In this document: positions 1 to 42,690 of the stretch, piece after piece
Numbering within the stretch: position 1 is the first letter of the stretch
How the letters are laid out: the number at the start of each line of letters is the position of its first letter
Assembly (NCBI GenBank): GCA_017483185.1
Contig: JAFULM010000021.1
Coordinates: forward strand, 1-42,690
DNA from: Prevotella sp.
Lineage (GTDB): Bacteria > Bacteroidota > Bacteroidia > Bacteroidales > Bacteroidaceae
Direction of reading: 5' to 3'
Length of the DNA stretch: 42,690 nucleotides
The notes under the pieces: generated by a model
Database searches by the model: none
What the model saw: the letters and a program-made list of their open reading frames with translations, nothing else
Told to the model about the DNA's origin: nothing
Translations under genes and position numbers: made by a program

Positions 1-535
1 CAACTTGTAGGGACATATTCTTGTATTTGTCCGCTTGTAACGGTTGAAAATCAATGTCCACTTGACGGACAAATACAAGAATATGTCCCTACCAAGTTGT
101 TCCGCAACGCCCTCGATGCATACGAGATGAAGGGATTTGTAAGAATCGCTGTCGGTTTCTGAGCCCCCGGCCGAAGATATCGCGGAACAACTTGTAGGGA
201 CATATTCTTGTATTTGTCCGCTTGTAACGGTTGAAAATCAATGTCCACTTGACGGACAAATACAAGAATATGTCCCTACCAAGTTGTTCCGCAACGCCCT
301 CGATGCCTACGAGATGAAGGGATTGGTAAGAATCGCTGTCGGTTTCTGAGGCCCCGGCCGAGGATATTGCGGAACAACTTGTAGGGACATATTCTTGTAT
401 TTGTCCGCTTGTAACGGTTGGAAATCAATGTCCACTTGACGGACAAATACAAGAATATGTCCCTACCAAGTTGTTCCACAACGCCCTCGATGCATACGAG
501 ATGAAGGGATTGGCAAGAATCGCTGTCGGTTTCTG
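1..535. repeat. Family A: three tandem 187-bp units, each with a long palindrome
   Basis: The same unit starts at about 1, 188 and 375, so the period is 187. The first copy is cut by the window edge and the third stops at about 535. In the middle copy, a left arm (184-220) and right arm (253-290) are reverse complements over 37 bases with one extra base, around a 32-base loop. The arms carry the motif TAGGGACATATTCTTG. An 80-base spacer (104-183) separates palindromes and can be read as a short open frame ending RIAVGF-stop, perhaps a copied gene tail. The three copies differ at only a few positions, which suggests recent duplication. A sister palindrome lies at 42602-42690 and a half copy at 35061-35084. 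No gene was recognised here. Confidence 0.9.
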
Positions 536-1080
536 TTATGATATATATTTACAAAATCGCGTTCTGGAAATTGCGCAAAAATTCGCGTTTTTATGGGCAA
601 TAAGGGCCTTAGAGCCCCTTCCGGCTTCCCCAAAGGGAGAGAGAGCTGCGGCTTCAGAGTCCATTGAGAGGGGCTTTGAGGGCCTTACGGCCTTTCAGAA
701 ACGTAAAACTTCGCGAGTTTTTGATTGCTATTTTGGGGTCAAAAAGCGGGGTTCGCCGAGCAACGGGGCCTCCGCGGGGTTGCAACGAGCACGCCGTCAT
801 GTTGCAACGGCGGCCCCGCCAGAGAGCAATAGCAGCCCCGTTGCAACCCCGCGGGGCCCTTACGGGAAGCCCAAGCTCCCCCTTTGGGGGAGTCAGAGGG
901 GGCCGTGTGGTTGTAAGTAACTGTATAACAGATAGTTGTAAAAACAGCAATTTTTCCATCCCGAAAACGCCCCGATTTTGACCTTCGCGAGATTTGAAAA
1001 TTCGGAGGCGCGGCGGAAAAATTTTAAGAAGTGCCCCTGAATTTGGGGCTTAAATTCGGAATTTTCAGGACAAACACGGC
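534..1080. repeat. Family B interspersed GC-rich repeat, copy B1
   Basis: This stretch begins with ATGATATATATTTACAAAATCG and shares most of its length with 40936-41485, and parts with 16725-17300, 34570-35020 and 8590-8905. The core (about 745-870) is built of modules around GTTGCAACG with GGCCCCG/CGGGGCC complements. The right side has a 37-bp motif (867-903) centred on CTCCCCCTTTGGGGGAG, with a decayed inverse at about 619-648. The outer right part (970-1075) reads CGCGAGATTTGAAAATTCGG. Open frames here run on both strands and only reflect GC-rich low-complexity sequence, so I do not call genes. Confidence 0.8.
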
Positions 1081-1206
1081 TACGCGGTGCCGGATGTATG
1101 GCGCCTTGACTGTGTGAATATGGATGAAAATGTGATTAAAATGCAAAAAATTGGGTTTATCGACAAAAAAGGCCCGTGACGGTATGTCTATTAAAAGAAT
1201 AAGCGC

Positions 1207-1214
1207 TATCTTTG
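1207..1214 (+). promoter_or_regulatory. Probable -7 element for endonuclease I
   Basis: TATCTTTG matches the Bacteroidota -7 consensus TAnnTTTG, 36 bases before the start codon. No clear -33 TTTG is visible at the right spacing. Confidence 0.5.
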
Positions 1215-1249
1215 CAGATACTATTCACACTAAAACATCTACATAGTAT

Positions 1250-2749
1250 ATGAAAATGAATTATGCTAAGAAGACCGTGGCGGCATTGTTCATGCTGCTG
1301 ATCGGAGGAGCCTTGCACGCACAGATACCCGAAGGATATTACGCTTCACTGAAAGGCAAGAAGGGGGCGGCGCTGAAGACGGCCATCCACGAACTCATCA
1401 AGGATGCCGACGTGCTGAGCTATGGCTCCGGCTCCGGCCACACATGGGAGGGATTCTACACAACCGACCGCGATGACGACGGCTCGGTCATCGACCGATA
1501 CAGCAACGACAAACGCTATTTCGGCAAAAAGGGAGCCGTGGTCTCGGGCATGAACATCGAGCACTCGTTCCCGAAGAGTTGGTGGGGCGGCTCTACGGTT
1601 CAGGCATACAAGGACCTGTATAACCTCATGCCGTGCGAACAGAAAATCAATTCGTCGAAGTCAAACTACCCGATGGGCAAGGTGACGAACGTCAAGACGG
1701 ACAACGGATGCACCCGCATCGGTACGGGCAGCAACGGATATCAGCTCTGGGAACCGGCTGACAAGTGGAAGGGCGACTTCGCCCGCGGCTATATGTATAT
1801 GGCCACGGCCTATCAGGACTACTCCTGGTCGGGCACACAGGCACTGCAGATTCTTCAGCAGGGAGCCTACCCCACCCTGCAAAAATGGGCCTACACCTTA
1901 TATATAGAATGGGCCAAGGCTGACGGTGTCGACGAGATGGAGGTGAAACGCAACAACGAGGTGAGCAAAATACAGGGCAACCGCAATCCGTATGTCGACT
2001 TCCCGAACCTGATGCAGTATGTGTGGGGCGACAGCGTAGACTATGCTTTCGACCCGGACAAGACCATCTGCTCGGAAAACTACAAGGGCGGTGGCTCAAC
2101 TCCCGATCCCTCGCCGACGGAGACTATTGTCTTTGACGAGGACTTCACGCTCGGAACGGGTGGCTGCACGACGGTCAACACGTTGTTGCCAAAAGAGGGA
2201 TTTGAGGTATGGAAGACCGACAACCAATTCGGATGGAAGGGCAGCGCCTACTACAGCAACGCTCAACATGCTGCCGACGCGACTCTGCTGACTCCGGAGA
2301 TAGACCTGACCGGCTACAACAGCGCCACACTGTGGTTCAACCACGCTGTCAACTTCTGCGCAAGTCCGTCTACGACACTGTCCGTCGAGATCGTCTGCAA
2401 CGGAGAGACAACCGTCCTGAGTGGCATCGCATGGCCGGCCGGCAACACATGGACATTCAAAGAGTCGGGTGACATCGACATCAGCCGGTTCGTCGGAAAG
2501 AAAATACAAATCGGTTTCCACTACCGCAGCACCGACACGGAGAGCGCGACATGGGAAATCAAGGCCATGCAGGTGAGAGCCATCACCGATCCCGCCGGCA
2601 TAAACAATGTCCGGACGGAAACCGCCGGACCTGACTTCTCGCGCCACTTCGAGACATTCACTCCTGACGGACGCCGCATCGACGCCGCCACACACCGTGG
2701 CATGATCATCATCCGTCAGGACGGACGGACATGGAAGGTTGTCCGCTGA
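1250..2749 (+). CDS. Secreted endonuclease I family nuclease with C-terminal sorting-like tail
   Basis: The 499-residue protein starts with a signal peptide (hydrophobic core AALFMLLIGGALHA, likely cleaved near residue 25). Residues about 25-280 fit the endonuclease I (EndA/Vvn-type) family of metal-dependent, non-specific nucleases. The hallmark MNIEHSFPKSWWGG places the catalytic His at 105, followed by DLYNLMP and NSSKSNYPMG. Residues about 295-445 resemble a jelly-roll, choice-of-anchor-J-like module. The last 60 residues (TPDGRRIDA...IIIRQDGRTWKVVR) look like a T9SS-type C-terminal signal. The inferred role is degradation of extracellular DNA or RNA. A second Met two codons in is an equally possible start. 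The gene is monocistronic, with its own -7 element and a terminator 20 bases after the stop. Confidence 0.88.
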   Translation: MKMNYAKKTVAALFMLLIGGALHAQIPEGYYASLKGKKGAALKTAIHELIKDADVLSYGSGSGHTWEGFYTTDRDDDGSVIDRYSNDKRYFGKKGAVVSGMNIEHSFPKSWWGGSTVQAYKDLYNLMPCEQKINSSKSNYPMGKVTNVKTDNGCTRIGTGSNGYQLWEPADKWKGDFARGYMYMATAYQDYSWSGTQALQILQQGAYPTLQKWAYTLYIEWAKADGVDEMEVKRNNEVSKIQGNRNPYVDFPNLMQYVWGDSVDYAFDPDKTICSENYKGGGSTPDPSPTETIVFDEDFTLGTGGCTTVNTLLPKEGFEVWKTDNQFGWKGSAYYSNAQHAADATLLTPEIDLTGYNSATLWFNHAVNFCASPSTTLSVEIVCNGETTVLSGIAWPAGNTWTFKESGDIDISRFVGKKIQIGFHYRSTDTESATWEIKAMQVRAITDPAGINNVRTETAGPDFSRHFETFTPDGRRIDAATHRGMIIIRQDGRTWKVVR

Positions 2750-2769
2750 GGGCTAATCTGGTGAAACAT

Positions 2770-2823
2770 AAAAACCACGAAAGTGCATCAGAATCAGATA
2801 TCTGATGCACTTTCGTGGTTTTT
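2770..2823. terminator. Bidirectional intrinsic terminator between endonuclease I and mnmE
   Basis: A perfect 23-bp stem (2770-2792 with 2801-2823) has an 8-base loop. Its arms begin with AAAAA and end with TTTTT, so it has a U-tract in either direction. It separates the convergent genes ending at 2749 and 2833. Confidence 0.92.
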
Positions 2824-2832
2824 GTTACGGTT

Positions 2833-4296
2833 TTACTTTCCCACGCAAAAATGCTTGAAAATGGTTTCGAGAACCTCGGATGTTGTTATTTGGCCGCCGG
2901 TGATTTCGCCAAGGCTATCGAGACAAGCACGCAAGTCTTCGCTCAAAAGGTCGCCGCTGAGGCCGGCTGCCAGACCGTCAAGGACACGGGTGATACTGTC
3001 GTGAGCTCGGAGGAGAGAGTCATAGTGACGGGTTGAGGTGATTATGATGTCGTTCTCACGGATTGCGGGTATGTCGGAAAGACGGAAGATGGTGGACCGC
3101 AATTCTTCAATATTGGTTGCATGACGGGCACTGATACCTATTACAGCCACATCTGAATCTATCGTTTTTGCTACCGGATTTATTGTTTCCGCATCTATCG
3201 TTTTTGCTGCCGGGGATGCTGCTTTTACAACAGGGGCTTTCGCACCAAGCTGTTGGCAAAGGCAGTCGGTGAAATCCGTCACATCCGTCTTGTTGTTCAC
3301 GACGATTAGCTTCTTACCCCGACTGAGGGCAAGCATTTCGTCACATTCATGCTCTGCGGGTATGGAGTCCAGCAGCCAGAGGATTATTGTGGCGTCGTTC
3401 AGTTTCTTGTATGTCCGTTCGATGCCGATGGATTCGATTTTGTCGTCCGTGCTACGCAGTCCTGCTGTATCCATGAGGCGGAATGTCACGCCGTTGATGT
3501 CGATGATGTCTTCTATCACATCGCGTGTCGTTCCGTGTATGTCGCTGACGATTGCCTTCTCTTCACCGACCAACAGATTGAGCAGCGTGCTCTTGCCGAC
3601 ATTGGTCTTACCAACAATGGCGACCGGAATGCCTTGCTTGATGGCCTTACCGGAAGAGAAAGACGAGGCGAGAGCCGTTATGCGGGAGTCGATGTCCTGC
3701 GCCAGACGGAGCAGTTCGGCACGATCGGCAAATTCCAGTTCCTCATGGTCGCTGAAGTCCAGCTCCAACTCCATCAGCGAGGTCATCCGGAGAAGACGGT
3801 CACGGAGATGCGACAGTTCGGTGCTGACATTTCCCCTCAACTGTCCCAAAGCCAAACGATGCGTGGCACTGTTGGTCGAAGCGATGAGATCGGCCACTGC
3901 TTCGGCCTGACTCAGGTCCATCTTGCCGTTCAGATATGCCCGCCGAGTATATTCACCCGGCTCCGCCTGCCGGCATCCGACGCTGATGAGCAGCTGCAAT
4001 ACCTTATTTAATATATAGCGCGAACCATGACATGATATCTCCGTGCTGTCCTCGCCGGTATAGGAATGTGGCGCACGGAATACCGTCACGAGCACTTCGT
4101 CCACAACAGCTCCGTTGCCGTCGACAATTGTTCCGTAGTGCACCGTTCCTGCGTGTGCCTCCGTCATCCGTCTGCCTTGTGCGGCGGGACGGAACACACG
4201 GTCGGTCAGTTCCAACGCTTTGTCACCGGATATGCGTATCATGCCGATTGCGCCGCCTGCCGGTGTGGCCAGCGCACATATAGTGTCGTTCGTCAT
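2833..4296 (-). CDS. mnmE: tRNA modification GTPase MnmE
   Basis: With MnmG this enzyme makes the 5-carboxymethylaminomethyl (or related) modification at wobble U34 of certain tRNAs. Visible features are the N-terminal folate-binding domain (start MTNDTICALATPAGGAIGMI), P-loop GKTNVGKST near residue 227, DTAGLR near 275, NKTD near 335, and the C-terminal FCVGK, which is the family's conserved C-x-G-K end. I chose the ATG at 4296 because an upstream in-frame ATG (4323) overlaps the likely -7 element. An extra segment between NKTD and the next G motif contains a 12-residue duplication (PAAKTIDAETIN then PVAKTIDSD) from a 36-bp DNA repeat at 3157-3213. Length 487 is slightly above the usual 450-460 because of it. 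Confidence 0.96.
   Translation of the reverse strand: MTNDTICALATPAGGAIGMIRISGDKALELTDRVFRPAAQGRRMTEAHAGTVHYGTIVDGNGAVVDEVLVTVFRAPHSYTGEDSTEISCHGSRYILNKVLQLLISVGCRQAEPGEYTRRAYLNGKMDLSQAEAVADLIASTNSATHRLALGQLRGNVSTELSHLRDRLLRMTSLMELELDFSDHEELEFADRAELLRLAQDIDSRITALASSFSSGKAIKQGIPVAIVGKTNVGKSTLLNLLVGEEKAIVSDIHGTTRDVIEDIIDINGVTFRLMDTAGLRSTDDKIESIGIERTYKKLNDATIILWLLDSIPAEHECDEMLALSRGKKLIVVNNKTDVTDFTDCLCQQLGAKAPVVKAASPAAKTIDAETINPVAKTIDSDVAVIGISARHATNIEELRSTIFRLSDIPAIRENDIIITSTRHYDSLLRAHDSITRVLDGLAAGLSGDLLSEDLRACLDSLGEITGGQITTSEVLETIFKHFCVGK
3157..3213. repeat. 36-bp in-frame tandem duplication inside mnmE
   Basis: The 21-base motif beginning ATCTATCGTTTTTGCT occurs at 3157-3177 and again at 3193-3213 with one difference. 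The period of 36 keeps the frame and duplicates AKTID in the G domain. Confidence 0.85.
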
Positions 4297-4320
4297 TTGC
4301 TTCGTTATTTGTTCACCGCG

Positions 4321-4328
4321 CAAAGTTA
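4321..4328 (-). promoter_or_regulatory. Probable -7 element for mnmE
   Basis: Read on the minus strand this is TAACTTTG, a match to TAnnTTTG, about 25 bases before the ATG at 4296. A -33 element at the normal distance is not obvious. Confidence 0.45.
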
Positions 4329-4411
4329 CAATATAAATCGCAAAGTGGCGTAAGAAGGGCCGGTTTTTCGATTACATACGTCCGGCTGCCGCATGCCTCT
4401 TGCAAACAACA

Positions 4412-4454
4412 GAGAGCCGCATCATACCCCCGAAACAGGATAGATGCGGCTCTC
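4412..4454 (-). terminator. Hairpin downstream of the OmpA-type gene
   Basis: GAGAGCCGCATC (4412-4423) pairs perfectly with 4443-4454, giving a 12-bp stem with a 19-base loop, 35 bases after the stop of the OmpA-type gene. The minus-strand tail is only weakly U-rich (TGTTGTTTG), so it may be a weak or plain-hairpin terminator. Confidence 0.6.
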
Positions 4455-4488
4455 CGTTATTGTTGTTATTGTTGTTTTCACTGTCGCC

Positions 4489-5325
4489 TTACTCAGCGTC
4501 CGGCGCCTTGTCAATGAGGTCCATAAACTGGTCGAGCTTCGGCGTGATGATGATTTGCGTGCGGCGGTTGCGGGCCTTGCCGGTCTCAGTCGTGTTGTCC
4601 GACAGCGGATTATATTCGCCACGTCCGCCGGCGGTCAGACGCTTCGGGTCTACGCCGTAGTGGTTTTGCAGATACTGCACCACGCTGGATGCGCGCAGAC
4701 AGCTGAGGTCCCAGTTGTTGCGGATGTTCTCGCGTGAGATTGGCACATTGTCGGTGTTTCCTTCGACGAGCACGTCGTAGTCCTTATAGTCCATGATGAT
4801 TTTGGCTATCTTGCTGAGCGTCTCTGCCGCGCGGTCGTTGACCTCATAGCTACCACTCTTGTAGAGCATGTTGTCGGCAAGCGAGATGTAGACCACACCC
4901 TTGAGCACCTGAACGTCGACCTCCTTGAGTTCTTCGCGGCTTAGCGAGCGTGTCAGATTGTTGGTGAGCACCATGTTGAGCGAGTCGCTCTTGCTCTTCA
5001 CCTCCACCAAATGGCGGATATACTGGTTTGACTCGTTGATCTGATCGACAAGTTTGGATATGTTGACCGTTGTCTGGCTGCTGGCCGTGAGACTCTTGTC
5101 GAGAGCCTGCTGGAGTGCGGCTGCTCCCTTCTTCTGAACTTCGAGCTGTTCCTCCAGGCTGGCCACACGGGCGCGGCTTGCGGCCAGACTTTCCTTAGCC
5201 TCCTGATAGTTACGGCTCAGTTCTTTGTTTTCGTTCTGACATCCCTCGAGGGCTTTCTTGCTCACGCAGCTGCTCATGACGAGACATCCTGCTGCGATTA
5301 CTACAGCGATGTAATTCTTCTGCAT
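4489..5325 (-). CDS. OmpA-family peptidoglycan-binding lipoprotein
   Basis: This 278-residue protein has a type II signal peptide with lipobox VMSSC (Cys20), then a heptad-rich coiled coil (about 25-120). An OmpA C-terminal domain (about 140-265) contains the recognisable GNTDNVPI, NNWDLSCLRASSVVQYL and RLTAGGRGEYNP...NRRTQIII. The family binds diaminopimelate in peptidoglycan and anchors the outer membrane; the coiled coil resembles the stalks of MotB/YiaD-like lipoproteins. It is probably outer-membrane anchored and periplasmic. It is transcribed alone or with the small gene upstream. TAAATTTG at 5367-5374 is a possible -7 element. Confidence 0.9.
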   Translation of the reverse strand: MQKNYIAVVIAAGCLVMSSCVSKKALEGCQNENKELSRNYQEAKESLAASRARVASLEEQLEVQKKGAAALQQALDKSLTASSQTTVNISKLVDQINESNQYIRHLVEVKSKSDSLNMVLTNNLTRSLSREELKEVDVQVLKGVVYISLADNMLYKSGSYEVNDRAAETLSKIAKIIMDYKDYDVLVEGNTDNVPISRENIRNNWDLSCLRASSVVQYLQNHYGVDPKRLTAGGRGEYNPLSDNTTETGKARNRRTQIIITPKLDQFMDLIDKAPDAE

Positions 5326-5366
5326 AATTTCGTTTGTATATTAATAATGTATTGACTTCCGTCGTG

Positions 5367-5374
5367 CAAATTTA
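5367..5374 (-). promoter_or_regulatory. Possible -7 element for the OmpA-type lipoprotein
   Basis: Minus-strand TAAATTTG fits TAnnTTTG, about 42 bases before the start codon. No convincing -33 element was seen. Confidence 0.4.
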
Positions 5375-5498
5375 TACATATATGACGAACAGTCGGCCAC
5401 TTTGTCAATGTGCATTAGAATATTTTAACCTATGAGACGGGCAGTTATAATATATTTACGTTTGAGTCTGCCACCGTACGACAATGAAAGAAAAGAAT

Positions 5499-5545
5499 GG
5501 TTCGGGGTGCGGAGGGGGGACCTGACAAGCTGCGCGCCCCGAACC
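5499..5545 (-). terminator. Probable terminator of the small unknown gene
   Basis: A 13-bp stem (5499-5511 with 5533-5545, one G-U pair) lies directly after the stop at 5553. On the minus strand it is followed by a T-rich run (CATTCTTTTCTTTC). Confidence 0.6.
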
Positions 5546-5552
5546 AATCCGT

Positions 5553-5840
5553 TCAAGAGTATTCGTTGAAGATGACATGCGATTTCGCATTTGTCATCGA
5601 GTGCATGATGGCCCAAGCCGAATTGATCTGGAAGATGTTCTTCGGCAACGAATTGGTGTCGCGCAACTGCCGGAGAAACTTCCTCAGAGGTTCACCGGGG
5701 TGCTCGATGTCGTCAACCATAAGACCGGCACGTTCCAATTCGTGGTTGGCCTCAATCTCTCCGATTTTTGTCTTGCCTTTGCGAATCATGTAGTCATCAA
5801 GGCAAGCTTGAATTGTCTGGACGTTGCAATAGTTAATCAT
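5553..5840 (-). CDS. Small conserved-looking protein of unknown function
   Basis: I do not recognise this 95-residue protein. It is charged and likely cytoplasmic, without a signal peptide or membrane segment. It begins MINYCNVQTIQACLDDYMIRK and has predicted helices around EIEANHELERAGLMVDDIEH and PLRKFLRQLRDTNSLP. Codon use and third-position GC resemble neighbouring genes, it has its own -7-like element (5893-5900) and a terminator hairpin after the stop, so I judge it real. There is no functional clue from context: an OmpA-type lipoprotein lies downstream and an unrelated ABC operon upstream. Confidence 0.65.
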   Translation of the reverse strand: MINYCNVQTIQACLDDYMIRKGKTKIGEIEANHELERAGLMVDDIEHPGEPLRKFLRQLRDTNSLPKNIFQINSAWAIMHSMTNAKSHVIFNEYS

Positions 5841-5892
5841 AAGCAGTAGAATTATATAATTGTTGTATATGTGTTTATCCGATTACCTGCAA

Positions 5893-5900
5893 CAAATATA
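5893..5900 (-). promoter_or_regulatory. Possible -7 element for the small unknown gene
   Basis: Minus-strand TATATTTG matches TAnnTTTG, 52 bases upstream of the start. A -33 element is not clear. Confidence 0.45.
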
Positions 5901-6007
5901 GTGTTTTTTCCGTACCGTTGTTCTCCGGACACTGTTTATTTTACTATTATTAACACCAGACCCGCCTTTTTGTGTCAATTTGAAAGCAAATGACGGCCTC
6001 AGCCGAT

Positions 6008-6403
6008 CTATTCGCAAGCAAAATCTCCTCTTTCGCACTGATTCCACATCTCCGTCACCTCGTCAATTCCTATGCCGAGCAGGCGCATGTTGCGGAACAT
6101 CTCGGGTAGCGTGCGGTCGATGAATTCGCGGCGGCGTGACTGCATGATGGTGTCGCGCGCCTCGGGACTGACGAAATAGCCGAGGCCACGCCGGTTGTAG
6201 ATGATGCCGTCACGGGCCAGCGCGTCGTATGCCTTGACGGCCGTGTTGGTGTTCACTTCGAGCATGACGGCATATTCGCGCACGCTCGGTATGCGTCCAT
6301 CGGCGCCGTAGGTCCCGGCCAGGATCTCGTCGCAGAGCCGGTCGGCCATCTGCAGATAGATGGCCTTGTCGTTGCTGAATATCATTGTCATAGGTTCGTC
6401 CAT
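6008..6403 (-). CDS. GntR-family (YtrA-type) transcriptional regulator
   Basis: This 131-residue protein has an N-terminal winged helix-turn-helix (IYLQMADRLCDEILAG, then RIPSVREYAVMLEVNTNTAVKAYDAL and GIIYNRRGLGYFV) and a short C-terminal helical tail. That layout defines the YtrA subfamily, which usually represses a linked ABC transporter operon. It is the last gene of the operon, unusual because YtrA-type regulators often come first. The start at 6403 overlaps the permease end by 16 bases; an alternative ATG at 6391 overlaps the permease stop as ATGA, so translational coupling is likely either way. It probably binds the palindrome at 8207-8228. Confidence 0.9.
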   Translation of the reverse strand: MDEPMTMIFSNDKAIYLQMADRLCDEILAGTYGADGRIPSVREYAVMLEVNTNTAVKAYDALARDGIIYNRRGLGYFVSPEARDTIMQSRRREFIDRTLPEMFRNMRLLGIGIDEVTEMWNQCERGDFACE

Positions 6404-7263
6404 TTGTTGTTAATGACTTGCATGCGACGGTATATCCGGTATGAGCCCCAATAGCAGAGCGCGGTCAGGGCGCCGAAAATGAAGGGAAGGACGCGGTTAG
6501 AGTGTACGACTCCATACAGATAGTCACCGAGCACGAGCTCCACTGCTCCGGGATGGACGTTCAGCCAGCCCATCATGAGCCACACGCCAATGACGAAAAA
6601 CATCGAGAGCAGTGCGGCATGGCGGCGGAAGAACGAGCCGCCAAGGATATACAGGGATTGGGTGAAGAGTGCAAAGGACACATACATCGCCATATTCCAC
6701 AGTCCTTCAGTCCTGTCCCGTGTGTAGAGCCAGAAGTCGCCTTTCCTTTCATCCCATCCAGTCAGCAGTCCCGTGATGGTGTCGTAGAAGTCCCCCATGC
6801 CAGTGAGCACGACCGAACCGAACATGCGCGGACCGAAGATGAGACTGATGACGAGACGCAGGACGTCGGCCATGACCGAGGCGACAAAGAACATCACGAA
6901 GAAGCCGACAGTGGCGTAAAGCAGCCGCGCGAGGAATTTTTCGGTCGATGACGCCGGAAGCATCAGGAAGGCCGTGCGTTGCTGGCGGGTCTTCATGCAG
7001 TCGAATATGAGGCTGGCACCCACCATCATGAACAAAATGAAGGCGATTGTTGTCGGCAGAACCATGCCACCCAACCAACTATCCAACTGAGCCGGTGATA
7101 TTTCATTCCATGATCCACTGAACCGTTCGTACATATCCAGTTCATACAGAAACAGCAAACCGAGCGTCACGCAGAGCATCATGCGGACCGACGACTTCCA
7201 GTTGGTCGTCAGATCCCAACGGACCATAAGTCCGAAACGTCTTAAGTCAAATCCTTTTTCCAT
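6388..7263 (-). CDS. ABC transporter permease, about six membrane helices
   Basis: A 291-residue integral membrane protein starting MEKGFDLRRFGLMVRWDL. Hydrophobic segments include MMLCVTLGLLFLYEL, VLPTTIAFILFMMVGASLI, FFVMFFVASVMADVL, YVSFALFTQSLYILGG, LLSMFFVIGVWLMMGW and LPFIFGALTALCYWGSY. The layout matches membrane subunits of ABC-2-like exporters next to YtrA regulators in Bacteroidales. The reading frame stays open far upstream across the ATPase gene, so the start is decided by homology-like N-terminal sequence; an ATG at 7296 is the alternative. It presumably pairs with the ATPase at 7320-8177. The substrate is unknown. Confidence 0.85.
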   Translation of the reverse strand: MEKGFDLRRFGLMVRWDLTTNWKSSVRMMLCVTLGLLFLYELDMYERFSGSWNEISPAQLDSWLGGMVLPTTIAFILFMMVGASLIFDCMKTRQQRTAFLMLPASSTEKFLARLLYATVGFFVMFFVASVMADVLRLVISLIFGPRMFGSVVLTGMGDFYDTITGLLTGWDERKGDFWLYTRDRTEGLWNMAMYVSFALFTQSLYILGGSFFRRHAALLSMFFVIGVWLMMGWLNVHPGAVELVLGDYLYGVVHSNRVLPFIFGALTALCYWGSYRIYRRMQVINNKWTNL

Positions 7264-7319
7264 AACGATTGTTTCTTTTCTTTTTTGTGTTTCCATCCGA
7301 TTGTTACTTTTCCATCGCC

Positions 7320-8177
7320 TCATATCTTCCGCTGCTGGACAGCGTTGAAGAGCAGTTCGAGATTGAGCTGCGTCTCCGGCATGCCCTCCCGGCGGACTGC
7401 AATCACGGCGTTGCCCTGCAGCGACGGCTCGGCGTAGATGACGTCGTCCGACGCGCTGCCCGGCTGTCGCAGCTCGAAGGAATAGCGCGAGCACAGGTCG
7501 GCCACGGAGGCGTCCAGACGCAGACCGTCGGTGTCGACCATGACGACATGGTCGAGCAGCTGTTCGACGTCGTGCACCTGATGGGTCGAGATGATGACGA
7601 TGCGGTCGTCGGCCATGCAGTTGGCCACCACGCGGCGGAAGCGGCTCTTCGAGGGGATATCGAGGCCGTTGGTCGGCTCGTCCATGACGAGCACCCGGGT
7701 GCCCGAGGCAAGGGCGAAACTCATGTAGACCTTCTTCTTCTGGCCCATCGACAGCTCGCCCAGACGGAGCGACAGCGGAAGGTCGAAGTCGCGCAGACAG
7801 GCGTCGAGTATCTCGCGGCTGAAACGTGGATAGAACGGGGCGTTCATCCTCACGTAGCTGTCGAGCGTCACCGGCGGCAGGTCAAACTCTTCGGGCACGA
7901 GGAATATCTCGCGCAGCTGCTCCGGACGGCGCAGACGGGTCTCGACGCCGTCGAGGGTGACACGGCCCTGACGCGGACTGAGCAGTCCGGAGATGAGATA
8001 GAGCAGTGTCGACTTGCCCGTTCCGTTGCGGCCCAGGAGACCGTAGATGTTGTTCTCGCGCAGGGTCAGGCTGAAGTCCTTCAGGACGTCGGCCGACCGG
8101 CCCCCGCCTCTCTTTTTGCCCGGGAGGAAGCCGAGACGGCTGCCATACCCGAAACTGATGTTGTTGATTTCAATCAT
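7320..8177 (-). CDS. ABC transporter ATP-binding protein
   Basis: The 285-residue cytoplasmic ATPase carries Walker A LLGRNGTGKSTLL, signature LSMGQKKKV, Walker B VLVMDEPTNGLD and the switch His in IISTHQ. It is the first gene of the three-gene operon with permease and GntR regulator. Such single-ATPase, single-permease exporters are usually induced by cell-envelope stress or peptide antibiotics, but nothing here identifies the substrate. Promoter and operator lie within 85 bases upstream. Confidence 0.93.
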   Translation of the reverse strand: MIEINNISFGYGSRLGFLPGKKRGGGRSADVLKDFSLTLRENNIYGLLGRNGTGKSTLLYLISGLLSPRQGRVTLDGVETRLRRPEQLREIFLVPEEFDLPPVTLDSYVRMNAPFYPRFSREILDACLRDFDLPLSLRLGELSMGQKKKVYMSFALASGTRVLVMDEPTNGLDIPSKSRFRRVVANCMADDRIVIISTHQVHDVEQLLDHVVMVDTDGLRLDASVADLCSRYSFELRQPGSASDDVIYAEPSLQGNAVIAVRREGMPETQLNLELLFNAVQQRKI

Positions 8178-8206
8178 ATATATATTTGTTTTTGGTGGTT
8201 CAACGT

Positions 8207-8228
8207 GTGTACTACTTTAATAGTACAC
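8207..8228. promoter_or_regulatory. Probable operator of the YtrA-type regulator
   Basis: A perfect inverted repeat GTGTACTA-N6-TAGTACAC sits immediately downstream of the -7 element, covering the expected transcription start. Family members bind such palindromes upstream of their own operon, so autoregulation by steric block is inferred. Confidence 0.75.
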
Positions 8229-8230
8229 TG

Positions 8231-8262
8231 CAAAAGTAAAACAATCCGGCCGTTCCGCCAAA
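8231..8262 (-). promoter_or_regulatory. Promoter of the ABC-GntR operon
   Basis: On the minus strand, TTTG (8262-8259), a 20-base spacer and TACTTTTG (8238-8231) match the Bacteroidota promoter consensus well. Confidence 0.75.
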
Positions 8263-8395
8263 CTTTCCGCCGCTTTTTTTCGGGATTGCGCTATTTTTAA
8301 CATTTCCTCATTATTATATATATATCCGGCCATAGGCATACGGGGAGATTACAGTACACACTCCCCTACCCCACGAACAACACTTACGCACAAAG

Positions 8396-8424
8396 TAGGG
8401 TCGCGACCCGTCGCGACCGCCTCC
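8396..8424. repeat. Family E palindromic element, degenerate copy
   Basis: TAGGGTCGCGACCCGTCGCG and the following GACCGCCTCC match the left arms at 20022-20052 and 33229-33256. The right arm is mostly lost; only a short GGAGTCGGAGG-like trace remains near 8490. The 8263-8395 stretch holds no gene. Confidence 0.7.
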
Positions 8425-8589
8425 GTGCCAAATGAGTCTACGCAGTCGGTTGGCTTATATATCCGTCCGGTCATGTGGCGGGTTACGTGACATGGAGTCG
8501 GAGGGTGGACGACATCGCAGGTGGTCTGCGACACCCGTGTCGGGTGGGGCTTCGGCGAATTGTTCATGTCATAATAATATCAAAAATTT

Positions 8590-8905
8590 AACACATCAAA
8601 ATTGCTTCAAAAAAACGGCGGCGACGCTCTGATTTTGACATTCGGCCGTCATTTTCCGACCGAAAAATCTTCGCGGTCGTGCCGTAAGGGCCCCGCGGGG
8701 TTGCAACGGCATGCTTGTTGGCTTGCAACGAGCGCGCCGTCGCTTCGCACCGGGGCCGCCGTTGCGAAGCCGCGGGGGCCTTACGGCAAGGAAAAATCCG
8801 CGAAAACGATGCACACTTTCGTGATTTTCGGCGTAACACGCTGACGGTCAGGAAGAAAAAGATGCACGCGCTATTTTGAAGAATTTGAGGCCGAGGGAGG
8901 ACTTG
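8590..8905. repeat. Family B interspersed repeat, copy B5 (partial)
   Basis: The core (about 8680-8790) repeats the GTTGCAACGG / CGCGCCGTCGC / GGGGCC modules of B1-B4, bounded by GCCGTAAGGGCC and GGCCTTACGGC, which are mutual complements. The right edge GATGCACGCGCTATTTTG also occurs in B4 (about 34898). No gene between 8178 and 9321 is supported. From 8906 to 9062 there is only a CTCCTCCAAAGGGGAGGAG hairpin. Confidence 0.7.
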
Positions 8906-9062
8906 CTGCAGAATTTATGTTAAAATCGAGGTCTTTTGTTGTGATTATTCCGAGTTTTTAACAGTTGAGAAGAAGCCCCACCTACCTCCTCCAAAGGGGA
9001 GGAGACAGAGTGGATGAAGGGAATCATAAGAGAAGGCTAATTCAACCGGACAATGAGGGTGC

Positions 9063-9272
9063 ATCAAAATACAAACTCATTTGTAAGCCTTTAAGTGGGG
9101 TAACTGTAGTCCCCTCCTTCCGAAGGAGGGGTTAGGGGTGGTTAGTCATATTCTGTTATCTGAAGTGGTGATTTATAGAATGTTATTGTTTAACCACCCC
9201 TACCCCCTCCTTCGGAAAGAGGGGACTACAGCTACCCCACTTAAAGGCTTACAAATGAGTTTGTATTTTGAT
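9063..9272. repeat. Family D large palindrome, copy D1
   Basis: Arms of about 82 bases (9063-9145 and 9190-9272) face each other around a loop of roughly 45 bases. Inner arms carry CCTTTAAGTGGGGTAA and CCCCTCCTTCCGAAGGAGGG with GGTTAGGGGTGGTTAG. The outer arms, TCAAAATACAAACTCATTTG, are unique to this copy yet present on both sides. It begins 50 bases beyond the last gene of the leu operon, so it could act as its transcription end. Confidence 0.88.
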
Positions 9273-9321
9273 ACCGAATTTTGATACGCCCACGTCCGGT
9301 TGGGCTATTTCCAATAACCAT

Positions 9322-10002
9322 TCATCGGCAACGGTCATACCACTCCCGCAGCGCACCGCGCGGAACACCGCGCCGCACGAGCGCGTCGAGCTCGCCGCGG
9401 GCCTCATCCTTGCGGCCGAGCGACAGGAGGATGTCCGTCCGCGAAATGGCGAAATCGGTGTTATCCGGAGCCAGCCGGCAGGCCTGTGTCCAGTCGTAGA
9501 GGGCGGCGTCGTAGGACCGAAGGTCGCGCTCCAGCGATGCGCGTGATGCATAGACCACGGCACTGTCGGGATATAGCTCGACGAGACGGTTGAGATGGTC
9601 CATCGCCTCAGACGTGCGCTGGAGTTTGATGCAGACATGCGCCAGTCCGAGCATGGCCTCCATGTTGCGCGGGACGACAGCGATGAAGTCCTCATAGTCC
9701 CTGCGGGCGAGGTCATAGCGACGCAGATGGGTGTTGGCGTATGCCCGATAGAAGAGCGCCGCAGGATTTTTCGGTTCACGCGCGAGAATCAGGCCGTACT
9801 CCTCGGCGGCATACTCCCACTGCTGCAACTCCAGATTGATGGCTGCCTTGCGCAGGTGGAGGTCCGAGGAATAGGGCCGGGTGGCTATCTGACGGTTGAT
9901 GACGGCCAGCGAGTCACGCCACTGTGCGGGTGTCTGGGCGTCGACGGGCAGCGCCGCGGACAACAGCATGACAACAAACAGAAGTTTCTTTCCTGACCGC
10001 AT
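9322..10002 (-). CDS. Secreted tetratricopeptide-repeat protein
   Basis: The 226-residue protein has a signal peptide (LLFVVMLLSAALPVDAQ) followed by about five TPR units, recognisable from motifs such as NPAALFYRAYANTHLRRYDLA, EAMLGLAHVCIKLQRTSEA and SAVVYASRASLERDLRSYDAA. TPR arrays mediate protein contacts; the likely location is periplasm or outer membrane inner face. Its ATG follows the leuB stop directly (TAA-ATG), so it is cotranscribed and probably translationally coupled to the leucine operon, although no link to amino acid synthesis is evident. Confidence 0.85.
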   Translation of the reverse strand: MRSGKKLLFVVMLLSAALPVDAQTPAQWRDSLAVINRQIATRPYSSDLHLRKAAINLELQQWEYAAEEYGLILAREPKNPAALFYRAYANTHLRRYDLARRDYEDFIAVVPRNMEAMLGLAHVCIKLQRTSEAMDHLNRLVELYPDSAVVYASRASLERDLRSYDAALYDWTQACRLAPDNTDFAISRTDILLSLGRKDEARGELDALVRRGVPRGALREWYDRCR

Positions 10003-11064
10003 TTATGCGTTCTTGATATATTCCACAATCCATGCGCCGACTTCCTGAGTTCCGTAGTTGGCACCGCCCTCGACCTGAATCTCCGGTGTGCGGACGTTGG
10101 CGTCAAGCGAGGCGTCGACGGCACGGCGCACGAGCGCGCCCTCGTCCTTGAGGTCGAAATGCTCGAGAAGCATGGCCACGGAAAGGATCTGAGCCAGCGG
10201 ATTGGCGATGTTCAGGCCCTTTGCCTGCGGCCATGAGCCGTGGACGGGCTCGAAGACGGGCGTGCTCTCACCCGTCGATGCCGACGGCAGGAGACCCATC
10301 GAACCGGAAATGCAGCTGCCCTCATCGGTGAGGATGTCGCCGAAGGTATTCTCCGTGACCATGACGTCGAAGAATTTCGGTTCGGCAATCATACGCATTG
10401 AGGCGTTGTCGACGAACATGTAGTCGACGTTGACGTCGGGATACTGCGGCTCCATCTCCTTGGCTATCTGTCGCCACAGGCGGCTCGACGCCAGCACGTT
10501 GGCCTTGTCGACGACGGTGAGATGGCGGTTGCGGCGGCGGGCATACTCAAAGCCGACCTTGAGGATGCGCTCCACCTCGGGACGGGTGTAGTAGTTGGTG
10601 TCGTATGCCTTGTCGTTGTCCTGATATTTCTCGCCGAAATACATTCCTCCGGTGAGCTCGCGGATACAGATGAAGTCGGCTCCGTCGACCAGTTCGGGCC
10701 GCAACGGCGACTTATGCACGAGACACTTGAACGTCTGGACCGGACGGATGTTGGCAAAAAGGCCGAGCTTCTTGCGCATGGCCAGCAGTCCCTGCTCGGG
10801 ACGTACCTTCGCCGTCGGGTCGTTGTCGAACTTCGGATCGCCGACGGCCGCGAACAACACGGCGTCAGCCTCACGGCACACGCGGAATGTCTCTTCGGGA
10901 AACGGATCACCGACAGCGTCGATGGCCGACGCTCCGCACAGAGCCTCCTCGTATGTCACTTCGTGTCCGAACTTTGCGGCAATGGCGTCCATGACGGCCA
11001 CTCCCTGCTTCATTATCTCCGGCCCGATACCATCACCGGGCAAAACTGCGATTTTTAATTTCAT
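10003..11064 (-). CDS. leuB: 3-isopropylmalate dehydrogenase
   Basis: LeuB oxidises and decarboxylates 3-isopropylmalate to 2-ketoisocaproate with NAD. The 353 residues match the family length. Landmarks are the N-terminal [14 protein letters not shown], substrate-binding [22 protein letters not shown], catalytic YFGEKY (Tyr), [14 protein letters not shown] (Lys), and metal/NAD-binding [15 protein letters not shown] and [18 protein letters not shown]. The same enzyme can act on 3-methylmalate in the citramalate route to isoleucine. It follows the citramalate-synthase-like gene by 141 bases that hold a 29-bp hairpin. Confidence 0.97.
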
Positions 11065-11112
11065 ATCCTTTTGTTTTTAAGTAAGTATCCATTATTACCT
11101 TATAATAAGTTT

Positions 11113-11180
11113 TTTGAACACAGAGACACGGAGACACAGAGTAACATTATCCTCTGTATCTCCGTGTCTCTGTGTTCAAA
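11113..11180. repeat. 29-bp hairpin between cimA-like gene and leuB
   Basis: TTTGAACACAGAGACACGG... at 11113-11141 pairs with 11152-11180 with a single mismatch around a 10-base loop. It lies inside the operon. It may be a dispersed intergenic palindrome, a processing site or a partial terminator affecting leuB. A T-run (11110-11115 read on plus) lies outside the minus-strand downstream side, so classical termination of cimA is not obvious. Confidence 0.8.
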
Positions 11181-11205
11181 GTATAAACTAATTGTTGCAA
11201 CATAC

Positions 11206-12762
11206 TTATTCTATCATATTCAACATCTTTATCGTCGCCTTGATGGCTGCCTCCGTCTGGTCGGCGTCGAGACCGCGGGTGCGCAGCAGCTTGTCGCCGT
11301 TGCGCCACGTGATGACCGTCTGGACGAGGGCGTCGGTGCGGCCTCCCGGCGGGATGGTCACGGCATAGTTGGCCAGCAGCGGGAACGTGCGGTCGAGATG
11401 CTCCTTATATATCTTGCGCAACGCTTTCACGAAGGCGTCATACTGTCCGTCGCCCGTTGCGTCGGCAGCATATTCGCGGCCGTCAATCTCCACCTTGACG
11501 CTGGCGATGGGCTTCAGACCGTAGGCCAGCGAGACCATATAGCTCACGAGCTTGACGCGGTCGTCGGCCGTGCTGTGCTTCAGGACGTCGCTCACGATGA
11601 ACGGAAGGTCCTCCTGAGTCACAATCTCCTTGCGGTCGCCCAGCTCCGTGATGCGGCGCGTCACCTTCTGAGTCTGCTCCGGCGTCAGTTCGAGACCGAG
11701 CTCCTGAAGGTTTCGGGCTATGTTGGCCCGGCCGCTCGTCTTTCCGAGGGCATACTCGCGCTTGCGGCCGAAACGCTCCGGCACGAGGTCGTTGCAGTAG
11801 AGATTGCGCTTGTTGTCGCCGTCGGCGTGGACTCCGGCCACCTGCGTGAAGACATTTTCGCCGACGACCGGCTGGTTCGGAGCGATGGCGATGCCCGAAT
11901 AGCCTTCCACCAATCGGCTCAGGTCGTTGAGCCGGTCCTCCCGTATGCTCGTCTTGGCATGGAACTGGTCCTTCAGAATCACCTGTACGCTCGACAGAGG
12001 GGCGTTTCCGCAGCGCTCGCCAAGGCCGTTGACAGTCACGTGCAAGCCCTTCGCGCCGCAGAGAACGGCACCGAGCGAGTTGCTCACGGCAAGGTCGTAG
12101 TCGTTGTGTGCGTGGAAGTCGAAGTGCAGGTCGGGGTAGCGTTTCACCATCTTGCGGAAGAACTCGATGGCCTGCAGCGGGTTCATTATGCCCAGCGTGT
12201 CGGGTAGCATGAAGCGCTTGATATTGGTGTCGCGCAGCGCGTCGACCATCATATAGACGTAGTCAGGCGAGTCTTTCATGCCGTTGCTCCAGTCTTCGAG
12301 ATAGAGATTGACGCTGATGCCGCGTTTCTCGGCATACGCCAGCGAACGGCGTATTTCCCCGATATGCTCCTCCGGAGTCTTGTGGAGTTGGTGGGTGCAG
12401 TGCTTCAGCGAGCCTTTGGCCAGCAGATTGATGACCCGGCCGCCACATTCGGCAATCCAGTCGACCGACAGATGGCCGTCGACGAAGCCCAACACCTCCA
12501 CCCTGTCGAGCATGTCAATCTGGCGGGCGTAACGGCAAATCATCTTCACGGCGTCCTTCTCGCCCTCCGAAACCCGCGCCGAAGCGACCTCGATGCGGTC
12601 GACATTGACGTCGCGCAGCAGCATCCGCGCTATCTGGAGCTTCTCGTGAGGCAGAAACGAGACGCCGCTGGTCTGCTCGCCGTCGCGCAGCGTGCAGTCC
12701 ATGATCTCGATGAAAGGCTGTATGCGGTGGCCGGTGCCGTTCACTTGTTGAGCCGTTCCCAT
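11206..12762 (-). CDS. Citramalate / 2-isopropylmalate synthase-like protein
   Basis: A 518-residue HMGL-like TIM barrel with C-terminal LeuA dimerisation-regulatory domain. Motifs: EIMDCTLRDGEQTSGVSF at the N-terminus, HAHNDYDLAVSNSL (metal ligands), NGLGERCGNAPL, then a regulatory domain from about residue 380 (VKVEIDGREYAADATGDGQYDAF). It differs clearly from the canonical leuA four genes upstream. Paralogues in Bacteroidales leu operons are thought to be citramalate synthases, condensing pyruvate and acetyl-CoA for isoleucine synthesis through LeuCD and LeuB. That role is inferred. Its ATG overlaps the leuD end by 22 bases, implying coupling. Confidence 0.85.
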   Translation of the reverse strand: MGTAQQVNGTGHRIQPFIEIMDCTLRDGEQTSGVSFLPHEKLQIARMLLRDVNVDRIEVASARVSEGEKDAVKMICRYARQIDMLDRVEVLGFVDGHLSVDWIAECGGRVINLLAKGSLKHCTHQLHKTPEEHIGEIRRSLAYAEKRGISVNLYLEDWSNGMKDSPDYVYMMVDALRDTNIKRFMLPDTLGIMNPLQAIEFFRKMVKRYPDLHFDFHAHNDYDLAVSNSLGAVLCGAKGLHVTVNGLGERCGNAPLSSVQVILKDQFHAKTSIREDRLNDLSRLVEGYSGIAIAPNQPVVGENVFTQVAGVHADGDNKRNLYCNDLVPERFGRKREYALGKTSGRANIARNLQELGLELTPEQTQKVTRRITELGDRKEIVTQEDLPFIVSDVLKHSTADDRVKLVSYMVSLAYGLKPIASVKVEIDGREYAADATGDGQYDAFVKALRKIYKEHLDRTFPLLANYAVTIPPGGRTDALVQTVITWRNGDKLLRTRGLDADQTEAAIKATIKMLNMIE

Positions 12763-13331
12763 CGTTCGATCTTATCCTTATTCTCTATCAGATAGTCGAT
12801 GTCATCGAGACCGTTCATCAGGCAGTGCTTCTTATATCCGTTAATCTCAAACTGCTCGCTGCGTCCGGTTGCCTTGTTCGCCACCGTCTGCGCCGGGAGA
12901 TTGACTTCCACGACGGTCTTCGGGTCGGCGGCGATGCTGTCGAACAGCTCCGCGAGGAAGTCCTCACTCACCACCACGGGCAGCACGAAGTTGTTGAGCT
13001 CGTTGTTCTTGTGGATGTCGGCGAAGAAACTGCTTATCACCACGCGGAAGCCATAGCCCGCAATGGCCCACGCCGCATGCTCACGGCTCGATCCGGAACC
13101 GAAGTTCTTGCCGGCCACGAGGATGCAGCCGCCGTATGTCGGGTCGTTGAGAACAAAATCTTTCTTCGGCGTGCCGTCCTCGTTGTACCGCCAGTCGCGG
13201 AAGAGATTGTCTCCGAAGCCGGCCTTGTCCGTCGCTTTGAGGAAGCGCGCGGGGATTATCTGGTCTGTGTCGACGTTCTCCAAAGGGAGCGGAACACATG
13301 TACTTGTTATTATGTCGAATTTCTGTTTCAT
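12741..13331 (-). CDS. leuD: 3-isopropylmalate dehydratase small subunit
   Basis: With LeuC this subunit isomerises 2- to 3-isopropylmalate (and citramalate to methylmalate). The 196-residue protein contains NVDTDQIIPARFLK near the N-terminus and GKNFGSGSSREHAAWAI, both diagnostic of LeuD swivel domains. The start codon is 20 bases after the leuC stop. Length and motifs are normal. Confidence 0.97.
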   Translation of the reverse strand: MKQKFDIITSTCVPLPLENVDTDQIIPARFLKATDKAGFGDNLFRDWRYNEDGTPKKDFVLNDPTYGGCILVAGKNFGSGSSREHAAWAIAGYGFRVVISSFFADIHKNNELNNFVLPVVVSEDFLAELFDSIAADPKTVVEVNLPAQTVANKATGRSEQFEINGYKKHCLMNGLDDIDYLIENKDKIERWERLNK

Positions 13332-13351
13332 TGGTTTTTGTTTTATTTGGG

Positions 13352-14749
13352 CTAATCCACCATCTCCCTCGGGTCCGTTATCACTCCCGTCACGGCAGCG
13401 GCGGCGGCGACGAGCGGCGAGGCAAGGATTGTGCGGGCGCCGGGGCCTTGGCGTCCTTCAAAGTTGCGGTTGCTCGTGGACACGGAATACTTGCCGGCAG
13501 GAATCTTGTCGTCGTTCATCGCGAGACAGGCCGAGCAGCCCGGCTGACGGATGGCGAAGCCCGCAGCTTCCAATATCTTGTCGAGTCCCTCCTCGCGTAT
13601 CTGCTTGTCCACGGCCCACGAACCGGGCACGAGCCACGCCGTCACCGTGTCGGCCTTGCGGCGGCCCTTGACGAGCGAGGCGAAAGCGCGGAAGTCCTCG
13701 ATGCGTCCGTTGGTGCAGGCGCCGAGGAAGACGTAGTCGATCTTATGACCGAGCAGCCGTTCGCCCGGCTGGAAGCCCATATAGTCGAGCGACTTGACAA
13801 ACGACGCCTTGCCGGCCTCGTCGATGCTGTCGAGCGTCGGTATGGACGCGGTGATGCCCATGCCCATGCCGGGATTGGTGCCGTAGGTCACCATCGGTTC
13901 GATGTCGGCGGCGGCAAAGGTCAGCTCCTTGTCGAACACGGCATCGTCGCCGCTCTTCAGCGTCTTCCAGTATTCGACGGCCTTATCCCAATCATCGCCT
14001 TTCGGTGCGAACTCGCGGCCGCGGATATACTCAAATGTCGTCTCGTCGGGGGCGATGAAACCGCCGCGTGCGCCCATCTCTATCGAGAGGTTGCACAGCG
14101 TGAGCCGTCCCTCCATAGACATATCGCGCACGACGCTGCCGGCGTATTCGATGAAATAGCCCGTACCGCCGGATGTCGTGAGCTGCGACATCAGATAGAG
14201 AGCCACGTCCTTTGCCGTCACGCCGCGTCCCAGCGTGCCCTCGATGCTGATGCGCATGGACTTGGGCTTCTGCTGGAGTATGCACTGCGAGGCCATCACC
14301 ATCTCCACCTCACTCGTTCCGATGCCGAAGGCCACGGCTCCCATAGCGCCGTGTGTCGACGTGTGGGAGTCACCGCAGACGATGGTCATGCCGGGCAGCG
14401 ACAGTCCCTTCTCCGGTCCGACGACATGGATGATGCCGTTGTCGGGCGACATCATGCCGTAATGTGTCAGCCCGAAGTCAGCCGCGTTCCTGGCCAGCGT
14501 GTCCACCTGCTTCTTCGACACGGGGTCCTCGATTGGTTTGTCCTGATCGTGGGTCGGTGTGTTGTGGTCGGGCATACAGTAAATCTGTTCGGGACGGAAA
14601 CACCGCAATCCTCTCTTGCGCATGCCGTCGAATGCCTGCGGCGATGTCACCTCATGACAGTAGAGGCGGTCTATATACAGTTGTGTGGGGCCGTCGTCAA
14701 CATTCTGTACGACGTGCTTGTCCCATATCTTATCAAATAGTGTGTTCAT
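13352..14749 (-). CDS. leuC: 3-isopropylmalate dehydratase large subunit
   Basis: This 465-residue aconitase-family protein binds a [4Fe-4S] cluster. Cluster cysteines are visible in FLGACTNGR and [14 protein letters not shown]. Other landmarks are [12 protein letters not shown] at the N-terminus, [26 protein letters not shown] and [19 protein letters not shown]. It works with LeuD and lies 48 bases after leuA in the operon. Family length is normal. Confidence 0.97.
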
Positions 14750-14797
14750 ATTCTTTTTTTTTAGGAGCGATAACTCCTATAACTCCCCCTCGAAAAA

Positions 14798-16300
14798 CTA
14801 CTTAAACTTATTTATACAGTCAATATACGCCTCGACCGACGCCGTGACGATGTCGGTGTTTGCGCCGAAACCATAGTAGACACTGCCGTTGTATTCCACC
14901 TGCATGTGCACCTTTCCGACATCGTCCGAGCCCTTGCTTATGGCCTGTATGGTAAACTCCTTGAGCGTCATCTGCTTCTGGATGATCTTCTTCAGCGCGT
15001 TGATGGCCGCGTCGACGGGACCGTTGCCCGTGGATGCCTCCTCAAACTTCTGGCCGGAGATGTCCAGCCCGATGCTCGCGACGCTCTTCACGCCCATACC
15101 CGTCGTCACCTGCAGGAAGTCCAGTTTGACGGCGCGACTTGCGGCCGCGTCGGCTCCCGCGAGCATGAGTATGTCGTCGTCGTTGACCTCCTTCTTGCGG
15201 TCGGCCAGCTTGAGAAACTGCTGATAGAGTTCGTCCACACGCTCCTCGTTGTCGATGTTGACACCGAGCACGCCGAGACGATATTTCAGTGCGGCACGTC
15301 CCGAGCGTGCGGTGAGCACGATCGAGTTGTCGTCCAGTCCCACATCCTTCGGGTCGATGATTTCGTATGTCGACACATTCTTCAGCACGCCGTCCTGATG
15401 GATGCCGCTCGAGTGGGCGAAAGCGTTGCGTCCGACGATAGCCTTGTTGGGCTGGACGGGCATGTTCATCAGACTCGACACCATGCGGCTCGTGGGATAT
15501 ATCTTGGTCGTGTTGATGTTGGTCTCGATGTCGATGTTCTTGTGACACTTGAGAATCATGGCCACCTCCTCGAGCGACGTGTTGCCGGCCCGTTCGCCGA
15601 TGCCGTTGATGGTTACTTCGACCTGACGCGCCCCGTTGAGCACACCGCTCAGCGTGTTGGCCGTGGCCATGCCCAGGTCGTTGTGGCAGTGGGTGGAGAG
15701 AATGGCGCGTCCGGCGGACAGTCCGTCGACATGCTCCATGAGATACTTTATCTTCTCGCCATATTCCGCCGGCAGACAGTAGCCGGTCGTGTCGGGGATG
15801 TTTATCACCGTCGCTCCTGCCTTGACGACGGCCTCAACCACGCGGGCCAGATATTCGTTGTCGGTGCGTCCGGCGTCCTCGGCATAGAACTCGACGTCCT
15901 CCACATAGCGGCGGGCATACTTCACGGCGGCCACTGCACGCTCGATGATTTCCTCGCGGTTGCTGTTGAACTTATACCTGATGTGCGAATCACTCGTACC
16001 GATGCCCGTGTGTATGCGCTTGTGCTTTGCGTAGCGCAACGAGTCGGCGGCCACGTCGATGTCCTTCTCCACGGCGCGTGTCAGGGCACAGATGGTCGGC
16101 CACGTCACGGCTTTGGATATCTCTATCACCGAATTGAAGTCGCCGGGGCTCGAGATGGGAAATCCCGCCTCAATCACGTCGACGCCCAGCTGTTCGAGCT
16201 GGCGGGCCACCTGAATCTTCTCAACCGTGTTAAGCTGGCATCCCGGCACCTGCTCGCCGTCGCGCAGCGTTGTGTCAAAAATAAACAGTCTGTCGCTCAT
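14798..16300 (-). CDS. leuA: 2-isopropylmalate synthase
   Basis: LeuA condenses acetyl-CoA with 2-ketoisovalerate, the first committed step to leucine. From the ATG at 16300 it has 500 residues: [19 protein letters not shown], catalytic [31 protein letters not shown] and [12 protein letters not shown], then a C-terminal allosteric domain (from about 385) that usually binds leucine. The frame is open to 16405, but that extension would run through an intrinsic terminator, so the internal ATG ([11 protein letters not shown], with AAGAAAT upstream) is chosen. It is the first structural gene of the operon, behind a candidate attenuator. Confidence 0.96.
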
Positions 16301-16363
16301 ATTTCTTAATTCACTTATAATTTTTTTCTTGTTCCGTTTCGGACGAGACATCCGACCTTGACT

Positions 16364-16403
16364 AAAAAAAGAACCTTCCCCACAGTCGAAGTGAGAAAGG
16401 TTC
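16364..16403 (-). terminator. Attenuator terminator in the leu leader
   Basis: On the minus strand GAACCTTTCTCAC (16403-16391) pairs with GTGGGGAAGGTTC (16383-16371) over 13 bp, including G-U pairs, around a 7-base loop, and is followed by seven T (16370-16364). It lies 64 bases before leuA and 21 bases after the leader-peptide stop. Its left arm includes TCACTTC, complementary to GAAGTGA inside the leader-peptide codons (16447-16441), an alternative antiterminator pairing. Confidence 0.88.
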
Positions 16404-16424
16404 AATATCTATTGTCACGCATAG

Positions 16425-16505
16425 CTACCGACACACATTTTCACTTCCGCCCACTCGTTGCAGTCGGATAATATTGATGATGTGTAGCAGACCGGTGTAT
16501 GTCAT
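16425..16505 (-). CDS. Leu/Ile-rich leader peptide of the leu operon
   Basis: A 26-codon frame starting ATG ACA TAC and ending TAG. Residues 5-15 read GLLHIINIIRL; of 26 residues, 3 are Leu, 4 Ile and 2 Val. It begins about 30 bases after a consensus promoter and stops just before an intrinsic terminator, as in classical amino-acid attenuators. When Leu or Ile tRNA is scarce the ribosome would stall at codons 6-15, leaving the GAAGTGA segment free to pair with the terminator arm. When supply is good the ribosome covers it and the terminator forms. No strong ribosome binding site is visible, which is normal in this phylum. Assignment is from sequence logic only. Confidence 0.75.
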   Translation of the reverse strand: MTYTGLLHIINIIRLQRVGGSENVCR

Positions 16506-16536
16506 ATTCTCGTCGTATATTCGTTTTATTCGGCTG

Positions 16537-16568
16537 CAAAGTTAACCATTTATTGCCGAACAAACAAA
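16537..16568 (-). promoter_or_regulatory. Promoter of the leu operon
   Basis: Minus-strand TTTG (16568-16565), a 20-base spacer and TAACTTTG (16544-16537) fit the Bacteroidota consensus. Transcription would begin near 16530, giving a 230-base leader. Confidence 0.78.
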
Positions 16569-16724
16569 TAAACCGTAAGTTTTTTAGCCTAAAATCTTTC
16601 AAAAACTAACAAAACAGCACCAAAACACGAAAAAAGTATCAGCACAAAGGACATCGGGACACGCTTCATCCGGCACTCTCGGGCGACGGTATGCCGTCGG
16701 TGCCGGCTCGACACGACGACGCGC

Positions 16725-17300
16725 CAGGACATGTTTGTAAACATTGTTGCAGAAAAAATCATGACAAACGAAAATCGCGGAAATGGTGCCGGAAGGGCGA
16801 AAAAGGCCCTAAAAAAGTAAGAAGAAGCCCCCTCCGACTCCCCCAAAGCGGGAGTTTGGGATGCCGTAAGGCCCCCGCGGCCCTTCATTTTTGAAAAAGT
16901 CGGCGAGTTTTCGATTGCCGGAAAAGGGCAAAAAAGCGGGTCTTGTCGAGCAACGGCGGCCCCGTTACCTTGCAACGGCGTGCTCCTTGCATTGCAACGA
17001 GGCTGCCGTTGCAATGCAATAGCGGCCCCGTTGCAGAGCCGTAAGGGCCTCGCGGGAAGCCCAAGCTCCCCCTTTGGGGGAGTCAGAGGGGGCTGACTGT
17101 TTATAAACAACTGAGTGCCAGTAGTTTACAAAACCAGCATTTTCCCATCAAAAAAACGGGCGCGATTTTGTCCTTCGCGAGATTTGAAAATTCGGAGGCG
17201 CGGCGGATTTTTTTCAGAAAGTGGGGCAAAATGAAAGCGTCCGGATGCCGTTTCCGGCTCTTTTTGTCGGAATTTTTCAGAAAACGCAGAAAAACAAATC
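16725..17300. repeat. Family B interspersed repeat, copy B2
   Basis: The left edge GTAAACATTGTTG...GACAAACGAAAAT is shared with B4 (34588-34624). The core (16940-17045) has the TTGCAACGGCG / GGCCCCGTTGC modules. It is bracketed by two inverted 37-bp motifs, 16824-16860 and 17056-17094, each itself centred on CCCCCAAAG or CTTTGGGGG. The right end (17160-17290) repeats CTTCGCGAGATTTGAAAATTC as in B1. 16569-16724 between the leu promoter and this repeat shows no gene. Confidence 0.8.
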
Positions 17301-17388
17301 ACCCTCCATATCAACCGACAAGTATGGTCGCGCCACTACTTGTCAGTTCACTTGCAGAACCAGTTGAGGAAGCCTTTAAGTGGGGCAC

Positions 17389-17692
17389 CCCCCCTCCGAA
17401 GCTACTCTCTGCACACATCTTTATCCCGGGTTTATACTAACATAGCATGCTCATTTGGACGTCTTTATGTGTGGTAATCGCACTCCCTCCTTCGCAAGGA
17501 GGGGTTAGGGGTGGTTGATGATAACTTGTTGAAAATCATTATTTTGAATGACTGCGAATGACTAACCACCCCTAACCCCTCCTTGCGAAGGAGGGAGTGC
17601 GATTACCACACATAAAGACGCCCAAATGAGCTTGTCACGTTGTTTCCAATAAGACAAAAAAATGTGTGTAGAGAGTAGCTTCACAAGGAGGG
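17389..17692. repeat. Family D palindrome D2 nested inside a second palindrome
   Basis: The inner palindrome spans 17449-17631, with arms containing CGTCTTTATGTGTGGTAATC and the family motif CCTCCTTCGCAAGGAGG. Outside it, 17392-17418 (GAAGCTACTCTCTGCACACA) is complementary to about 17662-17690 (TGTGTGTAGAGAGTAGCTTC). So one inverted repeat lies within another. A stray CCTTTAAGTGGGG at 17371 is the family edge. Confidence 0.85.
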
Positions 17693-17774
17693 GAGTGAGT
17701 TCACCTCTTCCCCCTCTCACATCGCGCAAAATGAGATTTACCACGCAAATCACATCGATTTCGGTTTTTTTGCG

Positions 17775-17782
17775 TACTTTTG
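17775..17782 (+). promoter_or_regulatory. Possible -7 element upstream of the 18086 gene
   Basis: TACTTTTG matches TAnnTTTG. If it serves the gene at 18086, palindrome D3 would lie wholly within the 5' untranslated region. Confidence 0.45.
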
Positions 17783-17858
17783 TAACCGTAGCAACACTTC
17801 AGACCGGAAGCGGACTACACATTATTATATATAATACATATATTATCATAACCATGAG

Positions 17859-18063
17859 GGTGTTGCAGAACCCGCAGAGGAGGCCTTTAAGTGGGGTATT
17901 CTCACTCCCCTCCTTCGCAAGGAGGAGTTAGGGGTGGTTGGACAACAACTCTCTGAAAATAACAGCATCGGATACCGGGGGCGAGACAAACCACCCTACC
18001 CCCTCCTTGCAAAGGAGTGAGAACACCCCACTTAAAGGCCTCCTCTGCAAGTTCCGCAACACC
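17859..18063. repeat. Family D large palindrome, copy D3
   Basis: Arms from GGTGTTGCAGAACCCGCAG (17859) to CTGCAAGTTCCGCAACACC (ending 18063), with CCTTTAAGTGGGG and CCTCCTTCGCAAGGAGG inside. The outer TGTTGCAGAAC segment is shared with D4 at 33301. The element ends 22 bases before the next start codon. Confidence 0.85.
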
Positions 18064-18085
18064 ATCTGCCGCAAACCGTAAGAAC

Positions 18086-18607
18086 ATGGAAGAAATCGTA
18101 AGACAAGACCTCCGTCGCTATCTGACCTCCATAGGCGAGGTGGACGAACGTCTGCCGGAATGTCCCGACGTCGAAGAGATGTGGGAAAAGACAGGCCGGG
18201 CGTATCTGCCGGACGGCATACGCGAATTTGCAGCCTACCCGACAGTGTCGCTCGGATGGATGATGTATGTCGGTATGGCCGTCGCACAGCTGTGGGACAC
18301 TGAGTGGGAGATATACTCAAAAGTCGACGACCTCTACGTCTATCTGAGGGACAAGCGCGGATATGACCGCATGGACGAATATATCCGTGAGGACATCCTG
18401 CGGCTGAGTGGCGACGACTATAAGGCAACGGAAAAACTGGTCGGCGAGTGCGCCTCGCGCGTCCACAACATGCTGCTGCACCACCACGTGGAACCGGGCA
18501 CGTCGGAGGCTTTCCGAGCCTACGTGGCCTGTCTCCACCAACTCTATCTCATGGGCGCCGCCGTCCAGCTTCACCGCATGGGCTACCGCATGACGCCGCT
18601 CGGATGA
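18086..18607 (+). CDS. Conserved-looking Bacteroidales protein of unknown function
   Basis: I do not recognise a family for this 173-residue protein. It starts MEEIVRQDLRRYLTSIGEVD; an upstream in-frame ATG at 18017 lies in palindrome D3 and is rejected. It is mostly helical, with one moderately hydrophobic stretch (YPTVSLGWMMYVGMAVAQLW, about residues 51-70) too polar for a sure membrane helix. A distinctive HNMLLHHHVEPGTSEAFRAY sits near residue 130. It lies 40 bases upstream of the GH105 gene in the same direction and is probably cotranscribed, but its sequence does not suggest a carbohydrate role. Confidence 0.75.
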   Translation: MEEIVRQDLRRYLTSIGEVDERLPECPDVEEMWEKTGRAYLPDGIREFAAYPTVSLGWMMYVGMAVAQLWDTEWEIYSKVDDLYVYLRDKRGYDRMDEYIREDILRLSGDDYKATEKLVGECASRVHNMLLHHHVEPGTSEAFRAYVACLHQLYLMGAAVQLHRMGYRMTPLG

Positions 18608-18647
18608 CATACCTGAACGATACACACCGACTACCACCCGAACAATC

Positions 18648-19973
18648 ATGACCAGACAACTCACATCCCTTCTGCTGCTGCTCATCGCCTACGGTGCGCC
18701 GGCACAGACATTCACCACGGAACAAATCATGTCCGACGCCGAAAAAGTGGCCGGATATTTCATCAGCAACTATCCTGACGTGGGCGCCGACAGCTATGTC
18801 GACGGCAAACGACGCAACAGCAAGATATGGACACGCGGCGTGTTCTACGAAGGACTGCTCAACATCTACCGCGAACAGCCGCGGGAGGAGTGGCTGAAAT
18901 ATGCCGTCGACTGGGGCAACTATCACAACTGGATCAGCAGTTCGGACAGTGAGGCCCGCCGACACAATGCCGACTATCAGTGCTGCGGACAGGCATATCT
19001 GCAACTCTATCTGATGGACCCGGCCGAGACCGTACGCAAGGAGCACATCAAGATGAGGATCGACGAGATGATGGCTACCGGCAAGGTGGACCATTGGTAC
19101 TGGATAGACGCCATCCAGATGAGCATGCCCGTCCTGGCCCTGTTGGGCGACATCACGGGCGACGAAAACTATTGGGACTACATGTACAGGGCATATCAAT
19201 ACACCCGCGACAAGCACGGCGGCAGCAAGAAAGGCGGTGGCCTGCCCCTGCTGAACACCGCCACGGGACTGTGGTATCGCGACTATCAGTTTGACCCGCC
19301 CTATCGTGACCTCACCGAACCGGACAAGGACTGCTACTGGAGCCGCGGCAACGGCTGGGTCTACATGGCCCTGACCCGTGTCATGCAGTTTACACCCGCC
19401 ACGGAGAGCCACCGCGCCGACTACGAAGCCGACTTCCGGCTCATGAGCGAAGGGCTGCTCGGATGTCAGCGCGAGGACGGCTCGTGGAATGTCAGTCTGG
19501 CAGCACCGACCAACTACGGCCAAGAGGGCAGCGAAGGACCGGAAATGACGGGCACGTCACTCTTCGTCGGAGGCATGGCCTACGGCGTTCGCACGGGACT
19601 TCTCGACAGCGCCGTCTACATGCCGGCCATCCGCCGCGGCTGGGAAGCCATGCACAGAGCTGTCCACGAGGACAACGGGCAGGTGGGCTGGCTGCAGGGG
19701 ACAGGCTCCAAACCGGAGGACGGAGGCGTCATCACCTACAACTCCATACCAAACTTTGAGGATTTCGGCTACGGCTGCTGGCTCTGGGGAGCCGCCGAGA
19801 CACACGCCCTGGCAGCAAAAATAGAGGCAGAAGCCGCCGGCATCACGGAGATACGCCACTCCCCCACCCCGACCGACACCTACTATGACCTCTCCGGCCG
19901 ACGTGTCACCACTCCCGTCCGAGGCCGTATCTATATACACAACGGGAAGAAGGAGATAAAGAATGAAAAGTGA
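18648..19973 (+). CDS. Secreted GH105-type unsaturated uronyl hydrolase
   Basis: The 441-residue protein has a signal peptide (SLLLLLIAYGAPAQ) and an (alpha/alpha)6-barrel sequence typical of GH105. These enzymes remove the unsaturated sugar left by polysaccharide lyases, often from rhamnogalacturonan. Motifs include WTRGVFYEGLLNIY, NADYQCCGQAYLQLY, HWYWIDAIQMSMPVLALLG (Asp in YWIDA is the likely catalytic residue), and DCYWSRGNGWVYMAL. The C-terminus (YYDLSGRRV, then GRIYIHNGKK) is a Prevotella-type T9SS-like tail. No lyase or SusCD pair is nearby, so the substrate is uncertain. Confidence 0.88.
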   Translation: MTRQLTSLLLLLIAYGAPAQTFTTEQIMSDAEKVAGYFISNYPDVGADSYVDGKRRNSKIWTRGVFYEGLLNIYREQPREEWLKYAVDWGNYHNWISSSDSEARRHNADYQCCGQAYLQLYLMDPAETVRKEHIKMRIDEMMATGKVDHWYWIDAIQMSMPVLALLGDITGDENYWDYMYRAYQYTRDKHGGSKKGGGLPLLNTATGLWYRDYQFDPPYRDLTEPDKDCYWSRGNGWVYMALTRVMQFTPATESHRADYEADFRLMSEGLLGCQREDGSWNVSLAAPTNYGQEGSEGPEMTGTSLFVGGMAYGVRTGLLDSAVYMPAIRRGWEAMHRAVHEDNGQVGWLQGTGSKPEDGGVITYNSIPNFEDFGYGCWLWGAAETHALAAKIEAEAAGITEIRHSPTPTDTYYDLSGRRVTTPVRGRIYIHNGKKEIKNEK

Positions 19974-20021
19974 AGAGTGAAGAATCACCAAACAAGGTCC
20001 ATCCGACATTTGGAGTACTCC

Positions 20022-20204
20022 GGTAGGGTCGCGACCTGTCGCGACCGCCTCCTTGCCACTTGGTTATCATGTAACCTTCTAAAATAAATTCACGACCGCC
20101 TCCTTGCCATTTGGCCTAACTGCCTAACTGACCATGTATATACGCCGGTCAGACCATGTAAAACTGTTGACTCGGAGGCGGTCGCGACGGGTCGCGACCC
20201 TACC
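20022..20204. repeat. Family E palindromic element, full copy
   Basis: Left arm 20022-20052 and right arm 20174-20204 are complementary over 31 bases with one mismatch, built on GGTAGGGTCGCGACC and GTCGCGACCGCCTCC. A partial extra left-arm repeat (GACCGCCTCCTTGCCA) sits at about 20093. The arms are GC-rich with internal TCGCGA palindromes. It lies between GH105 and tRNA-Val. The rest of 19974-20271 shows only two GTGAAGA heptamers just after the GH105 stop. Confidence 0.85.
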
Positions 20205-20271
20205 TGAGCATGTTTAAAAGAAGAATAAAGAAGAAAAAAACGGAGAAAGACAAAAAATAATCGCCAAAACA

Positions 20272-20303
20272 TTTGGCCGTTTCACAAAAACTTCCTACCT
20301 TTG
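20272..20303 (+). promoter_or_regulatory. Promoter of tRNA-Val
   Basis: TTTG (20272-20275), a 20-base spacer and TACCTTTG (20296-20303), ending 21 bases before the tRNA. Confidence 0.82.
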
Positions 20304-20324
20304 CAACCGCTTACGACAAGCTAA

Positions 20325-20399
20325 GGGCGCTTAGCTCAGTTGGTTCAGAGCGTCTGCCTTACAAGCAGAGGGTCGGGGGTTCGAATCCCTCAGCGCCCA
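20325..20399 (+). tRNA. tRNA-Val (anticodon TAC)
   Basis: A 7-bp acceptor stem GGGCGCT/AGCGCCC, D-arm TTAGCTCAGTTGGTTCAGAGC, anticodon stem TCTGC/GCAGA with loop CTTACAA (anticodon TAC at 20360-20362), and T-arm GGGGGTTCGAATCCC. Discriminator A at 20399; CCA is not encoded. It reads GUA-type valine codons. It stands alone with its own promoter and terminator. Confidence 0.98.
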
Positions 20400-20405
20400 C
20401 ACAAG

Positions 20406-20443
20406 AAAGTCCTATCATTCCACTCCGGATGATAGGACTTTTT
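20406..20443 (+). terminator. Intrinsic terminator of tRNA-Val
   Basis: A perfect 13-bp stem AAAGTCCTATCAT / ATGATAGGACTTT (20406-20418, 20429-20441) with a 10-base loop, followed by TT. Confidence 0.92.
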
Positions 20444-20481
20444 CGTATATACGTGTCTTGCCGGAACAGACACGTTTTTGG

Positions 20482-20513
20482 GGCTCAGCGGATTTTCGGC
20501 TCAGCGGATTTTC
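20482..20513. repeat. 16-bp tandem repeat at the edge of the IS remnant
   Basis: GGCTCAGCGGATTTTC occurs twice head to tail (20482-20497, 20498-20513), 20 bases beyond the transposase stop. It may mark the terminal region of the decayed element. Confidence 0.75.
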
Positions 20514-20532
20514 CCGGTTGGCGAAGGAAATG

Positions 20533-21024
20533 TCAAGAGTATAGTGTTGCCAGTCTGAATATGAAGAATTTGATATCTCCTACTCCTCGGAACGGAGTTC
20601 TAAAAGCTTTGATTTTGGCATTGAAGGATTCCGCCGATGCATTGGTAAGCCTCCGTTCGAAATAGTTTATTATTGTGGTGTTGTGGTTCTCGAAGGTCTC
20701 CAGTACTTTGTTGAATTCATTATTTCCGAAAGCTTCCACTTCATTGTACCATCTGGCGAGATTCAGTCTGGCGACTGCGGCTGAAGTTTTCTCGTTGAAT
20801 ATATCCACAAGCTTTAGAAACAGTCCATATGCCATTTCCAGATCGGGGAATTTCGTGAACAATATCCGGGCTCGTATTCTCTGCAGCTCGTTCCATTTTG
20901 ATTTGTGTTTGAGTATGATATGTCGGCTGCGTGCCATAATCTGCGGCATAGTTTCGCCATTCTCCATCCTCTCGGGTTCCCATTGTCCGATTAGATTGCG
21001 TTCTTCTTTTGACTTTGCTGACAT
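20533..21024 (-). pseudogene. C-terminal remnant of an ISL3/ISAon1-type transposase
   Basis: The 163 codons correspond to about the C-terminal half of ISAon1-like transposases: MARSRHIILKHKSKWNELQ, LARWYNEVEAFG and the strongly conserved TNASAESFNAKIKAFRTPFRG, which contains the final Glu of the DDE triad. The N-terminal zinc-binding/HTH region and the first Asp residues are missing, and no accessory N-region gene remains upstream. The element is therefore non-autonomous and broken. It sits directly behind tRNA-Val, with a 16-bp direct repeat at one end and an 11-bp tandem repeat at the truncated end. Confidence 0.85.
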
Positions 21025-21053
21025 GTCTTATACATGTCTTATAGATGTCTTAT
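21021..21053. repeat. Three 11-bp tandem repeats
   Basis: ACATGTCTTAT, ACATGTCTTAT, AGATGTCTTAT in a row, exactly at the 5' break of the transposase remnant. Slippage or an excision scar are possible causes. Confidence 0.85.
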
Positions 21054-21109
21054 AGTCACTCCAGATTCATTTATTCTGTTAATTGTCCGATTATTAGGTT
21101 TTTTCTTCG

Positions 21110-21117
21110 TATCTTTG
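21110..21117 (+). promoter_or_regulatory. Probable -7 element for the hybrid sensor kinase
   Basis: TATCTTTG, 52 bases before the start. TTG at 21083-21085 is too far upstream for a standard -33. Confidence 0.5.
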
Positions 21118-21169
21118 CAACCTTAACAAGAAGTGATAGAAAATACGAGATTAATCAAATTCATAACTT

Positions 21170-24100
21170 ATGACAGATTTTTTTGGAAGTTTCCTGAAGC
21201 GCGTATACATGTCCATCAGCACATTTGCCGTTCTCTTGATGTTCGGACTACAGTCGTCATACGCATCTCCGCAATCAAAGGAACTTCTCATCATCAACTC
21301 TTACAACGAGAGTGCCCCGTGGGTGCAAGACTATATCACGCCTTTCATGCTGAAAGCGGCCAAGACGGACGGACTCAACTGCAACATGGTCCACATGAAC
21401 AGTACGCTCATCCGCACGGACTCCATGTACAGCTCGGTTGAAGAAGGCATATTCAACCGCTTCAAGGACAACCACCCGAGCTATCTCGTGCTGATAGGCA
21501 AGATGGCTTTCTCCCTCCGTGACCGCATAAAGTCGGAATGGGGCGACATCCCCATGCTGGTCCTCGGCTCCAGCGACAAGATAGGGATAGACGAGAAATA
21601 TCTCACCGGCGACACGTCCTATCTGGATTCGAAGCAGATCTCCCTGTCAGACATAAGGAGCCAATACAATTTCACTTACATCGAGATTCCCGACTTGTAT
21701 AAAGAGACCATCGACATGATGGTGCAAATGCAACCGGACATGAAAAAGCTCGTGTTCGCATCCGACGACCTTGTGACCAACATGGAGTTGGACAAGAATA
21801 TCAAGGAGTATCTCTCGACGACATATCCGAAGTTGGGATACGAACATCTGGTGGCGTCCGAGACGTCCCGCAGGGACATGCAGCAATATCTGCTGTCAAA
21901 GGACCTGAGCGTAGGCATCCTGCTGTCGTCGTGGTATTATTCACGTCCGAGCGCGTTCGGCTTTCCGATGCTTGTGACGGGCGACTTCAATCTGATATCA
22001 ACATCTCCCCACCCCATCTTCTCCCTGAAGGAAAACTATCTCGCCGCAGGAGCCATCGGAGGATGCTTTGCGGAACGCAATTCGATACTGGCCCACTGCA
22101 TGTCGGTGCTCCAGGTGATGCTGACAAGCGGCAATATGCACGACTTGCCGTTCGCCTATCATTCAAAAGGCATCAGAATAGTCGACTACGAACGCCTCAA
22201 AGCATCCATGATCCCCGAGAGCAGCTGTCCCGAAGACACTCTGTTCATCAACAAGCCGAAGACTCTGTGGGAACTCTACAGCTGGCAGATCGTGCTTGTG
22301 GGAGTCTTACTGTTTGCCATCATGTGTCTGTTTGGTGCCTTCATCATCTTCCAGCGCAAGCGCATGGCCTATATGGCGGCACGCAACAAGCTGATGGAAA
22401 ACATGCCTGTGTCCTACATGACGGGAAAGATCGTCACCGACAAGAGCGGACATGTCACGGACATCGTCTTCACCGCGGGCAATCGCAAGGCCGACACCCT
22501 TGTGACGAGAAACACGGACAACGCCGACATCAACAGGCTGTTTGACAAGACATACATACTCAAGGAAGTCGAGAAGCTGCTGAACACCAAAGAAAACGTC
22601 ATTTTCACCTACTACTTCGTCAAGACGGATTCCTACTACGACTTCCGTATATGCCAGACACTGAGCGACGACGAAGTCGAATTCTTCGGTGTCGACGTCA
22701 CCGACAAGGTGAAATCGGAGAAGTCACTGAGCGAGACGACCAAGACTCTGGAAGTGACACTGTCCGTCGCACACATCATCCCGTGGAAGTGGGACCTGAA
22801 GAAGCGTATCATAGCCTGTGAGGCAAACCGGATACTGCAGCACATGAACTTCCCGAAACACTCCGAATCGACATTGGAGACCAAGATCGTGGAGGAGGAC
22901 GAATACTTCAAGCGTATCCATCCTGCCGATGTGGAAGCCGTCAAAAAGATATATGAGGAGTTCCGCAACGGCACGACGCAATATGCAAAAAGCGAATTCC
23001 GTATCGTCACCGAAAATAACGGCAGACAGATCGTCGACTGGATGGAGGTCAACGCCTCTATCTCAAAATATGACGACGACAACAGGCCGGAAGAGCTGAT
23101 CGGCTCGCTGCTCCTCATCACAGGACGCAAGAGACAGGAAGCCAGCCTCATCGCGGCCAAGGAAGCGGCAAAAGAATCCGACCGTCTGAAGTCGGCCTTT
23201 CTCGCCAACATGAGCCACGAGATACGCACGCCGCTGAACGCCATTGTCGGATTCTCCAACCTGCTCGCCATAACAGACGACAAAGAAGACCGCAACAAGT
23301 TCATCAACATCATCGAGAAGAACAACGACCTGCTGTTGCAGCTGATCGGCGACATCCTCGATCTGGCAAAAGTGGAAGCCAACACATTGGAGTTCACCTA
23401 CAAACCCACAGACCTCAACGTCCTGATGCACGACATCGAGATGTCCGTGCAGGCCAAGGTGCAGAACGGCGTGGCGCTCAACTGCGTGAAAGGCTTGGCG
23501 GAATGTCAGATCGAGACCGAACCCACACGCCTGACGCAGGTTCTCATCAATCTGATCACAAACGCATGCAAATTCACAGACAAGGGCAGCATCACGTTCG
23601 GATATGAACTCCAGGGTGAGGACACGCTCTACTTCTTCGTGCGCGACACCGGCTGCGGAATATCCAAGGAAGGACAGGCACGCATCTTCCAGCGATTCGT
23701 CAAGCTCAACGAGTTCGCTCAGGGCACGGGACTCGGACTGTCCATCTGCCAGAACATCATAAACAAGATGAAGGGCACCATCGGAGTCAAATCGGATGGC
23801 GAAGGCAAGGGCAGCACGTTCTGGTTTACGATACCCTATCTGCCGACCGTCATCAAGAAGGAAGATGACAGCGCCGGAGAGTCAAAGGAATTTATCGAGC
23901 GCGACAAGGTGACCATACTGATAGCCGAAGACAACGAGAGCAACTACATACTGTTTGAATCCCTGCTCGCCTCACGCTACAAACTGATACATGCGTGGGA
24001 CGGCATCGAAGCCGTGGAACTCTACAAGGAACACAACCCGCAGCTCATCATCATGGACATAAACATGCCACGCATGGACGGCTATGAGGCGACTCTCGAA

Positions 24101-24277
24101 ATCCGCAAGCTGTCCGCCAACGTGCCCATCATCGCCGTGACGGCCTACGCATACGCCTCCGATAAGGATAAAATACTGGAAAACGGTTTCAACAGCTACG
24201 TGTCAAAACCAATCGACGCAAAGGAACTCAACGAGAAGCTGAAATCGGCGCTCACGTCCCACTTCATTTTCCTGTGA
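21170..24277 (+). CDS. Hybrid two-component sensor kinase with ABC-substrate-binding-like sensor
   Basis: The 1035-residue membrane protein has an N-terminal signal/anchor (VYMSISTFAVLLMFGL), then a periplasmic domain (about 35-365) resembling ABC_sub_bind ligand-binding modules (LLIINSYNESAPWVQDYITP, YLVLIGKMAF). A membrane helix follows at about 373-397. Two PAS-like regions (about 405-520 and 530-650) precede HisKA, with phospho-acceptor His683 in NMSHEIRTPLNAIVGFSNL. The HATPase domain has LINLITNACKFTD, DTGCGI and GTGLGLSI. A C-terminal receiver domain has Asp963 in IIMDINMPRMDGYEA and Lys in YVSKPI. There is no DNA-binding domain, so the phosphate must go to a separate partner, and none is encoded in the window. 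The gene is monocistronic. Confidence 0.93.
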   Translation: MTDFFGSFLKRVYMSISTFAVLLMFGLQSSYASPQSKELLIINSYNESAPWVQDYITPFMLKAAKTDGLNCNMVHMNSTLIRTDSMYSSVEEGIFNRFKDNHPSYLVLIGKMAFSLRDRIKSEWGDIPMLVLGSSDKIGIDEKYLTGDTSYLDSKQISLSDIRSQYNFTYIEIPDLYKETIDMMVQMQPDMKKLVFASDDLVTNMELDKNIKEYLSTTYPKLGYEHLVASETSRRDMQQYLLSKDLSVGILLSSWYYSRPSAFGFPMLVTGDFNLISTSPHPIFSLKENYLAAGAIGGCFAERNSILAHCMSVLQVMLTSGNMHDLPFAYHSKGIRIVDYERLKASMIPESSCPEDTLFINKPKTLWELYSWQIVLVGVLLFAIMCLFGAFIIFQRKRMAYMAARNKLMENMPVSYMTGKIVTDKSGHVTDIVFTAGNRKADTLVTRNTDNADINRLFDKTYILKEVEKLLNTKENVIFTYYFVKTDSYYDFRICQTLSDDEVEFFGVDVTDKVKSEKSLSETTKTLEVTLSVAHIIPWKWDLKKRIIACEANRILQHMNFPKHSESTLETKIVEEDEYFKRIHPADVEAVKKIYEEFRNGTTQYAKSEFRIVTENNGRQIVDWMEVNASISKYDDDNRPEELIGSLLLITGRKRQEASLIAAKEAAKESDRLKSAFLANMSHEIRTPLNAIVGFSNLLAITDDKEDRNKFINIIEKNNDLLLQLIGDILDLAKVEANTLEFTYKPTDLNVLMHDIEMSVQAKVQNGVALNCVKGLAECQIETEPTRLTQVLINLITNACKFTDKGSITFGYELQGEDTLYFFVRDTGCGISKEGQARIFQRFVKLNEFAQGTGLGLSICQNIINKMKGTIGVKSDGEGKGSTFWFTIPYLPTVIKKEDDSAGESKEFIERDKVTILIAEDNESNYILFESLLASRYKLIHAWDGIEAVELYKEHNPQLIIMDINMPRMDGYEATLEIRKLSANVPIIAVTAYAYASDKDKILENGFNSYVSKPIDAKELNEKLKSALTSHFIFL

Positions 24278-24321
24278 CACCGGAGCCGCCGCGGCAGCGG
24301 TTGTGAACATATCATAAAGTT

Positions 24322-24373
24322 CGCCGGCTACAATCCCGATCTGCCTCATATCGGATTTGTAGCCGGCGTTTTT
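24322..24373 (+). terminator. Terminator of the hybrid sensor kinase
   Basis: A 19-bp stem with one mismatch (24322-24340 with 24350-24368), a 9-base loop, then TTTTT (24369-24373). Confidence 0.9.
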
Positions 24374-24394
24374 CAGTAGTCGGTCAAAAGGGTT

Positions 24395-25135
24395 TTACAG
24401 CGCGCGACCCACCTGTTCGGCTATCTGGCCGTGGCCTTTCACGGTCGGATGGCCGCTCTTCTTGTCGATGGCCTTCAGTTCGATACACGGGATGTCATAG
24501 TGTTTGCACACGGTTTTCGCCGATACGGCAATCTCCTCCCGCAGCCCGTCGTTGAGGATGAAGTATATCTCTGTCGACGGATAACGGTCCTTGACGTAAC
24601 GCAGCAGACGGGCCATAGCCGGACGGAAAGTGTAGAGTTCGGCTTCCGTGATGTTCTCATACTTGTAGTCTCCCACGGGTGCGCCGGCCCAACTGTCGTT
24701 GGTGGCACCGAAGATGAAGATGATATCGGGACAGCCGAGGTCGTCCATGCGCGTGATGAACGAACGGTCGCGATAGTCGCTGCCGCGGTAGCCGCGGTTG
24801 CAGATGGTCGAACCGGAGAAGGAGTTGTTCTGACACAACCGCCAGCCGCGCTCGCTGATGAGACGGTGCCACCAGGTCTGCCGGACGTCGCTCACGTCGG
24901 TGTTCTTCAGGTCGGGCTTGGCGTAGTACCACGTGTGGTTGGTCCGTGGGGAAATGAAGCCCTCGAACGTGGAATAGGAGTCGCCAAGCACCGACACGCT
25001 CTTGGTCTGCGCCTGCATGCCGAAGCAGACAAGCACGAAGATTACTACTGCCGACAGACGCAACAATGGCGTAGGCAAAAGAGAACGACGGATGTTTCCG
25101 TCAGAGATTGCTGTAAATGTTGAAAACGCTTTCAT
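24395..25135 (-). CDS. Secreted SGNH/GDSL hydrolase
   Basis: The 246-residue protein has a long N-terminal signal (hydrophobic core LSAVVIFVLVCFGMQAQ, residues 28-43). Block I is VLGDSYSTFEG with nucleophile Ser53, block III is FGATNDSWAG (Asn), and the catalytic His is probably His229 in KSGHPTVKGH. The Asp usually three residues before the His is Lys here, with Asp224 two residues further on. Members remove acyl groups from polysaccharides or lipids; likely a periplasmic or surface carbohydrate esterase. The promoter lies 140 bases upstream, beside a MATE remnant. Confidence 0.87.
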   Translation of the reverse strand: MKAFSTFTAISDGNIRRSLLPTPLLRLSAVVIFVLVCFGMQAQTKSVSVLGDSYSTFEGFISPRTNHTWYYAKPDLKNTDVSDVRQTWWHRLISERGWRLCQNNSFSGSTICNRGYRGSDYRDRSFITRMDDLGCPDIIFIFGATNDSWAGAPVGDYKYENITEAELYTFRPAMARLLRYVKDRYPSTEIYFILNDGLREEIAVSAKTVCKHYDIPCIELKAIDKKSGHPTVKGHGQIAEQVGRAL

Positions 25136-25180
25136 AAACTTATTGTTTTTGTAACATATCTTTTTTTAATAATCCCCCTG

Positions 25181-25267
25181 TCACACCGTTACCCTCCGGT
25201 ACAGATAAGGCACGGTGATGACCGCCAGCGTCAGCACTTCGGCCGCGGGGATGGCGAGCCACAGGCA
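25181..25267 (-). pseudogene. C-terminal scrap of a MATE-family transporter gene
   Basis: On the minus strand the frame reads CLWLAIPAAEVLTLAVITV then PYLYRR and stops at 25181. LWLAIPAAEVLTL resembles the last helix of MATE efflux proteins. Upstream, the frame meets a stop within 12 codons and no further transporter sequence is present. It forms the 5' untranslated region of the SGNH gene. The match is short and made from memory. Confidence 0.5.
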
Positions 25268-25275
25268 AGTGGTTG

Positions 25276-25307
25276 CAAAAGTAGCAATTTATAGTTTAAT
25301 AGGCAAA
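25276..25307 (-). promoter_or_regulatory. Promoter of the SGNH hydrolase gene
   Basis: Minus-strand TTTG (25307-25304), a 20-base spacer and TACTTTTG (25283-25276). The -33 element overlaps the U-tract of the upstream operon's terminator. Confidence 0.75.
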
Positions 25308-25340
25308 AAAATCCGGATATGTGCGGTCCATATCCGGATT
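25304..25340 (-). terminator. Terminator of the MFS-DUF5107-GH2 operon
   Basis: A perfect 12-bp stem AATCCGGATATG / CATATCCGGATT (25329-25340, 25310-25321) with a 7-base loop, then TTTTT on the minus strand. Confidence 0.92.
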
Positions 25341-25424
25341 ATGGTTGTAAAAAGCGGAAGAGATGTTCCGAAACCAGACTTCATCAACGAGGCTGTGTCA
25401 AAATAGCAATACGAAAACTATATA

Positions 25425-28250
25425 TTATTCAAACATCAGCGTCACCGTTCCTCCGTACTCACCCGCACACCAATGCGGCTGCGCCGACGGACCGTTAAGG
25501 TCGGAATAGTCAACCTTATTGCGCACGGCAGGAATATGCTTCAGTATGCTTATGCCGCTATCGGGCAGGCGATAAAGATAGTTGTCGCGGCCGTCGCGCG
25601 GCTGATATATGCCGACGTAGCCATCTGACGGAGGGTTTGTGATAATTATACTGCCCTCTGACGTGACGATGCGCATGCTGCGGACGCCGGCAAAATAGCC
25701 TTTGAACTCGGGATAGCAGAACGATTCGCCGGGCACGGGGTCGTTGTATTCCGTCCTCCAGCAGCCGTATTGCGGACCGTGCATACGGTTCTGCCATACA
25801 CGGTGCGGGCCGAGTCCAAGCCACTCCTTGCTCCTTACCTCCGTTTCGGGATAGGAGAACATTATGCCGAGCAGGTCGACCACACCGTCGAAACCGTATC
25901 TGTAGTCAAGTCGTACACTGCCGTCGGCCATGAACGTCCACGAGACACTCCGCATATGGCCACCTTTATAGTTCACAGTGAGCATAGCGTCATGGACTGT
26001 GACGGTAGCCACCGTTGCCGAATCGTGGTATGTGACATAGTCGGTTGTTGCCAGCGCCTTCTTTCGGTCGAGCTTCGTCTTTCGATCGAGAGGCCGGTCG
26101 GCACGCCGTGCGGCAATCAGCCGCGGACCGTCTGAGATGCTGATATGGCGGCTACCCGTACTGACACACTTCAACAGGCCGTCTGTACGTGAGAACAGAT
26201 ACGTGCGGCCACAAGTACTTATAGCCAATGTGTCGCCAAAGCAAGCGGCAGAAACATCCTTAGCCGGCCGTAATTCGGTATCTGCTGCAGTGGTCAGAGG
26301 ATATGTCCATGTGTAGAGACTGTCGCCACGCCAATCGGTCACAGTGAGGCTGAGCGCGTCGGCCGTCTCCGGAGCTGCAGCAAACGACACGCACGCGGAG
26401 TCGCGCGAAGCGGATTCGGGACAAGGCACACAACCTGATGCCAGCAACTCCACTCCACCGCCATTCCCCAACTTGGGCATACGCAGATAACGGTAATGCA
26501 GACGGCAGGTGCTGAGATTTAGATAGTCGTAATAGTTATGCAGCGTGACACGCCCGCTATCCGCCATGTTCACCGGGCCGGGCTGGATTGGACTCCAGAT
26601 CTGCTTGATGGTATAATAACTTGCCTCCTTCTCATGATGCGGCCCGACAATACCGTCAGGTCCGAAACATTCCTTGGTATCGATAGCTCCATCACGGTCG
26701 GTACGCACCACGCCCTCGTCCACCAGCGCCCAAAGGAATCCGCCAGCACAGCGATCGCTGGTGGCCATCAGCTGCCAGTAGTCATGCAGTCCGGCACCCA
26801 ATCCGCCGTCGTAGAGGCCATGAAGAAACTCCGTCGGCATGACTATGTCCGTGCCACCGAGATATCTCCTCATCTCGCTCCATGAGCGATAATGGCGCGT
26901 GTTGATACCATCACGTATCGACCACGGATATATTACGGTGCGGCGCTGTATGTCGTAGCGGAGAAAGTCCGCCTCCAGTTCATAGTTGAATCCGCCCTCG
27001 TTACCACTCGTCCATATCACCACCGACGGATGATTTACGTCGCGTGTCACCAACTCGCGCACCAGCCGCCGGCCTACGGTCGTCTTCTGCGGATGCTGCC
27101 AGCCGGTAAGTTCGTCAATGACATAGAGTCCGAGGCTGTCACATATATCATAAAACTCCTTGTCGGCAGGATAGTGGCTCAGCCGGACGGCGTTCATGTT
27201 CATGCTCTTTATCAGCAGTACGTCCTCCATGTTTTTCGCATAGCTCAGCGTACGGCCGCTCTCCGGACGGAAAGAGTGACGGTTTACTCCTTTCATCTTC
27301 ACCCTCACGCCGTTGATGAAGAAGCCGTCGCCACGCCGCATCTCCACCGTACGGAAGCCAAACCGTTGGCTGTAGCGATGAATGACGCGCCCGCGGCGGT
27401 CTGCCAAAACAAACTCCGCAGTATAGAGATGTGGCGTCTCGGCCGTCCACAGTTTCGGATTCCCGCAACTCATGTCTATTCTGAGACTGTCGTCCACAGC
27501 CGGAACTATGCTTTCGGCTACACGTTGCCCATCGGCACCGGTAATGATGGTACACAAGGTAGAACCAGCCTTTGCGCCCGTGGTGAAACAATCGGCACGG
27601 AAACGCCCGTCCATGTCGGCGTCAATAGCCACGCGACTGATGCTCATCGCCGGGCGTGCCTCTATATATACAGGACGGATTATACCGCCGAAGTTCCAGT
27701 AGTCGCAGCGACGCTCGGCAAGATTCATGTCGCCGTCGGCACTCTCCTTGCTCACCGTCACCTCCAGAAGATTGTCCCTTCGGCCAAATTTCACCAGTTC
27801 CGTGATGTCGTAGCGGAACGGCGAGAAACCTCCCTGATGCACGTCACCAGCCGGCAGGCCGTTTATGCGCACCTCCGTGTCAGTCATGGCCGCCTCAAAG
27901 ACAATCTCAATTTTACGTCCGCGCCACTCCTTCGGCAGCCGAAACGCATGACGATAAAGTCCTTTCTCGTCAGCAATGGGCGCCTTGCTGGGCTTTTTGT
28001 TCCACTTATTATATTCATATCCGTACTGATATGTGCCGAAGCCCTGCGTCTCCCAGCACGACGGCACACCTATCGTTGTCCACTCTCCGGAAGCGCGCCC
28101 GCCGGTGCAATAAAAGTCCCATGCCACCATGTCGTCGCATCCGTGCCCCGACAGATACATCGTCTCTGTCTCCTGAGCGCATCCGCTCTGTACGGACAGC
28201 GCGCATGCAACGACCGTCATGGCTGTGATGATAAACTTTCTGCTTGTCAT
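25425..28250 (-). CDS. Secreted glycoside hydrolase family 2 (beta-galactosidase-like)
   Basis: The 941-residue protein carries a signal peptide (AMTVVACALSVQSGCAQ; Cys24 could be lipidated but the lipobox is poor). It has the GH2 order: sugar-binding jelly roll (VPSCWETQGFGTYQYGY), immunoglobulin-like domain, then a TIM barrel (about 310-560). The acid/base is Glu418 in WTSGNEGG and the nucleophile is probably Glu474 in MPTEFLHG. C-terminal Bgal small-chain-like domains end with WLGLGPHRVWQNR. Family length is near 1000. Substrate could be a beta-galactoside or other beta-glycoside. It is the last gene of an operon with a cytoplasmic DUF5107 protein and a sugar porter, and has a strong terminator. 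Confidence 0.9.
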   Translation of the reverse strand: MTSRKFIITAMTVVACALSVQSGCAQETETMYLSGHGCDDMVAWDFYCTGGRASGEWTTIGVPSCWETQGFGTYQYGYEYNKWNKKPSKAPIADEKGLYRHAFRLPKEWRGRKIEIVFEAAMTDTEVRINGLPAGDVHQGGFSPFRYDITELVKFGRRDNLLEVTVSKESADGDMNLAERRCDYWNFGGIIRPVYIEARPAMSISRVAIDADMDGRFRADCFTTGAKAGSTLCTIITGADGQRVAESIVPAVDDSLRIDMSCGNPKLWTAETPHLYTAEFVLADRRGRVIHRYSQRFGFRTVEMRRGDGFFINGVRVKMKGVNRHSFRPESGRTLSYAKNMEDVLLIKSMNMNAVRLSHYPADKEFYDICDSLGLYVIDELTGWQHPQKTTVGRRLVRELVTRDVNHPSVVIWTSGNEGGFNYELEADFLRYDIQRRTVIYPWSIRDGINTRHYRSWSEMRRYLGGTDIVMPTEFLHGLYDGGLGAGLHDYWQLMATSDRCAGGFLWALVDEGVVRTDRDGAIDTKECFGPDGIVGPHHEKEASYYTIKQIWSPIQPGPVNMADSGRVTLHNYYDYLNLSTCRLHYRYLRMPKLGNGGGVELLASGCVPCPESASRDSACVSFAAAPETADALSLTVTDWRGDSLYTWTYPLTTAADTELRPAKDVSAACFGDTLAISTCGRTYLFSRTDGLLKCVSTGSRHISISDGPRLIAARRADRPLDRKTKLDRKKALATTDYVTYHDSATVATVTVHDAMLTVNYKGGHMRSVSWTFMADGSVRLDYRYGFDGVVDLLGIMFSYPETEVRSKEWLGLGPHRVWQNRMHGPQYGCWRTEYNDPVPGESFCYPEFKGYFAGVRSMRIVTSEGSIIITNPPSDGYVGIYQPRDGRDNYLYRLPDSGISILKHIPAVRNKVDYSDLNGPSAQPHWCAGEYGGTVTLMFE

Positions 28251-28292
28251 TTACAATTAATATATTAATGACCGTTGTTCCCTAAGCCATCC

Positions 28293-31200
28293 TTACTCCA
28301 TCAGCGAGCGCAATGCCGCAGCCCCCTGATGGTTGATGTCGGCGTCAGTGAGTTCGTCGAGATAACGCTGCGAGCGCTCCATGTCGCCCAAACCGCGATA
28401 ACCGAGGGCCAGCATGTAGAGGCAGTGGATGCGGTTGCGGGCGTCGAGCGAGTCCTCCCAGATGAGCAGGTCGGGCAGCGAAACGGCGAAATAGTCCATC
28501 ACCTGCGGCTCGAAGATATGGTTGCGGCCGTAGTTAACGAGGCGGTTGAAGCGGCCGTTGGCCTCGTCGCGGCGTCCGAGACGGATGAGGGCGAGACCCT
28601 GATAGAATATTTTGTCGGGCTTGGCATCGTTGTAGTACATCGCGGCGGCGGGCTCCTGCGGGCCTTCCGTGGCCAGCGTCCACCAGCGGCGGGCGGCCTC
28701 CTCGTCACCCTGATCGCTCATGGCGCAGCCCAACAGATAGTGGAAATCATTCTCCTGAGCACCGTGCAGCTTGCCCTCGCCCAGATGGTGAGGATATTCG
28801 AGACACTCCATGAGCAGCTTTTCGGCGCGCGCGGGTCGGTCGGCAATCAGCGCCTGCTTGGCCAGCTCCACGCGACACGTCTGATATTGCGCCGAGACCT
28901 TGCCTTCGCCGCCCTCCCACGGATGGAAGACATGACCGTCAATCAGCTCCATCGCCTCCTCGTAGCGGCCCAGCTGGTTGAGCAGCGTGGCCTGTTCGAG
29001 CACGAGGTCGTCACGTCCGGCGACAATGTCGGCATGCTCTTCGAGCAGCGCGAGACGCTCCGCGTGCGGCCGTTGCATGCGGCGGTAGAGCTGGTCGAGC
29101 TCCATGAGGATGCGCGCATCGGTAGTGTCGAGCCTGAAAGCGCGCTCCATATAGTCCACGGCCGTCGCCTTGCGGTCGAGCTTGTTGAAGTAGGCCAGCG
29201 CCAGATTGCGCCATACGGTGGGGAACTGCGGGTCGAGTCCGGCCGAACGGCTCCACGCCTTGATGGCCACGTCATACTGACGGCGGTCGTAGTAGAGACA
29301 TCCGAGATAATAGTATGCGCGTGCGCCGAAGGGATTTTCCCGCGTTGCGGCGGTCAGGGCGACCACCGCCTCGGGTCGGTTGGGGAAGCAATAGTCCGAC
29401 GGAGCGGCCTCGGCCTCAGCCCATCGACCCATATAATAATATGTCATGGGCGACACGGCTCCTTCTTCCTCAGCCATCTTCCATATCGCACAGGCCTCCT
29501 CGCGGCGTCCGGCAGCCATATAGTCGAGCGCAACCTCGTCGTAGTTGTGGGACGAGCGGCGGAGCATGGTGCGCATCGTGGCCAGTTCGGCGTCATCGCC
29601 TGTGACAAGCCAACACTCGTAGCGGCAGACATAGTTGAAGCGGTCGAACGCCAGCGACTCGTCGATGAAGCGCAGACGCTCCTCCACCGTATAGCCGGCA
29701 AGGCGCATGATGACAGCCCGCAGCGCGCGGCACTTATGATTGTGCCAGTTGGCGGTCAGGCAGCGGTCTGTCTCGTCCAGCGCGTCGGCCAGCCGACCCT
29801 GCGCCAGCGAGATCTGAGCGGCCTCGAAATAGCCCGCGTCGGCCCACGCCTTGTTCCACGTCGACTTCCAGAAACGCTCGTAAGCCTCATCGAGCCGGCC
29901 CTGATACTTGAGCGCGAGACCGAGGTTATATATCGGTTCGCCGTCGTAGGGATTGGGATTGCGGCGCGTTATGACGGCCACGGCGCGGCGCAGGTATTCC
30001 TCGGCACGTTCGAAGCGTCCGCGGCGCAGATACCACAGTCCCATCGCGTTGCAACAGCGGTAGTCCGCCGGGTCGCGGCGCAGTGCCTCCTCATAGTAGT
30101 CCGTCGGGCTGTATGTGGCGTGGCGGTACTGCTCCAGATGCTGTCCGGTGAGATAGAGCTGCTCCGTTGTCTTCACGTCCTGCGGCAGCTGCGCGGCCTC
30201 GGCTGCGGGCGGAATGGGACGGATGTCGTCGGGCTCGGGAGACCATTTAAGTGAAGAACGAAGAGAACCCTCTTCACTTATCGTAACTTCGATATTCTTG
30301 ATGAGGAAAGAAGTTGCTGCCGCCGGAGTATTGGATTCTTCACTCTTCACTCTTCCCTCTTCCCTCAAAGATATCGTCTCGTCGAAGACTATTTCGGGCG
30401 AGAGGTCGAGAGTATTGTCATAGAAGACCGTTCCGTCGACGGTGGAGCGCAGGACGATGCGGGTGTGCTTGCGCGAGGTGGCCATGAGGCGGATGCGCAC
30501 GCTGTCGGCAGCGGCCGGTTCGACGTTGAGGATGTAGTCGCGCGAGGCCTGTTTGACCATGCCCAGCTCGCGATAGGGCATGAAATACTGCGTAAAGCGC
30601 TTCTCCTCGTATGGCATCAGCCACGTGAAGTCAGGCTGGTTCTCGGTATATACGCCCGCCATCAGCTCGATGTAAGGCCCGTCGGCGTCGGTCAGGTTGC
30701 GGTCCCAGGCGCGGCCGAAGTCGCCGTTGCCCCACGTCCACTGCTTCTTGCCGGGCGACAGATGGCGGCTGGCCACGTGGAGCATGCCCGCGCGAGTGTC
30801 GTTCTCATAGCCGCCCTCGAAGTCATAACGGGAGTTGACGCCCATATACGACGTCGGCACCTTGATGTTGCGGTAGTTGGATATGTCGACGCCGGCCGAA
30901 TAGTCCATCTTATAGTATGTGCCAGTGGCGATGGGGAAGCTCGACACGGCGCGCTTGCCGTGGTCGAACACGGCGTTGATGTCGGGCGGGAAGACGCTCT
31001 GATAGTCGTCGTTGACGGCCACGGCGGGGTTGGCCCACCACAGGAACGTCTGCGGCATGTCGGTGCGGTTGTAGAGCACGCCGCGTATCTCAAGATAGGC
31101 GCAGCCCGGACGCAGCGTAAATCCGGCCATGCCCTTCTGGTGTGTCATGCGCTCCATCTCGTTGACCCACACCGTCACGGAGCCGTCGGCATGTTCCTCT

Positions 31201-31598
31201 ATCGTCGAGTCGACGGGCAGATAGGTCGACGGACGGTGATGCTGCGGCCAGTTGAACTCGATGCCGCCGCTGATCCACGGTCCGGTCAGACCGACCAAGG
31301 CGGGCTTGATGACGTGGTTGTAGTAGACGAAGTGGCGCTGACGGATCTTGTCGTAGGCCATCTGCACACGTCCGCCCAATTCGGGAAGTATCATCACCTT
31401 GATATATTCGTTCTCGAGCCAGATGGCGTGATATTCCTCGTCGGTCTTCTCGTCGCTGATGCTTTCTATCACGGGATACGGATAGACCGCTCCGCTCGAG
31501 CCCTGATAGACTCTCTTTTCGAGAAATATAGGATTCTTCTCAGGTTGTCCGATTCCGTATGTCGGGATGACAACCGTCTCTCTCCATGCTTTTACCAT
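28293..31598 (-). CDS. DUF5107 domain protein with tetratricopeptide repeats
   Basis: The 1101-residue protein has no signal peptide and is probably cytoplasmic. Residues 1 to about 340 match DUF5107, with a mutarotase-like look (VMILPELGGRVQMAYDK, GPWISGGIEFNWPQHHRP, FLWWANPAVAV). Residues from about 470 are a long TPR array (for example ADYRCCNAMGLWYLRRGRFE, PIYNLGLALKYQGRLDEA, FPTVWRNLALAYFNKLDRKA). Between them, about residues 411-451 (EEGRVKSEESNTPAAATS onward) derive from a palindromic, heptamer-repeat DNA insert. Function is unknown; location between a sugar porter and GH2 suggests handling of the imported sugar or its linkage. The stop is 42 bases before GH2. Confidence 0.85.
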   Translation of the reverse strand: MVKAWRETVVIPTYGIGQPEKNPIFLEKRVYQGSSGAVYPYPVIESISDEKTDEEYHAIWLENEYIKVMILPELGGRVQMAYDKIRQRHFVYYNHVIKPALVGLTGPWISGGIEFNWPQHHRPSTYLPVDSTIEEHADGSVTVWVNEMERMTHQKGMAGFTLRPGCAYLEIRGVLYNRTDMPQTFLWWANPAVAVNDDYQSVFPPDINAVFDHGKRAVSSFPIATGTYYKMDYSAGVDISNYRNIKVPTSYMGVNSRYDFEGGYENDTRAGMLHVASRHLSPGKKQWTWGNGDFGRAWDRNLTDADGPYIELMAGVYTENQPDFTWLMPYEEKRFTQYFMPYRELGMVKQASRDYILNVEPAAADSVRIRLMATSRKHTRIVLRSTVDGTVFYDNTLDLSPEIVFDETISLREEGRVKSEESNTPAAATSFLIKNIEVTISEEGSLRSSLKWSPEPDDIRPIPPAAEAAQLPQDVKTTEQLYLTGQHLEQYRHATYSPTDYYEEALRRDPADYRCCNAMGLWYLRRGRFERAEEYLRRAVAVITRRNPNPYDGEPIYNLGLALKYQGRLDEAYERFWKSTWNKAWADAGYFEAAQISLAQGRLADALDETDRCLTANWHNHKCRALRAVIMRLAGYTVEERLRFIDESLAFDRFNYVCRYECWLVTGDDAELATMRTMLRRSSHNYDEVALDYMAAGRREEACAIWKMAEEEGAVSPMTYYYMGRWAEAEAAPSDYCFPNRPEAVVALTAATRENPFGARAYYYLGCLYYDRRQYDVAIKAWSRSAGLDPQFPTVWRNLALAYFNKLDRKATAVDYMERAFRLDTTDARILMELDQLYRRMQRPHAERLALLEEHADIVAGRDDLVLEQATLLNQLGRYEEAMELIDGHVFHPWEGGEGKVSAQYQTCRVELAKQALIADRPARAEKLLMECLEYPHHLGEGKLHGAQENDFHYLLGCAMSDQGDEEAARRWWTLATEGPQEPAAAMYYNDAKPDKIFYQGLALIRLGRRDEANGRFNRLVNYGRNHIFEPQVMDYFAVSLPDLLIWEDSLDARNRIHCLYMLALGYRGLGDMERSQRYLDELTDADINHQGAAALRSLME
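30248..30366. repeat. Palindrome and heptamer repeats inside the DUF5107 gene
   Basis: TAAGTGAAGA (30248-30257) is complementary to TCTTCACTTA (30271-30280). At 30339-30366 four heptamers follow one another: TTCACTC, TTCACTC, TTCCCTC, TTCCCTC. The same heptamer type, as GTGAAGA twice, occurs in non-coding DNA after the GH105 stop (about 19970). The reading frame remains open through it. Confidence 0.8.
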
Positions 31599-31700
31599 AT
31601 TGTGAATGTTGAATGTTGAATTACGAATGTTGAGTTGTCGGCCTGCGGCCGATTATGAATTATTGAATTATGAATTGTCCGGCCGGGCCGCGGCATGTCG

Positions 31701-33065
31701 TCATTCGAGCCGTTTTCCCTTTGTCTCCGGCAGTCGGAAGATGAAGAACAGCAGTCCCGAGAAGCATATCGCGCTGTAAAGCCAGAACGTGCCGCTGCTG
31801 CCGAGCGAGGCGTTGAGCGACGGGAAGGAGAACGTCAGCGTCGTGCATCCCGTCCAGAGGGCAAACGTGCAGGTGGCCATAGCCACGCCGCGGACTCTCG
31901 TGGGGAATATCTCGGAGAGCAGAACCCACGTCACCGGACCGAGCGACATGGCGTAGCAGGCTATCGCCGCCACGACGAGCACGACCATGAAGAAGCCTGT
32001 CACGTGCAGATAGTAGCACGTGCCGAGGATGAGATAGAGCACGCCGAGACCTCCCGCACCGAAGAACATCAGCGAACGGCGGCCCCAACGGTCGACCGTA
32101 TAGATGGCGACAATGGTGAAGATGACGTTGGCCACGCCCGTTATGACGATGTTGAAGAGCACGTCGCCCACGCTGTAGCCGGCGGCGGAGAATATCTCCT
32201 GAGCATAGTTGAAGATGACGTTTGTGCCACACCACTGCTGGAACACGGCGATGAAGACGCCGAGCATGAGCACCGGAGCGTAACGGCGGGAGAACAGGGA
32301 GCCGAGTCCGCCGCTCTCACCGTCTTCGACAGATGTCGCCCCGCGCATGGCCTCGACCTCACTGCCGGCATAGTCGGCTCCACCGATGTGCATCAGCGTC
32401 ACCCAAGCCTTGTCTTCGCGGCCGTGGAGCATCTGCCACCGCGGACTCTCGGGTATGAGGAACGACAAAAAGAGGAACGCCGCGGCGGGCAGAGTTTCGG
32501 CCCAGAACATCCAGCGCCAGCCCATCTGGCCGTTCCACGAGGCGACGATGTCGGCCTCGGTATAGCCGGCCGGCACGGGCTCGGCCAGCAGCCAGTTGAC
32601 TATCTGCGCACCGAGTATGCCGAGCACGATGGTCATCTGATTGAGCGAGACGAGCCGCCCGCGGACCTGTGCGGGCGAGATCTCGGCGATATACATCGGC
32701 GAGAGTGCCGAGGCTATGCCGATACCGACGCCTCCGATGAAGCGCGCTATATTAAATAAGGTGAAGTCGCTCACCGCCCCGGTAGCCACGGCCGACAGTG
32801 TGAAGAGCATGGCCGAGATGACGAGCAGAGGCCGGCGCCCGTAGCGGTCGGCCATGCCGCCGGCCACCATAGCGCCCACGAGACAGCCCACGAGGGCCGT
32901 CGACATGGCCACGCCCTGCATGACGGGGTCCGCGGATATGCCGAAGAAAAGTTCGTAGAAGGGCTTTGCTCCGCCGATGACCACCCAGTCGTAGCCGAAG
33001 AGCAGGCCGCCCATCGCCGAGACGAGGCAGATGAAGTTGACAAACGTCTTGTTGTAATCGTTCAT
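31701..33065 (-). CDS. MFS sugar porter (sugar:H+ symporter family)
   Basis: About 454 residues from the ATG at 33065 (MNDYNKTFVNFICLVSAMG). Twelve membrane helices are expected. Sugar-porter signatures include GGLLFGYDWVVIGG in helix 1, DRYGRRPLL after helix 2, PESPRWQMLHGRED before the central loop, DRWGRRSLMFFGAG, and PETKGKRLE at the end. This group covers xylose, arabinose and galactose porters; the exact sugar is not deducible. It is the first gene of the operon with DUF5107 and GH2, under a consensus promoter, and divergent from the AraC regulator. An upstream ATG at 33098 falls in the promoter region and is rejected. Confidence 0.92.
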   Translation of the reverse strand: MNDYNKTFVNFICLVSAMGGLLFGYDWVVIGGAKPFYELFFGISADPVMQGVAMSTALVGCLVGAMVAGGMADRYGRRPLLVISAMLFTLSAVATGAVSDFTLFNIARFIGGVGIGIASALSPMYIAEISPAQVRGRLVSLNQMTIVLGILGAQIVNWLLAEPVPAGYTEADIVASWNGQMGWRWMFWAETLPAAAFLFLSFLIPESPRWQMLHGREDKAWVTLMHIGGADYAGSEVEAMRGATSVEDGESGGLGSLFSRRYAPVLMLGVFIAVFQQWCGTNVIFNYAQEIFSAAGYSVGDVLFNIVITGVANVIFTIVAIYTVDRWGRRSLMFFGAGGLGVLYLILGTCYYLHVTGFFMVVLVVAAIACYAMSLGPVTWVLLSEIFPTRVRGVAMATCTFALWTGCTTLTFSFPSLNASLGSSGTFWLYSAICFSGLLFFIFRLPETKGKRLE

Positions 33066-33095
33066 AACGTGTTCCGTTTTAAAGGTTAGTGGGTG

Positions 33096-33126
33096 CAAAG
33101 ATAGACAGTTTCACGGAAGGCCCAAA
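33096..33126 (-). promoter_or_regulatory. Promoter of the MFS-DUF5107-GH2 operon
   Basis: Minus-strand TTTG (33126-33123), a 19-base spacer and TATCTTTG (33103-33096). Confidence 0.75.
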
Positions 33127-33228
33127 TAGAAAATAAGGAAGAAAAGATGGACTATCTTATGGTTTCCGCCTGACGATGGATGTACGGGGAGGCATGGTCA
33201 TGGTTCTTCCGGCATCCGGAATACAGGA

Positions 33229-33256
33229 TAGGGTCGCGACCCGTCGCGACCGCCTC
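33229..33256. repeat. Family E half element truncated beside D4
   Basis: The left arm TAGGGTCGCGACCCGTCGCG plus ACCGCCTC is intact. The right side keeps only ATGGAGGCGA (about 33292), where family D copy D4 begins. 33127-33228 shows no other feature. Confidence 0.75.
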
Positions 33257-33300
33257 GTGGCTTATACAACCGGACAATCAAATCTGTTGGCATGGAGGCG

Positions 33301-33516
33301 AGGGTGTTGCAGAACTCGCATGAAAGCCTTTAAGTGGGGGTAATCTCAGTCCCCTCCTTGCGAAGGAGGGGTTAGGGGGTGGTTAGTCATCCATTATTAT
33401 CCAAAGCAATGATTTTCATATAGTTATTGTTTAACCACCCCTAACCCCTCCTTCGCAAGGAGGGGACTAAGATTACCCCCCACTTAAAGGCTTCCATGCG
33501 AGTTCTGCAACACCCT
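33301..33516. repeat. Family D large palindrome, copy D4
   Basis: Near-perfect arms of about 85 bases (33301-33385 and 33432-33516) start AGGGTGTTGCAGAACTCGCA and contain CCTTTAAGTGGGGGTAA and CCCTCCTTGCGAAGGAGGGG. It lies between the divergent promoters of the MFS operon and the AraC regulator. Confidence 0.9.
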
Positions 33517-33563
33517 CCTACCATTCACTCCAAACACCGGAAGAACCGGCTTTCATGCTTGAA

Positions 33564-33602
33564 ATTGAAAATCTTGGGAGTTTCTGATTGAAAATCTTGG
33601 GA
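33564..33602 (+). promoter_or_regulatory. Direct repeat, candidate AraC operator
   Basis: ATTGAAAATCTTGGGA occurs at 33564-33579 and again at 33587-33602, 23 bases apart, about two helical turns. The second copy includes the -33 TTG of the promoter, so the AraC protein encoded downstream may regulate itself. No identical copy is seen at the MFS promoter. Confidence 0.7.
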
Positions 33603-33616
33603 ATTTTGTATATTTG
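33588..33616 (+). promoter_or_regulatory. Promoter of the AraC-family regulator
   Basis: TTG (33588-33590), an 18-base spacer and TATATTTG (33609-33616), 35 bases before the ATG. Confidence 0.65.
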
Positions 33617-33650
33617 CGTTAAAAACAAGACATCATAATTAACAAATAGC

Positions 33651-34532
33651 ATGAACCTGAAAGACGGATTCAGCGGCGAGCGCTCCATCGTGCTGCCGCA
33701 GATGATAGTGGACATGGAGCGGGAAGACCCGTTGGCGTCGAGCCTCTATGTGACCGACATCGGATATTATCCGCATGCCGGAGGCCACCGCCGCGAGCGG
33801 ACTGTGCCCATCGACCAGCACGTGCTGATATATTGTGCCGACGGTGCCGGATGGTACAGCGTCGACGGAAGCGCATACGAGGTCACGGCAAACCAGTTTT
33901 TCATCCTCCCCGCCGGCCGTCCCCACTCCTACGGGGCCGACGGCACCAATCCCTGGACAATCTATTGGGTCCATTTCACCGGCACCCACTCCGACTTCTA
34001 CGCCCAAGGCGCCACCTGTCCGCAGGACGTGAGGCCGGGCGTCCACTCACGCATAAACTACCGCAACAACATCTTTGAGGAGATATTCAACACGCTCAAC
34101 GCCGGATACAGCCTCGACAGCCTGCGCTATGTCTCGTCCATGCTCCACTACTATCTGGCCTCGATGCGCTATCTGAACACGTTCCGCAATGCCGCCCAGC
34201 GCATCGACGACGGCAATGTGGTAGCCGCGGCAATCCACTACATGGAGGAGAACATCGAAAAACGCCTCTCCCTCGACGCCATCGCACGCTATACGGGCTA
34301 CTCTACGAGCCATTTTTCCACGCTATTCAAGCGCCAGACGGGCCAAAGTCCGCTCAGCTATCTTACAGGAAAGAAGATTGAGGAGGCCTGCCGCATGCTC
34401 GCCGAAACACCGATGCGCGTCAATCAGATATGCCACAAGGTGGGCTTCGACGACTGCTATTACTTCTCGCGGGTGTTCAGCCGCACGATGGGAATGTCAC
34501 CGCGGGAATACCGCGAGAGGTCTAAGGGTTAA
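33651..34532 (+). CDS. AraC-family transcriptional regulator
   Basis: The 293-residue protein has an N-terminal cupin-type sugar-sensing domain (about 45-150; HVLIYCADGAGWYSVDG, FFILPAGRPHSYGADG, WTIYWVHFTG). Two helix-turn-helix motifs lie in the C-terminal 100 residues (LSLDAIARYTGYSTSHFSTLF and VNQICHKVGFDDCYYFSRVF), followed by the signature MGMSPREYR. It is divergent from the MFS-DUF5107-GH2 operon and is the obvious candidate to activate it when the sugar is present. It resembles cytosolic AraC/RhaS-type sensors rather than the hybrid two-component regulators common in polysaccharide loci. Confidence 0.93.
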   Translation: MNLKDGFSGERSIVLPQMIVDMEREDPLASSLYVTDIGYYPHAGGHRRERTVPIDQHVLIYCADGAGWYSVDGSAYEVTANQFFILPAGRPHSYGADGTNPWTIYWVHFTGTHSDFYAQGATCPQDVRPGVHSRINYRNNIFEEIFNTLNAGYSLDSLRYVSSMLHYYLASMRYLNTFRNAAQRIDDGNVVAAAIHYMEENIEKRLSLDAIARYTGYSTSHFSTLFKRQTGQSPLSYLTGKKIEEACRMLAETPMRVNQICHKVGFDDCYYFSRVFSRTMGMSPREYRERSKG

Positions 34533-34569
34533 AGACGGTATCAGGTCCTCACACGCAAAGTAGATTCCG

Positions 34570-35020
34570 TCACCCGCAGGCGACGTTGTAAACATTGTTG
34601 ATAAAAAAATCCGGACAAACGAAAATGTGAGTATTTTGACTCCGGAAAGCCGAAAAATCACGGTCGTCAGGCGACGGTCGTGCCGTGGCGGCCCCGCGAG
34701 GTTGCAACGGGGCCGCCGCGGGTCTGCAACGAGCGCCCCGTCGCACTCCAACGGGCACGCCGTTGCGACCCCGCGGGGCCGCAACGGCAGCGAAAAAGCA
34801 ACGTTTTTGGCCCGAAAAAACCGCTTTTCGGCTTCAAAAAGTTGCACAGTTCGCAATTTTTTCGACCAACCGTCTCGCTGTCAGCCGGTTACACTTGCAC
34901 GCGCTATTTTGCGATATTTGAGACCGATAACGGGTTTGTTTCAAAAGAATGGCAAAATGAAGGCGTTCAGAGGGCTTTTTTAACACTTTTTGTCCGCTAT
35001 TTTCTGAATAGTTACTCTGA
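34570..35020. repeat. Family B interspersed repeat, copy B4
   Basis: The left edge GTAAACATTGTTGATAAAAAA resembles B2. The core (34665-34800) reads GGTTGCAACGGGGCC, CTGCAACGAGCGCCCCGTCG, GGGCACGCCGTTGCGACCCC. The right edge TTGCACGCGCTATTTTG is shared with B5. There is no gene between 34533 and 35208. Confidence 0.75.
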
Positions 35021-35060
35021 ATCTTCGTCAAAAACAGTTGTATATCGATACGTTTCACAA

Positions 35061-35084
35061 ACAAAGACAAGACTATGTCTCTAC
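35061..35084. repeat. Half copy of the family A palindrome
   Basis: ACAAAGACAAGACTATGTCT followed by CTAC matches the right arm at 42665-42688 apart from one base. No partner arm is present. Confidence 0.7.
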
Positions 35085-35125
35085 TGATTGATACCTGCGA
35101 TATGGAAATCAGTTTCACCGCAAAC

Positions 35126-35163
35126 GATGGTGTATCAAAATGACTACATTTTGATACACCATC
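35126..35163. terminator. Hairpin between the convergent AraC and secreted-protein genes
   Basis: A perfect 17-bp stem (GATGGTGTATCAAAATG, 35126-35142, with 35147-35163) and a 4-base loop, 46 bases past the stop of the 35209 gene. U-tracts are poor on both sides, so termination strength is uncertain. Confidence 0.65.
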
Positions 35164-35208
35164 ATTTAGATTAAATAAAGAACGTATGATGGGGTTCCGT
35201 GACGGCTG

Positions 35209-36492
35209 TTACTTCACTATCACCTTGCAGGCTTCGCTGCCGCCTTTCCCGCTTTTGACTGAAACGACGTTAAGTCCGCGGCTCAGCATGGCAGCATTGA
35301 CCTGCACCGTGTTCTGACCCGCAGGAACGGTCTGACGGAACACGGTCTGGCCTGCGGCGTTGTGGACAAACACCTCGCGGTCAGCGGCGTTGCCACCCAC
35401 CTCGACGGTTATTGTCTCGTTGCGGTCAGCCACCGTGGGGTAGACCTTGGTCTTGATGGGCGCGCCCATCTGCCGGATGCTGCTGGCATTGCGTTCGATT
35501 TTGTAGAAAATGTTATAACTTGCCACAGAGATGCCGTTAGAAAGCTCATGCACAGCAAACCGCAGGTATCGTTTGTCGTTGATGGTAATCAGGTTTTGAT
35601 AGGTGCTACCAGTCACCAGGTTGTTGCCGAAAGAGACGGTGCTCAGTGTAGCTCCGCTCTCTGAAATGACTTTGAAACCGGTTGCATAGATTGAGTAATA
35701 TGTCTCATATCGGTCTATCTCACCGTCTCCGTCACGGTCATCTTTACGCACTTCTCCTTGCTGACGTGTTTCGAGGACGGGGCAGATATACTCGTAAGCC
35801 TCGTCGTTGTTGAACAGTGTCTGTGTGGCCAGTACGCACTCATCGCTGGACAGACTATTCTCGCAGTTTCCGATGCCCAACTTTATGAACGAATATCTAC
35901 CGTTACCGTAGGCGTCGTACTCTTTTCTTTCGACCCAATTGTCACCGTACTCGGTTGTGTAGTTTTTGAACACCTGATATAGTCCGTTGGTAGTCAGAGC
36001 CCAAAAACGTGTCGGATATTTGCGGCCATACTTCCAATCGCTGTAGTAGAAGCTCGAGGGATTGTCGAAAGTGAAGAAATAGGTTGAGTCTTTCACTACT
36101 GACATGGAGTCAACACTGTATCCTTGGTTTGCGATGTACTGTTTGGCATCGTCGAGGGTCAAAGACGGTACTTCCCATTCCATTGCGTCGTAGCGATTGT
36201 AGCATCGGATAATCTCCGGTTTCTCTTTGATGAGTTTGTAGCCGCACACTGTCGGTGCCGTCGGATTCAGACTCTTCAGCTTGTTCAGTTCGTCATCGTA
36301 GATGTCGATACGCTCATTCACATCCCCGTCGTCTTCACAAGTAATGATGAATTTGGCTTTGCCGTCGGCCGAAAATTCTTTCGGGATGAAGCCTAACTCG
36401 TCAGCATTGACAGTCTTGCCGCTGTTGATGACTTGCGCATTGACGGCTGTTGAGGCCATGAGCATGGCCAACAAAAGTGTTGATTTTTTCAT
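35209..36492 (-). CDS. Secreted protein of unknown function with T9SS sorting domain
   Basis: The 427-residue protein has a signal peptide (KSTLLLAMLMASTAVNAQ). The C-terminal 80 residues are a typical T9SS type A sorting domain (IKTKVYPTVADRNETITVEV, REVFVHNAAGQTVFRQTVP, LSRGLNVVSVKSG), so the protein should be exported and surface-attached or released. The middle (about 30-340) matches nothing I recognise. DRDGDGEIDRYETYYS near residue 250 looks like a calcium-binding dockerin/EF-hand-type loop. It is preceded by an unusually long, structured leader and followed by a hairpin. Confidence 0.85.
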   Translation of the reverse strand: MKKSTLLLAMLMASTAVNAQVINSGKTVNADELGFIPKEFSADGKAKFIITCEDDGDVNERIDIYDDELNKLKSLNPTAPTVCGYKLIKEKPEIIRCYNRYDAMEWEVPSLTLDDAKQYIANQGYSVDSMSVVKDSTYFFTFDNPSSFYYSDWKYGRKYPTRFWALTTNGLYQVFKNYTTEYGDNWVERKEYDAYGNGRYSFIKLGIGNCENSLSSDECVLATQTLFNNDEAYEYICPVLETRQQGEVRKDDRDGDGEIDRYETYYSIYATGFKVISESGATLSTVSFGNNLVTGSTYQNLITINDKRYLRFAVHELSNGISVASYNIFYKIERNASSIRQMGAPIKTKVYPTVADRNETITVEVGGNAADREVFVHNAAGQTVFRQTVPAGQNTVQVNAAMLSRGLNVVSVKSGKGGSEACKVIVK

Positions 36493-36509
36493 TTGGATGA
36501 TGGTTTAAT

Positions 36510-36998
36510 AAAAAAGACGTGCACCATTCTGTTGCCTATCACCCATTCAGGTTACCGCCAAGTGACCTCGTTACACGACAAGCACAAAACAGTTCACGCC
36601 TTACCGGCGTGAACTCTCAGTCTGCTTGCTCTCATGTAACAAATATTGGCGGTATTCGATGGGTGAGAACAAGAGCTAAAAGCTCAACATCAATATGTTA
36701 GTTCTAAAGGTTCTGAATGGAAACACGCGCTTTGGTTTGTTAATATTTACTTGTTGTTTCTCGTTGTGATTTGTCGCCCGAGAGTTGCTACGGGCTGTCC
36801 CACGGGCGTCAGTCGTTTCATGATGCGGTGTCGCTGTCGGGCCCGGAATATGACTCCGGCCTCGTCATCAAACCGCACTTACCATTGCGCTGTTTCTCGA
36901 TTTCTGTTTTTCTTACCTCCTTTTCTAATTGTTTCTACTCTGCCGGATGCCGTTTTGTGGCGTCAGCCACACCTGCCGTCCGGCCGTTATTGTTTTTG
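36510..36998 (-). ncRNA. Structured RNA or long leader upstream of the secreted protein
   Basis: Between a consensus promoter (36999-37030) and a T6 run (36515-36510) lies about 490 nt without a convincing gene but with nested complementarity. The 3' part forms a rod: CACCCAT/ATGGGTG, TACCGCCAA/TTGGCGGTA, GTTACA/TGTAAC, CAAGCA/TGCTTG and a terminal AGTTCACGCC/GGCGTGAACT hairpin (36540-36665). A central bubble of TATTT faces GAGGTCAC. Just 5' is a three-way junction: AGAAC/GTTCT enclosing AACAT/ATGTT and GAGCT/AGCTC (36666-36705). The 5' part has TGTGGC-GTCA-type and GCCGGA/TCCGGC stems. Rod plus bubble recalls 6S RNA (6S-Flavo type), but a cis-leader of the gene 18 bases downstream is equally possible. 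Confidence 0.55.
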
Positions 36999-37030
36999 CA
37001 AAGGTAATCAAATAAATCAAAAATGCGCAA
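36999..37030 (-). promoter_or_regulatory. Promoter of the structured RNA and secreted-protein gene
   Basis: Minus-strand TTG (37030-37028), a 21-base spacer and TACCTTTG (37006-36999). It implies a leader of about 500 nt before the ATG at 36492. Confidence 0.65.
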
Positions 37031-37090
37031 TTTAGCCCCAATATTTAGCTCAGGTAAAGCCTGGCAGCGTGAAGAAAGATTAAAGTTTGT

Positions 37091-37121
37091 TTTGTTATAC
37101 GAAATATTTGACGTACCTTTG
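37091..37121 (+). promoter_or_regulatory. Promoter of the SulP transporter gene
   Basis: TTTG (37091-37094), a 19-base spacer and TACCTTTG (37114-37121), 39 bases before the ATG. Confidence 0.78.
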
Positions 37122-37159
37122 CGACTCATTTTTCAGAATAACGAATTATTATCGGTCAA

Positions 37160-38839
37160 ATGAAAGCATTTGTATTTAAACCGAAGTTGATTTCAACTTT
37201 GAAGAGTTACAACCGTAAAACCTTTATGGCCGACCTCATGGCCGGCATCATCGTGGGCATCGTGGCACTGCCGCTGGCCATCGCTTTCGGTATCGCCTCG
37301 GGAGTGACACCGGAGAAAGGCATCATCACGGCCATCGTCGCCGGACTGATCGTCTCCGTCTTCGGAGGCAGCCGCGTCCAGATCGGCGGCCCCACGGGAG
37401 CGTTCATCATCATCATCTACGGAATCATCCAGCAGTACGGCATCGAGGGACTGACCATCGCCACGCTCATGGCCGGCGCCTTCCTCGTCATGTTCGGCCT
37501 CTTGCGACTGGGAACCATCATCAAGTACATACCCTACCCCATCGTCGTGGGATTCACGAGCGGTATCGCCGTGACCATCTTCACCACACAGATAAAGGAC
37601 CTCTTCGGCCTGACGATGGACGAAGTGCCGTCGGACTTCATCGAAAAGTGGATAGCCTATGGCCGCAGCTTCGCCACCGTCGACCCGTGGAGCGCCGCCG
37701 TCGGCATACTGAGTGTGGCCGTGATAGCCGTCACGCCCAAGTTCAGCAAGAAGATACCAGGCTCGCTCATAGCCATCATCGTGATGACCGTGGCCGTGCT
37801 GCTGCTCAAGCAGATGGCCGGAGTGACCACGGTCGAGACCATCGGCGACCGCTTTGCCATCAGCAACGAGCTGCCCGAGGCCCACATGCCCGCCATAACA
37901 TGGGAGACGATAAAGAGCCTTGTCTCGCCGGCAATAACGATTGCCATCCTCGGCGCCATCGAGTCGCTGCTCTCGGCGACAGTGGCCGACGGTGTCGTGG
38001 GCGACCATCATGACTCCAACACTGAACTCGTCGCACAGGGTCTTGCCAATCTGGCGTCGCCGCTCTTCGGCGGTATTCCCGCCACGGGAGCCATCGCACG
38101 CACCATGACCAACATCAACAACGGCGGACGCACGCCCGTGGCCGGCATAATCCACGCCGCCGTGCTGCTGCTCATCTTCCTCTTCCTCATGCCGCTGGCA
38201 CAGTACATCCCGATGGCATGCCTCGCCGGCGTACTCGTCGTGGTGTCCTACGGCATGAGCGGCTGGCGCTCGTTCGCCGCACTGATGCGCAATCCGAAGA
38301 GCGATGTCAGCGTGCTGCTCATCACGTTCTTCCTCACCATCATCTTCGACCTCACCATCGCCATCGAGGTTGGCCTCATCATCGCCTGTCTGCTCTTCAT
38401 GAAGCGTATGTCCGAGACCACCGATGTCAAGGTCATCTCCGACGAGATTGACCTCAACGACGAGGCTGACATGGAGGCTGGCAATCTGGAGCATCTCACC
38501 ATCCCCGAGGGTGTGGAGGTTTACGAAATCAACGGTCCCTACTTCTTCGGCGCAGGCAACCGCTTCGAGGAGATAATGGCGGCCTTCGGCGATCGCCCGA
38601 AAGTGCGCATCATCCGCATGCGTAAGGTTCCGTTTGTCGACTCCACCGGCATCCATAACCTCTCCAACCTCTGCGAAATGAGCCGCAACGAGGGCATACA
38701 GATTGTTCTCTCGGGCGTCAACCCCAAGGTTGAAGCCGTCCTGAAACGCTCCGGCTTCAACGAACTGATCGGCAGCGAGAACATCTGCAACCACATCGAC
38801 CTTGCGCTGGAACGGGCAAGGGAGATTGTGGGAGAATAA
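37160..38839 (+). CDS. SulP-family anion permease with STAS domain
   Basis: The 559-residue inner-membrane protein has a SulP core of 11-14 helices. It starts FMADLMAGIIVGIVALPLAIAFGIASG, then QIGGPTGAFIIIIYGI, GFTSGIAVTIFTTQIKDLFGL and GIPATGAIARTMTNINNGGRTP. A cytoplasmic STAS domain follows at about 440-550 (VYEINGPYFFGAGNRFEEIM, VPFVDSTGIHNL with the conserved DST). SulP proteins move sulfate, bicarbonate or other anions, and the substrate cannot be told here. It is monocistronic with its own promoter and terminator. Confidence 0.93.
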   Translation: MKAFVFKPKLISTLKSYNRKTFMADLMAGIIVGIVALPLAIAFGIASGVTPEKGIITAIVAGLIVSVFGGSRVQIGGPTGAFIIIIYGIIQQYGIEGLTIATLMAGAFLVMFGLLRLGTIIKYIPYPIVVGFTSGIAVTIFTTQIKDLFGLTMDEVPSDFIEKWIAYGRSFATVDPWSAAVGILSVAVIAVTPKFSKKIPGSLIAIIVMTVAVLLLKQMAGVTTVETIGDRFAISNELPEAHMPAITWETIKSLVSPAITIAILGAIESLLSATVADGVVGDHHDSNTELVAQGLANLASPLFGGIPATGAIARTMTNINNGGRTPVAGIIHAAVLLLIFLFLMPLAQYIPMACLAGVLVVVSYGMSGWRSFAALMRNPKSDVSVLLITFFLTIIFDLTIAIEVGLIIACLLFMKRMSETTDVKVISDEIDLNDEADMEAGNLEHLTIPEGVEVYEINGPYFFGAGNRFEEIMAAFGDRPKVRIIRMRKVPFVDSTGIHNLSNLCEMSRNEGIQIVLSGVNPKVEAVLKRSGFNELIGSENICNHIDLALERAREIVGE

Positions 38840-38858
38840 AAAGAGGATATATCAAAAA

Positions 38859-38917
38859 GCGAATGAAGCACACCGCAGGGGAATATCTGTACCCGTGGTG
38901 TGCTTCATTCGCGTTTT
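38859..38917. terminator. Terminator between the SulP gene and the M48 protease gene
   Basis: A perfect 16-bp stem GCGAATGAAGCACACC (38859-38874) pairs with 38897-38912, followed by GTTTT. On the other strand it is followed by TTTTTGAT, so it can serve both convergent genes. Confidence 0.85.
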
Positions 38918-39001
38918 GACAAGTAAAGAGTCTGCAAGCAGAATGTGACTCACAGCACTTCTGTGCCTTTAACGGTATCATCTGCCGGCATCTCCGTGGC
39001 G

Positions 39002-40009
39002 TCAGAACTGCTCCAGCAGGCGGATGCGGCTTTCGGTGCTGGGATGGGTGCTGAAGAGCGAGCTGACCATGTTCATGAAGCCCTGAGACAGACTCTTCGG
39101 GTGGATGATGTACATCTGGGCTATGTCCTCGCGGTCGACGTGGCCGAGGCCGGGGTCGCCGGAAATCTTGCGGAGGGCCGAGGCGAGGGCGAGAGGATTG
39201 CCGCAGAGCTCGGCTCCGCCGGCGTCGGCCATGTATTCGCGCTTGCGGGATATGGCGAAGCGGGTCAGGAGAGTGAAGAAGTAGGCCACCACACTGCATA
39301 TCAGACCGACCACGAGGACGACCATCATTGACAGACCGTTGCCCCGTTCGTCGTCGCGGCTGCTGCGGCCGCCACCTCCGAACCACATGGCGTGATACAT
39401 CATGTTGACCGTCATGCTCATGATGGCCGAGATGATGCCGACGAAGATGATGCTGACGACGAGCAGACGTGTGTCGCGGTTGCGTATGTGCGTCAGCTCG
39501 TGGGCTATCACGCCGGCCAGTTCGTCGTCGTCAAGGACATCCATCAGTCCGGTGGTGACGGTGACGGTATAGCTGTTGCGGTCGATGCCGCTGGCGAAGG
39601 CGTTGAGCTGCGGGTCGTTGATGACATTGACTTTCGGCATGTCCATACCGCAGGTCATACAGAGATTTTCGACGATGTTGTAGACCCTCGGATTGTCGCG
39701 GCGCTCCAGCGGGCGTGCTCCGGTGGCCTGACGGATCATCGCCGTGTTGCTGAAGTAGGCTATCAGAAACCACAGGCCGACGCCTCCGATGACCCACGGT
39801 ACGGTCTGGAGGAAATAGCCGTTGACGATGTCGGCGTTGAAGACGTTGACCATATTGCCCGCTGCGTCATAATAGTAGGTACCGAAGTAGTTGACGAGTG
39901 CGAGAAAGACCCATATCGTGCCGAGTATTATCAGCGGAAAGAGCGCCAGCAAGAGCATGCTGAGCATGTTGTTGCGGCGCACCTGAGTGTACATTCCTAC
40001 GTATTTCAT
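39002..40009 (-). CDS. M48-family membrane zinc metalloprotease (HtpX-like)
   Basis: About 335 residues from the ATG at 40009 (MKYVGMYTQVRRNN). Two N-terminal helices (LLALFPLIILGTIWVFLALV, TVPWVIGGVGLWFLIAYF) precede the zinc site HELTH (His170, Glu171, His174), with the third ligand Glu in REYMADAGGAEL. Two more helices lie between them. HtpX proteases degrade damaged membrane proteins. In Bacteroidales an M48 gene follows lemA, as here. An upstream in-frame ATG (40042) is in the repeat-rich gap and less likely. Confidence 0.92.
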   Translation of the reverse strand: MKYVGMYTQVRRNNMLSMLLLALFPLIILGTIWVFLALVNYFGTYYYDAAGNMVNVFNADIVNGYFLQTVPWVIGGVGLWFLIAYFSNTAMIRQATGARPLERRDNPRVYNIVENLCMTCGMDMPKVNVINDPQLNAFASGIDRNSYTVTVTTGLMDVLDDDELAGVIAHELTHIRNRDTRLLVVSIIFVGIISAIMSMTVNMMYHAMWFGGGGRSSRDDERGNGLSMMVVLVVGLICSVVAYFFTLLTRFAISRKREYMADAGGAELCGNPLALASALRKISGDPGLGHVDREDIAQMYIIHPKSLSQGFMNMVSSLFSTHPSTESRIRLLEQF

Positions 40010-40061
40010 TGCTATAATATTCAAGCCACTCCAAAAATCCACCCCAACCCTCCCGAAGGGA

Positions 40062-40131
40062 GGGAGCCGGATATGCTTTGGTTGGTGAACCCATCCCCTA
40101 CCGATGGGAGCCGGATATGCTTTTGTTGGTG
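40062..40131. repeat. 26-bp direct repeat between lemA and the M48 gene
   Basis: GGGAGCCGGATATGCTTT plus TGGTTGGTG at 40062-40087 recurs at 40106-40131 with one change. Each copy follows a small hairpin (CCCTCCCGAAGGGAGGG; CCCATCCCCTACCGATGGG). The 183-base gap is otherwise empty. Confidence 0.8.
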
Positions 40132-40192
40132 GAATTTGGATGACTATTTTGATATATGTTTTTAAAGAATGGGAGCTAACAGGCGACCTCCA

Positions 40193-40756
40193 TCAGAACG
40201 AGATTTCGGGTGCTTTGTCGAGCGTGGCACGGTCGGCCTGCGGTATCTCAAACATGGGTTCGCGACGGAATCCGAACATTCCGGCCAGGATGTTTGACGG
40301 GAATGTCTGGACGGCGTTGTTGAGCTCGCGCGTCGTCGAATTGAAGAAGCGGCGTGTGGCGGCCAACTTGTTCTCGACGTCGGAGATTTCGCCCTGAAGC
40401 TGGAGGAAATTCTGGTTGGCCTTCAGTTCGGGATAGGCTTCGAGCGACACGCGCAGTCCGGAGAGAGCGGTGCTCAGCGTATTTTCGGCCGCAATCTTGT
40501 CGTTGACCGTACTTGCTCCCATAGCAGCCGTGCGGGCCTCGGTGACGCGCATGAGCACTTCCTTCTCGTGGGTGGCATAGCCCTTGACCGTGGCCACGAG
40601 CTGGGGGATGAGGTCGTGACGCTGCTTGAGCTGTACGTCGATGTTGGCAAAAGCGTTCTCACGGTTGTTGCGGAGCTTGACGAGATTGTTGTAGATGCCT
40701 ACGGCCCATAGAGCCAGAACGGCCACGACGACCAGGATGATGATTGTTGTTGTCAT
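40193..40756 (-). CDS. LemA family membrane protein
   Basis: The 187-residue protein has a single N-terminal helix (TIIILVVVAVLALWAVGIY) and a long helical-bundle domain with the LemA signatures NNLVKLRNNRENAFANIDVQLKQRHDLIPQLV and FNSTTRELNNAVQTFPSNILAGMFGF. The function of LemA is unsettled; it commonly pairs with membrane proteases or stress proteins. It is upstream of, and in the same direction as, the M48 gene. Confidence 0.93.
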   Translation of the reverse strand: MTTTIIILVVVAVLALWAVGIYNNLVKLRNNRENAFANIDVQLKQRHDLIPQLVATVKGYATHEKEVLMRVTEARTAAMGASTVNDKIAAENTLSTALSGLRVSLEAYPELKANQNFLQLQGEISDVENKLAATRRFFNSTTRELNNAVQTFPSNILAGMFGFRREPMFEIPQADRATLDKAPEISF

Positions 40757-40798
40757 TGTTTTCTGTTGTTTTATGTGATTATTCTATCGTATGAATTG

Positions 40799-40806
40799 CA
40801 AATATA
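40799..40806 (-). promoter_or_regulatory. Possible -7 element for lemA
   Basis: Minus-strand TATATTTG, 43 bases before the ATG. A -33 element was not found. Confidence 0.45.
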
Positions 40807-40935
40807 ATGCTAAAATGCGACTTATGCATACATTTTAAGATTTTATCATTATCTTTTTGCTGTTTTGGGAAATCTGCGTCTTGCTGCCTTAACCATCCTT
40901 CATGAGGTATGCGCGGCGGCGCCCTCTTTGTTGCG

Positions 40936-41485
40936 GCGACATGTATGATATATGTTTACAAAATCGTGTTTGGGAAAATGCTCAAATCTTTGAGTTCCTA
41001 AGACCAAGGAGGGCCTTAAAGCCCAAAAGGCAGCCCCCTCTGACTCCCCCAAAGGGGGAGCCTGGGAGGCCGGAAGGGGCTTTAAGGCCCTTACGGCTTT
41101 CAGATTTTGCAAAAGTTGGCGAGTTTTTGATTGCTATTTTGAGGTCAAAAAGTGGGTTTCGTCGAGCAACGGGGCCCCCGCGGGGTTGCAACGAGCACGC
41201 CGTCATGTTGCAACGGCGGCCCCGTTGCAAGGCAATAGCAGCCCCGTTGCAGAGCAATAAGGGCCTTACGGGACCCCACCCCGGCCCTCCCCAAGGGGAG
41301 GGAGAGCTGACGCCATTCATAAGCACTTGAGTGACAGCGATTTGTAAAAACGGTGATTTTTCCGCCGAAAAAACAGTCCGATTTTGAGCTTCGTGAGATT
41401 TGAAAATTTGGGAGCGTGGCCGAAAAATTTTGGAAAGTACCCCTGAAAAACGGCGTTAAATTCAGAATTTTTCGGACAAAACGAC
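40936..41485. repeat. Family B interspersed repeat, copy B3
   Basis: The closest relative of B1. It starts ATGATATATGTTTACAAAATCG and keeps the order left hairpin motif (41031-41066), TTTTTGATTGCTATTTTG, core with GCAACGGGGCCCCCGCGGGG (41166), GGCCCCGTTGC complement (41217), right hairpin (about 41270-41310), and TTCGTGAGATTTGAAAATTT. It fills the gap between lemA and the transglycosylase. No gene is supported in 40807-41594. Confidence 0.8.
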
Positions 41486-41520
41486 AGACGGGACGGCCCG
41501 GCGGGCTGTCTCGTCGTCTG
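41485..41520 (-). terminator. Possible terminator of the lytic transglycosylase gene
   Basis: CAGACG plus GGACGGCCCG (41485-41500) pairs with CGGGCTGTCTCGTCGTCTG (41502-41520) with a 3-base bulge and G-U pairs. The minus strand then reads TCGTTTTG, a short U-tract. Confidence 0.5.
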
Positions 41521-41594
41521 CGACACACCGCCATTGCCGACAACAGCCTGCGGCTGCTGACGGAAACAGTGTGTCAGGGGATATGAGTCTGATG

Positions 41595-42035
41595 CTATTT
41601 TTTCATCTGACGCATCACCTTGTCATAATATTTCTGTGTGCGTCGGGTGCTGTATCGCGGACCTCCGTTCCACGCACGGATGGCCTGCTCCACGTTGTTG
41701 GATGGGTTGGAATGGGACTGGATGAGGAGAAACATCTCCTTCGACTTGTCCACACTGAAACGGTCGCGCAGGGTGTAACGCTTGCTGCTACCGCGTTGGC
41801 GCAAAATCCGATTACACTCTTTCACCATGATGGGTGTAATCTGCATTGCTCCGCAAGAATTGCCGCTGACGGCTTTGGGATTGCCTTCGCTCTCGACCTG
41901 TATGATGGCCTCGATGACCGGGGACCAGTCGAAAGACGTTGAATGGGTTGCTTTGTTACCTGAGGCTGATGCCGTCAGATGGGTTGTTGTCAATAATAGA
42001 AATCCTAAGCATACAATCTTTACCAATCTATTCAT
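41595..42035 (-). CDS. Small secreted lytic transglycosylase (SLT domain)
   Basis: From the ATG at 42035 the protein has 146 residues: signal peptide (MNRLVKIVCLGFLLLTTTHLTASA), then a lone SLT/goose-lysozyme-like domain. The catalytic Glu48 is in AIIQVESEGNPKAVSG, followed by SCGAMQITPIMV and AIRAWNGGPRY. Such enzymes cleave peptidoglycan with anhydro-sugar formation. The upstream in-frame ATG at 42101 would add 22 non-signal residues and is rejected. It has its own promoter about 155 bases upstream. Confidence 0.88.
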   Translation of the reverse strand: MNRLVKIVCLGFLLLTTTHLTASASGNKATHSTSFDWSPVIEAIIQVESEGNPKAVSGNSCGAMQITPIMVKECNRILRQRGSSKRYTLRDRFSVDKSKEMFLLIQSHSNPSNNVEQAIRAWNGGPRYSTRRTQKYYDKVMRQMKK

Positions 42036-42190
42036 TATTATATTATTTATGGAACTCTGGATGGCTGAATCCGCCATCCGTGACACCTCACCAATCAACA
42101 CTACTGTTGAGCGTGTCGGGCTCCTGTTTCTGCTTCAACTATGGCTGTCTCACCGCGAGACGTTAGGCGCCATCTGTTGCTTATCGGCGG

Positions 42191-42221
42191 CAAAGGTACG
42201 AAGAATTATCGGATTGGCCAA
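42191..42221 (-). promoter_or_regulatory. Promoter of the lytic transglycosylase gene
   Basis: Minus-strand TTG (42221-42219), a 20-base spacer and TACCTTTG (42198-42191). Confidence 0.65.
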
Positions 42222-42601
42222 GGATTATGTCAAAAATGTGATTGACGTACGCCATTACATGCTGTTGATTATCAATACTTTAACTTTTCAGACTGTAAAG
42301 TATTCTGTTTCCGGCGGCCCCTGCGACACTCCCCGGACAGCGGCGACAGACGGCCCGAAATAGCGGCCGGCAGGCGCTTTCGGAAACTTTGACGAGATCG
42401 CGACAGACGGCCGTGAAGCCGTCCGGCAACAGTCCGGGACGTGATAAATTCTACGGTCCGGACAAGAACGAATAAAAAAAAATATTGCTGTCCGGTAAAA
42501 AAAATAACAGAACTCATATCTATCACAAATACATCATGTTACATCAGTTTTGCCAAAAAAGGGGCTTACCTCCTACCATACATCTGAAAAGCCCAATCTG
42601 T
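42222..42601. other. Intergenic stretch without a recognisable gene
   Basis: The GC-rich GCGACAGACGGCC appears twice (about 42342 and 42401) with small hairpins, then AT-rich DNA. I see no credible reading frame or RNA. Confidence 0.6.
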
Positions 42602-42690
42602 TGTAGGGACATTGTCTTGTCTTTGTCCGCAAGAAAAAGATTGGATATCAATATGTTATTTGCGGACAAAGACAAGACTATGTCCCTACA
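42602..42690. repeat. Family A palindrome, second sequence type
   Basis: Left arm 42602-42632 and right arm 42660-42690 are complementary over 31 bases with one mismatch (TGTAGGGACATTGTCTTG and its complement), loop 27. It resembles the elements at 1-535 but with TTGTCTTTG in place of TTGTATTTG. The window ends at its last base, so flanks are unknown. Confidence 0.88.

Follow-up and report, generated by a model that had tools for sequence, protein, structure and literature searches.

A putative ribosome-mediated attenuator with a leucine- and isoleucine-rich leader peptide ahead of leuA in Prevotella sp. and other Bacteroidales

For enterobacteria, attenuators governed by the translating ribosome are textbook knowledge in leu and ilv operons (leuL, ilvL), and trpL is a further example. 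Candidates from Bacteroidetes/Chlorobi are reportedly listed too in the survey of amino-acid operon attenuators by Vitreschak and colleagues in 2004, and one structured RNA, Termite-leu, lies near leu genes. According to a 2010 survey, leader-peptide systems were known only from Proteobacteria and Actinobacteria until its own case from Firmicutes, one atypical leader aside (PMC2965389). Leucine depletion and mutations in the ilv-leu leader of Staphylococcus aureus raise the activity of the ilvD promoter (PMC5794164). Structured 5′ regions before amino-acid operons of Flavobacterium psychrophilum have been described, with “strong clues” for leader-peptide attenuation (PMC9723704), and leader-like short frames have been observed in B. 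thetaiotaomicron (PMC7366714). The Bacteroid-trp motif (RF01692) is a candidate structured RNA of Bacteroidetes and likely cis-regulatory; Termite-leu (RF01730) is also a candidate structured RNA (PMC2864571). 

In this study, the region ahead of leuA was analyzed in a stretch of 42,690 nt from a Prevotella sp. (contig JAFULM010000021.1, hereafter the window). A first-pass annotation had read this region as a ribosome-mediated attenuator, a reading that comparison of relatives supports. We consider it highly probable (roughly 0.9), from the comparison of sequences, that the element is a classical four-segment ribosome-mediated transcription attenuator through which the leu operon senses the supply of leucine and isoleucine.

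Layout of the element in the window

On the minus strand the element is followed by leuA-leuC-leuD-cimA-like-leuB (Table 1). Because its score lies below the curated cut-off, while the leu genes pass theirs, the cimA-like gene is only presumed to encode a citramalate synthase-like enzyme. The parts are ordered on this strand as promoter (16568-16537), leader, terminator (16403-16364), and leuA ATG (16300). All of these had been placed within 230 bases of leuA; the upstream promoter box, however, starts 268 nt before the leuA ATG. The consensus promoter of the annotation was present, but its type had to be corrected: TTTG followed after 20 nt by TAACTTTG is what we take to be a promoter of the Bacteroidetes type. 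The other features were found as annotated, namely a 26-codon frame from ATG 16505 to TAG (16427-16425) with GLLHIINIIRL at codons 5-15 (minus strand), a 13-pair stem (16403-16391 with 16383-16371; 7-nt loop) followed by seven T (16370-16364), and a GAAGTGA (16447-16441) complementary to TCACTTC (16394-16388).

By count, terminator-like matches near the element were at the chance level (2 found, 1.9 expected); therefore the relatives had to decide. The antiterminator duplex of the window was not better than shuffles (p = 0.445). The case beyond chance thus draws on the relatives rather than on the window alone. In the whole window, Rfam gave a single match at gathering score, a tRNA-Val (anticodon tac; 20325-20399, plus strand).

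Table 1. Positions of the operon genes and of the proposed attenuator parts in the window, with the sister element of other genomes
Feature	Position	Strand	Basis
leuA, 2-isopropylmalate synthase	14798..16300	-	NF002086.0, 728.7 bits, cut-off 532
leuC, isopropylmalate dehydratase large subunit	13352..14749	-	NF004016.0 and TIGR00170.1, both above cut-off
leuD, isopropylmalate dehydratase small subunit	12741..13331	-	NF002458.0 and TIGR00171.1, both above cut-off
cimA-like, citramalate synthase-like (presumed)	11206..12762	-	best family NF042433.1 (CimA), 634.5 bits, below cut-off 950
leuB, 3-isopropylmalate dehydrogenase	10003..11064	-	TIGR00169.1, above cut-off
Promoter upstream box TTTG (putative)	16565..16568	-	sequence
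Promoter -7 box TAACTTTG (putative, start site unmapped)	16537..16544	-	sequence; 20 nt spacer after TTTG
Leader peptide frame, 26 codons, MTYTGLLHIINIIRLQRVGGSENVCR; ATG 16505, stop TAG 16427-16425	16425..16505	-	
Putative control codon Leu15 (CTG)	16461..16463	-	Leu in 66/66 aligned leaders; constrained fold
Ile codons 9, 10, 12, 13 (IINII)	16467..16481	-	codon-13 column Ile/Leu in 64/66 leaders
Segment 1, 5′ half of protector hairpin	16460..16468	-	protector pairing and covariation
Segment 2	16441..16454	-	protector 3′ half 16446-16454 and antiterminator strand GGAAGTGA 16441-16448
Segment 3	16388..16403	-	terminator 5′ arm 16391-16403; TCACTTC 16388-16394 pairs with segment 2
Segment 4	16364..16383	-	terminator 3′ arm 16371-16383 and T7 16364-16370
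Sister attenuator (putative)	L236-L249, first 200-370 bases	gene's strand	covariance model; Ile/Leu/Val-rich leaders

Conservation, control codons and competing helices

Upstream regions of leuA were taken from 151 sampled genomes of the family (30 loci), 80 named contigs, and 198 sampled genomes of the order. The 179 regions, of which the window is one, include six identical-sequence pairs from two collections, so that 173 are distinct. A region was scored as having the layout if a hairpin with a folding energy of -9 kcal/mol or lower preceded a T tract and a short upstream ATG frame contained at least five Ile, Leu, or Val in ten codons. The layout was found in 133 of the 179 regions (127 of the 173 distinct ones) and was missing from 46; an intrinsic terminator (hairpin and T tract) between the leader and the first gene was present in 147 of the 179. 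Among the 69 loci of the order sample, 42 had the layout; they represent 31 of 47 families. Some of the loci scored in this way (L056, L069, and L075) look like false hits, their antiterminator pairing being no better than shuffles (p of 0.48, 0.94, and 0.54, respectively). Beyond the order, 29 loci were scanned, the best-scoring ones from 92 leuA-bearing genomes among 148 sampled; none had an Ile/Leu leader accompanied by a terminator ahead of leuA, with leuA not assumed to head its operon. At least six Ile/Leu codons in ten were counted in 121 of 144 regions, as compared to 3.2% of dinucleotide shuffles of the pre-terminator stretch, and at least seven in 100 of 144, as compared to 0.6% (three of the 147 terminator-bearing regions were left out for N or length). 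A chance frame beside a chance hairpin is ruled out by the shuffles and the conservation, though not by the window alone.

The promoter was also recovered in the relatives: in 96 of 113 loci the 120 nt upstream of the leader ATG contained TTTG-N17-22-TAnnTTTG, as did 0.4% of base-shuffled sequences. The median distance from the end of the -7 box to the leader ATG in these 96 loci was 27 nt, which fits the commonest 5′ UTR length of 23 nt in B. thetaiotaomicron (PMC7366714). A Shine-Dalgarno-like word preceded the leader in 3 of 113 loci, in line with the remark of the first-pass annotation that strong ribosome binding sites are few in Bacteroidota.

Retention of Leu/Ile codons with drift of the other codons, proposed as a check on the attenuator reading, was observed among the relatives. 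Sixty-six non-redundant leaders with GGRRGTG in frame were aligned; since the rows were chosen by this word, the constancy of GGA AGT in them is by construction and was not counted as evidence. In 8 of the 74 loci bearing the word (last occurrence used) it lies in another frame, and it is therefore kept for its bases and not for the peptide. The fifth codon before the segment-2 GGA, 15 nt before the antiterminator segment, was Leu in all 66 leaders, spelled CTG in 47, CTA in 10, CTT in 6, and TTG in 3. Column -7 was occupied by Ile (59/66) or Leu (5/66) and column -6 by Arg, always CGA (46/66), or Leu (20/66); columns -4 and -3 were free to vary. In 63 of 112 loci (113 less L151, which was dropped) the start of the last Leu codon lay 13-15 nt upstream of the base at which segment 2 begins to pair. 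Assuming that a ribosome shields about 12 nt, counted from the start of its A-site codon, one stalled at the last Leu codon would leave segment 2 just free. The leaders of L035, L095, and L110 appear to stop at the TGA of GGAAGTGA, as judged from peptides and segments, which would put the stop codon within the pairing segment.

Three competing helices were examined in an alignment (A1) of 62 of the 66 in-frame loci; L029, L031, L051, and L090, which have long inserts, were removed manually. Because the structures follow the consensus, they are favored over slid versions; with slid partners at most 63% of cells were paired for all three helices. The terminator helix had 95.0% of cells paired and 15 double changes (4.3 in shuffles). 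The antiterminator, formed by GGAAGTGA with TCACTTCC and extended by AAGG with CCTT, had 86.2% of cells paired and 17 changed on both sides (8.5 in shuffles). The protector, which covers the start of segment 2, had 91.0% paired, 29 changed on both sides (8.8 in shuffles), and a covariation score of 0.371 (0.233 in shuffles). For all three helices, none of 500 shuffles was as high in cells paired, double-changed cells, or covariation score, whereas the number of pairs with any double change was unremarkable (25, 67, and 355 of 500 shuffles as high for terminator, antiterminator, and protector). The covariation in both alternative stems that the first-pass annotation had expected is thus joined by that in a third, protecting hairpin absent from it.

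The choice of rows by GGRRGTG partly fixes the antiterminator core in A1; therefore the covariation of this helix stems from other columns. At loci without the word the partners changed together, as in TGAGAATGGT with GCCATTCTCA. At 47 such loci the segments' own pairs averaged -15.9 kcal/mol, as compared to -12.2 kcal/mol for swapped partners, and in 21 of the 47 the own pair was better than 90% of swaps. The antiterminator duplex was better than with base-shuffled segment 2 (p at most 0.05) in 94 of 121 loci; 133 loci with the layout had been reduced to 122 at 93% similarity, and 121 of these were scored.

Constrained folds of the window transcript were calculated with an assumed 12-nt ribosome cover and an assumed start at 16531. 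For RNA synthesized as far as segment 3, the antiterminator formed with a probability of 0.99 when Leu15 occupied the A site and of 0.78 when Ile13 did; in the absence of a ribosome the probability was 0, and segment 2 was paired upstream. A ribosome at the leader stop codon let the terminator form. In the full-length leader the terminator was favored in every case folded, stalled ribosome included; therefore the decision has to be kinetic and based on timing. Known attenuators likewise decide kinetically. A constant partial terminator that sets the level of the operon, the short hydrophobic frame having no part in regulation, would agree with the full-length folds. It would not account for the conserved control-codon spacing, for the covariation of antiterminator and protector, or for the different codons of leu and ilv leaders described below, and we regard it as very improbable.

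The frame, its codon choice, the spacing, and the three helices, as established by these comparisons, are the parts of a four-segment attenuator; we infer from them the signal (tRNA charging), the stalling, the coupling of ribosome and polymerase, and the direction of regulation. With ample charged tRNA, the ribosome would reach the leader stop and cover segment 2, segments 3 and 4 would form the terminator, and transcription would end. With charged tRNA-Leu or tRNA-Ile in short supply, the ribosome would stall on the Ile block or Leu15 with its leading edge just before GGAAGTGA; segment 2, left free, would pair with segment 3 once this is made, and RNA polymerase would continue into leuA. If the leader were not translated, segments 1 and 2 would pair as the protector and the terminator would form.

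Sister elements before ilv genes and the isoleucine codons

A covariance model built from A1 was searched in 61 genomes of the family under strict filters and matched at E of 0.01 or lower in 39 of them. The window genome gave one match, the leuA element, at 99.6 bits, a score that is partly by construction since the window is a row of A1. Away from leuA and cimA, the model found 14 further sites (L236-L249), before ilvD (13) or ilvB (1, acetolactate synthase); these names are NCBIfam assignments, all above cut-off. In the leaders of these ilv sites, for example MIALHTSINLAILHIIRVVVVSSGM, Val made up 25 of the 42 codons starting 10-18 nt before segment 2. Among the Ile, Leu, and Val codons before segment 2, Val accounted for 53 of 156 in the 14 ilv leaders (start codons picked by hand where several were possible) and for 10 of 914 in 112 leuA leaders. 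Val is thus found in ilv and hardly in leuA leaders, and the codons follow the end products of the operon.

These codons bear on two other explanations. The leader peptide itself could arrest the ribosome through its sequence, by sensing free leucine or some other ligand within the exit tunnel, so that the RNA switch follows arrest rather than codon starvation; the invariant Leu at -5, preceded by Arg or Leu, resembles a possible short arrest motif. The Arg is, however, always CGA, with its first two bases in the protector helix, so that RNA pairing can explain it; Ile and Leu interchange in the block, and Val occurs at about this position in the ilv leaders, in keeping with the end product and not with a peptide motif. 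Arrest by the peptide is therefore considered unlikely, if slightly less so than the constant terminator. Control of the terminator independent of translation, whether by a riboswitch, a T-box, a protein, or a small RNA, the frame being incidental, would be compatible with three conserved helices, which may be present whether the leader is translated or not. But such frames are much rarer in shuffles, the codon content of the leader matches the operon, and the stretch from leader stop to terminator varies in length and sequence among the aligned loci, leaving little room there for a conserved aptamer. No match to Rfam Leu_leader, Bacteroid-trp (RF01692), Termite-leu (RF01730), or the T-box was obtained at gathering score or at E of 10 or lower, which speaks against translation-independent control, and a riboswitch, T-box, or known leader family was rejected on this ground. 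The chance that control is of this translation-independent kind seems very slight.

A scan of the regions ahead of ilvD and hisG in the window genome, which is rated 75% complete, revealed no attenuator. Before this ilvD (L210, about 1370-1446) a short frame, MEDINRFANRNTII, lies inside an inverted repeat, ATTCCGGT...ACCGGAAT, perhaps a different leader control.

In 20 further leuA upstream regions of the family (mostly cimA-less, six for comparison) the model found the element in four (L222, L223, L230, and L231). Relatives that lack the frame, named by the first-pass annotation as evidence against its reading, are not the rule, yet in 16 of these 20 regions, chosen largely as cimA-less, the model found no element. 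In these 16 (L212-L221 and L224-L229), many of them from genomes without a cimA match, neither scan nor model detected the element ahead of leuA, an apparent loss. L222 (236-358, minus strand) holds a diverged copy before leuA in which the hairpin is kept and the T tract is absent, as if the terminator were decaying.

The citramalate route to isoleucine also uses leuBCD enzymes. The Ile codons of the leader would fit an operon that combines a citramalate synthase-like gene with the leuBCD enzymes of that route. In the 112 leuA leaders Ile (477 codons) was as frequent as Leu (427), which fits the presence of the cimA-like gene in the operon. The position of cimA was classified by hand for 99 loci, nine remaining unresolved, and L223 and L222 (the latter found by the covariance model after the layout scan had missed it) were added by hand as cimA-absent. 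At 73 loci cimA was beside leuA, and the 58 leaders among them had a mean Ile share of 0.48. Five leaders from genomes without a cimA match had Ile shares of 0, 0, 0.20, 0.25, and 0.57, the last being L222; L158, one of the cimA-absent leaders, has a weak antiterminator (p = 0.19). The difference between cimA-absent and cimA-adjacent leaders was modest, with a Mann-Whitney p of 0.02 with relatedness ignored, and 0.0017 without L222. Ile is also retained in three leaders whose genomes carry cimA away from leuA. Where cimA was not next to leuA, no Ile-only leader was found before it among 20 upstream regions tried; four of the 20 (L250, L253, L254, and L256) had a mixed Ile/Leu/Val leader with its own terminator. 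A link of the leader Ile codons to cimA is, on these figures, tentatively suggested.

A broader reading would be that Bacteroidales possess a matched set of branched-chain attenuators, one for leu with Leu and Ile codons and one for ilv with Ile, Leu, and Val codons. Translation of their leaders would not involve Shine-Dalgarno pairing, and their Ile content would be shaped by the citramalate synthase-like gene of the operon. We lean toward this reading by a small margin over an even chance, a lower figure because the L222 leader is rich in Ile though its genome has no cimA match. If such matched attenuators work, ribosome and RNA polymerase would be closely coupled in this phylum.

Comparison with known systems

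The view of the first-pass annotation that Bacteroidota use the same logic as proteobacteria is supported here, but it is not new in principle: attenuation in this phylum had been suggested earlier in the parts of two papers covered here (PMC9723704, PMC7366714). No leuA leader attenuator in Bacteroidales was reported in the literature searched, outside of which most subscription papers and supplements lie. As a putative attenuator the leu element is well supported by these sequence comparisons, attenuation as such being known and already suggested in Bacteroidota. Within one order it was present in 31 of the 47 families sampled, in a phylum in which leaders seldom carry a Shine-Dalgarno-like word and the published work considered here holds only hints of attenuation. 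It offers a ready reporter in gut Bacteroidota for branched-chain amino acid sensing, and for the question of whether RNA polymerase is trailed by ribosomes at a distance short enough for them to control it. The matched codons of the leu and ilv leaders would make the two natural specificity controls for each other, and the element, which has no Rfam match, could be added as a family.

Bacteroid-trp and Termite-leu are, like this element, candidate structured RNAs, and neither matches it. F. psychrophilum belongs to the same phylum; in the parts of that report considered here no operon is named, and no covariation or codon test is given (PMC9723704). The ilv-leu leader of S. aureus is similar in being rich in Leu, with three Ile, and in standing before a branched-chain operon; the antiterminator proposed there, however, is bound to the poly-U tail without disrupting the terminator hairpin, while here segment 2 pairs with the 5′ arm of the terminator (PMC5794164).

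The enterobacterial attenuators differ in several respects: here no Rfam leader is matched, the promoter is of the Bacteroidetes type, a Shine-Dalgarno-like word seldom precedes the leader, Ile is as frequent as Leu, and the operon includes a cimA-like gene. As in the enterobacterial leu, ilv, and trp attenuators, a leader rich in codons for the end product is followed by four segments that would give protector, antiterminator, and terminator, and the whole stands at the head of the cognate operon.
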